Below are positions 1 through 59,407 of a DNA stretch of 59,407 nt, piece after piece. The notes beneath the pieces were generated by a model. The model saw nothing but the letters and a program-made list of their open reading frames with translations. It searched no databases and had not been told where the DNA came from. The stretch spans positions 1-59,407 of IMG/VR virus record IMGVR_UViG_3300042375_000244. The stretch is one strand, 5' to 3'. The position numbers and the translations under genes were made by a program. Origin of the DNA: a virus. How positions within the stretch are numbered: position 1 is the stretch's first letter; each line of letters starts with the position of its first letter.

Positions 1-122
1 AAGGTCGATGTACGTCACGTTGTTCTTCTGCCCGATCCGGTGAGCACGGTCCTCTGACTGGATGCGAACCTCCAAATCAAAGCTGTTGGCGTAGTAAATA
101 ACCGTCGAGGCTTCTGTCAGGG
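1..122. repeat. Terminal direct repeat closing the circle (copy 1)
   Basis: Bases 1-122 are identical to 59286-59407. The repeat lies wholly inside a helicase reading frame that continues without interruption from position 1 into 59285, so it is best read as the overlap left when a circular or circularly permuted genome was linearised by assembly. A true physical terminal repeat inside a coding gene is less likely. Confidence 0.95.
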
Positions 123-1350
123 TCAAGCCGTATCCGCCAGTGCGCGACTGCCCAACAAAGAAGCGCAGCTTGGAGTCCGGGTTCTGAAACTCCAAGACGA
201 TGACCTGTCTTTCTTCCGGGTGGGTCTTCCCAGCATAAACCGCAACCGACTCAGCCCCATACTGCTTGGCTAGAGCTTCTTGAATCATCCGCAAGTCCTC
301 GACGTAAACCGCCCAGATGATGACCTTTCCTGTCACCTCCTCCAAAACTGTCAGCAGTTCTGTCAGCTTGTTCGTTGACAGCTTTTCGATCTGTCCGTCG
401 TCTGTCTTGATGAAGCCCGAACAAATCTGTTGGAGTCTTAGCATCTGTGTCAGAACATTCTGAGCTGTCACCATCCCGCCGTCCTTCTCCAACAGCGTGA
501 CAGCATTGTCCTTCATCTGTTTGTAGGCCACGGCCTGTTCGTCTGTCAGCTCAACCGACCGCTTGATGTAGAGTTTGTCCGGCAGGTCGAGGCAGTCCTT
601 CTTCAGGATGCGGTACGAGAAGCCCTCAAGTTTGTAGGACAGCTCGTCCAAGTTCTGATACCCGACAATCTGATTAAAGCTATGCGATCCGAGTGTGCGC
701 CTGACGATCTGGGCATACCGACCTTGGAACGAGAAGAAGGAGTTATACCCCAGCGTATGTGGACCAAGGAACGCGCACTGACTATATAGATCCATAGGCG
801 ATTGAGTGACGGGCGAGCCTGTCATGATCCGCCGATACGCTGCCTTTGATCCGACCTTGATGACGTTCTTCGTCCGCTTGGCCTTCATGTTCTTGATCGT
901 CGTGCTCTCATCAATCGCCACCAAGCACTTGCCCAATGCGACAAAATCAGTCGCGTAGTCCGTACCCTTCTCCGTGGATAAAGCCTCGATGTTCATCACG
1001 ACAATCTTCAAACGGTTGCTTGGTTTAAGGGCGTCGTCCAACGGACCACGGGCCTTCTTGGTCGAAGACGGGGACCACGCAACAATGTCTGTCTCAGCCA
1101 GAATACTGTCGGGCAAATGCTTGGGCAGCTCTGTCTTCTCCCAGTTCTTATAGACGCCCTTGGGAGCGACGATCAGGACAGCGTTGATCTTGTTCTCTTG
1201 AAACAACGCGCCAATCGTGTCGATTAAAATCTTGGATTTGCCTGTCCCCATCTCGCAGAACAGGGCATAATCAGGCTTCGACCACGACCTGTTCAGCGCC
1301 TCAACTTGATGCGCGAACGGCTGCATCTTGTATTGGTAGTTTGCAATCAT
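1..1350 (-). CDS. SNF2-family DEAD-like helicase (first 450 codons)
   Basis: Superfamily 2 SNF2-type ATPase/helicase, presumed to remodel or unwind DNA during replication or recombination. It starts at ATG 1350-1348 behind a good ribosome site (AGAAAGGAGAT). Joined across the circle junction to 59285-59181 it is 484 residues. Visible motifs: I, EMGTGKS at residues 33-39; II, IDEST with D147-E148, an alternative to DEAH; III, MTGSPVTQS; V-VI, a glycine-rich GYGLTLTEAS stretch followed by QSEDRAHRIGQ at 431-441, typical of SNF2 C-terminal lobes. It is compact, with no accessory DNA-binding domain seen. It points away from the replication operon across a 111-bp divergent promoter region. The family call is strong; the exact role in this phage is inferred. 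Confidence 0.93.
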   Translation of the reverse strand, partial: MIANYQYKMQPFAHQVEALNRSWSKPDYALFCEMGTGKSKILIDTIGALFQENKINAVLIVAPKGVYKNWEKTELPKHLPDSILAETDIVAWSPSSTKKARGPLDDALKPSNRLKIVVMNIEALSTEKGTDYATDFVALGKCLVAIDESTTIKNMKAKRTKNVIKVGSKAAYRRIMTGSPVTQSPMDLYSQCAFLGPHTLGYNSFFSFQGRYAQIVRRTLGSHSFNQIVGYQNLDELSYKLEGFSYRILKKDCLDLPDKLYIKRSVELTDEQAVAYKQMKDNAVTLLEKDGGMVTAQNVLTQMLRLQQICSGFIKTDDGQIEKLSTNKLTELLTVLEEVTGKVIIWAVYVEDLRMIQEALAKQYGAESVAVYAGKTHPEERQVIVLEFQNPDSKLRFFVGQSRTGGYGLTLTEASTVIYYANSFDLEVRIQSEDRAHRIGQKNNVTYIDL

Positions 1351-1373
1351 TGAACCATCTCCTTTCTGAGAGA

Positions 1374-1402
1374 GTACTAACACAAGATAAACTTAATATC
1401 AA
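1374..1402 (-). promoter_or_regulatory. Candidate sigma70-like promoter for the helicase
   Basis: Read leftward, TTGATA (1402-1397) is followed after 17 nt by TAGTAC (1379-1374), about 25 nt upstream of the helicase start. The -35 is close to consensus, the -10 is weak. Confidence 0.35.
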
Positions 1403-1408
1403 CAGGGG

Positions 1409-1437
1409 TTGACTGCATCGAGAACGGATGCTAGGTT
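1409..1437 (+). promoter_or_regulatory. Candidate promoter for the replication operon
   Basis: TTGACT (1409-1414), a 17-nt spacer and TAGGTT (1432-1437), 25 nt before the first rightward gene. The -35 matches five of six consensus bases, the -10 three of six. Confidence 0.35.
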
Positions 1438-1461
1438 GACTCGTTAACGGGAGAACTCCGA

Positions 1462-1767
1462 ATGACAGTTTATGTAACTCAAGAACTAAAGGGACGTGAC
1501 TTATCGAGCGCGCTGGAGTTTGGCGAGCTTCAAGTCGTCGTGCCTGCAAATGTGGAAGTCACGCCTGAGAACATGGACGAGGTGAGGCAAGCCGTCTTTA
1601 GCGTCATGGCGCCTTTTGACTGCCAGAGGGACTATCTACTCTTGTCGGGGGACCCTGTTGTCATGGGTTTTGTCTGGCAAGTTGCCGCAGAAGAAGCCTA
1701 CGAGAAGTCGTTGCGTGTTCTGCGTTGGGACCGGATAGAAGGCCGGTACATTCTGTTCGACATCTAA
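1462..1767 (+). CDS. Hypothetical protein, 101 aa, first gene of the replication operon
   Basis: I do not recognise the family. The protein is acidic, with alternating beta- and alpha-prone segments, no cysteines arranged for zinc binding and no membrane segment. ATG 1462 follows GGGAG at a suitable distance. It opens the rightward operon that continues into the SSB, primase and polymerase genes, so a role early in replication or takeover is possible, but only position supports this. Confidence 0.7.
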   Translation: MTVYVTQELKGRDLSSALEFGELQVVVPANVEVTPENMDEVRQAVFSVMAPFDCQRDYLLLSGDPVVMGFVWQVAAEEAYEKSLRVLRWDRIEGRYILFDI

Positions 1768-1787
1768 CTCTAAGAAAGGAATAGAGA

Positions 1788-2348
1788 ATGATCTACAATC
1801 TTGAAGATATGGAAGGCGTTGCGTCCGACCTACAGAAGGTAGACGAGGACGGACTGTCAAAGGTCGCGTCACTGGTACGCAAGCAGCTTGTTCTGGAACA
1901 GCGCGTTGTTGATCTGGAGACGGAGCTGAAAGCCACGAAGGCGCAACTGGACTCGGTGTCCGGGGACCTTCTGCCCGCCGCCCTGTCAGAGCATGGCCTG
2001 TCGCAGCTAAAGATGGCTGATGGCAGCGAGGTTACTGTCTCACGCTACTACTCTGCGTCCATCCCGAAGGATCGCACCGAAGAAGCGTTCGGGTGGTTGC
2101 AGCAGAACGACTTCGCTGACATCATAAAGAATCAGATCAGCACATCGTTTGGTCGAAACGAATCAAACCGCGCGAACGAATTGTTCGGACGGTTGGAACA
2201 AGAGGGGTATGTCCCCTCCCAAAAGCAGTGGGTGGAGCCAATGACGCTCAAGGCTTTTGTCAAGGAGCAGGTCGAAACTGGGAGAGAAATCCCGTCAGAC
2301 CTGTTCGGTGTATTCATTGGTGAAAAAGCAAAGATCCGGAGAAAGTAA
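1788..2348 (+). CDS. Hypothetical replication-operon protein with N-terminal coiled coil, 186 aa
   Basis: Residues about 20-60 (VRKQLVLEQRVVDLETELKA and on) have heptad spacing and predict a coiled coil, followed by a mixed domain with conserved-looking aromatic and charged residues (FGRNESNRAN, VPSQKQWVEP). It ends immediately before the SSB start (stop 2346-2348, next ATG 2349), implying translational coupling. A ribosome site (AAAGGAA) precedes ATG 1788. It may be a partner of the SSB or primase. I recognise no defined family. Confidence 0.75.
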   Translation: MIYNLEDMEGVASDLQKVDEDGLSKVASLVRKQLVLEQRVVDLETELKATKAQLDSVSGDLLPAALSEHGLSQLKMADGSEVTVSRYYSASIPKDRTEEAFGWLQQNDFADIIKNQISTSFGRNESNRANELFGRLEQEGYVPSQKQWVEPMTLKAFVKEQVETGREIPSDLFGVFIGEKAKIRRK

Positions 2349-3170
2349 ATGGCTAACGCAGTTGCAAAGAAAGAAGCAGCTTCTAGTGAAGTCGCCGTGT
2401 TTGACGCAAGCGCCTTCGAACAGTTCGCTAACGCGGGCATGGAAGACGTTCGCTCAGAAGATATGTCCATACCGTTCTTGCGTATTCTCGCGCAGCTCTC
2501 GCCCCAAGTTAACAAGCGGGACGGAGCCTACGTGGACGGTGCAGAAGCCGGGATGATCTACAACACTGTCGCCAACGAAGCATACAACGGTGAGACAGGT
2601 GTCACGGTAATACCGTGCTACTACAGCCGTCGCTATGTCGAGTGGAAGCCACGCGAGAAGGGTGGCGGCTACGTCGGCAGCTATGCGGCAGATGATCCAA
2701 TCGTCGCACGCGCTCGCAAGGACGAGAAGGGTGTTGAGACCCTCCCGAACGGGAACCTTCTGACAAACACAGCGCAGTTCTTTGTGTTGATGATGCACGA
2801 GGAACTCGGGCCGCAGCGTTGCTTGATTACGATGAGCAGCACGCAGCTCAAGAAGGCGCGCAAGTGGATGACGCAGATGCAGTCCCTGCAAGCCCGAGGC
2901 AAGAACGGAATGTTCACGCTTCCCATGATGAGCCAGAAGTACACGCTTCGCACAACCGAAGAGCGTAACGACAAGGGCTCGTGGTTTGGGTGGGACGTTT
3001 CGCGTCAAGGTCCTCTCGACATGGCCTCCGAAAGCGACCTGTTCGAGATGGCCCTGACCTTTGCCAAGTCCGTCAAGGCTGGCGAAGTGAAGGTGAAGGA
3101 AGATATGTCAGACGAGGGCTTTGCAAAGAGCTCTCCCGGTAGCAGGCAGGCGGACGACGTACCCTTCTAG
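2349..3170 (+). CDS. Single-stranded DNA-binding-like protein with SSB-type C-terminal tip
   Basis: Predicted to coat single-stranded DNA at the replication fork and recruit partners. The protein is 273 residues, with an alpha/beta body and a disordered polar tail ending in DDVPF. That is the hallmark of the bacterial SSB C-terminal tip (DDIPF in E. coli), which docks repair and replication proteins. The body does not show an obvious classical OB-fold SSB sequence, so it may be a divergent phage type. It sits between a coiled-coil protein and the primase, and a strong intrinsic terminator follows. GGAGAA precedes the ATG. An alternative would be a recombination mediator that borrows the same tip. 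Confidence 0.7.
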   Translation: MANAVAKKEAASSEVAVFDASAFEQFANAGMEDVRSEDMSIPFLRILAQLSPQVNKRDGAYVDGAEAGMIYNTVANEAYNGETGVTVIPCYYSRRYVEWKPREKGGGYVGSYAADDPIVARARKDEKGVETLPNGNLLTNTAQFFVLMMHEELGPQRCLITMSSTQLKKARKWMTQMQSLQARGKNGMFTLPMMSQKYTLRTTEERNDKGSWFGWDVSRQGPLDMASESDLFEMALTFAKSVKAGEVKVKEDMSDEGFAKSSPGSRQADDVPF

Positions 3171-3189
3171 GTCGTCTAGCTTATGTCTT

Positions 3190-3225
3190 GGGGGAACCGA
3201 GATCGCGATTTCGGTTCCCCCTTTT
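3190..3225 (+). terminator. Intrinsic terminator after the SSB-like gene
   Basis: An 11-bp stem GGGGGAACCGA (3190-3200) with TCGGTTCCCCC (3211-3221) around a 10-nt loop, itself containing ATCGCGAT, followed by TTTT. It lies in the only sizeable gap of the replication operon, so it may attenuate transcription into the primase. Confidence 0.8.
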
Positions 3226-3248
3226 CCTGTCCTCTCGGAGTCTGAGAA

Positions 3249-4775
3249 ATGGACTTAGCTACCCGGTTCTTCGCCCTCTTCAGAGGGAACGATAGAGCTC
3301 ACGGGACATTCAATGTTCAGGCCGACCGAGAGCGGGACGGGAAGAAACAGGGTGTTGCGCGCGTTCTCAAAGAAACAACGACCATTGACCATTGGTCCGG
3401 GCACCTTGCTGGTACGCAAGGGCTCGGCATTATCCCGATCAAGGATAACAACGCCTGTCACTGGGGCGCGATAGATATTGACGTCTACAATCTGGACCAC
3501 AAGGTCCTGACATCGAAGATCAAGAAGCTGGACATCCCCGGCGTCGTCTGCCGCAGCAAGTCTGGCGGGGCGCACCTGTACTTCTTCTTCAAGGAGGAGG
3601 TCAAAGCCTCGACACTCCAGCCGAAACTTCGGGACATCGCATCCATCCTTGGCTACGCGGGATCAGAGATCTTCCCCAAGCAGACCGAGATCCTTGTCGA
3701 GCGCGGTGATACCGGCAACTTCCTCAACATGCCCTACTTCATGGGCGAAGACACAACACGTTACGGGTTTGACAAAGATGGCATCTCCCTTGGACTGTCC
3801 GAGTTTCTGGATTATGCGGAGGGCGCACGACTCGACATTGACGCGTTTCTCGACATCAAAACAAACCCTGTCAAAGACGACAGCATACTCCCGAACGGCC
3901 CGCCCTGCTTGCAGCATCTCTGCACGGAAGGCTTTGGAGAAGGTAGTCGCAACAACGCGCTCTTCAGCCTTGGCGTATATGCGCGACTGTCAGACAAGCA
4001 GAACTGGGAGCACGTAATCCAAAAATATAATATGGATTATATGAAGCCTCCGCTTCCAGCGAACGAGGTTGCTACGATCATCAAGCAACTTCAAAAGAAG
4101 GACTACTTCTACAAGTGCGAAGACCAACCGCTTGTCAGCTTCTGCAATAAAAGTCTTTGCATGACGCGCAAGTTCGGCGTTGGTCCCGGCGAGTTGAACA
4201 ACGAGCTATCAAGTCTGACAAAGATCAACGGCGATCCGCCGATCTGGTTGCTCAACGTGGACGGAAGCCGTGTCGAACTAAGCACAGAAGCCCTTGTCTC
4301 CCAGATCATTTTTCAAAAGGAGTGCGTGGCGCAGGTGAACAAATACCCTGTCGGCATGAACAGCAAGGCATGGCAGGCAAGGATGCAGGTGCTTCTCAAT
4401 AACCTGACAATCATTGAGGTTCCGCCCGATGCGACACTGAAGGGTGCGTTCGAAGACTTACTAACGTCATTCTGTTGTGACAGAGCCAAGGGTGTGGAGC
4501 GCGAAGATATATTACAAGGCATCGCAGTCTGGGCAGAAGGCCGAGTGTACTTCCAAATAAAAGACGTGATGAAGCATCTTCTGGTCAACGACTTCAAAAC
4601 CTACACGTCAAACAAAATATCCCTGCGGGTGAAAGAGCTTGGAGCGGAGAAAATGTTTTGGAATGTGAAGGGTAAGGGCGTCCACGTCTGGGGTTTCCCT
4701 GAAGAGTTCTTCGGGGATGGCAGCGCCGTCACTCTTGACCTGCCAGAGCGTACCGACAGAGGCAGCATCATATGA
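3249..4775 (+). CDS. Archaeo-eukaryotic-type primase (primase-polymerase)
   Basis: Synthesises primers on the lagging strand, and possibly also re-primes. The AEP catalytic core is visible: the DxD metal motif in WGAIDIDVY (D76, D78) and the SGGAHLYFF motif with H109, both typical of the primases in TOTE-like and phage AEP families. A cysteine knuckle C290-x8-C299-x4-C304 followed by RKFG probably binds zinc together with a fourth ligand. The C-terminal 200 residues lack a Walker A motif, so helicase activity must come from the neighbouring UvrD or SNF2 proteins. The stop overlaps the helicase start by 4 nt (ATGA). Confidence 0.88.
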   Translation: MDLATRFFALFRGNDRAHGTFNVQADRERDGKKQGVARVLKETTTIDHWSGHLAGTQGLGIIPIKDNNACHWGAIDIDVYNLDHKVLTSKIKKLDIPGVVCRSKSGGAHLYFFFKEEVKASTLQPKLRDIASILGYAGSEIFPKQTEILVERGDTGNFLNMPYFMGEDTTRYGFDKDGISLGLSEFLDYAEGARLDIDAFLDIKTNPVKDDSILPNGPPCLQHLCTEGFGEGSRNNALFSLGVYARLSDKQNWEHVIQKYNMDYMKPPLPANEVATIIKQLQKKDYFYKCEDQPLVSFCNKSLCMTRKFGVGPGELNNELSSLTKINGDPPIWLLNVDGSRVELSTEALVSQIIFQKECVAQVNKYPVGMNSKAWQARMQVLLNNLTIIEVPPDATLKGAFEDLLTSFCCDRAKGVEREDILQGIAVWAEGRVYFQIKDVMKHLLVNDFKTYTSNKISLRVKELGAEKMFWNVKGKGVHVWGFPEEFFGDGSAVTLDLPERTDRGSII

Positions 4776-6289
4776 ACATCATTCTTGGACCACCGGGTAC
4801 AGGAAAGACCACCAGACTTCTGACACTGGTCGAGCAATACATGGAAGCTGGCGTCCCTGCCGATAGGATCGGATACTTCTCCTTCACGCGCCGGGCTGCA
4901 CAAGAAGCCGTGTCGCGCGCTTGCATACGCTTCAAGATGGGCGCAAAGGAGTTCCCCTACTTCCGCACCCTGCACAGCCTTGCCTACCATCAGTTAGGTC
5001 TGGGCAAGAGCAGCATCATGACGGGCAGGCATTACAGGGAAGTCGGTGAGTGGCTCAAGATCGGGGGGTTCTCCGACGGTATGACGTTGCCCGAGGGTCC
5101 GTTTGCAGATTTCGGATTCGGAGACAAGTTCCTTGAAATCATAAACATCTCCCGCATCTGTCAGACCCCACTGCGCGAGGTGTACAACGGATCGTCCGTC
5201 CCGCTGCGTACAGACTGGAGCCGCGTTGACTACGTTGATCGCGGCCTCAAGGCATACAAGAAGGACAACTCCGTCTACGACTACACCGACACGCTGGAGA
5301 TGTTCATCGAGAGAGACGTAGCCCCGAAGCTGGAGGTCGTCCTGATCGACGAGGTGCAGGACCTGTCACCACTACAGTGGAAGATGGTCCACTCCATCAT
5401 ATCCAAGGCGAAGACCGTCTACATCGCAGGCGACGACGATCAAGCCATCTATCGCTGGGCCGGAGCTGACGTGGACTACTTCGTCAGACTGGAGGGCAGC
5501 GTGGAGGTTCTTGGTCAGAGCTATCGCATCCCGTCCAGCCACCACACCATCAGCCAAAAGGTCATCAACCGGATCTTCAACCGCAGACAGAAGGACTTCA
5601 AGCCCCGCGAAGAGGAGGGCGAGGTCCAGTGGCATCGGCACAGCGAAGAGGTTGATCTATCGCAAGGTGACTGGCTGCTTCTGTCACGCACACGCAAGGG
5701 CTCAAACAATCTGGAGCAGGAGGTTCGCCAGCGCGGCTATCTGTACTCGTACAACGCCAGCAACAGTATCGAGTCCGAGGTGGTCGATGCTGTCAGGAAC
5801 TGGTCTGACTTGCGGGACGGCAAGAAACTTCGAGCCTCCGAGGTAAAGCGCGTATACAAATACATGGCGCTAAATACCGAGGTTGAGTTCGGACACAAGA
5901 CACTGCCCGGCGTAGACGACATGAAGCTGCTCGGCATTGATGATCTGCTCTTGGACCACGGCCTTCTGCACACACGCCCGTGGGAAGAAAGCCTGACGAA
6001 GATCCCGGAGTCTGACAGAAGATATCTACAGATCTGCCTTCGCAACAACGAGTCCTTCACAGAGAAGCCGCGCATTGTGATCTCCACCATCCACGGAGCC
6101 AAGGGTGGCGAAGCAACAAACGTGGTTCTTCTGACTGACGGCATCCGTCGAAACAACAGCCTCTGGAAGAAAAACATTTACGACGAGGACGACGAGGCGC
6201 GGGTGTTCTATGTTGGTCTGACACGCGCCAAGAAACGTCTACATCTCATTCATCCAATGGTATCCAAAGGCTATGACATCCCACACTGA
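4772..6289 (+). CDS. UvrD/PcrA-like superfamily 1 DNA helicase
   Basis: A 3'-5' type helicase predicted to unwind DNA ahead of the polymerase. All core motifs are readable: Walker A GPPGTGKTT at 6-14, Walker B LIDEVQD with D193-E194, motif III GDDDQAIYRW from 220, motif IV GQSYRIPSSH, motif V TIHGAKGGEA, motif VI VFYVGLTRAKKRL from 478. At 505 residues it is shorter than cellular UvrD (about 720), and the 1B/2B accessory domains are reduced. It is translationally coupled to the primase, and its last 17 nt overlap a small cysteine-rich gene. Confidence 0.95.
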   Translation: MNIILGPPGTGKTTRLLTLVEQYMEAGVPADRIGYFSFTRRAAQEAVSRACIRFKMGAKEFPYFRTLHSLAYHQLGLGKSSIMTGRHYREVGEWLKIGGFSDGMTLPEGPFADFGFGDKFLEIINISRICQTPLREVYNGSSVPLRTDWSRVDYVDRGLKAYKKDNSVYDYTDTLEMFIERDVAPKLEVVLIDEVQDLSPLQWKMVHSIISKAKTVYIAGDDDQAIYRWAGADVDYFVRLEGSVEVLGQSYRIPSSHHTISQKVINRIFNRRQKDFKPREEEGEVQWHRHSEEVDLSQGDWLLLSRTRKGSNNLEQEVRQRGYLYSYNASNSIESEVVDAVRNWSDLRDGKKLRASEVKRVYKYMALNTEVEFGHKTLPGVDDMKLLGIDDLLLDHGLLHTRPWEESLTKIPESDRRYLQICLRNNESFTEKPRIVISTIHGAKGGEATNVVLLTDGIRRNNSLWKKNIYDEDDEARVFYVGLTRAKKRLHLIHPMVSKGYDIPH

Positions 6290-6497
6290 ACCAATGCTTA
6301 TGCGTGCGGTCTGTGGCTGTGGCCTTGAGGCGCAGCTCATAACCCGCCAGTGGCTAAAAAAGGAATGGCCTGTCTGCTATTGCGACAAGCCCATGAGGAT
6401 AGAAAATGTCTCAAGCGAATCTCTTCCCGACTGCCTCAGAGTGGGTAATGCCCGACGGGTTCCCGAACCTGTCAGGCGCGACGGAGATAGCGATTGA
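6273..6497 (+). CDS. Small cysteine-rich protein, 74 aa, overlapping both neighbours
   Basis: The N-terminal half carries CGCG and CYC pairs spaced about 20 residues apart, as in a small zinc ribbon; the C-terminal half is overlapped by the first 92 nt of the polymerase gene. An alternative ATG at 6294 would remove the overlap with the helicase. The paired cysteines favour a real product, but the long overlaps lower certainty. A ribosome site is not obvious. Confidence 0.5.
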   Translation: MTSHTEPMLMRAVCGCGLEAQLITRQWLKKEWPVCYCDKPMRIENVSSESLPDCLRVGNARRVPEPVRRDGDSD

Positions 6498-8289
6498 TCT
6501 GGAGACCTACGACCCTCACCTAAAAGAGAAGGGGAGTGGGTGGCCTACACGAGACGGACACATCATAGGTGTGGCAGTCGCAGTGGAAGGTCGCGCGTGG
6601 TACTTCCCTATTCGCCACCAGACCGGCGGAAACATGGACCCGCAGGTCGTCCTGCGCTGGGTCGCACGCATCTGCGCGGTCCCTGACAGGGACTACATCT
6701 TCCACAACGCACACTACGACGTGGGCTGGCTTCGGGCCGAGGGCGTGGAGGTCAAGGGCCGTGTTGTTGACACTATGGTCGCCGCCCCACTGATCGACGA
6801 GAACAGGTTTAGCTATGCCCTGACAAATCTCGGGCGCGATTATCTGCATGAGCGCAAGGACGAGCGACTGCTGCGCGAAGCTGCCGCCGAGTGGAGCGTG
6901 GACGCCAAAGCGGAGATGTACAAACTCCCTCCCCAGTACGTCGGTCCCTACGCAGAGCAGGACGCAGCACTGACCTTGCGTCTGTGGCGTCACCTTCAGG
7001 GCCTGATAATCAAAGAGGACGTGTCCAGCATCTTCGATCTGGAGCTTGGGGTTCTGCGGACCACCATCGACATGCGCTCACGCGGCGTTCGTGTGGATCT
7101 GGAAGGCGCTGACAGGGTTAAGAAGGACTTGGAGAAGCGGGAGAAGGACATCCTCCAAAAGATCAAGGCCGACTACGGGTTGGATGTGGACATCTGGGCC
7201 GCGGCCAGCGTCGCCAAGGTGTTCGACAAAGCCGGGATCGAATACCAGAAGACCGAGGCAACCGGCGCTCCGAGTTTTACCAAGAGTTTTCTGACATCGA
7301 GCGACCATCCACTGCCACAGGGGATCGTCGCGGCGCGCGAGTTTAACAAGGCGCGCACGACCTTCATCGACGCGATCCTCAAGCACCAGCACAAAGGACG
7401 CATCCACGCCGACATCCACCAGCTTCGGTCTGACAGCGGCGGCACCATCACGGGGCGCTTCAGCTATAGCTCACCAAATCTCCAGCAACTTCCTGCCAGA
7501 AACGAGCTGATCGGTCCGATGATCCGTGGGCTGTTCCTGCCGGAAGAAGGGGAGAAGTGGGGGAGCTTCGACTACTCCTCCCAAGAACCAAGGATCGTGG
7601 TCCACTACGCATCCCTTATGAAGCTGCCAAGAGCGAACGAGTTCGTCGAGAAGTACAACGCTGACAAGTATTCCGACTTTCACCAGATCGCCGCCGACAT
7701 CGTGGGCGTCCCGCGCAAGCAAGCAAAGACCATCAACCTTGGACTGTTCTACGGGATGGGTATCACCAAGCTGGCGGCGCAGCTCGGTCTGGAACTGTCA
7801 GACGCCAAGGACCTGTTCGCCAAGTATCACGACGAGGTGCCCTTCGTCCGTGGCATCAGCGAAGTCGCCTCCGCCCGCGCCGGGGAGTTCGGTTCCATCC
7901 GCACCCTGCTCGGCAGGAAGTGCCGCTATGACAAATGGGAACCCTCTATGTTCGGGGTCCACAAGCCCCTGTCCCACGAAGAAGCCTTCGCAACCTACGG
8001 CAAGGGCATCCGGCGCGCCTTCACGTACAAGGCCCTGAACAGCCTGATCCAAGGCTCTGCCGCCGACCAAACCAAAAAGGCGATGGTGCTGCTGGCCGAA
8101 GAAGGTATCCTGCCCATGGTCCAAATCCACGACGAACTGGCGGTGTCAGTCCCCGACGAGGCGACGGCGCGGCGCGTGCAGGAGATCATGGAGACGTGCG
8201 TCAAGCTGGTGGTTCCGTCCGTCGTAGACGCGGAGCTTGGAGAGTCGTGGGGAACTGCTACAAAGAAGATCGACGATGCTTGGAAATGA
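6406..8289 (+). CDS. polA: Family A DNA polymerase with 3'-5' exonuclease, Leu at the 762-equivalent site
   Basis: The replicative polymerase. The proofreading domain shows Exo I D31-L-E33, Exo II with D105 (FHNAHYD) and Exo III Y182-x3-D186. The polymerase domain shows motif A with D389 (FDYSSQEPRI), the O-helix motif B R437-x3-K441-x3-L445 followed by Y449-G450, and motif C with H575-D576-E577. There is no N-terminal 5'-3' exonuclease, as is usual for phage enzymes of about 600-650 residues. E. coli Pol I has Phe762 and T7 polymerase Tyr526 where this enzyme has Leu445. In viral metagenome studies leucine here has been linked to temperate or slow lifestyles. A GAGGAT ribosome site precedes ATG 6406. 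Confidence 0.96.
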   Translation: MSQANLFPTASEWVMPDGFPNLSGATEIAIDLETYDPHLKEKGSGWPTRDGHIIGVAVAVEGRAWYFPIRHQTGGNMDPQVVLRWVARICAVPDRDYIFHNAHYDVGWLRAEGVEVKGRVVDTMVAAPLIDENRFSYALTNLGRDYLHERKDERLLREAAAEWSVDAKAEMYKLPPQYVGPYAEQDAALTLRLWRHLQGLIIKEDVSSIFDLELGVLRTTIDMRSRGVRVDLEGADRVKKDLEKREKDILQKIKADYGLDVDIWAAASVAKVFDKAGIEYQKTEATGAPSFTKSFLTSSDHPLPQGIVAAREFNKARTTFIDAILKHQHKGRIHADIHQLRSDSGGTITGRFSYSSPNLQQLPARNELIGPMIRGLFLPEEGEKWGSFDYSSQEPRIVVHYASLMKLPRANEFVEKYNADKYSDFHQIAADIVGVPRKQAKTINLGLFYGMGITKLAAQLGLELSDAKDLFAKYHDEVPFVRGISEVASARAGEFGSIRTLLGRKCRYDKWEPSMFGVHKPLSHEEAFATYGKGIRRAFTYKALNSLIQGSAADQTKKAMVLLAEEGILPMVQIHDELAVSVPDEATARRVQEIMETCVKLVVPSVVDAELGESWGTATKKIDDAWK

Positions 8290-8296
8290 GATATTC

Positions 8297-8416
8297 ATGT
8301 ACAGAAAACTCATCATGTTGCTGCAAGAGAACGGGTTGGGCGAGACCGAAGCGGAAAGACTTGCCGCCCACATCCTCGAAATGCTGACAGCGTTTGTCAA
8401 CAAGAAGTTAATCTGA
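8297..8416 (+). CDS. Micro-protein, 39 aa, after the polymerase
   Basis: A short frame starting at ATG 8297 and ending TGA 8414-8416. It reads as an amphipathic helix pair (MYRKLIMLLQENGLGETEAE then a leucine/alanine-rich half). It fills exactly the gap between the polymerase and the next gene on the same strand, leaving 7 and 12 nt. GGAAATGAG upstream can serve as a ribosome site. Function unknown; it could be a polymerase-associated micro-peptide. Confidence 0.55.
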   Translation: MYRKLIMLLQENGLGETEAERLAAHILEMLTAFVNKKLI

Positions 8417-8428
8417 TATAAAGATCGC

Positions 8429-8794
8429 ATGTCTATCTTGGTCGCAATCAGAGAAGAACGGGACGAACTCAAGCGCAAGCTGGAGGACATCACCCATACG
8501 CGGGACACGGAAAGCCTTCCGTTCTCCATGGCCTTTCTGTTGCCCCGGCAACTAGCCCACATTCTTCGCGCCATCTACATGGACCCGAAGGCTGTCAGTC
8601 GGGAAGAGGTCCTTGGGATTATAAGCTACACAGGACGGGTCAAGATGCAATCGACGAAGGTCGTGGATGTTGCGATCTGCCGTCTGAACAAGCGGCTTAA
8701 AGAGCACGACTTGCGTGTCAGAAATCTTCGAGGCGTTGGGTTCTACTTCAATGCAGAAGACAAGAGCCTCATCAAGAAGCTCTTGTCCGTCTAA
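8429..8794 (+). CDS. Winged-helix DNA-binding protein resembling an OmpR-type effector domain
   Basis: 121 residues. An N-terminal helical stretch (IREERDELKRKLEDI) is followed by a segment whose end reads VAICRLNKRLKEHDLRVRNL and then GVGFYF. This is the recognition-helix and beta-hairpin wing signature of response-regulator output domains, normally ending RGxGY-F. No receiver domain is attached. It is the last gene of the rightward replication operon and converges with a leftward gene 5 nt away, so it may be a phage transcription switch acting late in this operon. Family assignment is by motif resemblance. Confidence 0.7.
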   Translation: MSILVAIREERDELKRKLEDITHTRDTESLPFSMAFLLPRQLAHILRAIYMDPKAVSREEVLGIISYTGRVKMQSTKVVDVAICRLNKRLKEHDLRVRNLRGVGFYFNAEDKSLIKKLLSV

Positions 8795-8799
8795 AGCTG

Positions 8800-9144
8800 T
8801 CAGGCGTACATATCCCGCACCTGCTGGAGCGACAGGAAGGTGATCGTGGGCGACAGGTCCAGATCATCCGGCGCCGCCAAAGTCTCCCCCTCCTCGTCTG
8901 CGTCGCCAAGAACAAGGCCGTTCCCGGCAAGAGGCTGCGCCCACCCTTCCAGCATGAAGAAGTGCTGCGGGTTGTTGAGCAAGCCCTCGTCGTCAACGAA
9001 GACGCTCAGGCTGTGGCCCCCTGATTCGGCATACACGATGTCGAACAGATCGCATCCGATGTGAGTGTAGATGGTCTTGTAGTCGCCGTTGTAATCAACC
9101 GGCGTGATGGTCTTCGTCTCGGAGTCAATGAGGTAGGCTTTCAT
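8800..9144 (-). CDS. Conserved-type hypothetical protein, 114 aa (DUF3846-like)
   Basis: The start is set at ATG 9144 (MKAYLIDSETK) because AAAGG lies upstream, whereas a longer in-frame start has no ribosome site. The order of elements (a short strand with KAYLID, a GDYK-IY--IGCD segment, DDEGLL, then PLAGNGLVLGD) recalls the DUF3846 type of phage protein, whose function is unknown. The C terminus is strongly acidic. It has its own promoter-like sequence and is separated by 81 nt from the next leftward gene. Confidence 0.7.
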   Translation of the reverse strand: MKAYLIDSETKTITPVDYNGDYKTIYTHIGCDLFDIVYAESGGHSLSVFVDDEGLLNNPQHFFMLEGWAQPLAGNGLVLGDADEEGETLAAPDDLDLSPTITFLSLQQVRDMYA

Positions 9145-9179
9145 CGCGCATAACCTTTCTGCGTTGTTGCGATGAGGGG

Positions 9180-9207
9180 AGATTAACACACCCGATAAGC
9201 ATGTCAA
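9180..9207 (-). promoter_or_regulatory. Candidate sigma70-like promoter
   Basis: Leftward TTGACA (9207-9202), a perfect -35, 16-nt spacer, then TAATCT (9185-9180), 36 nt upstream of the 114-residue gene. Confidence 0.45.
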
Positions 9208-9225
9208 TCCCCCTTCAGTCCACGC

Positions 9226-9495
9226 TTACTCTTTTATTCCGGGCCGCGCACTGCCGCCCTTGCGACCAGCCTCCACCGCCAGCTCCCGGTTCGTGGAGAA
9301 CGCACGCCGCTCGGCGGGGACGTTGTTCCCGCCCTTCCTGCCAGCCTCGCTCGCCTTGTCCCTGTTTACAGAGTACGTCCGCTTCTCCGGAGGAACCGAA
9401 AGCCCGCCACGCTGCGCAATCTCCCGAAGCCGCTCCGGCGTCATAAGCGCAAACCCACGCAAGGCCTTGGGCTTCTCAATCATTTCGTCTGTCAT
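9226..9495 (-). CDS. KGG-repeat (stress-induced acidophilic repeat type) protein, 89 aa
   Basis: Start chosen at ATG 9495 (MTDEMIEKPK). The body contains units ending AQRGG, AGRKGG and AGRKGG, spaced by about 20 residues with NRD/NRE-A-EAG between them. This is the Con-10/KGG small repeat found in bacterial general-stress proteins and occasionally in phages. These proteins are hydrophilic and largely disordered; a biochemical role is not established. It belongs to the leftward accessory operon. Confidence 0.75.
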   Translation of the reverse strand: MTDEMIEKPKALRGFALMTPERLREIAQRGGLSVPPEKRTYSVNRDKASEAGRKGGNNVPAERRAFSTNRELAVEAGRKGGSARPGIKE

Positions 9496-9508
9496 GCTGC
9501 TACCCCTG

Positions 9509-9835
9509 TCACTTGTCGCCAATAGCGTCCTGTATACCCCAACGCGGGCAAGGCTCGGCCTTGCCTGTGTCGCACGGCTCCTCACACTCGCAGGTAAATC
9601 TGCGAAGCAGGCTATGCAACGTCGTCAGCGTCCTCGCACTTCTTCGTGCGTCCAGATACCTGTCATTGCGACAGGTAGCCAACTCGCTCTCGCTCTTAAT
9701 CAGATCGGCGTTCAGCCCCCCAAACACATAAAGCATGTCCAACAAGACCTGCCTGTTCATGGTGATGAGGTTGCTCTTGTCGTTCACCAGCCGCTTTTGA
9801 AGTATGTCCAAAAGCTCTTTCGATGCGCTTGTCAT
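9509..9835 (-). CDS. Hypothetical protein with C-terminal cysteine cluster, 108 aa
   Basis: The N-terminal two thirds is helical, with leucine-rich stretches. The C-terminal end, from about residue 82, has CECEEPC and a further CP, four cysteines that could bind a metal. It starts 1 nt after the stop of the upstream gene, consistent with the operon's close packing. No family recognised. Confidence 0.7.
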   Translation of the reverse strand: MTSASKELLDILQKRLVNDKSNLITMNRQVLLDMLYVFGGLNADLIKSESELATCRNDRYLDARRSARTLTTLHSLLRRFTCECEEPCDTGKAEPCPRWGIQDAIGDK

Positions 9836-9836
9836 G

Positions 9837-10040
9837 TCAGGATCTCGTCATTTGTGCGTTGTCGTTCTTGTATCTGGACAGCACTCTATTCGCGTCCTCC
9901 TTCCGCACAAGGCGGCGCTCCGGCACGAAGTACACCTTGTCATGTGACAGACTCACCAGACGTGAGTCCGTGCGCTCGACTTCCTCGGGCGACTTAACAC
10001 TGACCACGGTCCTTCTGTTTGCGTGACTGACCATTATCAT
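9837..10040 (-). CDS. Small basic protein, 67 aa
   Basis: ATG 10040 overlaps the stop of the upstream gene as ATGA, and GAGGG lies just before it. Rich in Arg, Lys and Val with a short beta-prone segment (DKVYFVPERRLV). No cysteine motif and no membrane segment. Function unknown. Confidence 0.65.
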   Translation of the reverse strand: MIMVSHANRRTVVSVKSPEEVERTDSRLVSLSHDKVYFVPERRLVRKEDANRVLSRYKNDNAQMTRS

Positions 10041-10414
10041 TTGCCCTCATCCCCCTGCGGCTGCGGCGGGGCGGCACGTATGACAGGGGCCAGCTTTGCC
10101 GCCATCGCCTTGATGTCCGCCTCCTCACGGTCCAACGTCGCACCCAATTCCGCGTCAGCAAACTGTCCCGCCAGCGCAAGGTAATCAATGCCGTTCAAGA
10201 CGCTGTTCAAGTTGCGGAAGCTCTTCTTCATACGCGCCATCTCGTAGCTGTGCATAAAGATCGAAGCCTCATACAGGCTCAAGCGCGTGCCAGTAATGCT
10301 CTCGAAAATCCTGCAAGCGCGGTCCATCACGTCCTCCTCCGTGCCATGCTGCTCCGAGCGTGTGCGAAGAAGTGTTGCAGATTGCGCCAAGATGTCTTTG
10401 TGATTCATACCCAT
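10037..10414 (-). CDS. DUF6378-like phage protein, 125 aa
   Basis: The N terminus (DILAQSATLLRTRSEQHGTEED, then an ARMKKSFRNLNS---NGIDYLALAG segment) follows the pattern of a small all-helical domain common in phages. In that domain, a 'dRa--hG' element is followed by a K-R-----D---DlaGY element. The conserved acidic and histidine positions recall all-alpha nucleotide pyrophosphohydrolases, but catalysis is unproven. The C-terminal tail is proline/alanine-rich. Translationally coupled downstream of a 43-residue gene. Confidence 0.7.
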   Translation of the reverse strand: MGMNHKDILAQSATLLRTRSEQHGTEEDVMDRACRIFESITGTRLSLYEASIFMHSYEMARMKKSFRNLNSVLNGIDYLALAGQFADAELGATLDREEADIKAMAAKLAPVIRAAPPQPQGDEGK

Positions 10415-10418
10415 GTTC

Positions 10419-10550
10419 CTAATCCTTCTTGATGGTGTGCTTGCAGGTTACGCATTTCCAAGTGTTGTCGTGTAGGTTGTAGACAACCGCATGGCCTCTT
10501 CTCTGGTGCATGAGGTAACACCAAAACCCTTTCAAAGCGTCGAGTATCAT
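10419..10550 (-). CDS. Micro-protein with CxxC, 43 aa
   Basis: ATG 10550 overlaps the stop of the upstream gene (TGA 10549-10547) as ATGA, and the frame ends TAG 10421-10419 just before the next gene. The coupling supports a genuine gene. It ends with a WKCVTCKHTIKKD segment, half a zinc ribbon, and contains a Trp-Cys-Tyr aromatic patch near the start. Function unknown. Confidence 0.65.
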   Translation of the reverse strand: MILDALKGFWCYLMHQRRGHAVVYNLHDNTWKCVTCKHTIKKD

Positions 10551-10936
10551 CTTGCGATCTCCGCTTCTATCTGACCACTGACCATTGAAAACATTCCTTG
10601 GCCCAAATTGTTTCTGTCATCGTTGAGCACGTTCAACGCCTCGCCGTCCAACAGGATCGCGCAACACGCCATGACGTGACCGAGATGATGCACGCCGCTG
10701 TCAGGCGCATACGTCTCGCCATCAAACCACGCCATCAAATGACGCATTGCTGCATCGTAATATACAGACGAACTAACAGTATGCTCGCGCCAGTTCATGC
10801 GGCCATACTTCTGTTCGCCGTCCATCATCGCGTGCGCTAAGTGTAATAGCGCAGTGGTTGGAACACATGACATTGAAGGCTTTCTTAATCCTAATACTGT
10901 CTTCGGGTTGTCGTCGGGGTAAGTATGCTCTGTCAT
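10547..10936 (-). CDS. DUF5664 / dATP-dGTP diphosphohydrolase N-domain-like protein
   Basis: 129 residues with the pattern GEQKYGRMNWREH, then YYDAAMRHLMAWFDGE, then HHLGHVMACCAILLD. This is the helical domain catalogued as DUF5664, also described as the N-terminal part of dATP/dGTP diphosphohydrolases of the MazG-like fold. The acidic and histidine residues suggest metal-dependent hydrolysis of a purine nucleotide or a related nucleotide. No PurZ or DatZ is seen nearby, so a 2-aminoadenine genome is not implied. Confidence 0.72.
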   Translation of the reverse strand: MTEHTYPDDNPKTVLGLRKPSMSCVPTTALLHLAHAMMDGEQKYGRMNWREHTVSSSVYYDAAMRHLMAWFDGETYAPDSGVHHLGHVMACCAILLDGEALNVLNDDRNNLGQGMFSMVSGQIEAEIAR

Positions 10937-11169
10937 TTGTGCCTGTCTCCCAAGGGTTTCTCTTCGATCACCAGCTTCGACGTACCCAAGTGAGTTCGAG
11001 GTGCTGACAGAAAACGCATACCAAACTTAATACTACGAGTTCGTATTACTTGCGCTGTCATCGTTGTATCCAACGCATCAATAACATCCTGTATCGTTCC
11101 ACCACTTCTAAATATCTTTCGAACCTTCATGATTTCTTCAGAGGTCCAATCGGGATAAGTTATTCTCAC
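10933..11169 (-). CDS. Small helix-turn-helix (Myb/GcrA-like) protein, 78 aa
   Basis: GTG start 11169 behind AGGAGAT, overlapping the upstream stop as GTGA. The sequence YPDWTSEEIMKVRKIFRSGG, then TIQDVIDAL, then VIRTRSIKFGMRF, has the trihelical pattern W-x-EE-----(L/I)-x10-I-x2-hydrophobic with a final RS--- helix. This resembles GcrA or SANT/Myb-type DNA-binding domains. It sits directly downstream of a clearer GcrA-like protein and may be a diverged paralogue. Confidence 0.6.
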   Translation of the reverse strand: MRITYPDWTSEEIMKVRKIFRSGGTIQDVIDALDTTMTAQVIRTRSIKFGMRFLSAPRTHLGTSKLVIEEKPLGDRHK

Positions 11170-11384
11170 CTTGATCTCCTTCTCTTAAATCCCCAGCGCA
11201 CGATTGCACTCATGCGGCCTTTCTCCCGGTTGCAGAAAACCATTGGGCGTATGACCAGATCTCGGTTTCTATTAATCACGCCGATGATGACATTCTTGGT
11301 TATTCCTCCCATCCGGCGCACAATATCCCGTGATGCAATGCCGTCGTTCCACAGCCGGATGATCTCAGCGTTTCTTTCGTTCAT
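11166..11384 (-). CDS. GcrA-like helix-turn-helix protein, 72 aa
   Basis: Start at ATG 11384 (MNERNAEIIR) because GGAG lies 8 nt upstream; the in-frame upstream ATG at 11405 has no site. The segment IIRLWNDGIASRDIVRRMGG followed by ITKNVIIGVINR matches the N-terminal trihelical domain of GcrA (LxxLWxEGxSAxxIAxxLGG-VTRNAVIGKVHR). In Caulobacter, GcrA binds sigma70 and N6-methylated GANTC to control cell-cycle genes. Only the DNA-binding half is present. It may rewire host promoters during infection. Confidence 0.75.
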   Translation of the reverse strand: MNERNAEIIRLWNDGIASRDIVRRMGGITKNVIIGVINRNRDLVIRPMVFCNREKGRMSAIVRWGFKRRRSR

Positions 11385-11547
11385 GCCCTGTCTCCACATA
11401 GACACACGCTGTCTTGCTGCTCTTGGCGCACGACGGGCATTTTGAGGCGTTTATAGCTTTGATAACATCATCAACGTCTATCGGCATGTCTGACACGTCG
11501 TAGATCGTCCCGCACTTGCAGATCAAACGCAGCTTGTCATCGCTCAT
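11365..11547 (-). CDS. Small zinc-ribbon protein, 60 aa
   Basis: Two CxC/CxxC pairs (ICKCGTIYD near residue 10 and KCPSCAKSS near 37) spaced as in a rubredoxin-type zinc ribbon. ATG 11547 overlaps the upstream stop by ATGA. Its C-terminal basic tail overlaps the start of the GcrA-like gene. Presumably an adaptor for protein or nucleic-acid binding. Confidence 0.7.
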   Translation of the reverse strand: MSDDKLRLICKCGTIYDVSDMPIDVDDVIKAINASKCPSCAKSSKTACVYVETGHERKKR

Positions 11548-11774
11548 CTGTTCCCCTCCTTCAGTGCATCCGTCGCAGTCCCCCGCATGTGGACCGCCAA
11601 CCCCCAGATCGTAGTGCGGTCAGGTATCTCCGCGCCGACTGGTGTCTCAGCAATGGAATGGAGGGCGTATTCTAAATGCTCGATGCGGTCGGCTGCGTGT
11701 TTCGTGTCGCCAATGCTGGCGCTCAATCCCGAAGCTAAATCGCGCCGCAGCCGCGTTACAAGATCGTCAGTCAT
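11544..11774 (-). CDS. Hypothetical protein, 76 aa, phage 'DDLVTRLR' type
   Basis: Start at ATG 11774 with GGAGACGG upstream. The sequence begins MTDDLVTRLRRDLASGL and has a helical middle (AADRIEHLEYALHSIAE) like many small phage proteins that begin 'DDLVxRLR...AADRIExLE'. These are predicted dimeric coiled coils. Function unknown. Confidence 0.7.
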   Translation of the reverse strand: MTDDLVTRLRRDLASGLSASIGDTKHAADRIEHLEYALHSIAETPVGAEIPDRTTIWGLAVHMRGTATDALKEGNR

Positions 11775-12108
11775 CTGCCGTCTCCTCAACCATTATTTTT
11801 TTTGCGCGCAAAGTTCTCGTGGAGAAAAACCCGTCATGCTCGGGGTTATTGCGCATCCACAACCGCCCATAGTATGCCCGGTAGTTGTTGTTTAACTTGT
11901 ACTCTTCACCTCGTGTCTCGATAACTGTAAACCACCGCATCCGTTCAAAGATCGCACCTACTCCAAAATTTCTCCTGTTAGCGTAAGCCGCTTCAATGGC
12001 GAACCTGCTAAACAGCGAATAAACCTTCGGGTTGATCTCGTGGAAGGTCCAAAATTGGGCCTCTAGCATGTTCTTTGGTCTGTCAGGTGTTCCAAGATCA
12101 TCGCTCAT
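11767..12108 (-). CDS. Conserved phage protein of unknown function, 113 aa
   Basis: The central block WTFHEINPKVYSLFSRFAIE, followed by RNFGVGAIFERMRWFTVIET, YKLNNNYRAYYGRLWM and a final GFFSTR, belongs to a family seen in many phages and some prophages. In that family the order FxxFHxxNPxVY, aIFERIRW, INNNYxxYYAR and GFF is invariant. No function is known; the aromatic and Asn-rich block suggests nucleic-acid or nucleotide binding. Overlaps both neighbours (ATGA). Confidence 0.8.
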   Translation of the reverse strand: MSDDLGTPDRPKNMLEAQFWTFHEINPKVYSLFSRFAIEAAYANRRNFGVGAIFERMRWFTVIETRGEEYKLNNNYRAYYGRLWMRNNPEHDGFFSTRTLRAKKIMVEETADD

Positions 12109-12326
12109 CTACCGTCTCCCCATGCAGCATTGCACTTCACACATTCCTTGAGCGTCTTGCTCCGCAACTCATAGCCACGGGCCAGCAAAACCGTGCCGCA
12201 GTCGCACAAGCAACGCCATATGGACCCCGAGCGTTCCTGCAACGTGCGCTTGACACGCGCCCGCTCGACCACCGTCAACCGACCATAGCGGTTGCCCGTC
12301 TCGTCTTTGAATTGGGCGATGCTCAT
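12105..12326 (-). CDS. Zinc-binding 'TGNRYGRLTV' protein, 73 aa
   Basis: DETGNRYGRLTVVERARVKR followed by WRCLCDCGTVLLARG and ECVKCNAAW. This is the N-terminal zinc-ribbon module often fused to AP2/HNH homing-type endonucleases. Here it stands alone, with four to five cysteines (CLCDC, CVKC) and no nuclease domain. It may be a DNA-binding relic or an adaptor. Coupled by ATGA on both sides. Confidence 0.72.
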   Translation of the reverse strand: MSIAQFKDETGNRYGRLTVVERARVKRTLQERSGSIWRCLCDCGTVLLARGYELRSKTLKECVKCNAAWGDGR

Positions 12327-12925
12327 TCGCCCCCCTCTTTCATCTCACTGTTGGGCATGCCCCTATAAAAGTTGCGCCTCGGGCTGGGCTTATCCCTCCG
12401 ATAGAACATCCGATTGTAATGCTCTTGGCAGTAAGCCTTCTGATGATCGCGCACCGTTTCCGACGCGTCCAAGCCACAGTAAATCCGGAAGCCGTCGTTC
12501 GTGACAGATTCCAAAGGGTAATGGCACTCGTCATACCCAAGGTTCAGCACAGTCTTGGCCTTGGCGTTCTTCGAGAAACAAAACGCAGAGGATTGCAGAT
12601 ATGCAGAATCGGACGCCGCTGGTGGGGTGGTCGCCGCCGCAGGAGGAACCGGACGCACGAAAGCCCCCTCCCCATTTCGTGCGGGCTCTTGCTTTACACG
12701 CCGCCCCTTGCGGGCCAGAGCTGGATTACGGATCGTGGCCCGCAGGTCCCCCTGCAACCGCGCCCGCATTACAATGCCGATCACCTTGTTGCGGGTAATG
12801 TTGAACTCAGCCGCAATCTCGGTGCTCGTGTACAACGGACCATGGAACCCTGACCACATATTCAGGACGCGACCACGCATGTCCTCGTATTCCGCGTCCT
12901 TGCCAGTATTCTTCAGCTCAGGCAT
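12323..12925 (-). CDS. GcrA-like cell-cycle regulator homologue, 200 aa
   Basis: Start at ATG 12925 behind GGAGGAGAT, the best ribosome site in the operon. The N-terminal domain has EIAAEFNITRNKVIGIVMRA, the GcrA-type helix-turn-helix. After an Ala/Pro linker, the C-terminal segment reads DECHYPLE, then FRIYCGL, then KAYCQEHYNRMFY. These match the cysteine-containing C-terminal signature of GcrA (CxWP, FxFCG, YCxxH). In Alphaproteobacteria GcrA tethers sigma70 at CcrM-methylated GANTC promoters. The complete domain plan makes this the strongest host marker in the genome; it may redirect host or phage transcription. Confidence 0.82.
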   Translation of the reverse strand: MPELKNTGKDAEYEDMRGRVLNMWSGFHGPLYTSTEIAAEFNITRNKVIGIVMRARLQGDLRATIRNPALARKGRRVKQEPARNGEGAFVRPVPPAAATTPPAASDSAYLQSSAFCFSKNAKAKTVLNLGYDECHYPLESVTNDGFRIYCGLDASETVRDHQKAYCQEHYNRMFYRRDKPSPRRNFYRGMPNSEMKEGGE

Positions 12926-13328
12926 GGCCGATCTCCTCCACGTTTGGATAAACGTACCGCCCCTTGCCATCGTCCGCGCCAAGCGTCTCTAAATACAAAG
13001 TCGCCATCATCTTCACGAACTCCGGAAGCTTCTCCCACTCGCTGCCTTGAGCCTTCCAAATCGCACAGAGCTGCTCAACCATCGCTATCGTGGCCGCGTT
13101 CATAATCACAATTCGCTGGCCGTTCTTGCTCTTCGCGCCAACAATGTCCGGGTTCTCGTCCAGAAACTGAACGACCTTTTGCATCGTTCCAGCGACCACG
13201 GCACAAATAATCGACGTCGAATGTTCCATAGGCGTCATGTTGGACGGGCGCTCCCCAATGAAGGCGATCTCTATTTCAACCGAAACCACCGGGTCAGACT
13301 GGAAGTCGGCTTCTTTGTTAGTGACCAT
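12918..13328 (-). CDS. Hypothetical protein, 136 aa
   Basis: An N-terminal beta-prone region (VSVEIEIAFIGE) precedes a helical part with an FLDENPDIVG element and a terminal acidic/aromatic tail. Its start overlaps the end of the nuclease homologue by 11 nt. Family not recognised; no cysteines in pairs and no membrane segment. Confidence 0.7.
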   Translation of the reverse strand: MVTNKEADFQSDPVVSVEIEIAFIGERPSNMTPMEHSTSIICAVVAGTMQKVVQFLDENPDIVGAKSKNGQRIVIMNAATIAMVEQLCAIWKAQGSEWEKLPEFVKMMATLYLETLGADDGKGRYVYPNVEEIGHA

Positions 13329-13752
13329 GGCTCACTGTCCTTGTGTTGCAATAAGGCTTCTGCTTTAGCTTCGACCGGACGCCCGCAGGCTCAAACCGGG
13401 CAAACTCACCACGCGAATAGCGCGGGCAGTCCAAGGCCTTCCCCATCGAAACCATCGAGGCGTTCAAGGAGCGGCTGTCAGAGGTGTAACAATGCGCCAC
13501 AGGGCGTCCGTGGGAGGGGTCGCCTACTGGGAAGCACCTGACGGCTAGGGAGTTCTTGAGGAGCAGGCGTAGGGCGTCCCTAGCCGCCTTGCCGTTGGGT
13601 TCGTCCATCTCCTCGGCGTCGATGCCGTACAGGCGCACGCTTCGTCCTGCAAAATAGAGGGTGTCGCCGTCGTAGGCGGTCGGGTAGCCCTCTATCGCAG
13701 CCGGGGTGCCGTACAGGCTTGCACACAGACCAAGGACCATTGTGCAGAACAT
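13318..13752 (-). CDS. Secreted-type staphylococcal-nuclease (thermonuclease) homologue, 144 aa
   Basis: Predicted Ca-dependent, non-specific nuclease. A hydrophobic N terminus (MVLGLCASLYGTPAA, residues 5-19) resembles a signal peptide, so it may act in the periplasm. The SNase core shows YDGDTL (D28, D30), RLYGIDAEE with R40, D45 and E48 equivalent to Arg35, Asp40 and Glu43 of S. aureus nuclease, and GRPVAHC with R83 equivalent to Arg87. All catalytic residues are therefore present. Four later cysteines could form disulphides outside the cytoplasm. It sits amid cytoplasmic-looking accessory genes. Possible roles: degrading competing DNA at the envelope (superinfection exclusion) or nucleotide scavenging. 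Confidence 0.85.
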   Translation of the reverse strand: MFCTMVLGLCASLYGTPAAIEGYPTAYDGDTLYFAGRSVRLYGIDAEEMDEPNGKAARDALRLLLKNSLAVRCFPVGDPSHGRPVAHCYTSDSRSLNASMVSMGKALDCPRYSRGEFARFEPAGVRSKLKQKPYCNTRTVSHGH

Positions 13753-13985
13753 CAGAGTTCTCCGGTGTCAGAGTCGCGACGACCGAACGCTGACCACGCG
13801 TCGTGCCCGTCCTCCCGCCAGTCGAAGGCAGTGTCGTCCATCTCGTTGGCTACAGCTTCAGCTTGTTCGAGGGCAGCATCCACGTCAGAAGCTGACACCA
13901 TCAACACATGCTGGAGCCTGACGGTACGCTCAACCACGATTGCAAAGACAGGGGTGGACTTAGAGGCTTTGGGCTTGGTCGCCAT
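13752..13985 (-). CDS. Hypothetical acidic protein, 77 aa
   Basis: Start set at ATG 13985 with GAGGAA upstream rather than the longer arginine-rich extension. A lysine-rich N terminus is followed by an FAIVVERTVRLQHVLMVSAS beta region and an alpha segment (VDAALEQAEAVANEM), ending in acidic and tryptophan residues. Its first base overlaps the last base of the upstream gene. Family unknown. Confidence 0.65.
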   Translation of the reverse strand: MATKPKASKSTPVFAIVVERTVRLQHVLMVSASDVDAALEQAEAVANEMDDTAFDWREDGHDAWSAFGRRDSDTGEL

Positions 13986-14254
13986 TACGCGTTCCTCTTC
14001 GTGAACAACAAGACAGGCTTGGTGTCGTCGTGACGGTGCAGGGTAATCAGGTCCTCGTCGTGGATTACATGCCACGGGGCAGGGGAGGCGGGTCTGCTGT
14101 CCGGATTCTCAACAAGACAGTTCTCAAGGACGCGAACTATGTCGGCGCGGCCACACGCCCGCGCACTGAACAAAACCATCAGGGCGGCGGCTACGTCGGC
14201 TAGTTCGGAGGAGGAGAGGTGATCGATCTCCCCTTTTTTGGTTTCGAAGTCCAT
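13985..14254 (-). CDS. Hypothetical protein, 89 aa, first gene of the leftward operon
   Basis: ATG 14254 behind AGAAAGGG. N-terminal helical half (LADVAAALMVLFSARACG) and a C-terminal half with WHVIHDEDLITLHRHDD, histidine- and aspartate-rich. Being promoter-proximal it is probably among the first accessory products made. Family unknown. Confidence 0.7.
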   Translation of the reverse strand: MDFETKKGEIDHLSSSELADVAAALMVLFSARACGRADIVRVLENCLVENPDSRPASPAPWHVIHDEDLITLHRHDDTKPVLLFTKRNA

Positions 14255-14342
14255 GGTCCACTGCCCTTTCTAAGTCGGTGGTTCGGATCGGTTGCCGTAT
14301 TACGGCTATATGAAGATAAGCACAGTCTCAAGGGCAACGCAA

Positions 14343-14385
14343 GGGGGTTTGGAGGGTTTTTCAGGGGGAGGGGCTTCGGTGGGGG
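14343..14385 (+). promoter_or_regulatory. G-quadruplex-forming motif
   Basis: G-runs of 5, 3, 5, 4 and 5 separated by loops of 6, 7, 1 and 7 nt satisfy the usual four-run quadruplex rule. A further GGGG lies at 14395-14398. It is 17 nt to the left of the long inverted repeat. Confidence 0.6.
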
Positions 14386-14401
14386 TTGCTATAAGGGGAA
14401 A

Positions 14402-14559
14402 ACATATATTGAAAATATAGTCTGTAAGTGTCTGAGTATACGGATATAGTTGGAATAACGTCATGCGCGAAAAAAAAAAAAAAAAAAAACGCTCCCCGGC
14501 CCAATATTTCACTATATCCGTATACTCAATGACTTACAGACTATATCGCCAATATATAT
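14402..14559. repeat. Long imperfect inverted repeat (49-nt arms) around a poly-A tract
   Basis: Arms 14402-14450 and 14511-14559 pair at 42 of 49 positions; the inner 36 nt (14415-14450 with 14511-14546) pair at 33, the only break being a 3x3 internal loop. The 60-nt spacer contains twenty consecutive A (14470-14489) flanked by GCGCG and CGC. The arms are AT-rich. The element lies where transcription diverges, so it is not a terminator of either operon. Candidate replication origin or regulatory hub. Confidence 0.85.
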
Positions 14560-14736
14560 AGTGGGCTTAGGCAAAGTGGGGCGCGCGGCCTGAAAGCGGG
14601 CTTGGGCGTGGCGCTAGACTAACTTTTGTGGAATAAAAGGTGCCTGTTTCTTAGGCATGTGCTGTCAGGCTTGCGTTCGTCGAGCTGTCAACGTATGTTG
14701 ATACCTCGATTTTGAACGGACCCCGGAGGTGTAAGC

Positions 14737-15435
14737 TTGGCTTCGTCAGACCCGAAACGACGCATCCCGATCACGGCCCTAAGGGTCATGGGTGAGCGGG
14801 CTTATGGACTAACGGCAAAGCAGGAGACCTTCTGCTTGAACTATGCCGCTGGCAATATCACGCAGACGGAGGCGGCGCGCCGGGCTGGGTTTTCGAACCC
14901 GGCTTTTGCTGCGTCACGGTTTCTGAACGGGCGCGACTACCCTCACGTCCTGCGCCGGATTGTGGAGCTGAAGCACGAGCTGTCACGCCGGTTCGAAGTG
15001 ACCTTTGAGAACCATGTAAAGAAGCTGGCAGAGATGCGAGACATGGCCTTGGCTGACAAGAACTACTCTGCTGCCATCGCGGCAGAGAAGAACCGTGGTC
15101 AGGTGGCCGGGCTGTATATCGCACGGCACGAGATCATGATCGGCAAGATCGACCAGATGAGCCGCGAGGAGGTGCTGGCCGAGATTGAGAAGCTGCATCA
15201 GGAATACCCTGCTCTCGCGGCAAACCCAGCACCCAAGCAAGACCTGTCACTGATCGAGGATGTAACCTTTGAAGAAGTCCTTGAACCCGTCCCCGATGAG
15301 GTTGGACATGAGCCGGACCGCCAAGAGCCTGAGTACCGAGGCCGGACTTTGGAAGAGCCTCCAAACCGCGACGACGAAGATGGTCCATTGGACGAGGATC
15401 GAAGCCCGCGTAGGCGCTGGCATCCCCGACCTTAA
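14737..15435 (+). CDS. terS: Terminase small subunit
   Basis: Recognises phage DNA and loads the large terminase at packaging. TTG start 14737 behind a strong GGAGGT. After a basic N terminus comes LTAKQETFCLNYAAGNITQT followed by EAARRAGFSN and a FLNGRDYPHVLRRI element, the helix-turn-helix pattern of Terminase_2/TerS proteins. A central helical region (residues about 80-150) is likely the oligomerisation part. The C-terminal 60 residues are acidic then Arg-rich and are overlapped by the next gene for 128 nt. It is separated from the large subunit by an inverted accessory island of about 3 kb. Confidence 0.85.
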   Translation: MASSDPKRRIPITALRVMGERAYGLTAKQETFCLNYAAGNITQTEAARRAGFSNPAFAASRFLNGRDYPHVLRRIVELKHELSRRFEVTFENHVKKLAEMRDMALADKNYSAAIAAEKNRGQVAGLYIARHEIMIGKIDQMSREEVLAEIEKLHQEYPALAANPAPKQDLSLIEDVTFEEVLEPVPDEVGHEPDRQEPEYRGRTLEEPPNRDDEDGPLDEDRSPRRRWHPRP

Positions 15436-15739
15436 CGGCGCGATGACGGACCTTGAGTTCTGGCTGGAGCTGAAGGTCGTAAAAACTGTCAGCTTCAAGA
15501 CCGAGGGCTTGTGGAGACCCGCACAGGTGGCGTGGCAGATGAAGCGCGCCGCATCCACGCCTGACAGGATCTGGAATCTTGTCAGCCACCCGGCGGGCCA
15601 GTCTGTCAGATTGTACCGGGGCGACAAGGTGATGAATCTAAACCGTGGGATGGACGCGGTGACGGACTTTGAAACGCACCTTCCTCCGAACTGGTTCGCG
15701 ATGTTGGATTTCATCCGGAGGCGTAATGACAAAACGTAA
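15308..15739 (+). CDS. PDDEXK/VRR-NUC-like nuclease, 143 aa
   Basis: Start at ATG 15308, with GAGG 7 nt upstream, within the terminase gene in another frame. The motif RIEARVGAGIPDLNG, then EFWLELKVVK, gives the catalytic E...D...ExK layout of PDDEXK endonucleases of the VRR-NUC or Holliday-resolvase type. A TRIE element and a GxPDLN turn are characteristic of phage members. It probably trims branched DNA before or during packaging, which its place between terS and a regulator fits. Confidence 0.8.
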   Translation: MSRTAKSLSTEAGLWKSLQTATTKMVHWTRIEARVGAGIPDLNGAMTDLEFWLELKVVKTVSFKTEGLWRPAQVAWQMKRAASTPDRIWNLVSHPAGQSVRLYRGDKVMNLNRGMDAVTDFETHLPPNWFAMLDFIRRRNDKT

Positions 15740-16106
15740 CCCTGTCAGCTTTAGCATAGCTGTGCCGCAAGATTTTTATGATTTCATGAACGTGGCAATC
15801 ATCCACGCAAGGCAGACCCGCAACATCAAGATCTCAAGGCGGCGCGTCTGTCTGGCGTCAGGTCTGTCACACGCGACCCTGTTTGAAGCGGAAAAGCGCC
15901 AGCGCGACCTGTCTTTTGGAACGATCATACGATGCTGCACGGTGCTGGGATACGAACTCAAACTTGTCAGGTTGCCGCCGCCACGCGCGATTGCGGAATA
16001 TGACGAGGCAATCCGAGAGCGGCCCGGCGCGCGCAAGAAAAAGCCGACCGGAGGCGTGAACTTTTTCAAAAAGAAAAACACCGCACCTCCGGAAGAGGCG
16101 CGGTGA
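15726..16106 (+). CDS. XRE-type helix-turn-helix protein, 126 aa
   Basis: ATG 15726 with GGAGG upstream. Residues about 38-75 (RRRVCLASGLSHATLFEAEK then FGTIIRCCTVLGYELKLV) fit the Cro/CI helix-turn-helix as found in HipB-like antitoxins. The C-terminal tail is basic (KKKPTGG, FKKKN). It overlaps the nuclease by 14 nt. No toxin partner is adjacent, so it is more likely a phage regulator than an antitoxin. Confidence 0.78.
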   Translation: MTKRNPVSFSIAVPQDFYDFMNVAIIHARQTRNIKISRRRVCLASGLSHATLFEAEKRQRDLSFGTIIRCCTVLGYELKLVRLPPPRAIAEYDEAIRERPGARKKKPTGGVNFFKKKNTAPPEEAR

Positions 16107-16174
16107 CGGTCGGTTTCCAGTGAAAGGGCGCGGTGACGGTCGATTCCTAAGGGCGCGGTGACGGTCGATTCCCA
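16098..16174. repeat. Three short direct repeats between convergent genes
   Basis: The unit GCGCGGTGACGGTCG occurs at 16098, 16128 and 16153 (periods 30 and 25), followed each time by a near-copy of ATTCC. It spans the 3' ends of the XRE gene and of the 71-residue leftward gene. Confidence 0.8.
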
Positions 16175-16362
16175 GAGGGCAGGCTATGGCGAAGGTGAAG
16201 CTCGGCCTCGCGCGCGTCCGCGTGAAAGGCCAGCGTGCCGGAGGGCGTCAGGCTGCGCCATTGCTGGCGCGTCGGGGAGTAGGCGAACCAACCTAGTGCG
16301 TCGCCGTTGTCGGCTGTTACGATGCTCGGTTCTTGGTCGCCGTTGTGTGCGTTCTCGTCCAT
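16147..16362 (-). CDS. Hypothetical protein, 71 aa
   Basis: Start at ATG 16362 (MDENAHNGDQEPS) behind AGGAGACC. The middle reads TADNGDALGWFAYSPTRQQW then a LAFHADAREAELHL helix, a small alpha/beta arrangement. Its leader is almost identical to that of the neighbouring 59-residue gene. The C-terminal residues fall inside the direct repeats. Family unknown. Confidence 0.65.
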   Translation of the reverse strand: MDENAHNGDQEPSIVTADNGDALGWFAYSPTRQQWRSLTPSGTLAFHADAREAELHLRHSLPSGNRPSPRP

Positions 16363-16392
16363 GGGATAGGTCTCCTGCGCCTTCGGCGCGTT
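16360..16392 (-). promoter_or_regulatory. Hairpin leader, copy 1
   Basis: In the coding sense, GCGCC-GAA-GGCGC forms a 5-bp GC stem directly before AGGAGA, the ribosome site of the 71-residue gene. The 33-nt block is a near-identical copy of 16590-16622, and the only two differences fall in the loop. Confidence 0.7.
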
Positions 16393-16412
16393 AGTAGGGG
16401 TGGGCGCGTTGC

Positions 16413-16592
16413 TCAGGCTTCGCACGTGTCCCACGGTGCGCCGCAGGCCTCCGCAAGCTCGTTGTTTGCGTCAAGGGTGCGTATCCGTTCAAGCAAAGCT
16501 TCGCGGAGCATTTCGGACGTAACGTCCGAAGCGTCCTCGCGATCCGTCTCCAATGAGAAAGCAAGTTCGAAAGCGTGGTTGAAGCGGGCCAT
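16413..16592 (-). CDS. Conserved-type small acidic protein, 59 aa
   Basis: ATG 16592 to TGA 16415-16413, with AGGAGACC as ribosome site. The sequence MARFNHAFELAFSLETDRED, then VTSEMLREALLERIRTL, ending CGAPWDTCEA, belongs to a recurring family of tiny proteins in alphaproteobacterial phages and plasmids. Family members share an FxHaFdfAFSv start, a VTpemLR-AL helix and a final aVGAPFDTYE. Function unknown. Confidence 0.78.
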   Translation of the reverse strand: MARFNHAFELAFSLETDREDASDVTSEMLREALLERIRTLDANNELAEACGAPWDTCEA

Positions 16593-16622
16593 GGGATAGG
16601 TCTCCTGCGCCTCTGGCGCGTT
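16590..16622 (-). promoter_or_regulatory. Hairpin leader, copy 2
   Basis: Same 5-bp stem (GCGCC-AGA-GGCGC in coding sense) and same AGGAGA site as copy 1, in front of the 59-residue gene. Confidence 0.7.
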
Positions 16623-16638
16623 GTCTGGGGGTGTGGGT

Positions 16639-16660
16639 GCGCCCGACGATTGCCGGGCGC
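16639..16660 (-). terminator. Intercistronic GC hairpin
   Basis: GCGCCCG (16639-16645) pairs with CGGGCGC (16654-16660) over an 8-nt loop, just downstream of the vWA-like gene. No T-run follows in the leftward direction, so it could be an mRNA processing or attenuation hairpin rather than a full terminator. Confidence 0.35.
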
Positions 16661-16671
16661 TGGTGGGCTTC

Positions 16672-17583
16672 CTAGGCGGCCTCCTGAACGGGCGCGCCGC
16701 CGTGTTCCTTGAGCATGGTTTCCAGCCACAAGGCGGGGTTCTTGATCGTTGCGTCGTCCATATGCGCCGCGCCGATATAAAGGCTGGCGGCTGCGTCGGG
16801 GATTGCGCGGGCTAGGATTGCGTGCGCGTGCGCGCGGATTGCGTCTTGGCCTCCCCTGTACGGCCAGTGTAGATTTTGCGTGTCTACTGGCGCGCCCGTG
16901 ACTTCATAGGCTGCGCCATAGTATAGGCTCCGCGCCGTGCTGGTGTGGCATAGCATGTGCGCTGCGCGGGCAAGGTCCAGCGGGGCGGTGTCCATACGCG
17001 TGAATATGTGACAGGCGTCATGGCGTCGCTGGTCCCGCAGATGTCCCGCCGTTACGCTGACGCCAACATATAGCGAGACCGGGCGGGCGGCTGACAGAAG
17101 GCGCACGAGCGCCAAGATTGCGGCGCCTCGCTTTTCAAGGTCAACGCTGTCGATGCCTGCGCTGCTGGCAATGTCCACAATGATTGCGAGCGGTGCTTGG
17201 TCGCTGCTGATGCGCTGACGCTGACGCATTGCCAGCGGGTGGCCTGCCAGTGCTGCCGGGACGCACGGGACGCCCCCGGCGACTGCTGCAACCGTGCGCC
17301 AGCGCCGCGAGACTAGGTGCAAGGCCTCGAAGCGGGTCAAAAACTCATCGGAGCGCGCGACAATGGCGGGGTTTCCCTCGCGGAGGCAGCGCATGCTGGC
17401 GTCGAATGACAGCCCGCCGCGCCACGCGTCGCCCTTGTCCGAACGGGCGGGGCGCGCCTTGTTGACGCTCTTGAAAAGCGTCGCCGTCTGCGTCATGTCG
17501 CCAATGGCGTATGTGTCGAGCGTCGTCTTGCATCCATCGCGCGCCGCTATGGCGTCGATTGCAGGAAGCGTGAACTTGTGCAT
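16672..17583 (-). CDS. vWA-like partner protein of the AAA+ ATPase (DUF7192-like), 303 aa
   Basis: Start at ATG 17583 behind GAGGGGG; a TTG at 17598 is in frame but less likely. The centre reads APLAIIVDIASSAGIDSVD, then RGAAILALVRLLSAARPVSL and YVGVSV. This resembles the first strand and metal site of a von Willebrand A domain, but the usual DxSxS is DIASS here, so metal binding is doubtful. MoxR/CobS-type ATPases are habitually paired with vWA proteins, and this gene lies immediately downstream of such an ATPase. I infer a chaperone-like complex; the substrate is unknown. Confidence 0.65.
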   Translation of the reverse strand: MHKFTLPAIDAIAARDGCKTTLDTYAIGDMTQTATLFKSVNKARPARSDKGDAWRGGLSFDASMRCLREGNPAIVARSDEFLTRFEALHLVSRRWRTVAAVAGGVPCVPAALAGHPLAMRQRQRISSDQAPLAIIVDIASSAGIDSVDLEKRGAAILALVRLLSAARPVSLYVGVSVTAGHLRDQRRHDACHIFTRMDTAPLDLARAAHMLCHTSTARSLYYGAAYEVTGAPVDTQNLHWPYRGGQDAIRAHAHAILARAIPDAAASLYIGAAHMDDATIKNPALWLETMLKEHGGAPVQEAA

Positions 17584-17584
17584 C

Positions 17585-18976
17585 TTAGACCCCCTCAATC
17601 ATGCGGCGCTGGTCGGCGCTCAACCCGGCGAGATAGGTTAAGTCGGCTGCTTCGTCGCTCGTAAAGCCCGCAGCGATAAGTGCCGCGCCCGCTTGCATCT
17701 GGCGCAAGTCAATCAGATGCTTGAGACCCACGGCGCGGGCGCGCTCGCGTGCTGCTTGTACGCGCCGCGCAAATGCCGCATCGCCAGAGATTGCAACCTC
17801 CAGCGCCGGGTCTGCATCCCACTGGAGCTTGACCGGAAAGCGTGACAGAAAAGCAGCGTCGAGGCGATTGCGCCCGACAAAATCAGCCGTCGCGCCTGTC
17901 CCGTGCGTGTTACCTGCGCCGATGATGACGCAATCCCGATGCCGCGCGACCATACCATCAGGAAAGCCCGCATATCCGTTCGCGAGCGCCGCGTTGAGCG
18001 CCAGCGTTACGCCTGCATCCCAGCTATCAAGCTCATCAAGGATAACCAGCCCGCCCTTTTCAAACGCATCCCGGAAAGGCGTCCGATGTGTCCGTCCGTG
18101 CGCGTCCGTAAAGCCCAAAAGCTCATGCGACATGCTCATCGCGCCGTGCGCGTAGTACTCCAGCCCAAGCGCGCTCGCTACCTGATGCGCCGCGTGGGTC
18201 TTGCCGGTGCCGGTCGGCCCGACTAACATCGCGTTTGGCGTATAGCCTGAGGTCATACGCGACGAGCATGTGCGGAGTAGGCGCGCAAGCTGCGGGTGCG
18301 TGTGTCCCTCGGTTTTGCCGGTTGTGCCGTCGTGCCGGGCAACCTCGATCCGGACGGTCTGCACGTTCTCAAGGCGGCGCTCGACGATGCGCGTAATCTC
18401 GGGCGCCAGCGCGCCGAGGATGTGCGGCAACACCATCGCGCCAAGTGCTGCGCCTGCCGGGTCGGCGGCTGTCACGGCTGCATCTGGCACGACTGCCGGA
18501 GGCGTCGTGGTCGTGGTCGTGGCCGTCTGCGCCTGTCCTGTTTTCGCGGCGCGTGCCGCCTGTCCCTGTTCGGTGGCGCGTATTAGGCACATATACTGCG
18601 CCGACGTTGCCGCGCCGTTTTGTTTGTTTTGAACCGTGTCAATTATGCTGTCACATTTGACGTTCTCCGCGCCGTCCCATGGCAGGAAGGAGCGGATCTC
18701 TCTGTAACCTTCAACGGCTGCGGCAAATGTCGCCGCGTCTATGTTGCGTTCCTTCATGTTGTCCTCCTGCGTTGTGGTGTTGCTCGCCTCTGCTGCTGCG
18801 AGCACGGCGTAGATGTCAATTCCAAGAGCCTTGCAGGCTGCAATGCACTCTGTCGTGCCAAGGCTGCTGGCGTCCAATCCGTGTTCGCGCCGGTAGGCGG
18901 TCCAGCCGTGGTGGCTGGTGATCGCCCGGCGCACGATTGATCGGCGCGCTACTCCTAAAATAATCTGGTCGCTCAT
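17585..18976 (-). CDS. AAA+ ATPase, MoxR/CobS type, 463 aa
   Basis: ATP-driven remodelling protein. Walker A GPTGTGKT at 253-260 (K259), Walker B VILDELD with D314-E315, a sensor-1-like GAGNTHG and an arginine-rich sensor-2 region place it in the AAA_5/MoxR-CobS group. Residues 1-73 form a separate helical, HTH-like region (YRREHGLDASSLGTTECIAA); a Thr/Pro linker lies near 155. ATG 18976 has AGAAAGGG upstream. A second in-frame ATG at 18757 (Met74) has a perfect AGGAGG 5 nt upstream, so a 390-residue shorter form is probably made as well. First gene of a self-contained leftward island with its own promoter. Confidence 0.85.
   Translation of the reverse strand: MSDQIILGVARRSIVRRAITSHHGWTAYRREHGLDASSLGTTECIAACKALGIDIYAVLAAAEASNTTTQEDNMKERNIDAATFAAAVEGYREIRSFLPWDGAENVKCDSIIDTVQNKQNGAATSAQYMCLIRATEQGQAARAAKTGQAQTATTTTTTPPAVVPDAAVTAADPAGAALGAMVLPHILGALAPEITRIVERRLENVQTVRIEVARHDGTTGKTEGHTHPQLARLLRTCSSRMTSGYTPNAMLVGPTGTGKTHAAHQVASALGLEYYAHGAMSMSHELLGFTDAHGRTHRTPFRDAFEKGGLVILDELDSWDAGVTLALNAALANGYAGFPDGMVARHRDCVIIGAGNTHGTGATADFVGRNRLDAAFLSRFPVKLQWDADPALEVAISGDAAFARRVQAARERARAVGLKHLIDLRQMQAGAALIAAGFTSDEAADLTYLAGLSADQRRMIEGV
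18757..18768 (-). promoter_or_regulatory. Internal translation start within the AAA+ gene
   Basis: AGGAGG (18768-18763), five bases, then an in-frame ATG (18757-18755) at codon 74. It is a better Shine-Dalgarno than that of the full-length start. Confidence 0.6.
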
Positions 18977-19008
18977 GACTTACCCTTTCTCGGCTTAGTC
19001 TACGGTTC

Positions 19009-19038
19009 ATCCTATTTCAGCGCCGCGTCGGCTGTCAA
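19009..19038 (-). promoter_or_regulatory. Sigma70-like promoter of the AAA+ island
   Basis: Leftward TTGACA (19038-19033), 18-nt spacer, TAGGAT (19014-19009), 33 nt upstream of the ATPase start. The best promoter match in the genome. Confidence 0.6.
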
Positions 19039-19046
19039 CCAAATTG

Positions 19047-19078
19047 GATGCTGATTTTTAAAAATGTTGGTCAGCATC
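19047..19078. repeat. Inverted repeat, candidate operator
   Basis: GATGCTGA (19047-19054) and TCAGCATC (19071-19078) are perfect complements around a 16-nt spacer containing TTTTTAAAAA. It sits 9 bp upstream of the ATPase -35, a location suited to an activator or repressor. Confidence 0.6.
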
Positions 19079-19187
19079 ACTGACCTAACTAACTCCCAGC
19101 CCCGCCCCCTCATCTCCGAACCAAATCCACCAGGTCAGTCCACCTGGTCGCCGGTCCAAGATCCCCTCACCATTGCGCCCGGTCCGT

Positions 19188-19355
19188 GATCTGTCAGCCG
19201 GTAATCTGACAAAAGCCCCACGATTATCTGACACCGATCTGTCAGCCGGCAAACTGTCAGCGTCTTGTCACCGGCCCACGCCCCCTGCTGTTCTGTCAGT
19301 GGTCGATGATCGACGGAGGCTGTCAGGCTGTCAGCGGCTGTCAGGCGGCTGTCAC
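19188..19355 (+). repeat. Iteron-like cluster of CTGTCAG
   Basis: Seven exact CTGTCAG copies, all in the same orientation, at 19191, 19239, 19254, 19293, 19320, 19328 and 19338, plus CTGTCAC at 19349 and CTGACA at 19206 and 19228. The 14-mer GATCTGTCAGCCGG occurs twice (19188 and 19236). The same heptamer is dispersed through the rest of the genome. Confidence 0.85.
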
Positions 19356-19369
19356 GGGTCCCTTGCCCC

Positions 19370-19400
19370 TTGACCTCTGCCCATGGTGTAACGTTATAAC
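19370..19400 (+). promoter_or_regulatory. Possible rightward late promoter
   Basis: TTGACC (19370-19375), 19-nt spacer, TATAAC (19395-19400). The spacer is long and the leader to the terminase would be about 340 nt, so this is tentative. Confidence 0.25.
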
Positions 19401-19608
19401 ATAGGCGACCCCCCTAAACGGGGCGCGTCGCGCACGGACGCACATATATCACTGTTTGTCTCGCTAAATCAGCAACTTCCAGAGGTCCATGGTCCAGGTA
19501 CAGTTTACTCCGGTTTTCCAAACCCCCACCCAACCACCTCTGCAAACCTCACCCCCGTAAACCAAACAAACCCCTCAAGGGACCCTACCCCCACCCCCAT
19601 CAAAAAAA

Positions 19609-19624
19609 TGTTTCACGTGAAACA
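19609..19624. promoter_or_regulatory. parS centromere site (perfect palindrome)
   Basis: TGTTTCACGTGAAACA is the consensus chromosomal parS bound by ParB across most bacteria, and symmetry extends by one base on each side (19608-19625). It is non-coding, 119 bp upstream of the large terminase. The genome has no ParA or complete ParB, so host ParB is the obvious ligand. Confidence 0.88.
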
Positions 19625-19688
19625 TCGGACGGTGGTCAAATCTGCGGGATCTTTTTGCAATCACCATCCTGCTCTGCCCACGGCCCTC

Positions 19689-19729
19689 TAACCTTTACTT
19701 CTTAACCTTTTGTAAGTAGAACAAAGGTT
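19689..19729. repeat. AACCTTT elements upstream of the large terminase
   Basis: TAACCTTT at 19689-19696 and 19703-19710, with the complement AAAGGTT at 19723-19729. The second and third can form a 7-bp hairpin 14 nt before ATG 19744; they may be an operator or an mRNA leader structure. Confidence 0.5.
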
Positions 19730-19743
19730 CACGGAGATCTCTC

Positions 19744-21210
19744 ATGTCTGCATTGGAATTACTGCCTGATGAGGCTGCCAAGCGGTACGCGCAGCTTTTG
19801 GACCGTGCTGTTAAGATGACGAAGCAGGAGACGGCGCGGGAGAGCTTTATTGATTACGTGAAGTACGTGTGGCCGGGATTTGTGGCCGGGCGGCATCATA
19901 AGATTGTTGCTGACAAGCTGGAGCGTGTGGCTCGTGGCGAGTTAAAGCGTTTGATTATCAACATGCCGCCAAGGCATACGAAGTCTGAGTTTGCGAGCTT
20001 TTTGTTTCCCTCGTGGTTCATTGGGCGGATGCCGACGAAGAAGATCATGCAGGCGACGCATACTGCGGATTTGTCGGTTCGGTTTGGCCGCAAGGTCAGG
20101 AACCTGATGGACGGCGAGGACTACCATCAGGTGTTCCCGCAGGTGAAGTTGAGGGCGGACAGTAAGGCTGCTTATCGGTGGGAGACGGACGACGGCGGCG
20201 AGTATTACGCGGCGGGTGTTGGGTCGAACATTGCGGGTCGCGGCGCTGATTTGTTCATTGTGGACGACCCGCACTCGGAGCAGGACGCGCTATCGCCGAC
20301 GGCTTTGGATGCGGCGTGGGACTGGTATATGTCGGGACCTCGGCAGCGGTTGCAGCCGGGCGGGGCGATTGTTGTGGTTATGACTCGTTGGGGCGACAAG
20401 GACCTGACGGCGCGTTTGCTCAAGCAGCAGGCGACGGACCCGAAGGCTGACCAGTGGGAGATAGTCGAGTTTCCGGCGATCTTGGACTCTGGCAGATCTC
20501 TGTGGCCGGAGTATTGGAAGCTGGAGGAGTTGGAGAAGATCCGTGCGTCCATCAGTTCGTCGAAGTGGCAAGCGCAGTATATGCAGCAGCCGACTTCTGA
20601 CACGGCGGCGATTATCAAGCGGGACTGGTGGCAGATTTGGGAACCGGAGAAGGTGCCGCGTTTACAGTATGTTATGCAGTCTTACGATACGGCGTACCTG
20701 AAAACACGGACCTCTGACTTTACGGCGATACAGACGTGGGGTGTGTTTTACCCGAAGGAGGACTCGGGGCCGAACGTGATTCTTTTGGACGCTAGGAAAG
20801 GCCGGTGGGAGTTTCCTGAGCTGAAGCGGATTGCGTATGAAGAGTACAAGTATTGGGAGCCTGACACGATTTTGATTGAGGCGAAGGCTGCGGGTATGCC
20901 TCTGACGCAGGAGCTGCGGCAGATGGGAATACCTGTCGTGAACTTCTCGCCAAGCAGGGGCAACGACAAGCACGCGCGTGTTAATGCTGTAGCGCCTATG
21001 TTTGAGTCTGGTTTAGTGTGGAGGCCGGACGCTTCGTGGGCGGAGGAGGTCGTAGAGGAAATCGCGGCCTTCCCGTTTGCCGATCATGATGATATGGTCG
21101 ATTGTGCTACGCAGGCTTTGATGCGGTTCCGGCAGGGCGGGTTTGTGTCCCATCCTGATGATTACCAGATGGACGACGAACCACGGTCCACCAACAGGGT
21201 ATACTACTGA
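19744..21210 (+). CDS. terL: Terminase large subunit
   Basis: ATP-driven packaging motor and nuclease. The ATPase domain has a deviant Walker A MPPRHTKS (74-81, K80), usual in this TerL group, and Walker B LFIVDDPHSE with D174-D175. The RNase-H-type nuclease domain has D315 in SYDTAY and the late acidic cluster DHDDMVD (D447-D453). 488 residues is normal length. GGAG precedes ATG 19744. Its stop overlaps the portal start as TGATG. It is the first gene of the long morphogenesis operon. Confidence 0.95.
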   Translation: MSALELLPDEAAKRYAQLLDRAVKMTKQETARESFIDYVKYVWPGFVAGRHHKIVADKLERVARGELKRLIINMPPRHTKSEFASFLFPSWFIGRMPTKKIMQATHTADLSVRFGRKVRNLMDGEDYHQVFPQVKLRADSKAAYRWETDDGGEYYAAGVGSNIAGRGADLFIVDDPHSEQDALSPTALDAAWDWYMSGPRQRLQPGGAIVVVMTRWGDKDLTARLLKQQATDPKADQWEIVEFPAILDSGRSLWPEYWKLEELEKIRASISSSKWQAQYMQQPTSDTAAIIKRDWWQIWEPEKVPRLQYVMQSYDTAYLKTRTSDFTAIQTWGVFYPKEDSGPNVILLDARKGRWEFPELKRIAYEEYKYWEPDTILIEAKAAGMPLTQELRQMGIPVVNFSPSRGNDKHARVNAVAPMFESGLVWRPDASWAEEVVEEIAAFPFADHDDMVDCATQALMRFRQGGFVSHPDDYQMDDEPRSTNRVYY

Positions 21211-23660
21211 TGGCATCTCCCTATTCCGGAATTGAACAAGCCCTTCCCAACAATCCCTCACCCATGGACGAAGGTCCGGGGATGGAGGTCGAGGTTCCAG
21301 AGGAAGAGGGCTTTGAGACAGAAGAGGATGTAACGATTGAGGAAGACGACGAGGGTGGCGCTACAGTCATATTTGGACGTGACATCGAGTCTCTGGACAT
21401 ATCGTCGCTGGGCTTTGGAGATAACCTTGCGGAAGTCCTTGATGACACGGAGCTTTCAACAATCAGCAAGGACCTTTGCTCTTCGATTGAAGAGGATGAC
21501 GCGGGCCGCGAGGATTGGAAGAAGGCGTATGAAGAGGGGCTTACGCTCCTTGGTCTCACGTATGAGGACCGCACGGAACCATTTAACGGTTCTACTGGTG
21601 TCGTTCATCCCCTTCTTAACGAGGCTGTAACGCAGTTTCAGGCTCAGGCCTACAAGGAGATGTTGCCTGCGGGCGGTCCTGTGCGGACGCAGATTGCTGG
21701 GAATACGACGCCTGAGAAAGAGCAGCAGGCGGAGCGCATCAAGGCCTACATGAACTACCAGATTACGGTGGAGATGGAGGAGTACGACCCCGAGTTTGAC
21801 CAGATGCTGTTTTATCTGGGGTATGGCGGGTCCGCGTTTAAGAAGGTTTACTACGACGGGGAATTGCAGCGGGCGGTGTCGCCCTACATTCTGCCAAAGG
21901 ATTTGATTGTTCCGTATGCTTCTAGAGATTTAGGGACGGCGGAGCGTGTAACTCATGTATTGCGTGTTTCGGAGAACAACCTGCGTAAGCAGCAGGTGTC
22001 AGGGTTTTACCGGGACGTGGAGTTGAGTGTCCCGACGGAGACCGAGCGCGATCAGATTGAGGAAAAGACTGACAGCATTTCTGGCATCGAGCCATCCGGC
22101 GAGCCTGACAACTATCTGTTGTACGAGTGCCATTGCTCGTTGGATATACCGGGCTTTGAGGACAAGGACGAGAACGGTGAGCCGACAGGTATCCAGCTAC
22201 CGTATATCGTCACGCTGGATGCGACGAGCGGGACGGTTTTGTCCATCCGCCGGAACTTCAAGGAGGCTGATCCCAAGCGGAAGAAGAAGTCGTACTTCGT
22301 CCACTACAAGATGCTGCCGGGGATGGGGTTCTATGGCTTTGGGTTGGTGCACCTTTTGGGCAATCTCGCCCGCTCTTCGACCTCTGTCCTCCGCCAACTG
22401 ATTGACGCTGGCACGCTGGCGAATATCCCGGCGGGGTTCAAGGCCAAGGGGATGCGTATTCAGGACGCCGAAAGCCCGATCCAGCCCGGCGAGTGGCGGG
22501 ATGTGGATGCACCGGGCGGCGCGCTGCGCGATAACTTGATGCCGCTGCCATACAAAGAGCCGAGTGCAACGCTGATGCAATTGCTTGGGTTCTGCGTGAC
22601 AGCAGGCGAGAAGTTTATCGGCTCAACTGATTTGGGCATGGGTGACGGCAATCAGGAACTCCCGGTCGGGACGACGATTGCGTTGCTGGAGCGTGGTAGC
22701 CGTGTGATGAGCGCGGTCCACAAGCGGATGCACTACGCCCAGAAGCAAGAGCTTCGGTTGCTGGCGGATGTGTTTGCGGAATACATGCCGCCGGAATACC
22801 CGTACTCGGTCGAAGGTCAGAAGCCTAGCATCAAGCGTCAAGATTTTGACGGTCGGGTGGACGTGATTCCTGTCAGCGACCCGAACATCTTCAGCATGAC
22901 GCAGCGGATTGCCTTGGCCCAGCAACAACTGACCTTGGCCCAAGCTGCGCCTCAGATGCACAACACGTATGAGGCGTATCGCCGGATGTATACGGCGCTG
23001 GGCGTGCATGACATTAACCTGATTCTGCCGCCGCCGCCTGAGCCGCAACCGGAAGGTCCGGCTTTGGAAAACGCACGGTCGATGGTGGTGCCGAACGGGG
23101 CTCCGAGTTTGCGGGCGTTTCAGCAGCAGGATCATCTGGCGCACATCGACGCGCATATTGCATTTATCAAGACGCCGTTGATCCAGTCATCGCCGCAGGT
23201 GTACGGGATTTTGCTGGGCCATGTGTTCGAGCATGTGTCGTTTGCAGCTATGCAGACGGTGATGAGCCAGATGCAACAGCTTATGCAGCCGCAGATGGAC
23301 CCATCAACGGGCATGATGACGCCCCCTGACCCGCCACCGCCGGAGATGATCCAGAGCAACGCGGCCAAACTTGAGGCTGCGATGGTCAATCAGATCATGG
23401 CAGCGATTGCTCCGCCTCCGGCTGATGGCGCGAACAACCCGCTTATCGAACTCCAGAAACGCGACTTGGACATCAAGGAGCGCAAGATGGAGGCGGAAGA
23501 AGAGGAGACTGTGCTCAAGATCGACCTTGAAGAGCGCAAGATGGAGATGAAGGCCAAGATGGACGAGGAGCGTCGTCAGTCAAATGAGGACATCGCCCAG
23601 CTCCGGGCGAATGTGTCGCTTGAGCGCGCCAACCTGTCTAACATTGGGAAGGGCTTCTGA
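21210..23660 (+). CDS. Portal protein, 816 aa
   Basis: Dodecameric head vertex through which DNA passes. After an acidic N-terminal tail, the body includes EPFNGSTGVVHPLLNEAVTQ and FDQMLFYLGYGGSAFKKVYY, features of podovirus head-tail connector/portal proteins of the P22-like large type. The C-terminal 100 residues (LQKRDLDIKERKMEAEEEET onward) form a long charged coiled coil, as in portals with an extended barrel. Length and position directly after TerL agree. Confidence 0.9.
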   Translation: MASPYSGIEQALPNNPSPMDEGPGMEVEVPEEEGFETEEDVTIEEDDEGGATVIFGRDIESLDISSLGFGDNLAEVLDDTELSTISKDLCSSIEEDDAGREDWKKAYEEGLTLLGLTYEDRTEPFNGSTGVVHPLLNEAVTQFQAQAYKEMLPAGGPVRTQIAGNTTPEKEQQAERIKAYMNYQITVEMEEYDPEFDQMLFYLGYGGSAFKKVYYDGELQRAVSPYILPKDLIVPYASRDLGTAERVTHVLRVSENNLRKQQVSGFYRDVELSVPTETERDQIEEKTDSISGIEPSGEPDNYLLYECHCSLDIPGFEDKDENGEPTGIQLPYIVTLDATSGTVLSIRRNFKEADPKRKKKSYFVHYKMLPGMGFYGFGLVHLLGNLARSSTSVLRQLIDAGTLANIPAGFKAKGMRIQDAESPIQPGEWRDVDAPGGALRDNLMPLPYKEPSATLMQLLGFCVTAGEKFIGSTDLGMGDGNQELPVGTTIALLERGSRVMSAVHKRMHYAQKQELRLLADVFAEYMPPEYPYSVEGQKPSIKRQDFDGRVDVIPVSDPNIFSMTQRIALAQQQLTLAQAAPQMHNTYEAYRRMYTALGVHDINLILPPPPEPQPEGPALENARSMVVPNGAPSLRAFQQQDHLAHIDAHIAFIKTPLIQSSPQVYGILLGHVFEHVSFAAMQTVMSQMQQLMQPQMDPSTGMMTPPDPPPPEMIQSNAAKLEAAMVNQIMAAIAPPPADGANNPLIELQKRDLDIKERKMEAEEEETVLKIDLEERKMEMKAKMDEERRQSNEDIAQLRANVSLERANLSNIGKGF

Positions 23661-24412
23661 TGGAACGCAACCCCTACCTGATGAACATTGGTTCTCGTGA
23701 GAGCGGCGGTGATTACGGCGCTCGTAGCAGAACCTCGTCGGCAGGGGGCAAGTATCAGTTTACGGATTCGACTTGGCTGAGTGCTGTCAGAAAGGCGCGA
23801 CCTGATTTGCGGGGCGCGACTGACAGGGAGCTGCTGAAGCTGAAGACTGACAGAAGCGAAGAAGGTCGGGCGATCCAAGAGCAGACGGCAGACTATTATC
23901 TGCAAAGCGAGGTGGTGCCGTCGCTTACCCGTCAGGGGATTGAGCCGACAGAGGGCAACGTCTATCTGGCTTGGTTTGCTGGACCGGCGGGCGCTGCGAA
24001 GGCTTTGAAGTCTGCACCAGATACTCCGATCAGCAAGATCCTGAGCGAGGATGCGATCAAGGCCAACCGCAACGTAAGGTTGGGTGACAAGCCGTTTTCC
24101 GACTTTACGCAATCTGATCTGGTTACGTGGGCCGGGGGCCGTGGTTCACCGCGAGCTTCTGTTGAGGGTGAGCCCCAGCAAGAGCAGGTGGCGGAATCCA
24201 CGGCGGATGTGCTGGAGGAAACCGTTCCGGCGACCGCTGCCCGCAGCACGTCTGACCGTAGTGGTCGTGACATTCAGAACCTTGCACGGTACTATGAGAG
24301 CATGAACCAGCGTCAGGCTGCGCCTCTCCTTGGGATACCTAATCTGATGGCGGCTCGCCAGCAGGAGGAATCCTCGCAGGATGGAATTGCTTCACTCTTT
24401 CCGTATTCGTGA
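23660..24412 (+). CDS. Virion-associated lysozyme/transglycosylase-like protein, 250 aa
   Basis: N-terminal domain with SRESGGDYGARS, then SAGGKYQFTDSTW, the E-S-GG ... G-YQF signature of SLT/lysozyme-like folds; E14 is the likely catalytic glutamate. A YLAWFAGPAGAAKAL segment continues the fold. The C-terminal 90 residues are low complexity. Placed after the portal rather than in the lysis cassette, it probably opens peptidoglycan during DNA entry. Confidence 0.78.
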   Translation: MERNPYLMNIGSRESGGDYGARSRTSSAGGKYQFTDSTWLSAVRKARPDLRGATDRELLKLKTDRSEEGRAIQEQTADYYLQSEVVPSLTRQGIEPTEGNVYLAWFAGPAGAAKALKSAPDTPISKILSEDAIKANRNVRLGDKPFSDFTQSDLVTWAGGRGSPRASVEGEPQQEQVAESTADVLEETVPATAARSTSDRSGRDIQNLARYYESMNQRQAAPLLGIPNLMAARQQEESSQDGIASLFPYS

Positions 24413-24420
24413 GGCGCATG

Positions 24421-26196
24421 ATGGCTACGAAGTCTCTGAAGAAAGCGGTTAAGAAGGCAGCTCGCTTAGGCGAGGGGCGCGATAGGATCATGGCGCATCT
24501 CTCTCCCGGAGAGATTGTGTTGCCGTTGGATTTCCAAAAGAAGTTCCCCGCTGTGGAAGGGGCGCTACGCCAAGCCTTTAAGAAGTCTGGACTCGACTAT
24601 GAGCAGTTTGTTGCAGGCTCCGCACAGAACAAGATAAACCCCCGTACCGGCGCTCCCATGTTTGACGACGGCAGTGATGGCGGCGGCGGTAACGAAGGCG
24701 GCGGCGGTAACGAAGGCGGCGGCGGTGGCAACGAAGGCGACGGCAATTACGGCGGGGCTCCTGACAGCGGCTTCGGCGGCAACTATGGCGGCGGCTTTAG
24801 CGGTAACTTTGGCGGCAGCAACGAGAACGGCAACACCGGCAACAACGAAGGTGGCGGTGGTCCGGGAGGTGGCGGCGATCCAAATAGTGGTGATCCCGGC
24901 GGCGGCTTCCTTGGCGATCTGGGAGGTTTCTTGGGCGGCTTGTTCGGTGACAGAGGAGACGCTGATCCCGAAAGCAATCTTGACGAGTACGGTCGAGATG
25001 TGCGGGACATCTACGGCAATGAGTACATTGGCGACATTACTGGAGTAACCGGGTCTCCATCTAGTCCCGGTTCGGGCCGGGCGGAGGTTGATCCAACCGT
25101 TGATCCGGATGCCCCTGATCCGGATGCCGAGGATGCCGATGCTCAGTTTGGCGTTAATTCGCCCGGACAGCTTGCGTTTGATGCTATGATGAATACTGCC
25201 GTGGGGCTTTTCACCCAAGGGTATTTAACTTCGGACCTAAAGGCCGAGGATATTGTATCAAATCCCTACAACACGCCTTTTGACGCACCTCCGGAAACGC
25301 GGGAGGCTCTTGCTCGGGAAGATGCCGACCGTGCAGCCGTGGATGCCTATCTAACTAACGAGCTACAGAACTATGGGGTTGATCCATACGAGACTGTGAA
25401 CACTGCTCCGAACCTAAGCACCGCCGATCCTGTCGTAGACAACACGGACCTCAATCAAGCTGACGACCCAGACGTTACCAGTGCGGACTTCTTTGACCCC
25501 GTGACCTCAAACTACAATGTATTTGGGCGGGATGAACGTGACGCGGATCGTGCGGCGCTCACCTCCTACATGACTTCTCCGGAGAGCGTCATCACTAACA
25601 GTTTCGGTCTGACTGCTCCATCCTCAGATCTTTCTTTCCTTGGCCCTGCTTACACTGGTCCGAATCTAGCGGATACTGCACTCAGCCCCTACGGCACCCT
25701 AAACCCTAATTTTACTCCGGGCGTTACAGGATATGTTGGGACGAGCTTTAGTGATAGATTGGCAGGAGATGAAAGGGCTGAAGTTGCGCCTACGGTTACG
25801 GGGCCTTCCTACACCGAGGCGGACATTGCGGGACGAACAGGTAACTTGACCGGCCTTGGCAAGGGTGCGGTTTCGCCCGGATACAACATCTCCACCTACG
25901 GGGTTGACCCGTATGAGACTATCTCGGGCGCAGTTCAACAAGGCGCTACAACTACTGGCAGGGGTGGCACTTCTGACAGAGACGGCACTCCTGACGGGGG
26001 TGGGGAGCCTGATCGTCGCAGGCCCCTAACTCCGGAGGAAATCCAATACCTTGCTGACATGGGGTATCTTACCGAGGGTGACGGGGCGTCTACTGCGGCG
26101 ATAGATCCTAGTACGACCCCAATCAAATATGATATATCCAAGTTTATCTCAGGCATTGGCTCCCTTGCCAATTCAGGCAACAGGTTCTCCACGTAA
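24421..26196 (+). CDS. Glycine-rich virion-type protein, 591 aa
   Basis: Start at ATG 24421 with GAGG 6 nt upstream. Residues about 20-75 contain IMAHLSPGEIVLPLDFQKKF and NPRTGAPMFDDG, a motif shared with the 507-residue protein at 46843. Residues 80-160 are almost all Gly/Asn/Asp in GGGGNEG-like units, then GFLGDLGGFLGGLFGDRG. The rest is a polar, Asp/Thr/Pro-rich region with repeated DPYET and RTGNLTG-like fragments. Probably an internal or tail-associated structural protein; no enzyme motif. Confidence 0.75.
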   Translation: MATKSLKKAVKKAARLGEGRDRIMAHLSPGEIVLPLDFQKKFPAVEGALRQAFKKSGLDYEQFVAGSAQNKINPRTGAPMFDDGSDGGGGNEGGGGNEGGGGGNEGDGNYGGAPDSGFGGNYGGGFSGNFGGSNENGNTGNNEGGGGPGGGGDPNSGDPGGGFLGDLGGFLGGLFGDRGDADPESNLDEYGRDVRDIYGNEYIGDITGVTGSPSSPGSGRAEVDPTVDPDAPDPDAEDADAQFGVNSPGQLAFDAMMNTAVGLFTQGYLTSDLKAEDIVSNPYNTPFDAPPETREALAREDADRAAVDAYLTNELQNYGVDPYETVNTAPNLSTADPVVDNTDLNQADDPDVTSADFFDPVTSNYNVFGRDERDADRAALTSYMTSPESVITNSFGLTAPSSDLSFLGPAYTGPNLADTALSPYGTLNPNFTPGVTGYVGTSFSDRLAGDERAEVAPTVTGPSYTEADIAGRTGNLTGLGKGAVSPGYNISTYGVDPYETISGAVQQGATTTGRGGTSDRDGTPDGGGEPDRRRPLTPEEIQYLADMGYLTEGDGASTAAIDPSTTPIKYDISKFISGIGSLANSGNRFST

Positions 26197-26205
26197 GGAA
26201 ATATC

Positions 26206-26436
26206 ATGGCAAACCGTATCCCGGCCCTTGGCGGCAAATCCGGCCAGCAATCAAACCCCAACTTCCGGGGCAAAAAACCTGACGTTGTAGTTGCAACCAA
26301 TCAGGACATTGTTCGTCAGGGCGTTGTCCAGACAGGTGGCCCGAAGGACTTTCCGATCCCGGCGGCAACCAAGGGCGAACAGACTGCCCGTGGTTTCGGG
26401 GCCATGCTCCGTCCGCAGAAGTACACTGTAAGCTAG
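26206..26436 (+). CDS. Hypothetical small virion-region protein, 76 aa
   Basis: ATG 26206 behind AAGGAAA. Polar, Gly/Pro-rich and basic in the first half (ALGGKSGQQSNPNFRGKKPD), with no hydrophobic core, hence likely disordered. Lies between the glycine-rich protein and a membrane protein. Confidence 0.65.
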   Translation: MANRIPALGGKSGQQSNPNFRGKKPDVVVATNQDIVRQGVVQTGGPKDFPIPAATKGEQTARGFGAMLRPQKYTVS

Positions 26437-26477
26437 TGTGGCCCGACTAGCGGGGGCCAAGACCGTGAGATGATGGT

Positions 26478-26948
26478 ATGGACCCTGCTACGATTGCGCT
26501 CATCTTCGGCGCAGCAAAGACCGCGTACAACGCCGTTCAGCAGGGCATTAAGGTTGGTAAAGACCTTAACACCATGTGCGGCGATGTCGCGAAATTGTAT
26601 GGGTCGGTTGCTAAACTAACGCAGGCAAGTAAGTCTCCGCCGAAGCCGGGGCTGTTTAGCAAGATGTCCGCCGAGGAGTTAGCCCTCGATACGGTCATGA
26701 AGCGGAAGCAAGCGGCGGAGATGGCTGAGAAGGTCAAGAATGATTTCGTTGCGATACACGGTGTAAGGGGTTGGGAGGAAGTTCTAAAAGAGGTCATCAA
26801 GGTGCGAAAGCAACAACGAAGACTCGAAGAACAGAAAGCCCGTGAAGCCCAGCAGATGCGTGAGGACTTGACTCAACTGGGGATGGTTGTGTTGGCAGCT
26901 TTGGCAATTATGGCAGGACTACTTGCCCTAGCGGTTTGGATGGCATAA
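26478..26948 (+). CDS. Membrane-anchored coiled-coil protein, 156 aa
   Basis: Begins MDPATIALIFGAAKTAYNAV then KVGKDLNTMCGDVAKLYGSV. A basic coiled coil (RKQQRRLEEQKAREAQQMRE) follows, with a C-terminal transmembrane segment (VVLAALAIMAGLLALAVWMA). Proteins with this plan (a DP-TIALI start and a C-tail anchor) occur before the lysis genes of several marine phages. It may be a holin accessory or a membrane docking protein; function not established. Confidence 0.75.
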   Translation: MDPATIALIFGAAKTAYNAVQQGIKVGKDLNTMCGDVAKLYGSVAKLTQASKSPPKPGLFSKMSAEELALDTVMKRKQAAEMAEKVKNDFVAIHGVRGWEEVLKEVIKVRKQQRRLEEQKAREAQQMREDLTQLGMVVLAALAIMAGLLALAVWMA

Positions 26949-27658
26949 TGGCAAAACCACCTGTCAAAAAAACAGCAGCAAAGAAGCCACCGGCAAAAAA
27001 GCCTGTTGCTCGCAAGAAGCCTGTTGCCAAGCCTGTTGAAGTTGTTGCACCTCCCAAGCCTCCCGGCGGACCAATCGACAAGGCGCTTGATCTTGTAAAG
27101 TGGATCGACAGCCCGTTTAAGCTGGCGACAGTTATCGGGCTGGGCGTCTTTGGTCTGGCTGGCTACATCATCTACGAGCAGCAGGACAAGCTTGTCGGCT
27201 CGATGCTCAGTCGCGATACAATGCCGGTGTTAATGGACGACCAGCATATAGCGGGTGCAGGTGGCCTACTGATGCGCGATCTAAAGGCGGAAGCCGTGAT
27301 GATCCATTCGGTTGACCTTGGTAAAAACGCTCGTACCACAAAAGTTGTCCTGTCATCGGATGGCAGATACTTGCCGTTAGAAGGACGCAAAGGCGCGTTC
27401 TTCTCCGGATCACCGGCTCGGAACCGCGCGGCAATCGCGATGCTAAACGGCGAGATAGCCTGTGAACCATTCGAGGCGTCGTCTGATCTTGGCGACTGGT
27501 TGCTAAGTCGCAACGTGACCTATCTATGCCGGGGATCTGCACCGCCCGACGCAGGCCACATGGTCGGATATGTTGCAGTTGCTTTCAAACAACAGCCGCG
27601 TGATATAATCGCTGTGAAATCCCGAATTAACCAAACTGCGCGTGAGATCGCAAAATAG
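26948..27658 (+). CDS. Membrane protein with Lys/Pro/Ala-rich N terminus, 236 aa
   Basis: ATG 26948 just after the upstream stop. Residues 1-45 are histone-H1-like (repeats of KKPPAKKP and KKPVAKP). One transmembrane helix follows near residues 61-79 (LATVIGLGVFGLAGYIIYEQ), then an outside-facing or periplasmic domain of about 150 residues with two cysteines. A basic cytoplasmic tail on a membrane protein could bind nucleic acid or lipid head groups. Immediately upstream of the endolysin. Confidence 0.7.
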   Translation: MAKPPVKKTAAKKPPAKKPVARKKPVAKPVEVVAPPKPPGGPIDKALDLVKWIDSPFKLATVIGLGVFGLAGYIIYEQQDKLVGSMLSRDTMPVLMDDQHIAGAGGLLMRDLKAEAVMIHSVDLGKNARTTKVVLSSDGRYLPLEGRKGAFFSGSPARNRAAIAMLNGEIACEPFEASSDLGDWLLSRNVTYLCRGSAPPDAGHMVGYVAVAFKQQPRDIIAVKSRINQTAREIAK

Positions 27659-27669
27659 GGAGAACTAAA

Positions 27670-28389
27670 ATGAAGATGTCAGCAGCAGGCCTTGCCACAG
27701 TAAAAGAGTTCGAAGGCCTTAGACTAAAGGCGTACAAGTGCCCGGCAGCGGTCTGGACCATTGGCTACGGTCACACGTCCGCCGCAGGCGCTCCAATCGT
27801 TAACCCCGATCTCGTGATTACCAAGGACGAAGCTGAAGAAATCCTCAAGGAGGATATGGAGCAGTACGAGGCTGGTGTTCGCAAGTACGTCAAAGTCGAT
27901 CTGACACAAGGCCAGTTCGACGCGTTGGTTGACTTTGCCTACAACGCGGGCGTTGGCGCTCTGGCTAAATCCACACTGCTGAAGAGAGTCAACGCTGGCA
28001 AGTTTGACGAGGTTCCTGCCGAGTTTATGAAATGGACCAAGGGCGGTGGTAAGGAATTACCGGGCCTCGTTCGCCGTCGCAGGGCAGAAGTTAAACTCTG
28101 GCGCGGCCTCGATACAGAGAAGCCGATCTCTGTTGACGAAGCCCGTGCAGAACCGGATCAGCCCAAGGCGCGTAAATCAATTACCCAGTCCAAGGAGGCC
28201 AACGCTGCCGTTGCGGCGGGTGGGTTGGGTACGATTGCTGTTGTGCAGGAAGTCATGCCGATGGTTCGTGAGGGCGGCGATCTGCTCGGATCGTTCAGCC
28301 CGACCATCCTGATTCTTGTCGTTATCATCGCCGCAGCAGCAGCCGTCTGGTATTTCCGCAAGCAAAGGCTCGACGAGGAGGGTTCGTGA
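27670..28389 (+). CDS. Endolysin: GH24 lysozyme with C-terminal membrane segment
   Basis: Cleaves the peptidoglycan glycan backbone at lysis. The catalytic triad is E15-x8-C24-x5-T30 (FEGLRLKAYKCPAAVWTIGYGHT), with cysteine replacing the T4-type aspartate as in lambdoid relatives. The lysozyme domain ends near residue 150 with RRRRAEVKLW. A linker and a C-terminal hydrophobic helix follow (TILILVVIIAAAAAVWYF, about 209-226) with a basic stop-transfer, so the enzyme may be tethered to the membrane. It starts the lysis cassette with the spanins overlapping downstream. Confidence 0.92.
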   Translation: MKMSAAGLATVKEFEGLRLKAYKCPAAVWTIGYGHTSAAGAPIVNPDLVITKDEAEEILKEDMEQYEAGVRKYVKVDLTQGQFDALVDFAYNAGVGALAKSTLLKRVNAGKFDEVPAEFMKWTKGGGKELPGLVRRRRAEVKLWRGLDTEKPISVDEARAEPDQPKARKSITQSKEANAAVAAGGLGTIAVVQEVMPMVREGGDLLGSFSPTILILVVIIAAAAAVWYFRKQRLDEEGS

Positions 28390-28616
28390 TGGGGTTATTG
28401 TTCAGTCCTCTGGGCAAGTACATCCTTATAGGGGGCGTGGTCTTGTCTCTTTTAGGTGGCGTCTACCTCAAGATACGAGGTGACGCCATTGCAGAAGTTA
28501 CCGCAGCGGCGCAAGCCGACGCACTGAGGAGGGTACAAAATGCGATCAGTTCTGGGGATAATGCTGCTGTCAGTCCTGACAGGTTGCTCGAATCTGATGG
28601 GCACAAAAGAGACTAA
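28389..28616 (+). CDS. Inner-membrane spanin subunit (Rz-like), 75 aa
   Basis: ATG 28389 overlaps the endolysin stop as TGATG. An N-terminal transmembrane helix (GKYILIGGVVLSLLGGVYL) is followed by a periplasmic helix and a DNAAVSPDRLLESDGHKRD tail like that of phage i-spanins. Short for the class. The outer-membrane partner overlaps its 3' end in another frame, as usual for Rz/Rz1. Confidence 0.75.
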   Translation: MGLLFSPLGKYILIGGVVLSLLGGVYLKIRGDAIAEVTAAAQADALRRVQNAISSGDNAAVSPDRLLESDGHKRD

Positions 28617-28734
28617 CCTGTCAGCCTGCTCGGTCTGGAGGGATGTGTCGTGGTCTTCCAAGGACACAGCCCAGACAATTACAGAGGTCAAGATCAACAA
28701 TGCCCGTCGTGAAGGGTATTGCGAGAAGAAGTAA
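28540..28734 (+). CDS. Outer-membrane spanin lipoprotein (Rz1-like), 64 aa
   Basis: Signal sequence with lipobox LSVLTGC (Cys16) after a hydrophobic stretch, then a short mature part with two further cysteines. AGGAGGG lies upstream of ATG 28540. It overlaps the i-spanin gene by 77 nt in a different frame, the hallmark of nested spanin pairs that fuse inner and outer membranes. Confidence 0.78.
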   Translation: MRSVLGIMLLSVLTGCSNLMGTKETNLSACSVWRDVSWSSKDTAQTITEVKINNARREGYCEKK

Positions 28735-28770
28735 TCTGTCACGTCTTTAGATAAAATAAGGAAAACCTCC

Positions 28771-28971
28771 GTGTCAGATATTTACATTATTGACAGATTG
28801 TTTAAGGTAATCCGTGAGCGGCGCGAGACAGTCACTGAGGCGATTACAGAAGGCTCGGTTCAGGACTATGCTGCTTTCCGCCACCTTCGAGGCAAACTCG
28901 AAGTGTGGAAGGAGGTTGAGGAAGAACTTCGCTTTCTGCTAAAAAGACAAGGTGATCCAGACGATGGGTAG
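28771..28971 (+). CDS. Small charged phage protein, 66 aa
   Basis: GTG start 28771 with AAGGA upstream. MSDIYIIDRLFKVIRERRET, then VQDYAAFRHLRGKLEVWKEV: two amphipathic helices, a plan seen in small proteins preceding the capsid genes of T7-like and pelagic phages. Likely a minor head or scaffold-associated factor; function unknown. Confidence 0.7.
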   Translation: MSDIYIIDRLFKVIRERRETVTEAITEGSVQDYAAFRHLRGKLEVWKEVEEELRFLLKRQGDPDDG

Positions 28972-29449
28972 TCTCATACTTCCAAATTGGCTTTCACGTA
29001 AGCCTGTTGAAACAGAGGTTCCAAAGGAGCCCGGCTCAGAGGCCACCGGCCTGCAACAAGCGTTTGTTTCAGAGTCTGACAGGGTTCTCGACCCCACTAA
29101 AATCCCTGACACGGTACTTGGTCGTATGCCCCAGCCAACTGGCTGGCGCCTTCTTGTGCTCCCCTACAAAGGATCCAAGAAGTCAAAGGGTGGCATAGAG
29201 TTTACCGACGCCTACATAGAGTCTCAAAGTCTGGCTACCGTTGTAGCCTACGTTCTTGGCGTGGGTCCTGACGCCTATGCGGACATTAAAAAGTTCCCCA
29301 TGGGGCCTTGGTGCAAAAAGGGTCAGTGGGTCATGATCGGTCGCTATTGCGGAGCCCGATTCCGGATCGAAGGCGGAGAAGTCCGCATCATCAACGACGA
29401 TGAAGTCATCGCAACAATCGCTGATCCAGCAGACATCTTCAATGTCTGA
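28964..29449 (+). CDS. Phage co-chaperonin (GroES-like), 161 aa
   Basis: Start at ATG 28964; an upstream GTG is less likely. From residue about 55, PTGWRLLVLPYKGSKKSKGG followed by VVAYVLGVGPDAYAD, PWCKKGQWVMIGRYCG and the end ADPADI fits the Cpn10 beta-barrel. The mobile-loop position (KGSKKSKGGIEF) is shortened. Phage GroES-like proteins replace the host cap so that GroEL can fold the major capsid protein, and its place before scaffold and capsid agrees. The N-terminal 50 residues are a variable extension. Confidence 0.78.
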   Translation: MGSLILPNWLSRKPVETEVPKEPGSEATGLQQAFVSESDRVLDPTKIPDTVLGRMPQPTGWRLLVLPYKGSKKSKGGIEFTDAYIESQSLATVVAYVLGVGPDAYADIKKFPMGPWCKKGQWVMIGRYCGARFRIEGGEVRIINDDEVIATIADPADIFNV

Positions 29450-29471
29450 CAGCGCAGCAATGGAGATTGCT

Positions 29472-30353
29472 ATGTCCGAAGAAGACAAGAACGAAGACGA
29501 CGGCTCGATAGAAGTCACGTTGGTGGACGAGGCTCCAACGGAAACTCCCGTTGTAGAAAAGGAAGAGACGGTATCAGCGAGAGCTGACAGAGATCTGGAG
29601 GAGCACTCCGAATCTGTCAGGAAGCGAATTGACAAGCTCACCTACAAGGTCCGAGAAGCCGAGCGCCGTGAACAGGCTGCGCTGGAGTTTGCCAAGGGTC
29701 TGAAAGGCCAGCTCGACACTTATCAGGATCGGGCGCATCGTCTCGACAAGTCTCTTGTGCAAGAGTTCGATAACCGACTCAAGACGCAAGAGAAGATGGT
29801 CCGCGAGGAACTCCGCCGGGCAATCGACGAGGGCAACATCGACGCCCAGATCGACGCCCAGAGTTCCTTGGCGGCTCTTGCTGTTGAGAACGACAAGCTC
29901 CGTCAGACCCGCGCGCGTCGCGAGCATGATGAGACCCAACGTGCGGCTGTCGCCGCAGCTCCTCCTCCGGTTCAGCGCGCACCTCAAGCGCCGCAACCTG
30001 ACCCGAAAGCTAGGTCTTGGGCCGAGCGAAATGACTGGTTTGGCAACGACCGAGCCATGACGGCAACGGCCTATGCCATCCATGCAGACTTGATTGAGGT
30101 GGAAGGTTTCGACCCTTCTTCTGACGATTACTACAAAGAGCTTGATTCCCGTATTCGTGGGGAATTTCCCCATAAATTCAAGGCTGTGGCGCAAAATACC
30201 CGTCCGCAGCCGATGGTGGGATCGGCAAGGAATACTGTTAAGTCCGGTGGGAACAAGGTCAAACTGACAGAAAGTCAGATTAAAGTTGCCAAGTCACTGG
30301 GTGTTAGTTTAGAAGAGTATGCAAGACATACTCGATTGCAGCAGCAAGGTTAG
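29472..30353 (+). CDS. Scaffolding protein, 293 aa
   Basis: Directs capsid shell assembly, then leaves. Start at ATG 29472 (MSEEDKNEDDG) because GGAG lies 6 nt upstream; earlier in-frame ATGs at 29442 and 29460 lack sites. The acidic N terminus, long coiled coil (residues about 45-155, many KxxE repeats), Pro/Ala linker and C-terminal helix-turn-helix (KLTESQIKVAKSLGVSLEEY) are typical of podovirus scaffolds. It lies just before the capsid genes. Confidence 0.82.
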   Translation: MSEEDKNEDDGSIEVTLVDEAPTETPVVEKEETVSARADRDLEEHSESVRKRIDKLTYKVREAERREQAALEFAKGLKGQLDTYQDRAHRLDKSLVQEFDNRLKTQEKMVREELRRAIDEGNIDAQIDAQSSLAALAVENDKLRQTRARREHDETQRAAVAAAPPPVQRAPQAPQPDPKARSWAERNDWFGNDRAMTATAYAIHADLIEVEGFDPSSDDYYKELDSRIRGEFPHKFKAVAQNTRPQPMVGSARNTVKSGGNKVKLTESQIKVAKSLGVSLEEYARHTRLQQQG

Positions 30354-30357
30354 TCTT

Positions 30358-30825
30358 ATGACAATAGACCGTAAGCCCCGCTCCGAGAATGTTCGCGAGA
30401 AAGACTCGCGCCCACTTACGTGGAAACCCCCGTCCTCTTTGGACGCCCCGGCCCCTCCTGAGGGGTACAAGCACCGCTGGATCCGAATGGAGGCCAACGG
30501 TATCGACGACCGGAAGAATCTTTCCGCCCGTTTACGCGAAGGCTTCGAGCTGGTTCGCGCCGAGGAATACCCTGAATGGGATCTCCCCACGATTAACGAT
30601 GGCAAGCATGCCGGGGTTATTGCAGTTGGTGGATTGGTCCTAGCCCGTATTCCGTTAGATATTGTTAAGCAGAGAAACGACTACTTCCAGAATCAAACGC
30701 GCGAGCAGATTCAGGCTGTAGACAACGATCTCATGCGAGACCAACACCCTTCGATGCCCATGATACGTCCTGAAAGACAGTCACGGGTTAGCTTCGGCGG
30801 AAATCGTTCCTCCGAAAAACAATAA
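30358..30825 (+). CDS. Conserved head-region protein, 155 aa
   Basis: ATG 30358 follows the scaffold stop by 4 nt. The sequence TWKPPSSLDAPAPPEGYKHR, WIRMEANGIDDRKNLSARLR, EGFELVRAEEYPEWDLP and VGGLVLARIPLDI recurs between scaffold and capsid in many podoviruses. Function is undefined; a minor head or capsid-assembly protein is likely. C-terminal SRVSFGG-type tail. Confidence 0.78.
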   Translation: MTIDRKPRSENVREKDSRPLTWKPPSSLDAPAPPEGYKHRWIRMEANGIDDRKNLSARLREGFELVRAEEYPEWDLPTINDGKHAGVIAVGGLVLARIPLDIVKQRNDYFQNQTREQIQAVDNDLMRDQHPSMPMIRPERQSRVSFGGNRSSEKQ

Positions 30826-30836
30826 GGATCTAGGCA

Positions 30837-31454
30837 ATGGCAAACATTGATGCCTCGTTCGGGCTCCGCCCGTATCGTATGCTTGGAAGCGCAGCGAACA
30901 CCAATGGCGACATGGTGTTTAATATCCAGACGGCAGGTACGGCAGGCACTGCAAGCGTGATCTATCAGGGCACTCCTGTGATTCCGCTGGCAAACGGTCT
31001 GATTGACATTGTTGGCAATGCCAACGGTGGCACCGTTCCGATTCTGGGCGCTTTCCTCGGCTGCAACTACATTGATCTGACGGGCAAACCCCGTTGGGCT
31101 CCTTCTTGGCCGGGCACGGCTGCGGTGTATGCGGGCACGGCTGCTACGGCAACGATCTCGGCAGATCCCGACCAGCTCTTCCTCATCAACTGCAATGCGG
31201 CTGCTGCGGATTCTCTGGTCCATGCCAACGCTAACTTCGCCACTGCGACAACCGGCAATGCCATCTCTGGCCTCTCTGCTGGTGAACTCGCAGTATCGAC
31301 AGCTAACACCACCAACACATTAAACCTCCGCATTATTGGATTCGAGGATTCTCCTTCCAATTCGGATGTCTCTGTCGCTGGTCGTCTGGCTATCGTCCTC
31401 CTCAACAACCACTTCTACCGTTACAATGCTAACGGTACTGGTGCGGGCATCTAA
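30837..31454 (+). CDS. Capsid decoration / minor head protein, 205 aa
   Basis: Ala/Thr/Gly-rich beta protein beginning MANIDASFGLRPYRMLGSAA, with long beta-prone stretches and no charge clusters. Strong AAGGAT site before ATG 30837. Its place directly before the major capsid protein and its composition point to an outer-shell structural protein, made in quantity. Confidence 0.75.
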   Translation: MANIDASFGLRPYRMLGSAANTNGDMVFNIQTAGTAGTASVIYQGTPVIPLANGLIDIVGNANGGTVPILGAFLGCNYIDLTGKPRWAPSWPGTAAVYAGTAATATISADPDQLFLINCNAAAADSLVHANANFATATTGNAISGLSAGELAVSTANTTNTLNLRIIGFEDSPSNSDVSVAGRLAIVLLNNHFYRYNANGTGAGI

Positions 31455-31469
31455 AGGGAGTTTTGAGCT

Positions 31470-32378
31470 ATGGCTATAACACGTTCACAACTTCTCAAGG
31501 AACTTGAGCCCGGTCTAAATGCCTTGTTCGGCATGGAGTACGACCGCTACGACAACGAGCATGCTGAGATCTTCGACACGGAGACTTCGGATCGCGCGTT
31601 TGAAGAAGAGGTCATGCTGTCTGGCTTCGGTCAGGCTCCGGTAAAGGGCGAAGGTTCCGCCATCAGCTATGATACGGCTGGTGAGGCTTTCACTGCCCGT
31701 TACACCCACAACACCGTCGCGCTGGCGTTTGCGATCACTGAAGAAGCTGTAGAGGACAACCTCTACGACAAGCTCAGTGCTCGTTACACCCGCGCGCTGG
31801 CCCGCAGCATGTCGAACACCAAGCAGGTGACGGCAGCGTCGGTTCTGAACAACGCCTTCTCGTCCAGCTACACGGGCGGCGACGGCGTTTCGCTCATCAA
31901 TGCCACTCACCCGACAACGGGCGGCGGTAATTGGTCGAACACCCTTGCAACGCAAGCAGACTTGAACGAGACCTCTCTCGAACAGGCCCTGATTGACATT
32001 GCCGGGTTCATCGACGAGCGCGGCCTGAAGGTTGCTCTTCGCGGCATGAAACTGATTATCCCCCCGGCTCTTCAGTTCACCGCCGAGCGTATCTTGAAGT
32101 CGGAACAGCGCACCGGAACTGCTGACAACGACATCAACGCGATCAAGACCGGCGGTTACATGCCGCAGGGCTTCACCGTCAACCACTTCCTCACCGACAC
32201 GGACGGCTGGTTTGTAAAGACCGACTCTCCGAATGGCATGAAGCACTTTGTGCGTTCGCCCATTAAGACGGCCATGGAAGGCGACTTTGAAACGGGCAAC
32301 GTCCGTTATAAGGCTCGCGAGCGTTACAGCTTCGGTTGGTCTGATCCCCGCGCGATGTACGGTTCGCAAGGCGCGTAA
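31470..32378 (+). CDS. Major capsid protein, 302 aa
   Basis: HK97-fold-type shell protein. An N-arm (LLKELEPGLNALFGMEYDRY) is followed by an E-loop-like EEEVMLSGFGQAPVKGEGSA region, a spine helix (EDNLYDKLSARYTRALARSM) and a P-domain with VALRGMKLIIPPALQFTAER, the 'LI-PP' strand shared by Mu-gpT-like capsids. It follows scaffold and decoration genes and is followed by a strong terminator, as expected for the most abundant transcript. Confidence 0.9.
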   Translation: MAITRSQLLKELEPGLNALFGMEYDRYDNEHAEIFDTETSDRAFEEEVMLSGFGQAPVKGEGSAISYDTAGEAFTARYTHNTVALAFAITEEAVEDNLYDKLSARYTRALARSMSNTKQVTAASVLNNAFSSSYTGGDGVSLINATHPTTGGGNWSNTLATQADLNETSLEQALIDIAGFIDERGLKVALRGMKLIIPPALQFTAERILKSEQRTGTADNDINAIKTGGYMPQGFTVNHFLTDTDGWFVKTDSPNGMKHFVRSPIKTAMEGDFETGNVRYKARERYSFGWSDPRAMYGSQGA

Positions 32379-32385
32379 CCAAATG

Positions 32386-32415
32386 AAAAGGGAGGGTTTA
32401 CGCCCTCCCTTTTTT
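32386..32415 (+). terminator. Intrinsic terminator after the capsid gene
   Basis: Perfect 11-bp stem AAAAGGGAGGG (32386-32396) with CCCTCCCTTTT (32403-32413), 6-nt loop, and a T-run. Confidence 0.92.
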
Positions 32416-32452
32416 CTTCTAAAGTTTAAATACACCGGGTGTCCCGGCCTTG

Positions 32453-32482
32453 TTGACAGCCCCGGCTGACGCTGCATAGACA
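32453..32482 (+). promoter_or_regulatory. Candidate promoter restarting transcription after the capsid terminator
   Basis: TTGACA (32453-32458), an 18-nt spacer and TAGACA (32477-32482), 30 nt before the next start. The -35 is perfect and shares TTGACAGCC with the AAA+ island promoter; the -10 is weak. Confidence 0.42.
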
Positions 32483-32511
32483 ACAGGGCTAAATCATGCA
32501 GGAGAATTACG

Positions 32512-32964
32512 ATGGGCGTTACAACTTTCTCGGGTCCGATTAAGGCTGGCGATGTTCCGAACACGACGGGTACTACGCCCGGCACGATAAGGAACGTCGG
32601 CTTTGTTGCAATGGCGCAGACACAGGCCATCACGCAGGCTGGGACCGCTACTGCCTTGGCGACCCGTATTGTCATTCCGGCTTACAGCCATATCTTGAAC
32701 ATCCAGTTTCTGACCACAGTGGCTTGGAACGGTGCTGCGGCCACCATCAGCATCGGCACCAGCGCCACCTCAACCGAGTTGGTCGTGGCTCACAGCCTTG
32801 CAACTATTGGTCAGTCATCGGCTGGTCCGGGTACAAATGCAACTCGCACAGCCCTCTGGACGAATGTTGGTTCGTCTGACGTTGTCATCTACGCCCTTTC
32901 GGCAAACACTGGTGACGGCGTTGGCGACATTATCGTTCGCTATCTTCAGGCCGAAAATCTCTAA
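32512..32964 (+). CDS. Virion structural protein, 150 aa
   Basis: Strong AGGAGAA site before ATG 32512. Gly/Thr/Ala-rich beta sandwich-type sequence (GVTTFSGPIKAGDVPNTTG near the start; VAWNGAAATISIGTSAT) resembling small capsid-stabilising or head-fibre proteins that follow capsid genes in podoviruses. No catalytic motif. Confidence 0.7.
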   Translation: MGVTTFSGPIKAGDVPNTTGTTPGTIRNVGFVAMAQTQAITQAGTATALATRIVIPAYSHILNIQFLTTVAWNGAAATISIGTSATSTELVVAHSLATIGQSSAGPGTNATRTALWTNVGSSDVVIYALSANTGDGVGDIIVRYLQAENL

Positions 32965-32979
32965 TAGGGGTGCGCCTAG

Positions 32980-33381
32980 ATGGCTGATGCTGTAACAAGC
33001 CAAATAATCTTCGACGGCACTAAAAGAGCCGTCATGAAGTTTACCAACATATCTGATGGCACCGGGGAAACTGGTGTCATCAAGGTCGATGTATCCGCGC
33101 TTACCACTAACTATGGTGCGCCCTGCACAGGGGTAAGCATTGAGCGGATTGAGGCTGTTACTGTTGGCATGGGCGTGGACATCCTATGGGATGCCACTAC
33201 GGATGCTCTGTGTATGACTCTTGGGGCTGACCAGTTCTTCACATTTGATTTCACTCGCTTTAGTGGACTCACAAACAATGCTGGAACTGGAAAGACCGGA
33301 GACGTTCTCTTCACGACTGTTGGGGCGACGGCGGGTGACAAGTACACAATCATCCTAGAGCTGGTTAAAAACTATGGCTAA
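32980..33381 (+). CDS. Virion structural protein, 133 aa
   Basis: Beta-rich protein, MADAVTSQIIFDGTKRAVMK, then SIERIEAVTVGMGVDILWDA and a C-terminal YTIILELVKNYG. Recurrent in marine podovirus head modules next to the preceding gene. Probably a capsid or head-tail accessory protein; function inferred from position only. Confidence 0.7.
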   Translation: MADAVTSQIIFDGTKRAVMKFTNISDGTGETGVIKVDVSALTTNYGAPCTGVSIERIEAVTVGMGVDILWDATTDALCMTLGADQFFTFDFTRFSGLTNNAGTGKTGDVLFTTVGATAGDKYTIILELVKNYG

Positions 33382-33655
33382 GGGCATGGGCATCAAAACT
33401 TCTGTCAAATCCGGCAACTTCCGTCCTACAAAGACGGGCGCCGGGATGACAGAAAAAGGTGTCAAGGCCTATCGGAAAGCCAATCCCGGATCGAAGCTGT
33501 CAACTGCTGTCACAGAAGATAGCCCCAAAGGCAAGCGCGCTGCTCGAAGAAAGTCCTATTGTGCACGGTCGGCGGGCCAAGCCAAGATGTTTCCTGAAGC
33601 AGCAAAAGATCCAAACAGCCGTTTGAGTCAAGCTCGTAAGCGGTGGAAATGCTAA
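33374..33655 (+). CDS. DUF6321-like basic protein, 93 aa
   Basis: Highly basic. GVKAYRKANPGSKLSTAVTE followed by KGKRAARRKSYCARSAGQ and a final SRLSQARKRWKC, the conserved order of DUF6321 proteins: YR--NPGSKL-TAVT, RRKSxCARSxGQ, RLxxARxRWxC. Two or three cysteines at fixed positions. The charge suggests DNA binding inside the capsid. Its start overlaps the upstream stop by 8 nt. Confidence 0.78.
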   Translation: MAKGMGIKTSVKSGNFRPTKTGAGMTEKGVKAYRKANPGSKLSTAVTEDSPKGKRAARRKSYCARSAGQAKMFPEAAKDPNSRLSQARKRWKC

Positions 33656-33668
33656 CAGGAGAAGTATC

Positions 33669-34055
33669 ATGGCTATGTCTCGTGGTGGAATGGGCAAGGA
33701 AGTAGCTGGCGCTCGCATGAAAAAGCGTGCGATGGGCGCTTCTCGTCAGGGCAAGAAGATGGCTCCTGCCGAAATGATGATGCCTCCCATGGCCCCTATG
33801 GCTATGAAGAAGGGCGGCATGGCGAAGAAGACCTACGGCTCCACCGAAGATATTATGGGCACAGGGAAAACTCCGGCATCGGCCAAGGCTGATTACGCAA
33901 AGAAGATGAAGGTCGCTGGTCTTAAACCTAAGCCAGAGAAGAAGATGATGGGTGGCGGCATGGCTATGAAGCCCGGCGGCATGGGCTATAAAAAGGGTGG
34001 CATTGCCTTGATGATCGTGCTCGGTAAGGGTGGCGGCAAGAAGAAGTCCAAGTAG
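33669..34055 (+). CDS. Met/Lys/Gly-rich low-complexity protein, 128 aa
   Basis: AGGAG precedes ATG 33669. Composition is dominated by Met, Lys and Gly, with repeats such as MKKGGMAKK, MAMKPGGMGYKKGG and a C-terminal KGGGKKKSK. No globular domain is evident. It belongs to a cluster of small cationic genes (33374-35917) that I suspect make DNA-condensing or internal head peptides. Confidence 0.7.
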   Translation: MAMSRGGMGKEVAGARMKKRAMGASRQGKKMAPAEMMMPPMAPMAMKKGGMAKKTYGSTEDIMGTGKTPASAKADYAKKMKVAGLKPKPEKKMMGGGMAMKPGGMGYKKGGIALMIVLGKGGGKKKSK

Positions 34056-34073
34056 TTTAGAAAGGGTTCCCGG

Positions 34074-34265
34074 ATGGTTAAGGCTGCAAAGAGCAAGGTC
34101 AACGCCTCTGGGAACTACACCAAACCCGAGATGCGTAAGACCTTGTTTAATCGGATCAAGGCCTCCAGCGTGCAGGGTACAGCCTCGGGCCAGTGGTCGG
34201 CTCGTAAAGCCCAGTTGCTTGCCAAGCAATACAAGGCCAAGGGCGGAGGCTATCGGGACAAATGA
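34074..34265 (+). CDS. DUF5872-like N-terminal half, 63 aa
   Basis: Basic protein with NYTKPEMRKTLFNRIKAS followed by GQWSARKAQLLAKQYKAKGG and YRDK, which is the first half of the DUF5872 pattern (KYTxPELRExIK ... GQWSARKAQLLAxxYKxxGGGY). It overlaps the next gene as ATGA, which carries the second half. Function unknown. Confidence 0.72.
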   Translation: MVKAAKSKVNASGNYTKPEMRKTLFNRIKASSVQGTASGQWSARKAQLLAKQYKAKGGGYRDK

Positions 34266-34507
34266 AGAAGCCTCAGAAGTCCCTCAAGGCTTGGGGAGAC
34301 CAAGACTGGCAAACCAAATCGGGTAAGCCTTCGAGCAAGACAGGGGAGAGGTATCTCCCCAAGGCTGCGATCCAATCTTTGTCACCGCAGGAATACGCGG
34401 CTACAACGAAAGCCAAGCGCGCAGGAAAAGCTGCGGGCAAACAGTTTGTCAAACAACCAAAGTCTGTTGCTCGCAAGACGAGCTCCTTTCGAAAAGTAGG
34501 GCTGTAA
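34262..34507 (+). CDS. DUF5872-like C-terminal half, 81 aa
   Basis: DWQTKSGKPSSKTGERYLPK, then AAIQSLSPQEYAATTKAKRA and KQFVKQPKSVARKTSSFR. In other phages this segment is usually in one chain with the WSARKAQ segment; here it is a separate, coupled gene. Strongly basic. Confidence 0.72.
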   Translation: MKKPQKSLKAWGDQDWQTKSGKPSSKTGERYLPKAAIQSLSPQEYAATTKAKRAGKAAGKQFVKQPKSVARKTSSFRKVGL

Positions 34508-34508
34508 C

Positions 34509-34976
34509 ATGGCTGAGAAATCCTCCAAGCAATATAATGTTCCCTCGGCTGTAACGGAGGAGGTTCGCCGCCGTGAGCGCGCGAAGAGGGAACGCGAAGA
34601 TGCTGAACGCTCCACCGACAGCGATGTTTCTGCGGCGGATAAGGCAGGCCTCAAGAGACTTCTTCAAGAGGAGGGGGAAGAGGAGTATGGCGACACTAAG
34701 AGCCAACCTAACCCACAGATCGCACCAAAACCTAAGAAAACTTTTAAGCGGGACCCAAACGATCCTGCGGGCGCAATGAACCGCAAGAACACTCCGGTGA
34801 ACTACGGCTCTTCTGACGAAGAGCTTCGCGACCGTAGCGCGCTCTACGGGGAGGAGGAGATGGGCTTTAAGAGAGGCGGCTCCGTTCGCAAGTACGCGGA
34901 AGGTGGCCTTGTTCGGGGTTCCGTTCGCGGCGGTGGCGTGGCCCTTCGTGGGCTAGGCAAGGGCAAAGTTTACTGA
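34509..34976 (+). CDS. Charged hypothetical protein, 155 aa
   Basis: N-terminal half is a charged helix (VRRRERAKREREDAERSTDS), the middle is acidic and Pro-rich, and the C-terminal 40 residues read FKRGGSVRKYAEGGLVRGSV and on, the 'GGxVR-aeGG' tail common to phage internal proteins. Function unknown; likely virion-associated. Confidence 0.65.
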   Translation: MAEKSSKQYNVPSAVTEEVRRRERAKREREDAERSTDSDVSAADKAGLKRLLQEEGEEEYGDTKSQPNPQIAPKPKKTFKRDPNDPAGAMNRKNTPVNYGSSDEELRDRSALYGEEEMGFKRGGSVRKYAEGGLVRGSVRGGGVALRGLGKGKVY

Positions 34977-34998
34977 CACTCGGTTAGAAAGTCCTTGC

Positions 34999-35664
34999 AT
35001 GTATTTGTCGAGCAACATTCCTTACTTCAAATGCTGGGTACGGAAAGAGTTCACTAACGCGCATCAGAAATACCAAGGCGAGTATCTTCATGCCTTGGCG
35101 GTTGCTGTCACAACAATCCCTGACAGATCTCTTAGCTTTCAGGTTATTTTCACCGGGTGTGAGGCGGAGGACGGAAGTCAGCCAAACATCCACGGAGGTG
35201 CAATGTGGGCGCGGATGCCGATCACCGCTCTGGTGGGCGACATTCCTTTGGAGCAATGGCCTGAGCGGATGCAGACGCATCTTGTGCAGCCGTGGGATTG
35301 CAGCTCGTATAACCACAATGCGATGCGAATACAGATGGCCCACCCTTCTCCGTGGCTATGCAAAATAGACAATGAGTTCTATAAGGGTAGGTATCTGTTT
35401 ACCGTTGACTACGCTGAGAGTGAAATTGCAGAGGACCCGTCTCAACACAAGCAAAGTCATGTGTTGATCTTGACCGACGCAGGGAAGTGGACAGGAAACA
35501 TTGTGGCGTTGCCGAACAATCGAGTGCGCGTTACCAGCCCGGCCTATTGGGTGACTGGGGAAGGCGCACCTGATTTCAGGCCAAGTCAGTGGATCTCCTG
35601 TGCAGAGCAAGACGATTCGTACATGGACCCAGACGTGACGTTCAACAACTTGTACAGGGAGTAA
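34999..35664 (+). CDS. Conserved phage protein of unknown function, 221 aa
   Basis: MYLSSNIPYFKCWVRKEFTN, then an HGGAMWARMPITALVGD block, QPWDCSS, PSPWLCKIDNEFYKGRYLFT, SQHKQSHV and NIVALPNNRVRVTSP. This series recurs as a single-copy protein in head-neck regions of marine podoviruses. Beta-rich with conserved Trp and Cys; no catalytic signature I can name. A structural or assembly role is inferred from location. Confidence 0.75.
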   Translation: MYLSSNIPYFKCWVRKEFTNAHQKYQGEYLHALAVAVTTIPDRSLSFQVIFTGCEAEDGSQPNIHGGAMWARMPITALVGDIPLEQWPERMQTHLVQPWDCSSYNHNAMRIQMAHPSPWLCKIDNEFYKGRYLFTVDYAESEIAEDPSQHKQSHVLILTDAGKWTGNIVALPNNRVRVTSPAYWVTGEGAPDFRPSQWISCAEQDDSYMDPDVTFNNLYRE

Positions 35665-35668
35665 TTAC

Positions 35669-35917
35669 ATGGCTAAGGAATCAATGAAGTCCAAGATGAT
35701 GTCGAGCGGTGGCGCTAAGGGCTACGCTGGCGGCGGCATGGCGATGGTCATGAAGGGCGGCAAGAAGGTCCCCTCTTTTGCAGCCGATGGCGTTGGCAAA
35801 ATGGCGATGGGCGGCATGGTGAAATCCAAGATGATGGCTGGTGGCGGCGCAGTTAAATCTAAGATGATGGCTGGCGGCGGCATGATGAAGCCAAAGGCTA
35901 CCGCTAAAGGAAAGTAA
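35669..35917 (+). CDS. Met/Gly/Lys repeat protein, 82 aa
   Basis: Contains the repeat KSKMMAGGG three times in variant form and a GGGMAMVMKGGKKV segment; overall very basic and disordered. Related in style to the protein at 33669. Confidence 0.68.
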   Translation: MAKESMKSKMMSSGGAKGYAGGGMAMVMKGGKKVPSFAADGVGKMAMGGMVKSKMMAGGGAVKSKMMAGGGMMKPKATAKGK

Positions 35918-35920
35918 GAT

Positions 35921-36607
35921 ATGGCCGTTTCGGGAACCAAGACGTTCGAACTCGATGTAGCTGACTACATCGAGGAGGCGTTTGAGCGGTGCGGGATCGA
36001 GATCCGAACAGGATACGATCAGCGCACTGCTCGTCGCAGCTTGAACCTATTGCTTGCCGAGTGGTCAAATCGAGGCCTGAACCAGTGGACCATTGAGCGG
36101 GTGACAATTCCTGTCACCTCTGCCAGTGCCAGCTACGTGCTCCCCTCCACCTTGATTGACTTCCTGACAGTCGTTGTCAGGATGCCGACAGGTGTCGGCA
36201 CGTCGTCGCAGGTCGATCTGACGGTTGATCGCATCAGCCGGGACTACTACCTGAACATCCCGAACAAGCTAACGCAGGGCAGACCCGTTCAGTACGTGGT
36301 TGACCGTCAGATAACCCCGGTACTTTATCTCTGGCCCATGCCGGATCAGAACTATAACCTGATCGTGGACCGCCTCGTCCGCATGGACGATGCGGCGTCT
36401 GGCGCGAACACCCTTCAGGTTCCGTTCCGCTTCTACCCCTGCCTTGCGGCGGGACTTGCCTACTACATCGCCATGAAGAAAGCCCCGGATCGTGTTCAGT
36501 TGTTAAAGGCTGTATACGAGGAGGAGTTTGATCGTGCGATGAGTGAAGATCGTGACCGGGCGGCACTCTCGCTCACCCCCGTAAGAGATTACTACAGGGT
36601 GGTCTGA
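35921..36607 (+). CDS. Head-to-tail adaptor, P22 gp4-like, 228 aa
   Basis: Closes the portal and seats the tail. DYIEEAFERCGIEIRTGYDQ, then RRSLNLLLAEWSNRGLNQWT, is the helical start of P22 tail accessory factor gp4-type proteins, followed by a beta part (VLYLWPMPDQNYNLIVDRLV) and a C-terminal arm rich in charged helix (LLKAVYEEEFDRAMSEDRDR). Position between head and tail genes supports this. Confidence 0.8.
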   Translation: MAVSGTKTFELDVADYIEEAFERCGIEIRTGYDQRTARRSLNLLLAEWSNRGLNQWTIERVTIPVTSASASYVLPSTLIDFLTVVVRMPTGVGTSSQVDLTVDRISRDYYLNIPNKLTQGRPVQYVVDRQITPVLYLWPMPDQNYNLIVDRLVRMDDAASGANTLQVPFRFYPCLAAGLAYYIAMKKAPDRVQLLKAVYEEEFDRAMSEDRDRAALSLTPVRDYYRVV

Positions 36608-36608
36608 C

Positions 36609-36914
36609 ATGGCACGGTTTGCACAAGGCTCGGCATCGGTTGCCATCTGTGACAGATGTGGCCTGCAATATCCGTATCTCACCCTGAAAAAGCAGTGGAA
36701 CGGGTTTAAGAACTGCGTTCAGTGCTACGATTCCAAGCATCCACAGCTAGAGCCAATCTATCCTCCCACCGAGCCGCAGGCGATCTATGAGCCCCGCCCG
36801 TCCCGAGTGGAGCCTATGAGCGTGCCGGTCGGCCAAGAAATCTTCCCCTTTATTCTCAACAAGAGCCTTCAGGGGATCACGTCTGTCGGCACCGTAACAG
36901 TGGAGATCACCTGA
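36609..36914 (+). CDS. Zinc-ribbon head-tail region protein, 101 aa
   Basis: ICDRCGLQYPYLTLKKQWNG, then VQCYDSKHPQLEP: a CxxC ... CxxC ribbon (with the second pair as CVQC) seen in small virion proteins next to gp4-like adaptors. The rest is proline-rich. Probably a minor structural protein. Confidence 0.72.
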   Translation: MARFAQGSASVAICDRCGLQYPYLTLKKQWNGFKNCVQCYDSKHPQLEPIYPPTEPQAIYEPRPSRVEPMSVPVGQEIFPFILNKSLQGITSVGTVTVEIT

Positions 36915-36915
36915 C

Positions 36916-37551
36916 ATGGGCTGGACATACAGCACTTTGGTGCAGGCTATCGAGGACTTTACCGAGTATAGCGAAGCAAGTTTCGTTAGTAACATTAACA
37001 CGTTCATACAGAACTGTGAAGAACGGATACTGTATTCGGTAGACTTGGACGTGTTTCGAAAGAATGTTACTGGGTCCGCATCCACTGGAAACCAGTACGT
37101 TGCTGTGCCGTCGGACTTCAGAGCGCCGTTTGCTATGAACATTACTTCGGCGGGGTCGAAAGTCTTCTTGCTCAACAAGGACGTTGAGTATCTCCAAGAG
37201 TATAATCCTACCGGGGCGACCGGAATCCCGAAGTATTACTCTATATTCGACGTGGACAACTTCATCCTGTCTCCCGTTCCAAATACAAACTTCCCGCTGG
37301 AGCTGCATTACTACTACAAGCCGCAGTCCATCGTTACGGCGGGCACGACTTGGATAGGGGACAATGCTGAACAAGCCCTTCTTTACGGAAGTTTGTTCGA
37401 GGCCTATACTTACATGAAGGGTGAGCCGGAGATCTTGAACCTGTATAACCAGAGGTTCGCAGAGGCTCTTACTCGCCTGAAGAACTACGGCGAAGGACGT
37501 GAGAACGTCGATGCCTACCGTGATGGGCTCATTCGGATAAAGGCAACCTGA
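36916..37551 (+). CDS. Tail accessory/adaptor protein, 211 aa
   Basis: Begins MGWTYSTLVQAIEDFTEYSE, continues INTFIQNCEERILYSVDLDV and PSDFRAPFAMNIT, and has a C-terminal helix (EILNLYNQRFAEALTRLKNY). This order matches a common podovirus protein between gp4-like and tail-tube genes, likely a second ring at the neck. Exact role unproven. Confidence 0.75.
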   Translation: MGWTYSTLVQAIEDFTEYSEASFVSNINTFIQNCEERILYSVDLDVFRKNVTGSASTGNQYVAVPSDFRAPFAMNITSAGSKVFLLNKDVEYLQEYNPTGATGIPKYYSIFDVDNFILSPVPNTNFPLELHYYYKPQSIVTAGTTWIGDNAEQALLYGSLFEAYTYMKGEPEILNLYNQRFAEALTRLKNYGEGRENVDAYRDGLIRIKAT

Positions 37552-37841
37552 TGTTTGTTGAAGCGGGACGGACAGGTGCCTTCAAGGTTGAGGTTGAGGC
37601 CACAAGCAACGGCGGACATCCTCCGGAGTTCTGGGCAAAACGCTGCTCCGAACGCTTGTTGGCGGTGGCCGAGTCGGCTCCGCCAGTCCTTCGGGAGCAG
37701 GCTCGGGCTTTCAAAGATCAGATGGAAGAGGTCGTTCTCTTTCATATGAAACGTGCTATACAGAGTGACAGATCCACCGTCGGCCATTTACTGACGGAAG
37801 CGGGACAACCTAAACTTGCCGAACTCGTAAGGAGAGTGTGA
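37551..37841 (+). CDS. Hypothetical protein, 96 aa
   Basis: ATG 37551 overlaps the preceding stop (TGATG). Mostly helical with conserved-looking HPPEFWAKRCSERLLAVAES, then a FKDQMEEVVLFHMKRAIQSD helix. Similar small proteins lie at the same place in related phages. Function unknown. Confidence 0.7.
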   Translation: MFVEAGRTGAFKVEVEATSNGGHPPEFWAKRCSERLLAVAESAPPVLREQARAFKDQMEEVVLFHMKRAIQSDRSTVGHLLTEAGQPKLAELVRRV

Positions 37842-38293
37842 TGGCCTTCACCGGAAACTTTATGTGCACAAGTTTCAAACAGCAGATCCTTGAAGGCGTC
37901 CACGACTTCCGGGCGACCAGCGGGGACGTGTTCAACATCGCGTTGTACACCAACAGCGCCTCGTTTACCGCAGCGACCACGGCGTATACCACCTCGAACG
38001 AGATCACCAATACGTCGGGTACGGCTTATGTTGCGGGCGGTCAGGCTCTGGGCAATATCAGCCCCAGCACTTCGGGCACGACGGCCCTGACAGACTTCTC
38101 GGATGAAACATGGTCATCGGCTTCGTTCACGGCTCGCGGGGCCATGATCTACAACACGACCCCCACGCATACCTACTCGAACCCTTCGGTTGTGATTCTC
38201 GACTTCGGTTCGGATAAGACGGCTGTCGCGGGCGACTTCACGATTGTCTTCCCGACAGCAGATGCGAGCAACGCAATTATCCGCATCGCCTAA
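37841..38293 (+). CDS. Virion structural protein, 150 aa
   Basis: Start ATG 37841 behind GGAG and overlapping the upstream stop. NFMCTSFKQQILEGVHDF, then FNIALYTNSASFTAATTAYT, is a recurrent beta-sandwich phage protein ('LYT--A-l-a-TT-Y'), often found near tail genes. Probably a tail or head-fibre subunit. Confidence 0.72.
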   Translation: MAFTGNFMCTSFKQQILEGVHDFRATSGDVFNIALYTNSASFTAATTAYTTSNEITNTSGTAYVAGGQALGNISPSTSGTTALTDFSDETWSSASFTARGAMIYNTTPTHTYSNPSVVILDFGSDKTAVAGDFTIVFPTADASNAIIRIA

Positions 38294-38308
38294 GGAGGCT
38301 GGACGCCT

Positions 38309-38944
38309 ATGCCCGCTACGATAGTCGCACTAGACGGGTGGGATAGTGTCGTCGGTTGGGGCGAAAGCCCGTGGGATAGTGGCCGCATCGCCCTTGCTGA
38401 AATGCAGGGCGGTGTCGGTAGTGTTAATGTCTACTCGCCTGCGGTGTTTGTTACGGGTGTATCCGCATCCGGCGAGGTTGGGACTGTTGTAGTACCCCAG
38501 TCTCAGTCGATTTCTGTTACGGGTCTGTCAGCGACTGGCTCGGTAGGCGATGTCACACTTGAGATAGATTCCCCGGTTTCTGTCACGGGTCTGTCGGCAA
38601 CCTGCTCGGTGGGGTCTGTTACACTTAAGATAGATTCTCCTGTCTCCGTCACAGGGGTATCCGCGTCAGGTCAGGTTGGGGATGTCATCGTCCCCCAGAG
38701 CATAGCTGTTTCTGTCACGGGTCTGTCGGCAACCTGTTCGGTGGGGTCTGTCACACTCAAGATAGACTCACCTGTTTCTGTTACGGGTCTGTCAGCAACT
38801 TGCTCGGTAGGGTCTGTCACGATAACGCTAGGGTCCACTGTTTTCGTTGCAGGTGTGTCGGCTACGGGATATGTTGGGTCAGTCCTTCTATGGGATCAGA
38901 TCGTGCCCGCCCAGTCTCCTGACTGGATTGAGATCGCTGCTTAG
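38309..38944 (+). CDS. Tandem-repeat virion protein (seven 22-residue units)
   Basis: After a 45-residue N terminus with WDSVVGWGESPWDSG, seven units of exactly 22 residues run from 38444 to 38905. Two types alternate irregularly: VSVTGLSATCSVGSVTL-type and VSVTGVSASGQVGDVIV-type. The period and V-T-G/S-V-G pattern predict a beta solenoid or small beta hairpin stack. AAGGAG precedes the start. The same unit reappears at the C terminus of the 97-residue protein at 46444. Confidence 0.78.
   Translation: MPATIVALDGWDSVVGWGESPWDSGRIALAEMQGGVGSVNVYSPAVFVTGVSASGEVGTVVVPQSQSISVTGLSATGSVGDVTLEIDSPVSVTGLSATCSVGSVTLKIDSPVSVTGVSASGQVGDVIVPQSIAVSVTGLSATCSVGSVTLKIDSPVSVTGLSATCSVGSVTITLGSTVFVAGVSATGYVGSVLLWDQIVPAQSPDWIEIAA
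38444..38905 (+). repeat. Seven in-frame 66-bp repeats
   Basis: 66-bp period, 22 codons. Units 2, 3, 5 and 6 are the GLSAT type; units 1 and 4 are the GVSAS type with PQS linkers; unit 7 is diverged. Confidence 0.85.
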
Positions 38945-38953
38945 GAGACTTAG

Positions 38954-39715
38954 ATGTCAACATATTCGACAAACCTAAAGATCGAGTTGATTGGTACGGG
39001 CGAACAGTCCGGAACGTGGGGTGCCACGACGAACACCAATCTGGGCTCTTTGATCGAGGAAGCCATCGCCGGTTACGTCACGCAGGCCGTGACAGACGGG
39101 GCAGCAACTGTCCTGACAATTCCCAACGGCGCTTCTTCCAATGGCCGCAACTACGTCATCGAGCTCAACGGCGCTCTGACAGCCGCCCGTACCGTGGAAG
39201 TTCCTGCGGTTGATAAGCCCTACATCTTCTTTAACAACACGACGGGCGGTTTCGCCGTCACGGTTAAAGTCTCCGGTCAGACGGGCGTGACGATTGCCAA
39301 CGGCAAGAAGGCCATCGTCTACGCCAACAGCACGGATGTCATCGAGGTTGCGAACGCTCCTGTAACGGAGGCGGGTACGCAGACTCTGACCAACAAGACG
39401 TTGAACAGCCCGGTGCTGGTTACTCCCGCTCTTGGGACCCCCGCTTCTGGTGTGATGACCAGCGTCACGGGTTTGCCGCTGACGACAGGTGTCACGGGAA
39501 CGCTGCCCGTCGCCAACGGCGGCACTGGCGCAACAACACTGACGGCCAACAATGTGCTTCTGGGCAATGGAACTAGCGCCCCGTTGTTCGTGGCTCCCAG
39601 CACCAACGGCAATGTGCTGACCAGCAATGGCACGACGTGGACATCAACTGCTCCCGCTGCATCTGGTGTGTCAACCGGCAAAGCAATCGCCCTGTCAATG
39701 ATCTTCGGCTTCTAA
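38954..39715 (+). CDS. Tail fibre protein, 253 aa
   Basis: N-terminal [20 protein letters not shown] then [17 protein letters not shown] is the widespread phage fibre head ('[20 protein letters not shown]'). The second half has repeated short beta elements, [30 protein letters not shown] and [20 protein letters not shown], typical of trimeric fibre shafts. Binds or supports receptor binding outside the virion. Confidence 0.85.
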
Positions 39716-39726
39716 GGAGCTTCACC

Positions 39727-40125
39727 GTGGCAAATCCAAATATCGTCAATGTAACATCCATCCTCGGCACAACGACCTACCTGACGCCGAGTTCCACATC
39801 TGCTGTGGTGCTGCTGCCTAATGCGGCTGCGTCAAACACGGTCTTCAAGATCAACCAGATCGTCGCGGCCAACGTCAACGGCACGTCGGCAGTTGACACG
39901 ACCGTCTCGGTCTACAGCAACGGCGCTGTGGCTCAGGGCTCAGCTCCGTCAGGTGGCACGGCATATCCAATTGTCTCGACGGTCTCGGTTCCGGCTGACG
40001 CATCGCTGATCGTGACCGACAAGACGACCGCCATCTACCTGATGGAAGGTACGTCGATCACCGTCACCAGCGGTACGGCGTCTGGCATCACCTACACGAT
40101 TAGCTACGAAGTCATCTCGTCGTAA
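39727..40125 (+). CDS. Fibre-associated structural protein, 132 aa
   Basis: GTG start 39727 with AAGGAG 7 nt upstream; longer in-frame readings have no site. MANPNIVNVTSILGTTTYLT and a beta-rich, Thr/Ser/Val body without charge. Proteins of this sort often form small trimeric knobs between fibre genes. Confidence 0.7.
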   Translation: MANPNIVNVTSILGTTTYLTPSSTSAVVLLPNAAASNTVFKINQIVAANVNGTSAVDTTVSVYSNGAVAQGSAPSGGTAYPIVSTVSVPADASLIVTDKTTAIYLMEGTSITVTSGTASGITYTISYEVISS

Positions 40126-40134
40126 GGAATTATC

Positions 40135-41505
40135 ATGTCCAGACGTTATAAGGGTGGCGTGATAAGCGCGACTGCGCCGACGACAAGCACGTCCTCGGCT
40201 ACCGGCGTTTGGACGCTTAATCAGCAGATGGTGGCTATTGTCGGTAGCGGCTGGCCGTCGCAGCCTGTCGGATGGATTGCGTTGTTGGGTGGGGCGGGCG
40301 CCCAACAAGGGCGTTCTGTAACTGTAGACAACTCTGGGAATGTTTATGTTGGCGGGTGGTCAAACGCCAGCGGAACAGAAGATTTTCAAATAGAAAAATA
40401 TAACATTTCGGGTTCCATACAATGGCAGCGCACATTAGGCGGGGTTGGAGCTGAAAACGCAAATGGAATTGCCGTAGATAGCTCTAGTAATGTTTTTGTT
40501 TGCGGATATTCAAATGCCAGCGGGTCAAACGATCTTCAAATAGCAAAGTACGACACATCTGGGGCTATCCAGTGGCAGCGCAGGCTAGGCAGCGCAAATA
40601 ATGATACGGGCGCTTCTGTGGCCGTAGATAGTTCCGGCAATGTTTATGTCTGTGGAAGATCGGATAATAGCGGGACTAATGACGTTCAGATAGCCAAATA
40701 TAACACTTCTGGCACTATCCAATGGCAACGTAGGCTTGGGGGAGTCGCAGCCGACTTTGCTTTTTCCGTAGCCGTAGATAGCTCCAGCAATGTCTATGTC
40801 TGCGGTCAAACAGACCCAACGGGGGCGCAAGAGGTTCTAATAGCCAAGTACGACACATCTGGAACAATTCAGTGGCAACGAAAGCTTGGAGGGGCAAGCG
40901 ACGCGTCAGGTAGTGGTATAGCCGTAGACAGTTCTGGAAATGTTTTTGTTTGTGGAACTTCAGTTGCTAGTGGAGACGGCAGATTTCAAATAGCCAAGTA
41001 CAATACATCGGGGACAATCCAGTGGCAGCGCAGTCTCGGTGGGTCAGGAATAACCACTACTGGAACTTCAGCAGCCGTAGATAGTTCAGGGAATGTCTAT
41101 GTTTTTGGATATTCCCCTGTTGGCGGAATAAGTAACTTTCAACTTGCCAAGTACGATACCTCTGGAGTTATCCAATGGCAGCGCAGGTTAGGCGGGGCAA
41201 GCGCAAGTTTAGGCTTTTCTGTAGCTGTAGACGGGTCTGGAAATGTTTACGTTTCGGGGTACTCAAACGCGAGTGGAACGAATGATATTTTGTCTGCAAA
41301 ATTACCCAGTGATGGGTCAGCAACAGGTACATATACCGTTGGTGGCTACTCATTTACCTATGCAGCATCAACATTAACCGACGCAGTTACAACTTTGACA
41401 GACGCAGCAGCAAGCCTCACAAGTGCTGCCAGCAGCCTCACAGACGCCGCCTCTACCCTCACAGACGCCGTATCTACCCTCACATCCTCGGTGACATCGA
41501 TATGA
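40135..41505 (+). CDS. Tail spike with seven-bladed beta-propeller, 456 aa
   Basis: The N-terminal 45 residues (RRYKGGVISATAPT ... GVWTLNQQM) resemble those of the 705-residue tail protein and probably dock to the tail. Seven repeats follow, each with AVDSSGNVYVCG-like and FQIAKYDTSGxIQWQRxLGG elements: an SBBP-type propeller whose count equals one full ring. The C terminus is a run of heptads (LTDAASTLTDAVSTLTSSV) likely to trimerise. Probably recognises a surface carbohydrate or protein. Confidence 0.82.
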   Translation: MSRRYKGGVISATAPTTSTSSATGVWTLNQQMVAIVGSGWPSQPVGWIALLGGAGAQQGRSVTVDNSGNVYVGGWSNASGTEDFQIEKYNISGSIQWQRTLGGVGAENANGIAVDSSSNVFVCGYSNASGSNDLQIAKYDTSGAIQWQRRLGSANNDTGASVAVDSSGNVYVCGRSDNSGTNDVQIAKYNTSGTIQWQRRLGGVAADFAFSVAVDSSSNVYVCGQTDPTGAQEVLIAKYDTSGTIQWQRKLGGASDASGSGIAVDSSGNVFVCGTSVASGDGRFQIAKYNTSGTIQWQRSLGGSGITTTGTSAAVDSSGNVYVFGYSPVGGISNFQLAKYDTSGVIQWQRRLGGASASLGFSVAVDGSGNVYVSGYSNASGTNDILSAKLPSDGSATGTYTVGGYSFTYAASTLTDAVTTLTDAAASLTSAASSLTDAASTLTDAVSTLTSSVTSI

Positions 41506-41756
41506 CCGCGTACATCAAGCTATCAACCAATGAGTACCCGCGTCATGCTGGCGACATTGCCCTTGACCCGGCAGGTGAGTACGCCGTTGTTCAATGGGTA
41601 GACCCGCCGGAGTTTGACCGTGCAACGCAACGCTGTGGCGAGGGCGCTCCGGTAAATGACGGCGGTACGTGGCGCATGACTTGGGTTGTGCGTCAGGCTA
41701 CACAAGCTGAGATTGACGAGGCTAACAAGCCGTTTGACCCAATGAACTTGAGGTAG
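41502..41756 (+). CDS. Small fibre-linked protein, 84 aa
   Basis: ATGA overlap with the spike stop. DPAGEYAVVQWVDPPEFDRA, then WRMTWVVRQATQAEIDEANK, similar in style to tail-fibre assembly proteins that accompany individual fibres. Likely a chaperone for the spike; inferred. Confidence 0.65.
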   Translation: MTAYIKLSTNEYPRHAGDIALDPAGEYAVVQWVDPPEFDRATQRCGEGAPVNDGGTWRMTWVVRQATQAEIDEANKPFDPMNLR

Positions 41757-41760
41757 CACC

Positions 41761-43878
41761 GTGAGCACGAGATACCCCGGCGGCATCATCACGAAGACCC
41801 CTGTTGTTCCTACGGGACCGTATGAGAGCGGCACAGCTCCCGGCATATGGACTCTTGAGCAACAGCTACAGGCTCAGAAGGCTGGCATATGGCCGTTGGC
41901 GGGGAATGTTCCAAACTTCATTGAAGACGTATTCTCGACGTACCTGTACACGGGCACTAATGCTTCTCAAACCATTACAAATGGGATTGATCTGAGCGGT
42001 AAAGGTGGGTTGGTTTGGACTAAAAACAGGTCTGCACTTACTGGGGGTTATACCGGGTTCGACCGGCATATTTTATTTGATAACATACGAACAGGAGCCA
42101 CTGGTGGTGGGGCTGGAGGTGGAGGCGTTCTACGCTCAAATGCGGCAACTTTAGATGATGCAACCACAACTTATCTAAGCTCATACAACAGCACCGGCTA
42201 TACTATTGCTTCAAACGCTACAATCTCCAACGCAGAGTTTATAAATCAAAGCGGCACTACTTTTGCCTCATGGACCTTCCGCAAGCAGCCGAAGTTTTTT
42301 GATGTTGTGACGTGGACTGGCAATGGTGCAAACAGGACCATCGCCCACAATCTTGGCTCGGTGCCGGGCGCAATCTGGGTTAAACGAATAGACGCAACGG
42401 GTGACTGGCAGTGCTATCACCGCAGCCTTGCTAACACGCAGTATATGGTTTTGAACACCACGGCGGCAGTAGATACTGGTGCAACGCGCTGGAACTCTAC
42501 AACGCCGACATCTTCAGTGTTTAGCCTTGGTACGGATGCAACAGTCAATGCTTCTGCTGGAACCTACGTCGCCTACCTCTTCGCCCACGACGCAGGAGGC
42601 TTCGGCCTGACCGGCACGGACAATGTGATTTCGTGTGGGAGCTTTGCAGACCCGGCGTCAGGTGGCACTACAGAAGTAACTCTTGGGTATGAGCCGCAGT
42701 GGTTGTTAGTCAAGCCAAATCTTGCAACAACAGATTGGTATTTAATTGACAACATGAGGGGTATGGTTCGCGGATCAGCAACTAGAATATTAAATCCAAA
42801 CCTTTCCGCCGCAGAAAGCAATGGGTTTTCCAATGGCTATTATCAGCCAACAGCAACAGGTTTCACTGCGGGAAATACAGTAACTAGTGGCGGAGGAACT
42901 AATTGCATCTACATCGCCATCCGCCGTGGCCCGATGAAGGTGCCGACTGATGCGACGAAGGTGTTTACGCCTGTGCTTAGAAACGGAACCGGATCGACCG
43001 CAACCGTTACTAGCGCAGGCGGCGTAGTTGACCTTGTAATTCCGTTCATCCGTAATGGGTCTGCTGTTCCAAACTGGTTTGATAGACTTAGGGGTCGGTA
43101 TCTTCAGCTGCGGTCAAATGGAAGCAACCCAGAAAACTCGTATAGCGATACCCTAACGGGATTTGATGTTATGACGGGGTTCAGCGTTGGGTCTGATGCT
43201 GGAGGGTTTGGTGTAAACACCAGCGGCCAATCTATAATCAACTGGTCTTTTGGGCGCGCCCCCGGCTTCTTTGATGAGGTCTGTTATTCTGGGTTAAATA
43301 GCTTTCAAGACCTGTCGCACAATCTTGGCGTGACGCCACAGATGATAATTATTAAAAACAGAACCACCAACGGGACAAATTGGACTGTAGGGTTACAAGG
43401 AATTACAGGAACTGGGAAATATCTTGTTCTTAATTCAACAGCGGCAGTTGTAAGCGACGTTAACTATTTTGGTAGTAGTTGGACAAGTACAAATGTTTTA
43501 GTTGATGGGAACGTTGCCCCAATCAATCAGAGTGGTTCTAACTATGTAATGTATCTATTCGCCACATGCCCCGGCGTATCCAAAGTCGGCTCATACACTG
43601 GCACCGGGACAACGCTTCAGATCAACTGCGGGTTCACGGCTGGATCAAGGTTCGTGCTTATCAAGCGCACCGACAGCACAGGCGACTGGTACGTCTGGGA
43701 CAGCGCACGCGGCATAGTTGCGGGTAATGATCCGTATCTGTTGCTCAACAGCACGGCTGCGGAAGTCACCGGCACTGACTACGTTGACACCTATTCCGCA
43801 GGCTTTGAAATCAGCTCCACGGCTCCCGCTGCAATCAATGCCAGTGCTGGCACATACATCTTCTTGGCAATCGCGTAA
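41761..43878 (+). CDS. Large receptor-binding tail protein (DUF7483-like), 705 aa
   Basis: GTG start 41761. The N-terminal docking module (RYPGGIITKTPVVPTGPYES then GIWTLEQQLQAQ) is shared with the propeller spike. Three tandem beta domains follow, each opening with a F-DVV-WTGNG or KVGSYTGTG strand and containing IAHNLGSVPGAIWVKRID, LSHNLGVTPQMIIIKNRT or INCGFTAGSRFVLIKRTD, then W--Y. This 'HNLG--P--iivK' domain is known from DUF7483-type tail proteins. A glycine-rich hinge (GGGAGGGG) is present near residue 115. Presumed adhesin. Confidence 0.8.
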   Translation: MSTRYPGGIITKTPVVPTGPYESGTAPGIWTLEQQLQAQKAGIWPLAGNVPNFIEDVFSTYLYTGTNASQTITNGIDLSGKGGLVWTKNRSALTGGYTGFDRHILFDNIRTGATGGGAGGGGVLRSNAATLDDATTTYLSSYNSTGYTIASNATISNAEFINQSGTTFASWTFRKQPKFFDVVTWTGNGANRTIAHNLGSVPGAIWVKRIDATGDWQCYHRSLANTQYMVLNTTAAVDTGATRWNSTTPTSSVFSLGTDATVNASAGTYVAYLFAHDAGGFGLTGTDNVISCGSFADPASGGTTEVTLGYEPQWLLVKPNLATTDWYLIDNMRGMVRGSATRILNPNLSAAESNGFSNGYYQPTATGFTAGNTVTSGGGTNCIYIAIRRGPMKVPTDATKVFTPVLRNGTGSTATVTSAGGVVDLVIPFIRNGSAVPNWFDRLRGRYLQLRSNGSNPENSYSDTLTGFDVMTGFSVGSDAGGFGVNTSGQSIINWSFGRAPGFFDEVCYSGLNSFQDLSHNLGVTPQMIIIKNRTTNGTNWTVGLQGITGTGKYLVLNSTAAVVSDVNYFGSSWTSTNVLVDGNVAPINQSGSNYVMYLFATCPGVSKVGSYTGTGTTLQINCGFTAGSRFVLIKRTDSTGDWYVWDSARGIVAGNDPYLLLNSTAAEVTGTDYVDTYSAGFEISSTAPAAINASAGTYIFLAIA

Positions 43879-43889
43879 GGAACACGATC

Positions 43890-44393
43890 ATGACCATCCG
43901 CATCCGCTCTACAGGCCAGTTAATGCAGGACAGCGAGTTTCGTATGCTGCTGAAGGCCGAGGCCAACGCAGCTTGGAAAGCTCCTGAGCTTACGCAGGAA
44001 ATCCTTGATATTATCGGCGCTGATCCCGTGTTCGAAGGACCGCAAGCCTCCGGCGGCACTGTCTACCAATACAGCCAGTATGACGGCATTGAGCAGATCG
44101 AGGGCAAGTGGTTCACCAAGTACATCCTTGGCCCGATCTTCACGGACACCATACAGGATGGCGTCACCACAACTGCCGCCGAGGCAGAGGTTGCGTACAA
44201 GACCGCTAAGGACGCAGAGCAAGCCGCCTCGGTTCGCACAAGCCGCAATGACAAGCTGGCAGCATGCGACTGGACGCAGATTGCAGACAGCACAGCAGAC
44301 AAGCCCGTCTGGGCTACCTATCGTCAGGCTCTGCGCGATGTCACAGCTCAGGACGGATTTCCTTGGAACGTGACTTGGCCGGAGGCACCGTAA
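43890..44393 (+). CDS. Tail fibre assembly chaperone-like protein, 167 aa
   Basis: The C-terminal part RTSRNDKLAACDWTQIADST, then YRQALRDVTAQDGFPWNVTW and PEAP is the signature of phage tail assembly chaperones (R--RN--L--CDWTQ-pD ... YRq-LRDiT-Q-gfP--v-WP). The N-terminal half is a variable adaptor with a YQYSQYDGIEQIEGKWFTKY segment. It probably helps fold the preceding 705-residue adhesin. Confidence 0.82.
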   Translation: MTIRIRSTGQLMQDSEFRMLLKAEANAAWKAPELTQEILDIIGADPVFEGPQASGGTVYQYSQYDGIEQIEGKWFTKYILGPIFTDTIQDGVTTTAAEAEVAYKTAKDAEQAASVRTSRNDKLAACDWTQIADSTADKPVWATYRQALRDVTAQDGFPWNVTWPEAP

Positions 44394-44394
44394 A

Positions 44395-44571
44395 ATGACT
44401 GGACCAGATGAAACACTGAAACACGTCGCGGATGCCGCATCAATCCTCACTGTCATAGGAACATTGACCAACGTGCTTCCACATGCGGCGGCGCTGTTCA
44501 CGATCATCTGGACTAGCATCCGGATCTACGAGACTGACACTGTGCAGCGGTGGTTAGGAAAAAAGGTGTAG
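44395..44571 (+). CDS. Small membrane protein, candidate holin, 58 aa
   Basis: ATG 44395 to TAG 44569-44571, filling the gap between the fibre chaperone and the tail nozzle. It has a hydrophobic segment ASILTVIGTLTNVLPHAAAL running into FTIIWTSIRIYE and a C-terminal WLGKKV. This is one long or two short membrane helices with charged ends, as in small phage holins of the 'LP--AA--siiW--IRiyE' kind. It lies about 16 kb from the endolysin. Confidence 0.72.
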   Translation: MTGPDETLKHVADAASILTVIGTLTNVLPHAAALFTIIWTSIRIYETDTVQRWLGKKV

Positions 44572-44575
44572 TACA

Positions 44576-46444
44576 ATGCCACTCCAAAAGTTGCAGTTCC
44601 GGCCCGGTGTTCTGCGGGATGTGACAGGCTACACCAACGAGGGTGGTTGGCGGGACAGCAACCTTGTTCGCTTTCGCTTGGGCTTTCCTGAGTCCGTTGG
44701 CGGCTGGGAGAAGTACGCCCCAAACTATTCCTTCCTCGGCATTTGCCGGTCCATGCTAAACTGGGTTGCGCTGGACAGCTCCAACTATCTGGCGTTTGGA
44801 ACGCAGCTTAAATACTACGTGGAAGAAGGCGGCTTCAACTACGACATCACGCCCATACGCTCGACAGTGGTTTTGAACGGGCCTTTCGCCGCGACCAACG
44901 GCTCCCCCACCATCACGGTGACAGATGTCGCACACGGCTGCATCACCGGGGATTTCGTTACCTTCAGCGGAGCGGTATCGCTTGGTGGCAACATAACCGC
45001 AGCGGTCCTGAACAGAGAATATTCTGTCACGGTGATCTCGGGCGACACCTACACCATCACCGCCTCCGTGAACGCGAACGCCTCTGACGTTGGAAACGGT
45101 GGAGCTACTGTCACCGCAGCCTACCAAATCAATGTCGGTCTTGACGATCAGGTCGTGGGCAATGGTTGGGGGGCCGGGGTCTGGAGTCGCGGGACATGGG
45201 GCTCTGCGGCCACCATCTCCGTTACAACATCCTTGCGCCTGTGGTCCCAAGACAATTACGGCGAGGACCTGATCTTTGCTATCCGCAACGGGGACATCTA
45301 TTACTGGGATGCCTCGACCGCCAACATCGTCTCTTTGGTCAGCGCCCAGCGGGGCGTTGCGCTTTCATCTCTGTCCACGGACCCCGAAACACCGACCATT
45401 GCCAGTCAGGTTATTGTGTCGGATCGTGACAGGCACGTCATTGCGTTTGGGGCCAACATGGGTGGGGCCACGGCCCAAGATCCACTGTCCATTCGCTTCT
45501 CCTCGCAGGAAGATCCGTTCACGTGGACAGCGTTGCCGACCAATACTGCGGGCGAACTCCGGATCGGCTCTGGCACCCACATCATGCGGGCCGTCGAGAC
45601 AAAGCGTGAAATACTGGTATTCACGGACGTTGCCGTGTATTCGATGCAGTTCATAGGTCCGCCCGATACCTTCGGCATCCAGCAGGTTGCCTCGGGCGTC
45701 ACGGTGAACGGATACAACAGCCTGATCGCGGTGGACGATACTGTCTACTGGATGGGAATAAATACCTTCTACGTCTACTCGGGTCAGACGCAGGAGCTGG
45801 TATGCCCGTTGTTGAACTACGTGTTCAACAACTTCAACAAGGGCGAATCGGACAAGGTGTTTGCCGGGTTGAACTCCGAGTTTAACGAGGTGACGTGGTT
45901 CTACCCCTCGGCGGATTCCACTGAGAACGACTTATATGTTACCTATAATTACGTGGAGCGGGTTTGGTCGCACGGAAATCTTGCTCGCACCGGATGGCTG
46001 GACCGTGGGACACGGAACTATCCTACTGCGGCAAGCCCAGACAACTACCTGTATTATCATGAGGTTGGGACTGACGACGGCAGCACCAATCCGCCGTCTG
46101 CAATAAATTCCTACATTGAAAGCGCGCCCATAGACATTGGGGACGGGGACAAGTTCTCGTTCGTGCGCCGAATTATTCCTGACGTGTCGTTCTACAATGG
46201 CACGAACAGTCCGACCGTAAACTTCATTATGAAGACGCAGGATTATCCGGGATCAAACTATCAGGCCGGTTCGAACGCTCCTGTTGTCCGGACCTCGACG
46301 GCTCCGGTGGACCAGTACACAAATGTGCTGGATGTTCGCCTTCGTGGGCGCTCGATCATCCTTCGTGTCGAAAGCAACAAGGTCGGAACCCGCTGGGGTC
46401 TGGGTTCGCCCCGTATCGAGACGCAAGTCGATGGGCGTCGCTGA
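44576..46444 (+). CDS. Tail nozzle protein, P22 gp10-like, 622 aa
   Basis: Forms the short tail tube below the gp4-like ring. The start LRDVTGYTNEGGWRDSNLVR FR (gapped here), the repeated W--N/D-YGEDLIFAIRNGDIYYWD elements, MGINTFYVYSGQTQELVCPL and the late VRLRGRSIILRVESNKVGTR match DNA-stabilisation/nozzle proteins of podoviruses. A 60-residue beta insertion with TITVTDVAHGCITGDFVTFS is a small domain common in such proteins. Its stop overlaps the next start as TGATG. Confidence 0.85.
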   Translation: MPLQKLQFRPGVLRDVTGYTNEGGWRDSNLVRFRLGFPESVGGWEKYAPNYSFLGICRSMLNWVALDSSNYLAFGTQLKYYVEEGGFNYDITPIRSTVVLNGPFAATNGSPTITVTDVAHGCITGDFVTFSGAVSLGGNITAAVLNREYSVTVISGDTYTITASVNANASDVGNGGATVTAAYQINVGLDDQVVGNGWGAGVWSRGTWGSAATISVTTSLRLWSQDNYGEDLIFAIRNGDIYYWDASTANIVSLVSAQRGVALSSLSTDPETPTIASQVIVSDRDRHVIAFGANMGGATAQDPLSIRFSSQEDPFTWTALPTNTAGELRIGSGTHIMRAVETKREILVFTDVAVYSMQFIGPPDTFGIQQVASGVTVNGYNSLIAVDDTVYWMGINTFYVYSGQTQELVCPLLNYVFNNFNKGESDKVFAGLNSEFNEVTWFYPSADSTENDLYVTYNYVERVWSHGNLARTGWLDRGTRNYPTAASPDNYLYYHEVGTDDGSTNPPSAINSYIESAPIDIGDGDKFSFVRRIIPDVSFYNGTNSPTVNFIMKTQDYPGSNYQAGSNAPVVRTSTAPVDQYTNVLDVRLRGRSIILRVESNKVGTRWGLGSPRIETQVDGRR

Positions 46445-46737
46445 TGGATGTCAGGCTGGTCCTTCCAACCTTCTCGGCTCCGCCTCCGGAGTACGACCAG
46501 AAGCATATTCAGGACTTGGTTCGGTCTTTGGACGCCTTGGTGCGGGTTATCAGGGCTCCGGGAGAAGGGCGTCAGACGACGATTGTTCTGACAGGACTCC
46601 AGCAAAACGATTACGGCCTTGAGCCCGGCACTATCTTTGAGGTGCGTGGGGCGCTCAGGGTTTCTGTCATCTACAGCCCCTACGTTGCGGGTCTGTCAGC
46701 AACCGCGTCTGTTGGGTCTGTGACAGTAACGACATGA
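46444..46737 (+). CDS. Small tail-associated protein with one 22-mer repeat unit, 97 aa
   Basis: N-terminal domain LPTFSAPPPEYDQKHIQDLV RSLD (helical), then a beta part ending VAGLSATASVGSVTVTT. The end is a single copy of the 22-residue unit found seven times in the 211-residue protein at 38309. Commonly found next to the nozzle gene; probably a tail tip or plug component. Confidence 0.7.
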   Translation: MDVRLVLPTFSAPPPEYDQKHIQDLVRSLDALVRVIRAPGEGRQTTIVLTGLQQNDYGLEPGTIFEVRGALRVSVIYSPYVAGLSATASVGSVTVTT

Positions 46738-46842
46738 CTTGTTTTTGCAGGTATAAGCAGGTAGGTTTGGTTATGCCAGTATCAGGCTCTGGCCCTGCTC
46801 AAAACCTTTGTCGCTTTAACGCGCGTATCACAGGGAACGACA
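46738..46842 (+). other. Short intergenic gap before the internal protein genes
   Basis: 105 bp. It contains a 24-codon frame from ATG 46773 (MPVSGSGPAQN) that runs into the next start without an evident ribosome site; I do not regard it as a gene. No terminator is visible. AGGGA precedes ATG 46843. Confidence 0.5.
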
Positions 46843-48366
46843 ATGCAGGGCGATAGTGCTGTTCAAGACATGGACTTCCAGCGGGCGTTGAAGGCCTCTC
46901 CCTATGAGGAGAAGGACCTCCCCCAGCTTTCCGCAGACATCGGAGAGTCGTACACACGTCTGGCTCCGGAGCAGAAGCAGCAACTTCAAGAGCTTGCGGA
47001 CGATCTTGATACGTTTAGTATGGAAGACCTGCGCAATATGCGCTACTTCCTAACATATCTTAGCAAGAACCGCCGCCGCTACCGCGACATTTTGCAGAAG
47101 ATGTACGCGATGGGCGCGCTGGAAGAAGGTGGCGTACCTGAAGAATACGATCCCGCGTTCTTCTCCGTTCTCATGGGACTGGTGGATCAGACCATTGCCA
47201 AGCGTGGGGAATCTGGCACAGAGCAGGAAGCCCCCGAGGGTTTTGCAAAAGGCGGGATTGTTAGCTTGAAAGCTGCCGCACGCAGAGTGCAGGCGGCTGG
47301 ACGAGACGGCGATACGGTTTTGGCGCATATCACCCCTGCGGAAGCTGCGCTTTTGAAGCGTATGGGTGGCGCAGGATCAACCAACCCGAAAACCGGGCTT
47401 CCCGAGTACAAGAGCTTTTTCTCAAAGGCTTGGGGCTTTATTAAGAAAGCCGCCCCAATCATCCTGCCGATTGCCTTGAGCTTTATCCCCGGCGTTAACG
47501 TCATCGCTGCGGGCTTTATTGGATCGGGACTTGGCTCGCTCATTGGCGGAGCCAAGCCAAAAGACGCGTTGAAGAGCGCGATCTTCGGCGGTCTAACGGC
47601 AGGCATTGGCGCAGGCATAAGCGGTGCGGTGTCTGGCACAGGCTTCATGGCTGGTGTTCAAAGCGGTCTGCCGAGCGCATTTGGTGGAACCCCCGCCGGA
47701 GACCCCGGCGTCTTCAGTAAGTTGTTTAATCTTAGTGGGTCCGAAGCGGCGACAGGGGCAGGGTCAACTCTTCCTCCGGGAAGTATTCCGGCGGATGTTG
47801 CAGGACCCGGCGGATTTTCGTCAAGCATCAATCAAGGCGACCCCACAGGGCTCTCCGTTGCCAGTTCTTATGCTCCTCGCGTTTCCACCCCCAGCTCCGG
47901 CTTCGGAATCGGTTCCTTGGTGGACAAGGGCATCGGTCTCGTCAAGGAGTATCCCAAGACCGCCCTCGTCGCAGCCGGTGGCTTGGGCGCACTTGCTGCG
48001 GGCGGGATGGGCGGCAAAGACAAGGCTGTCGCACCGCTCAACACAGGGCCAACTACGCGCGAGCTTATGGCTCAGAATCCCGGTCGATACACCTTTAATC
48101 TTGCAAATTTCCGCCCACGGTCCACCACCGGGATGGGATTGTTTTCCGCAGCCGAGGGCGGTCTTGCGTCCAACGGCAACCTGGCAGCCAAGGGTGGCAA
48201 GGTCGATGGTCCGGGGACCGGCACCAGCGATTCCATCCCCGCCCGTCTCAGCGACGGCGAGTTCGTCTTCACTGCAAAAGCTGTCAGGGGAGCGGGCGAC
48301 GGTAGCCGGATGAAGGGCGCTAAGAAGATGTACGAGATGATGAACAAGTTTGAGCGGATGGCGTAA
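46843..48366 (+). CDS. Internal virion (ejection-type) protein, 507 aa
   Basis: N-terminal helical part, then EGFAKGGIVSLKAAARRV and TVLAHITPAEAALLKRMGGA, STNPKTGLPEY, a block found in many phage internal proteins. A long membrane-prone region (IILPIALSFIPGVNVIAAGF and glycine-zipper stretches) occupies the centre. The C terminus reads VDGPGTGTSDSIPARLSDGE, then FVFTAKAVRGAGDGSRMKGA, another recurrent internal-protein module. Suggested role: part of the trans-envelope channel formed on DNA ejection. Confidence 0.75.
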   Translation: MQGDSAVQDMDFQRALKASPYEEKDLPQLSADIGESYTRLAPEQKQQLQELADDLDTFSMEDLRNMRYFLTYLSKNRRRYRDILQKMYAMGALEEGGVPEEYDPAFFSVLMGLVDQTIAKRGESGTEQEAPEGFAKGGIVSLKAAARRVQAAGRDGDTVLAHITPAEAALLKRMGGAGSTNPKTGLPEYKSFFSKAWGFIKKAAPIILPIALSFIPGVNVIAAGFIGSGLGSLIGGAKPKDALKSAIFGGLTAGIGAGISGAVSGTGFMAGVQSGLPSAFGGTPAGDPGVFSKLFNLSGSEAATGAGSTLPPGSIPADVAGPGGFSSSINQGDPTGLSVASSYAPRVSTPSSGFGIGSLVDKGIGLVKEYPKTALVAAGGLGALAAGGMGGKDKAVAPLNTGPTTRELMAQNPGRYTFNLANFRPRSTTGMGLFSAAEGGLASNGNLAAKGGKVDGPGTGTSDSIPARLSDGEFVFTAKAVRGAGDGSRMKGAKKMYEMMNKFERMA

Positions 48367-48368
48367 CC

Positions 48369-49430
48369 ATGGCTGAAGTCACATCACAAGAACAGATTGT
48401 CCGCGAAGCCCCGGAGATTGAAGCCTATAAGCTAGGGCTTCTTGATCTTGCGAAGCAGCGCGCAGAAGTTCCTGTCGATCTTCCGGAAGCGCAGATTGCA
48501 GGGTTAACGCCTGAGCAACAAACTGCCCGTCTGTTGGCTGCTAGGGGAATAGGTGCCTACCAGCCTTACATGACCGGAGCCGGAGAGGCGTATCAAACCG
48601 CAGCGGCAGGATACGGCGCACTACCTTCTTACGGAACCGAGGCCCTTGGCGCTGTTCGACAAGGGGCCAACGTCGGCACCGGCCTATCGGTGCAGGGGGC
48701 GCAGGCTTACGATCCCCGCTCCGCTGCGGCGTTCATGAACCCCTACCAGCAACAGGTCACACGAGAAGCAACCAAGGAGATGCAGCGTCAGGCTGACATC
48801 GCTCGGGCGCAGCAGTCGGCGCAATCTGTCAGGACGGGTTCCTTTGGTGGTAGCCGTCAGGGTGTGCAGGCGTCGGAGCTTGCTCGTAACCTTGCGGACA
48901 TCCAGTCGAAGCGCATCTTCGAGGACTACTCAACAAACTTCAGTCAGGCGCAGGCGCAGGCCATGAACGCCTTCCAGAACCAGCAGGGTCGTTTGCAACA
49001 AGCTGGACAGACGGCGTTGGGTGCCGGAACTGCTGTTGGTCAGGCTGCGATTTCTGCGGGCGGTTTGCAGCAAGGCGCGGCTGCGGGGCTCGCGGGGCTT
49101 GGTCAGCAGACCGCCGCCCTTGGACAACAGATTTCTGGGTTGGGTCAGGGCGATGCTTCGTTCCTGTACAACCTTGGCGAGAAGACCCGTGGCTACGAGC
49201 AATCTGTTATTGACGCTGCACGACAGAGCAGCATCCAGCAGGAATACGAGCCCTTCCAGAGGATTTCGTTTCTTAGCGACATCTACAAGGGTGCGCCGTC
49301 TTCCCAACAGACGATCAGTCAGACATCGGCCCCGTCGGCCTCGCTTGCCTCGCAGGCGGGCGGGCTGGGTATTGCAGCTCTGTCGGCGTATAATCTGTTT
49401 GGCGGCGGCAAGTCCGGAACGGGCGGCTAA
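48369..49430 (+). CDS. Gln/Ala-rich ejection protein, 353 aa
   Basis: Mostly helical. EEQ-like N terminus, then AAFMNPYQQQVTREATKEMQ, AQQSAQSVRTGSFGGSRQGV and a long AQAQAMNAFQNQQGRLQQAG coiled region. The 'aFmNPYqq-V----l--i-r' block typifies podovirus internal/ejection proteins next to the polyvalent protein. No enzyme motif. Confidence 0.78.
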   Translation: MAEVTSQEQIVREAPEIEAYKLGLLDLAKQRAEVPVDLPEAQIAGLTPEQQTARLLAARGIGAYQPYMTGAGEAYQTAAAGYGALPSYGTEALGAVRQGANVGTGLSVQGAQAYDPRSAAAFMNPYQQQVTREATKEMQRQADIARAQQSAQSVRTGSFGGSRQGVQASELARNLADIQSKRIFEDYSTNFSQAQAQAMNAFQNQQGRLQQAGQTALGAGTAVGQAAISAGGLQQGAAAGLAGLGQQTAALGQQISGLGQGDASFLYNLGEKTRGYEQSVIDAARQSSIQQEYEPFQRISFLSDIYKGAPSSQQTISQTSAPSASLASQAGGLGIAALSAYNLFGGGKSGTGG

Positions 49431-49466
49431 TCGGTCTAGCGTGGAATTGTAGGTAGGATAACGACT

Positions 49467-52364
49467 ATGGCTGAGGTTGATGGTTATGTGCTTAGCACAA
49501 CTGAGGACGGCGAGCTCATCGCCCGAAATGCCGACGGTCGCACAATATCGGCTGAAGATTATTACGGCCGTCTTGTGGATCAAACCTACATAAACGAGAC
49601 CGGAAGAGCTTCGACCTTTAACGATCCCGGCGGGAGGCAGTATTGGACCGAACTGCTCATGAGTCGTCAGGTACAGCCCGATCAACTGGATGAAGTTTTT
49701 TCCGCTACAGACGAGGGCAGGGCTTTTGACGCACGCACCGGGAACACGGGCGGCATCACAACCATAGACGCGGGCACCACTAAAGTCACTGATGGTACCA
49801 CTAAAGTCACGGACGGCACCACTAAAGTCACAGATGGCACCACTAAAGTCACAGATGGCACCACTAAAGTCACAGATGGCACCACTAAAGTCACGACTAC
49901 GGGTGGAATGTCAGACACACAGGCCCGAAACATTGTTACCCGGATGTATGGGGAGCAGCTCGGACGGACCCCCACGGACACGGAACTTGGTTATTGGGTT
50001 CCAGATGTTGTAGCGGGGCGTCTTGATGAGGCTGGTCTTCTGGCGCAATTTAACGCGTCTCCCGAAGGGGCGATGTTTGACAGAATTGGAGCCTTGTATC
50101 CCTTAGAAGTAGGGCGCCCGGCAGACCTTGGAGGCCAGTCCGAGTGGGCTCGTCAGATCCGGGAAGGAAGCCTGACATACGACCAGCTTGCAAAGCTGAT
50201 GTCCGAGACCACAGAAGGTCGAAACTTCGATCTTGACAATCTTTCCAAGGGATTACTCAGCACAGGGTATGTGGACCCCACGCTGACGGCGAAGTTAACA
50301 AGGCTCAAAGACCTGTATAAGACCAAGCTTGGACGTGATCCCGACGAGAAGGGGCTCAGGTTCTATCTAGGTCAAGAAGGCGAGGACTACGATTTTAACA
50401 AGGCCGTTACCACGAGCCCTGAAGCTCTGGTCCGTGACGCATTTAAGCGAGTGCTTGGGCGCGAACCCGACGCGACAGCCATGACGTACTACCAAGACGA
50501 GCTCAAGAAGGGTCGGACATACGACCAGATAGTTAGTGATCTAAGAAGGTCAGACGAGTATCAGACGAAGGTAAGTCCTGTGCGTGGACCGGGCGACGTT
50601 CTGTATTCTAACCCCGCCACTGCGGCCCGAGCGGCGACTGATTTCGCAGGGTTTCCCTTGACCTCAAAGGCTGTGACAGGAGCCGACGGCAAGGTCACAA
50701 ACAAACTTGAGTTAAACCTCCCTGACCAGAAGGATTTCTCCCTTGGGACCAAAGAGGGTACGTTTGATACGTTTAAGGATTACACACCTACGGTGTTTGC
50801 CGAAAACCCCTATGTGTCGAACATCTTCGGCGGGCCTTCTAAGGCTGACGCTGACAGGACAGGGGTCGGTGGACAAAGGGTATTCGGCAGTCCCGCCACA
50901 GCCACACAGGACTATTCAAATCTCGGTATAGGAACAGCGGGCGGAATCACGTCCTTGGCTGATGTCACCAAGGCGGCAAATGCGGCCCCCTTTACCCTTG
51001 GAAATACGATGGCAAACAATCTCGGGACCAACCTTGGAACCACAGCCGGGACCAACCTTGATCTCACGTCTAACGCAGGAACCATCGGCATGGCACAAGG
51101 TGGAATGATTATGTCAGATCCTGTCATGCGCCGGGCGATGTTCCGTAACGGTGGACCAGTGTCCGCGAAGGGCTACGGGATTACCTCGAACGTCACGACC
51201 CCGGACGAAAACGCCATGGCTATGCAGACCATGTTCCAGCCTCAGGGGTTCAGGGACGGCGGACCAGTGCAGTATTTTCAACAGGGTGGTGAGGCGGGTA
51301 TTATGCAGATTGGTGAACCACCGATCAGCGACCGACCCGACATGGAACGAATAGAGCCTCCCGTAAGTGTGGGAGAGCCTGACACAGCTCCTCGTGAGCG
51401 TGTTGTGCCAAAGACCCCTGTGGGCAGATCCATACGTGACTTCTTCTATCCTTCGGAGAACGCGCAAAAAAACATTGATAGGGCTGCGAATGAGCGTGCC
51501 CGGAGAGACGCCGTGGAAGAGGCCAGAAGAAATAACCCTGTCCCTACTATCTTTGACGAAGTGACGGATGCAGAGCGACAAGCTGCTAAGAAAAGACAAC
51601 AAGAGGCTGTTGAAGCTGCCGGGACAAACCCCGGAGAAGCAAGTCAGTTAGCACAGGCCCGCGCACAGATACGGCAGGCCATCGACGACCGTGATGATAT
51701 AAACCGAGAGGGCCGGGCTACGGTTTCCGAGAGGACGCCGCCGCCCGACGACACCGGGCGCAGGATAGCTGAAAGGGTGCCTGCAACGACATCGTTGGAG
51801 AAGTTAAAGGCTGACCGTGAAGCCAACAAGGCCCAGCGCAGAGAGAACCAGCTTCTTGCTTTGATGCAGGCGGGCTTTGCCATGGCAGCGGGCCGTAGTC
51901 CGAACGCCCTTGCGAACCTCGCGGCAGGTGGCGCTTCTGGCGTTGCAACTTTGGCTGGTCTTGAGAAGGAGCGCCGTGCCGACGACGCTCTGCTACGTCG
52001 CGAGATCCTTGAGACCGAGCTTGCACAAGAGAGAATGGGTGAGGCTAGGGCTGAGAGACAAGCTGCGCGTCAGCAGACGGCTTCCGAGCGTGAAAGCTCC
52101 CGTCTCCAGACTCTTAGCACCAACATAAACAACAGAATACAGAACATCCGGTCGGATATTCTTTCCGCACGCACTAAGCTCCTAGTCCAAGGCATCACCG
52201 ACGAGCAGAAGCGTCCGGTCGAGATTGAACTCGAAAACCTTGCTGCTCAATACAAAGCGGAGCAGAATCGGTTGGAACAGTTGTATGATCGGCTAGGGGT
52301 AAGTAAGCCTCAGACAGCCGAACCACCTCCTAAAGGGTTCAGGCTGGTGGGCGCAAAGCAATAA
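49467..52364 (+). CDS. Large internal virion protein with DUF4214-like units, 965 aa
   Basis: Residues about 104-145 are six TTKVTDG heptads. Three to four DUF4214-like segments follow (RMYGEQLGRTPTDTELGYWV, LYKTKLGRDPDEKGLRFYL, AFKRVLGREPDATAMTYYQD), each of the form Y---LGR-pD--gl-YY followed by S-E. Later come NGGPVSAKGYGI and FRDGGPVQYFQQGGEAG tails, and a C-terminal coiled coil (ELAQERMGEARAERQAARQQ) preceded by a hydrophobic ALMQAGFAMAAGRSPNALAN patch. Probably packaged in the head with the polyvalent protein. Confidence 0.75.
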   Translation: MAEVDGYVLSTTEDGELIARNADGRTISAEDYYGRLVDQTYINETGRASTFNDPGGRQYWTELLMSRQVQPDQLDEVFSATDEGRAFDARTGNTGGITTIDAGTTKVTDGTTKVTDGTTKVTDGTTKVTDGTTKVTDGTTKVTTTGGMSDTQARNIVTRMYGEQLGRTPTDTELGYWVPDVVAGRLDEAGLLAQFNASPEGAMFDRIGALYPLEVGRPADLGGQSEWARQIREGSLTYDQLAKLMSETTEGRNFDLDNLSKGLLSTGYVDPTLTAKLTRLKDLYKTKLGRDPDEKGLRFYLGQEGEDYDFNKAVTTSPEALVRDAFKRVLGREPDATAMTYYQDELKKGRTYDQIVSDLRRSDEYQTKVSPVRGPGDVLYSNPATAARAATDFAGFPLTSKAVTGADGKVTNKLELNLPDQKDFSLGTKEGTFDTFKDYTPTVFAENPYVSNIFGGPSKADADRTGVGGQRVFGSPATATQDYSNLGIGTAGGITSLADVTKAANAAPFTLGNTMANNLGTNLGTTAGTNLDLTSNAGTIGMAQGGMIMSDPVMRRAMFRNGGPVSAKGYGITSNVTTPDENAMAMQTMFQPQGFRDGGPVQYFQQGGEAGIMQIGEPPISDRPDMERIEPPVSVGEPDTAPRERVVPKTPVGRSIRDFFYPSENAQKNIDRAANERARRDAVEEARRNNPVPTIFDEVTDAERQAAKKRQQEAVEAAGTNPGEASQLAQARAQIRQAIDDRDDINREGRATVSERTPPPDDTGRRIAERVPATTSLEKLKADREANKAQRRENQLLALMQAGFAMAAGRSPNALANLAAGGASGVATLAGLEKERRADDALLRREILETELAQERMGEARAERQAARQQTASERESSRLQTLSTNINNRIQNIRSDILSARTKLLVQGITDEQKRPVEIELENLAAQYKAEQNRLEQLYDRLGVSKPQTAEPPPKGFRLVGAKQ
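49776..49901 (+). repeat. Six 21-bp in-frame tandem repeats
   Basis: The unit begins ACCACTAAAGTCAC; six copies encode TTKVTDG-like heptads, with the first and last diverged. Length is a multiple of three, so copy number can vary without frameshift. Confidence 0.9.
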
Positions 52365-52381
52365 AATTAAGGATATGACAG

Positions 52382-55300
52382 ATGCCGGTCTATGAAGTCC
52401 AAGCGCCCAACGGTACTATTTTGCAAATCGAGGGGCCGGAGGGGGCTTCGGAAGAGTCCATTCTGTCGTATGCTGAGAAGGTAGCGTACCCGGCCTTCCT
52501 TGCTGGAAAGAAGAAGCCTGAGCCCCAGCAGTCCTTCCTCCGACAGGTGGCCGACATCCCTCTTCAGATTGGAAAGGGTGCGGCCTCTGACGTTCGTAGT
52601 GTTATAGACACCTTTGGTCCGGGCAAAACCGTATCTGAAGGCGCGAGGAGCGTAGAAGCCTATGCTCAAGAGCTTTTATCGGCACAATCCCGCAAGGATT
52701 CCGCTGAGATAGCCCGCATTATGGACGAGGCTAAGGACGAGGGTATCCTTGAGAACGTGGTTGCTGCGGCACGAGCTTTCAGCGTTGCTCCCTTGGATTT
52801 GATCGCTCAAGGTGTGGGCTCAACGATTCCCAGACTTGCCTTGGCTAGAGTTGCGGGACCATACGGGATTGCTGCTCTGGGGGCCTATGGAGCGGCTTCA
52901 GGGGCAGGAACCATCAAGGGCGCCATCTTCGAAGAGACGAAGAAGGAACTTATGGGCCGGGGCGTTTCGGAAGACGTTGCAACAGGATTGGCGCAGAAAG
53001 CTGCGGCCTACGACGGGGAGAACCTCGGCCAGATTCTAATTGGCACAGGCCTTGGCGTGGTGGCCGGTGTTACCGGAGCAGAGCGGATTATTAATAACGC
53101 TCTCCGAAGGATAGGTGGTGCGGCAGCGCGCCGCCAAGTTGGAAGCACGTTTGGAGAAGGGTCCACAGAAGTTGGCCGTGGTGTGTTTGCCCGCACGGCC
53201 CTTGGCGTTGCTGGAGAAGCACCGCTTGAAGCACTGCAAGGCGGGCAAGAACAGCTTGCAAAGAATTTAGCAATTCAACAGGAAGGGTTTGACCGTCCGA
53301 CATTCCAAGGCGTTGCTGGATCGGCAGCATTGGATGCCATTGTCGGCGGCGCAATCGGTGGAACAGCCGGTGCAGCCTTCGGTCGTCGCCCGGACGTAAT
53401 TCCTCCTGTTGTTTCCCCTGGCAGTCCCGGAGCGGAGACTCCCCCTCCTGCAATCCCCCCTGCGGCTCCGGGGCTGCCTACTGCTGTTCCTGCTGGTGCG
53501 CCTCCGGGCGCGGCGGTTGCGGCTGCTGCGGCAAGCCCGCTTCAGACAGACCAATCTATCCAGAATATAGCGGCGGCACAGACCGGCGCAGTAGTTCCGT
53601 CTTCGGGACCTCTCAAGCGTTCGCAAACGGGCGCTCCTGTTCTGGCCCAAGGCGCTACAAATGTAGTAGACCCACAGCTTGTTACTTCGGCTGCGCAAAA
53701 GCTCCCGCTTTTTGGGCAGGGAACTATCGGGAGGGCGTTTGCTGGACAGACGGATGTTGGACAGACGCTTGATCCATCCACACGGCCTCTCGCGCTGGGT
53801 GTGCTTCCGCGCGATCTTGCAGGAGCGAGGCCACGCTATAAAACAACTCCGCTTGAGTTTGCAGATGGTGTCACTCAGGCGCTTTTCATCACCGCTCCGA
53901 GGAAGGACGGGAAAAAGTCAGATCGTGACGCCGACTACCGCAAGTGGTTGGAGAGCCAAGGATACAGTCCCTCGGAAATAGACCTACGCGGAAAAGAAGT
54001 CCGCAACTACATCGGGAGCCTTGTTAAAAAAGCGCCCGGCGTAAGTTTGCTTCCTGTCCCTACCTTCCCGAAGGTTGCTGCTCGCGCGGCTCAACAACCT
54101 GTGGCGGTTGCTGGACAGGTTGCTGGACAGGTTGCTGGACAGGTTGCTGATCCTTCGGGTCGTGTCACCACAACAATAGCTGATGGCTTGGGACCTCGTT
54201 ATGGCATGGAGCCGGGAGCTGCGGCACCTGCGGCACTTGCGCCCGCCGTGGCGGCACCTGCTCCTTCGACCACGGACCTTGGACCAGCGTCCGCGCGCAC
54301 GCCCGAGCCGCTCCGTGTGAAGACGATCAAGACAGGTGTCCCTTCGACCCCCGAGATCGAGGTTGCTCCGCAGATTGTCGAGCTTTCAGACATCATCTCT
54401 TCGGAGATCCCCGGATACGACCCGACTTTGCAACCGCGTGACAGGACGAGGATCGGATCTGACATCCAGATCGCGGACATCATCGCGAAGTTTGACCCCC
54501 AACTTCTGACCTTTGACCTCAGCACCAAGCGCGGTGCGCCTATCGTTAACCAGAACCTGAACGTTGAAAGCGGTAACGGGCGCATCATGGCCCTGCGCCG
54601 CATTTATGAGTCTCGTCCAGAACTGGCAGAGGCCTACAAGAACGAGCTTTCTCGTCTTGGTTTTGACGTTTCTGGGATGAAAAACCCCGTCCTCATTCAA
54701 CGTCGTATAACGCCCCTCACCCCAGAGGAAACCCAGCAGTACCTCGGCACAGCAAACACCCCCGACGTTATGCCAATGAGTGCTTTGGAGAACGCAAAGC
54801 AAGATGCCAAGAGAATCTCGCCTGAGATGCTCGACCTCATCCCGGAGGACCGCGACTACACATATCCTGAGTTTGTGCGTGAGTTTTTGCGTCGTCTGCC
54901 TGCGACCGACCTCAATGATATGTTAACCAATGAAGGTGAGTTGACCCCTGACGGTGAGCGCCGTGTACGGAACGCCGTGTTTGCAAAAGCTTTTGGAGAT
55001 CCGCAGGCTGTCGCCCGCATTGCGGAGTCAACCGACGACAATATCCGGTCGATCTCGAACGCACTCATTGATAACATCGTCAACTTTGCAAAAGTTCGCA
55101 TAGCTGTTGACGAAGGCAATATAGACCCCGGCTTCTCGACGGAGCCTCTCGTTGACGCGATCAACCGAATTTCGCGTATGCGGTCTACGGGAACGTCGCT
55201 TGAGAGATACATCTCGCAGGTAGACGCCTTCAATCCTCTGCCGCCGATGACAGAGAAGTTTATGCGCCTGTTCTATAGCGAAAAGGCGCGGGCTCTCGGA

Positions 55301-58300
55301 CGGGAACGTATCTCGGACGGTCTTGGCTTCTATGCACGGGAAGCATTGAAGGTTCAGCCCGAGGGTCAAAACCTTGGTTTCGGTCTTGGCTTGCCCCAGA
55401 TCACCCCGATGGAATTGATCGACGCTGCAATTAAGCGTGCTCAGGGGGCAACCCCTCCGTCTGCCGTAACTACCGCAGCAATCACGATGTCGTCAGTCAC
55501 CACTAAAGGTTTGGATGGACGCAGGCGTGTGACCTTCTCAGACGGAACCGCGACCGACATTCAACGATACGAGACTGGAACTTCTTCCAAGGTCCCCGGC
55601 TGGCATGATGTAACTTCAGATCTTGGGGAAGGGTCCTATCTTGGAAAGACCCAGAATAGGGCGATTGCCGAACTTCTGAAGCGCAAGAACGCCCAGAAGT
55701 TTGTACCTGACACCGCGCCGATAGGGGTGGTGGATGATCCAAAGCCCACTGACCTTGGACCTTCGAACCAACCTGTCATTGTTGGCGAGGTTCCGCAGTC
55801 GGTCAAAGACAGCACAACCCTTGAGCTTGGACCGGGAACCGCGCAGTGGTTTGAACAAAACCTTCCGGGCGTGGATAACGTGCTGCGTGAGTTGCAGTAT
55901 CGCCTGTATCCGGGGACGCGGTTTACTGTTCAAACCGACAAGCCTCTTGAAGGTTACGGGCGGGCTAAAACATCCGAGGGGTCGGTTGTAATCAATGTCG
56001 ATCCCTTTCAACTAAAGGAAGACTTTGAGAAAGCTGGTGGAGACTACCGAGCCAAGCTCTTGCACACACTTCTCCACGAGATGTCGCACCCAATTCAATT
56101 TTTCTGGGTTAACAATGCGGACGTCAACACGCAGGCAGCTATCTTTGCCCAGTTTCTGAAAGAGCGAAGCGGCACTGCGGTGCAGCGTGCGGGCCTTCTA
56201 AAATACATTCTTGACCAGAAGAACTCCAATGTAGACGTCCAGACTCTCCGCGAGCGCCTACTCAAGACGTTTAGTCTTACCGACGGGCAGTTTAGGAGAT
56301 TGCTCGAAACGGAACGGAACATAGGCGAGAAGTCCCCAGACATCTATCGCAAGAACCTAAGCGACGCCTACTATAGGAAGTACTCGGAATGGGTGGCCGA
56401 GAAGGGGGCTCAGTGGATGTCGAAGGAGCTTCAAGGTCGTCTCCCGCAGACGGTCTTTGAGAAGTTCCAAAAGGAGATGTTCGTAAAGCTTCGCAGCATC
56501 TACGAGACAGTCGCTAAACTCTTGGGCGTTCCAACAAGCACGGGCGCTTTCGAGAAGATGTTGTCAGATATTTGGGGGGTTAAGGTAAGCACCCCCAAAG
56601 CTAGGTTCGGGGTCAAGGACGGCAAGACAAACAAGGACTCGGTTCTCTCTGATGAGGCCGAGGCTGCTTATGAGAAGGCCTTGGACGGTGATCCGTCTGC
56701 CATCAGCAAGCTGCCCGGCGGCGATACTGCACGTCTGAACTCCGAGAAGTTTGCAAAACTCACCACCAAGGTGCGGACATTCTTCGACCCCACGTACATG
56801 ATTGACAAGTATCCAATTCTGTCAGAGTTCCGGAACCTTCTCTTCGGCAAGATCGGCATGGCTACGCAACGTGCGAAAGATCTGTCGGACACAATCTCGA
56901 AGGGGACGCCTGAAGTGCAGGCGCAGTCCTACACCTTCTTGACCACGCGCGACGCCAACCCGAACATCATCACTGACGAGAACGTCCGAAAGGCGTCCAT
57001 CGAGGTGAAGAAGGAAATAAATCGCATCGCGCAGGAGATGGTGAGCAAGAAGCTTCTGTCACAGGAGAGCCTCGACAAATACTATGACCAGTACTTGCCG
57101 CGTATGTATCTGTACTACGAGGCTACAGGTCGTGGGGTTAAGAGCCCGAACAGAACGATCTCTGACCAAGGCTATCTGGATCTTCGCAAGGAGCTTTCGG
57201 AAGAGGAGCGCAAACTTCTTGGTGAAATTAAAAACCCTGCGTTCTTGTCTTATGTGGCGTTGACCCGTCCGCAGAGCGACTTGGCGATGGCCGAGTATTT
57301 CTCACAAATCAAAACTCAGTCCACGAAGGGTTCGGCGGAAGACGCCAAGGAGGAGGATAAGGTCAACTGGATCGCCCCGAACTCCCTCGTGGAGTTTCAG
57401 GGAGAGATGGTGACGCCGTACTGGTTGTTGGCGGAAGCCAACACGATGGACGACATTGCTAGGCTGACCGAAGAAACTGACCCTGCCGCTGCAAAACTAA
57501 TGCGGGAGCGGGCAGATGACATGCGCCGTACCGCTGCCCCGGAGAAGTCGCGTCAGGAAGCTGTTGATCTCCCTGAGAACTACCAGCGTCTGCCGGACAG
57601 CCCTCGGTATGGGGTGTTGCGTGGCGCGATTATTCAGAAGGGGATTTACGACGACATCGTTGGAGGCTTCGTGTCGATCCCTCGTGGGGAAATGCCGTTC
57701 ATACAAAGGCTTCTTGGCGACGAGCAGAGCGCCCTCGTCAAGATAAACCAGATCTGGAAACTGTCGAAGATTACGTTGAACATCCCCTCGCAGGCCCGCA
57801 ACGGGATCTCAAACACGATTGGTATGCACTTCTTCGGCGGGGTGCCGCTGTACCGTATCCCCGGTTATCTCTATCGCGCCGCGAAGGAGATTACGGAAAA
57901 CGGAGACTCCTATAAAGACGCGCAGAAGTACGGCATCACGGGTGGAACTATGTCTGCCGCTGAGATGATCCGGGTTCGCGCCGACCTAGAGCAGTATCTC
58001 CGCAAGGGTGGCGGCAAGGATGGAGGTCTCTTTGGTGCGTTTGCTGCGGCACGTATTATAGCAGGCAAGGGTATCGGCGCTGCCTCTGACACATATCAGA
58101 GGATCGAAGTAGTCTTTAAGATGGCGATGTTTCTCCATGGTCGAGAGAAGGGGCTGTCTCCTTCTGCTTCTGTGGATGCTGCCAACGAGGCGCTGTTCGA
58201 CTACACGCTTGTAAACCCGAACATTCGGTATCTCCGTAACGCGCCGCTCGGCCTGCCCTTCGTGACATATTATTACAAGGCGTTGCCGAAGCTGGTCGAG

Positions 58301-59134
58301 ACGGCTTACAAGCATCCGACCCGACTTGTGCCTTACGTCGCTCTGGCCCTCGCCATCCCCCAACTGACAATGCTTGCGTTCGACATTGACGACGACGATT
58401 ACGAGGCGTTGCGTAAGACAATGCCCGAATACATCCGCAACAAGGGTTCTCTTTTCATCCTCCCCTATAAGAATGAGAAGGGTGATTGGAAGTACATTGA
58501 CACCGCCCCGTTCTTCCCGTGGTCCGCGTTCTCTGACCCAATCGTGCAAGCGACTTTCCGGCAAGATCCCGGTGGTGCCTTGAAGGAAGCGGTTAAACTC
58601 ATCACCTTCTCGGGTCCTATCGTGACAGCCATTGCTGGCATAACCACGGGCCGTGATCCGTTCACGGACAAGGAGATCATTGATCCGCGTCAGACCCCGC
58701 AGAACAAAGCTCTTGCTTTGGTGTCCTATGTCTGGAACCAAGCGATGCCGTCGATGTTGGCGATTGATGCTGTCAATCCTCAGAACGCGGCAGGCGCAAT
58801 CCCCCGTCTGTACAACGATGCGTTCGGTTCAGGCACTGGACTAGACAAGCGCGGTCAGCCCAAGCCTGAGTTCTTAGAAAACGCTGCTCGTCTGTTCGGC
58901 GCTAACATCAATACTCTGGAGCCTGTCACCCAGCGGGCGTTGAACATCAACTACATGACCAACAAAATCCGCGCTTCCGAAAGCCTCCGGGCTCAGATTG
59001 CAAAGGATCAGAGCATGACGCCGGTCGCCCGTCAGAGGGAAATCTTCGCGCTGAACGAGAAGATCCGTGAGGACTACAAGAAGCTCCAAGAGTACGCGAC
59101 GGAGACCGCACGGGCCACCAGCTTGAAGAAGTAG
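52382..59134 (+). CDS. Giant polyvalent virion protein: ParB-like, metallopeptidase and LPD38-like regions, 2250 aa
   Basis: Probably injected with the DNA. Order: N-terminal beta domain (YEVQAPNGTILQIEGPEGAS), a Gly/Ala membrane-prone region (about 100-330), a Pro/Ala linker with VAGQ repeats, a ddrB-type ParB-like domain (about 665-890, with SSEIPGYDPTLQPRDRTRI and NVESGNGRIMALRRIYESRP), and a zinc metallopeptidase region with H1232-E1233-x2-H1236 (LLHEMSHPIQFFW) followed by an SEWVAEKGAQWMSKEL helix. A C-terminal 750-residue region resembles the large-polyvalent-protein domain LPD38 (KLSKITLNIPSQARNGISNT; PLGLPFVTYYYKALPKLVET). No DNA-binding helix-turn-helix follows the ParB part. Confidence 0.82.
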   Translation: MPVYEVQAPNGTILQIEGPEGASEESILSYAEKVAYPAFLAGKKKPEPQQSFLRQVADIPLQIGKGAASDVRSVIDTFGPGKTVSEGARSVEAYAQELLSAQSRKDSAEIARIMDEAKDEGILENVVAAARAFSVAPLDLIAQGVGSTIPRLALARVAGPYGIAALGAYGAASGAGTIKGAIFEETKKELMGRGVSEDVATGLAQKAAAYDGENLGQILIGTGLGVVAGVTGAERIINNALRRIGGAAARRQVGSTFGEGSTEVGRGVFARTALGVAGEAPLEALQGGQEQLAKNLAIQQEGFDRPTFQGVAGSAALDAIVGGAIGGTAGAAFGRRPDVIPPVVSPGSPGAETPPPAIPPAAPGLPTAVPAGAPPGAAVAAAAASPLQTDQSIQNIAAAQTGAVVPSSGPLKRSQTGAPVLAQGATNVVDPQLVTSAAQKLPLFGQGTIGRAFAGQTDVGQTLDPSTRPLALGVLPRDLAGARPRYKTTPLEFADGVTQALFITAPRKDGKKSDRDADYRKWLESQGYSPSEIDLRGKEVRNYIGSLVKKAPGVSLLPVPTFPKVAARAAQQPVAVAGQVAGQVAGQVADPSGRVTTTIADGLGPRYGMEPGAAAPAALAPAVAAPAPSTTDLGPASARTPEPLRVKTIKTGVPSTPEIEVAPQIVELSDIISSEIPGYDPTLQPRDRTRIGSDIQIADIIAKFDPQLLTFDLSTKRGAPIVNQNLNVESGNGRIMALRRIYESRPELAEAYKNELSRLGFDVSGMKNPVLIQRRITPLTPEETQQYLGTANTPDVMPMSALENAKQDAKRISPEMLDLIPEDRDYTYPEFVREFLRRLPATDLNDMLTNEGELTPDGERRVRNAVFAKAFGDPQAVARIAESTDDNIRSISNALIDNIVNFAKVRIAVDEGNIDPGFSTEPLVDAINRISRMRSTGTSLERYISQVDAFNPLPPMTEKFMRLFYSEKARALGRERISDGLGFYAREALKVQPEGQNLGFGLGLPQITPMELIDAAIKRAQGATPPSAVTTAAITMSSVTTKGLDGRRRVTFSDGTATDIQRYETGTSSKVPGWHDVTSDLGEGSYLGKTQNRAIAELLKRKNAQKFVPDTAPIGVVDDPKPTDLGPSNQPVIVGEVPQSVKDSTTLELGPGTAQWFEQNLPGVDNVLRELQYRLYPGTRFTVQTDKPLEGYGRAKTSEGSVVINVDPFQLKEDFEKAGGDYRAKLLHTLLHEMSHPIQFFWVNNADVNTQAAIFAQFLKERSGTAVQRAGLLKYILDQKNSNVDVQTLRERLLKTFSLTDGQFRRLLETERNIGEKSPDIYRKNLSDAYYRKYSEWVAEKGAQWMSKELQGRLPQTVFEKFQKEMFVKLRSIYETVAKLLGVPTSTGAFEKMLSDIWGVKVSTPKARFGVKDGKTNKDSVLSDEAEAAYEKALDGDPSAISKLPGGDTARLNSEKFAKLTTKVRTFFDPTYMIDKYPILSEFRNLLFGKIGMATQRAKDLSDTISKGTPEVQAQSYTFLTTRDANPNIITDENVRKASIEVKKEINRIAQEMVSKKLLSQESLDKYYDQYLPRMYLYYEATGRGVKSPNRTISDQGYLDLRKELSEEERKLLGEIKNPAFLSYVALTRPQSDLAMAEYFSQIKTQSTKGSAEDAKEEDKVNWIAPNSLVEFQGEMVTPYWLLAEANTMDDIARLTEETDPAAAKLMRERADDMRRTAAPEKSRQEAVDLPENYQRLPDSPRYGVLRGAIIQKGIYDDIVGGFVSIPRGEMPFIQRLLGDEQSALVKINQIWKLSKITLNIPSQARNGISNTIGMHFFGGVPLYRIPGYLYRAAKEITENGDSYKDAQKYGITGGTMSAAEMIRVRADLEQYLRKGGGKDGGLFGAFAAARIIAGKGIGAASDTYQRIEVVFKMAMFLHGREKGLSPSASVDAANEALFDYTLVNPNIRYLRNAPLGLPFVTYYYKALPKLVETAYKHPTRLVPYVALALAIPQLTMLAFDIDDDDYEALRKTMPEYIRNKGSLFILPYKNEKGDWKYIDTAPFFPWSAFSDPIVQATFRQDPGGALKEAVKLITFSGPIVTAIAGITTGRDPFTDKEIIDPRQTPQNKALALVSYVWNQAMPSMLAIDAVNPQNAAGAIPRLYNDAFGSGTGLDKRGQPKPEFLENAARLFGANINTLEPVTQRALNINYMTNKIRASESLRAQIAKDQSMTPVARQREIFALNEKIREDYKKLQEYATETARATSLKK
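54107..54142 (+). repeat. Three 12-bp tandem repeats in the polyvalent gene
   Basis: GTTGCTGGACAG three times, encoding VAGQ units in the proline/alanine linker ahead of the ParB-like domain. Confidence 0.85.
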
Positions 59135-59137
59135 AGT

Positions 59138-59180
59138 TTGTCAGAAAGTCAGAAAGCAAGGCTTTATGGTTTTCTGACAA
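59138..59180. terminator. Bidirectional terminator between the polyvalent and helicase genes
   Basis: TTGTCAGAAA (59138-59147) pairs with TTTCTGACAA (59171-59180), and an inner stem AAAGC/GCTTT (59153-59165) stacks inside. A/T-rich flanks on both sides suit termination of the two convergent genes. Confidence 0.6.
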
Positions 59181-59407
59181 TCAAATAAGCCATTCTTTGT
59201 ACCCCTCGGACAGCACCTCGCTGGCGATGTTGATCTTGTTCCGGAGCGCCTTGAGGACCTTCTCCTCAACGGTGTTCTCCGTAACAAGGTCGATGTACGT
59301 CACGTTGTTCTTCTGCCCGATCCGGTGAGCACGGTCCTCTGACTGGATGCGAACCTCCAAATCAAAGCTGTTGGCGTAGTAAATAACCGTCGAGGCTTCT
59401 GTCAGGG
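59181..59407 (-). CDS. SNF2-family helicase, 3' part and repeat-overlap copy
   Basis: Continues the gene at 1-1350. The unique part 59285-59181 supplies the last 34 residues (ending SEGYKEWLI) and stop TGA 59183-59181; bases 59286-59407 duplicate 1-122 and encode the motif VI region. Frame is preserved across the junction. Confidence 0.92.
   Translation of the reverse strand, partial: LTEASTVIYYANSFDLEVRIQSEDRAHRIGQKNNVTYIDLVTENTVEEKVLKALRNKINIASEVLSEGYKEWLI
59286..59407. repeat. Terminal direct repeat (copy 2)
   Basis: Exact copy of 1-122; see copy 1. Confidence 0.95.

Follow-up and report, generated by a model that had tools for sequence, protein, structure and literature searches.

The virus record analysed here in full, an IMG/VR entry of 59,407 bases (hereafter the window), carries at 19608-19625 a perfect 18-bp palindrome, ATGTTTCACGTGAAACAT, which is likely to be a working parS for the chromosomal ParB of the phage's bacterial host, on a phage without a ParB of its own; we put the case no higher than likely, the host being unknown and no binding data existing for this phage. 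An earlier note, made from the letters of the DNA only, had proposed such an orphan parS meant for host ParB. That proposal has withstood all computational tests available, while binding itself is inferred. Specifically, i) the site stands out as a conserved footprint in G111, a co-linear 48-kb relative; ii) perfect copies recur at another locus in two sister phages, G110 and G112; iii) no ParB domains were found; and iv) the parS sequence is enriched, and placed non-randomly, across phages in general.

A perfect parS between divergent genes

The core 16-mer TGTTTCACGTGAAACA (19609-19624) occurs once in the window and matches the parS consensus at 16 of 16 positions, and one symmetric base added on each side extends it to the 18-bp palindrome, which has no strand; both claims of the earlier note held. 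All 18 bp are contained in the 22-bp parS duplex GGATGTTTCACGTGAAACATCC with which Caulobacter crescentus ParB was crystallised (PMC8367383), and binding of the exact 18-mer by Caulobacter ParB in vitro is known from the literature (PMC8367383). At the level of sequence the 16-mer equals the parS consensus of bacterial chromosomes; ParB binding and CTP-dependent spreading are inferred for this phage and its host. The site was the sole match in a window-wide search allowing up to 3 mismatches, and its palindrome was the only one in the whole window with arms of at least 7 and no loop. Markov models of the window (order 1-3) predict 0.7-1.7e-5 perfect copies of the 16-mer, upholding the figure of about 1e-5 previously given. 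Such an expectation is not zero, and the window had been screened for oddities, but chance occurrence is all but excluded, and we reject it on that expectation, on the 18-bp footprint in G111, and because G110 and G112 have perfect sites as well.

The site is non-coding, lying as previously described between divergent operons, in a 767-bp intergenic region bordered on the left by a leftward AAA+ ATPase gene (17585-18976, minus strand) and on the right by the rightward gene for the terminase large subunit (19744-21210, plus strand), whose start lies about 120 bp downstream of the site. Family scans identified both genes, as well as the DUF7192 gene (16672-17598) that neighbours the AAA+ ATPase gene; these last two (16672-18976) are a conserved gene pair to the left of parS.

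Whole-record searches of the window with ParB_N (PF02195) and HTH_ParB (PF17762) were both negative, so that a phage-encoded ParB can be rejected, and no ParB domains were found in the window's relatives. The earlier note's statement that a full ParB is lacking thus held; as to its statement that ParA is lacking, no ParA-type match was seen in the roughly 45 window ORFs scanned, a scan that left out some small ORFs and included no whole-genome ParA profile. The window accordingly fails the criterion for a self-contained ParABS system (that it encode ParB) and meets that for a phi29-like arrangement (parS on a phage genome without ParB).

Family scans of the same ORFs (about 45) found an SU10-type portal, a terminase_6-type terminase, primase, a UvrD-type helicase, PolA, an endolysin, and head and tail genes. 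They also include a homologue of the cell-cycle regulator GcrA (12323-12982, minus strand; PF07750, E=3.4e-12), beside which lies a second short GcrA-like ORF (11166-11405; PF07750, E=8e-5, below cut-off). GcrA, a conserved protein of Alphaproteobacteria, has homologues in PhiCbK-like phages (PMC9437464), and because the window encodes a member of this family we infer that the host is likely alphaproteobacterial; a terminase search of bacterial genomes for the host gave no useful match. In both G111 and G112 the sequence continues unbroken from window position 59407 into position 2, which argues for a circular or permuted map and for a window that probably approaches a full genome.

Conservation and relocation in relatives

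The earlier note had suggested searching related phages for the same 16-mer at the same locus, and had held that absence or mutation of the site in close relatives would refute its proposal. This condition is fulfilled only in part. The nearest relative (L122/L203; 10 kb, 94% nucleotide identity) has parS at the corresponding position, altered by a single C-to-T change in the centre (TGTTTCATGTGAAACA) that leaves both arms intact; the same central variant is found beside perfect sites in G080 and in Enterococcus phage CUB-FM, and its affinity for ParB is unknown. (The left end of L122, positions 1-325, repeats part of the terminase sequence, window 20510-20185, in inverted orientation, and is probably a chimera made during amplification or assembly.) Terminase relatives at 77% amino acid identity and below have no parS at the terminase locus, and the whole records of the relatives G005 (50 kb) and G011 (58 kb) contain no site within 2 mismatches.

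The missing site in terminase relatives first resembled non-conservation, but a search with the scaffold protein (29400-30353) then gave closer phages: perfect parS is present in 3 of the best four scaffold relatives (72-77% amino acid identity), the fourth being an 8.6-kb fragment without it. Across the scaffold-gene relatives as a whole parS was not seen in 47 of 50, many of which are fragments; given these and the blank records of G005 and G011, parS is not indispensable to the family at large.

In G111 the corresponding intergenic region retains all 18 bp. The two regions are 69% identical overall, and their longest identical run, of 24 nt (19603-19626, no strand), includes an A-tract and the whole of parS. 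The next-longest runs are two 21-nt blocks (neither assigned a strand), one directly left of parS (19576-19596) and the other at 19348-19368, which hold the two halves of a conserved inverted repeat, CAAGGGACCC at 19576-19585 and GGGTCCCTTG at 19356-19365. The iteron-like cluster that had been noted nearby is also borne out: eight CTGTCA copies, all on the plus strand, were counted at 19191-19354 and a ninth lies further left, making 9 in the intergenic region, where shuffled sequence gives 0.22, and the matching region of G111 has 12. The cluster could be an origin or a protein-binding array, and 19191-19585, which takes in both the one-strand repeats and the inverted repeat, may be a replication origin or packaging region beside parS; we regard both suggestions as possibilities only.

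In G110 and G112 the perfect site lies at another locus, inside a co-chaperonin-like gene, whose window homologue is a Cpn10-like gene (28952-29449) upstream of the scaffold gene. There parS occupies the variable N-terminal part and is translated as ETVSRETSDS or ENVSRETSEP, where the window homologue has unrelated residues; the G110 and G112 records exclude the terminase region, and a second copy there is neither shown nor ruled out. Scaffold homologues in L202/L205, L262 (two copies), and L007 read parS as VSRET in variable linkers, at differing positions, while the linkers of the window's own scaffold homologue lack it, and in G027 (58% terminase identity) a parS-like palindrome, TGTTCCACGTGGAACA, is found at yet another place. 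That the lineage retains parS while its position differs argues for selection on the site itself rather than on a local gene feature. The 24-nt run in G111 and the perfect sites in G110 and G112 meet our criterion for DNA-level selection, with the central change in L122 as a caveat.

Orphan parS sites across phages

In INPHARED (50,697 records) the exact 16-mer is present in at least 286 records and a control palindrome of the same composition in none; the figure of 286 was obtained with neutral flanks, and rises to 315 if partial matches of 16-17 bases to the 18-mer are included. Many of these records are close kin (87 are from Listeria phages, for example), so independent lineages are fewer than 286. 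Carriers include the Listeria phages A511 and P100plus, the phi29-like Bacillus phages B103 and Goe1, phages of Lactobacillus, Arthrobacter, Gordonia, Microbacterium, and Ruegeria, Spiroplasma phage 4, uncultured microviruses, and an inovirus. None of the INPHARED rows covered, which make up less than half of the records, names an enterobacterial host; E. coli and its relatives have no ParB, but the absence is suggestive only. In IMG/VR the 16-mer and the 18-mer each matched at least 120 rows, and control palindromes 5 and 33.

No ParB_N match was found in 46 of 50 larger parS-bearing viral contigs or in 15 of 16 parS-bearing isolates. B103 and Goe1, which lack a ParB_N domain, each combine one perfect parS with another that has one mismatch, and have a coding site in gene 15; DSS3P8, a phage of Ruegeria pomeroyi DSS-3, has 3 sites and likewise no ParB_N domain. 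IMG/VR contigs may be incomplete and some may be chromosomal contamination, concerns from which the isolates are free. Because hundreds of phage records carry parS, and most of the carriers tested have no ParB_N domain, we infer that such phages probably borrow the ParB of their hosts.

Three carriers deserve separate mention. Microbacterium phage KaiHaiDragon (NC_048020.1) is the one tested isolate with both parS and a ParB_N protein (record positions 49017-49274); a 6.2-kb inovirus (PQ006097.1) has six perfect copies; and G066, a 116-kb viral contig, has 24 parS-like sites in clusters between 91700 and 109008 and no ParB_N match. Multi-site phages of the last two kinds (24 sites in G066, six in the 6-kb inovirus) speak for a decoy function, in which the phage would titrate ParB (or SMC) off the chromosome and so disturb the host cell cycle. 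Here, however, there is one site per genome, the host chromosome has sites of its own, and a single clamp-loading site would, we infer, be a weak sink until late in replication. We therefore hold a decoy to be very unlikely.

The placement of the sites also bears on what is selected. Among 207 distinct parS contexts in viral contigs, 86 are intergenic, 9 sit on a gene edge, 51 are no more than 60 bp from the end of a gene, and 61 are mid-gene; intergenic or gene-end placement thus accounts for 146/207 parS sites but 4/29 control sites (Fisher p=5e-9), the remaining 25/29 controls being mid-gene. ORF calls were mechanical, so these classes are approximate. Coding copies are read in both open frames (VSRET in 63 cases, FHVK in 19), and 85 similarity groups are represented among the VSRET-frame proteins. 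Selection on a VSRET or FHVK peptide can be rejected, since the sites use two frames, occur in many proteins unrelated to one another, and in many cases lie outside coding sequence. With two coding frames in use and intergenic or gene-end sites so frequent, selection acts on the DNA and not on a peptide. One small protein of 77 residues (L204, 1530-1763) begins MNVSRET and ends ENVSRETSEPAD, with a perfect parS at each end of its gene. Among 33 variants that lie near perfect sites and differ from parS by one mismatch, 32 have it at the outermost base or at position 5/12; natural parS sites are known to vary at these same positions.

Two further readings of the palindrome fare poorly against these data. 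It might be an operator that coincides with parS by accident and serves some transcription factor, of phage or host, other than ParB. For this speak the perfect symmetry, the divergent regulatory setting, and a weak HTH_3 match at 15669-16106 (below the Pfam cut-off); against it, the site is single copy in the window, the same sequence is found in phages of Firmicutes, Actinobacteria, and Alphaproteobacteria, which share no evident regulator, and the one-mismatch variants cluster at the two position pairs just mentioned. An operator is thus very unlikely. Alternatively, the minus strand might form an intrinsic terminator ending leftward antisense transcripts, as it folds into a hairpin whose 7-8 pairs precede a T7 run (U7 in the transcript), and L122 retains the stem and the A-run despite its changed loop, while G111 retains the A-run. 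But the stem has just 2 G-C pairs, falls short of the criterion of a GC-rich stem, and was not called by a terminator scan; among the 207 parS contexts from viral contigs only 16 have a T-run next to them; terminators need no single sequence, yet control palindromes are far rarer than the exact 16-mer; and the sister lineages have the motif inside coding genes. We judge a terminator very unlikely too, and have rejected it for its weak stem, the negative scan, and the rarity of T-runs at other parS sites.

Nor do the data point to a particular lifestyle. Tyrosine integrase (PF00589) was not found in the window, by a profile that covers the tyrosine type only and not serine integrases, and integrase frequency in parS contigs (9/50) does not differ from that in controls (3/35). 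There is thus no lifestyle signal, and a tie between parS and temperate lifestyle is rejected.

Possible uses of host ParB and comparison with known systems

Our preferred reading, that the site recruits the host's own ParB, can be set out as a series of predicted steps. Host ParB would load at 19609-19624 as a CTP clamp and, from known ParB biology, spread over kilobases to cover the repeat cluster, the divergent promoters, and the terminase promoter; the cell would then treat the ParB-coated phage genome like an origin region, and the phage DNA would be coupled to the host's ParA, SMC, and polar machinery, whether for movement by ParA, for tethering at a pole, or for a supply of SMC. The likeliest benefit would be that phage DNA is placed within the cell, or is shared out to daughter cells if lysis comes late; silencing of nearby promoters or loading of SMC may contribute to the effect. 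We wish to be clear that ParB binding in the true host during infection, the partitioning of phage DNA by host ParB, and any benefit to the phage are all inferred. Nor can the uses that the earlier note had suggested (segregation, placement by SMC, tethering, and titration) be told apart from sequence alone, except that titration is the least likely with one site per genome.

A transcriptional use remains a live alternative or addition, though unlikely as the main one: spreading ParB might silence the divergent early and terminase promoters and so delay lysis when free ParB is plentiful or at a certain stage of the cell cycle (lytic deferment). In its favour, parS lies in the divergent control region close upstream of the terminase, the window encodes a GcrA homologue, CtrA-based lytic deferment has been reported for alphaproteobacterial phages (PMC9437464), and spreading ParB is known to silence genes in plasmids and in phage P1. 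Against it, the parS sites of sister phages sit in structural-gene operons (the co-chaperonin-like and scaffold genes) rather than at promoters, and many sites across phages are within genes; promoter placement is thus not required. Since the sister-phage sites are not tied to promoters, we favour placement or segregation by host ParB over silencing.

A bolder reading would extend the recruitment of host ParB well beyond this lineage. In this reading, phages of ParB-bearing bacteria, ranging from single-stranded DNA micro- and inoviruses up to large myoviruses, have gained the centromere sequence of their hosts without a ParB, in repeated and independent events, and have often placed it in structural genes, within disordered linkers or terminal codons; hijacking of host ParB would then be a general phage strategy, of which this lineage, with one locus in some members and another in sisters, is an example. 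Taken as a whole we consider this reading more likely than not. A phage precedent for the use of host ParB exists; in the literature we searched (which excluded most subscription journals and preprints) we did not find widespread orphan parS, a case from an alphaproteobacterial-type lineage, or parS inside structural genes. Most bacteria rely on ParB as the central protein of chromosome segregation, and a cheap 16-bp tag that recruits it would open the host's segregation, SMC, and polar machinery even to a 5-kb phage. Whether lytic phages ride on ParB is testable with the isolates B103 and Goe1 (B. subtilis), DSS3P8 (Ruegeria), and Huntingdon (Arthrobacter). A practical corollary is that phages can mislead parS scans meant to locate replication origins in metagenomic bins.

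Four known systems invite comparison. The chromosomal ParABS of Caulobacter, Bacillus, and most bacteria has the identical 16-mer, and the window's 18 bp match the Caulobacter crystal duplex (PMC8367383); the window's site differs in being single copy, on a phage without ParB domains, and not near a chromosomal oriC. The closest precedent, and the one experimental case we could trace, is phi29, whose genome is entrapped in spores by Spo0J (ParB) (Meijer 2005, as cited in PMC9437464): there too a phage without ParB relies on that of its host, as we infer for the present phage, which is unrelated to phi29, has a probable alphaproteobacterial host that does not form endospores, and carries its site in non-coding DNA upstream of the terminase. 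The phage-plasmids P1 and N15 and the extrachromosomal mycobacterial prophages likewise have a centromere site on phage DNA. Such phage-plasmids encode both ParA and ParB and usually have plasmid-type centromeres, whereas the window has the host's consensus and no ParB domain. Finally, the CtrA sites of alphaproteobacterial phages (PMC9437464) resemble the present case in that a phage adopts the binding site of a host cell-cycle protein, but the protein is a transcription factor in those phages and a segregation protein in this one.
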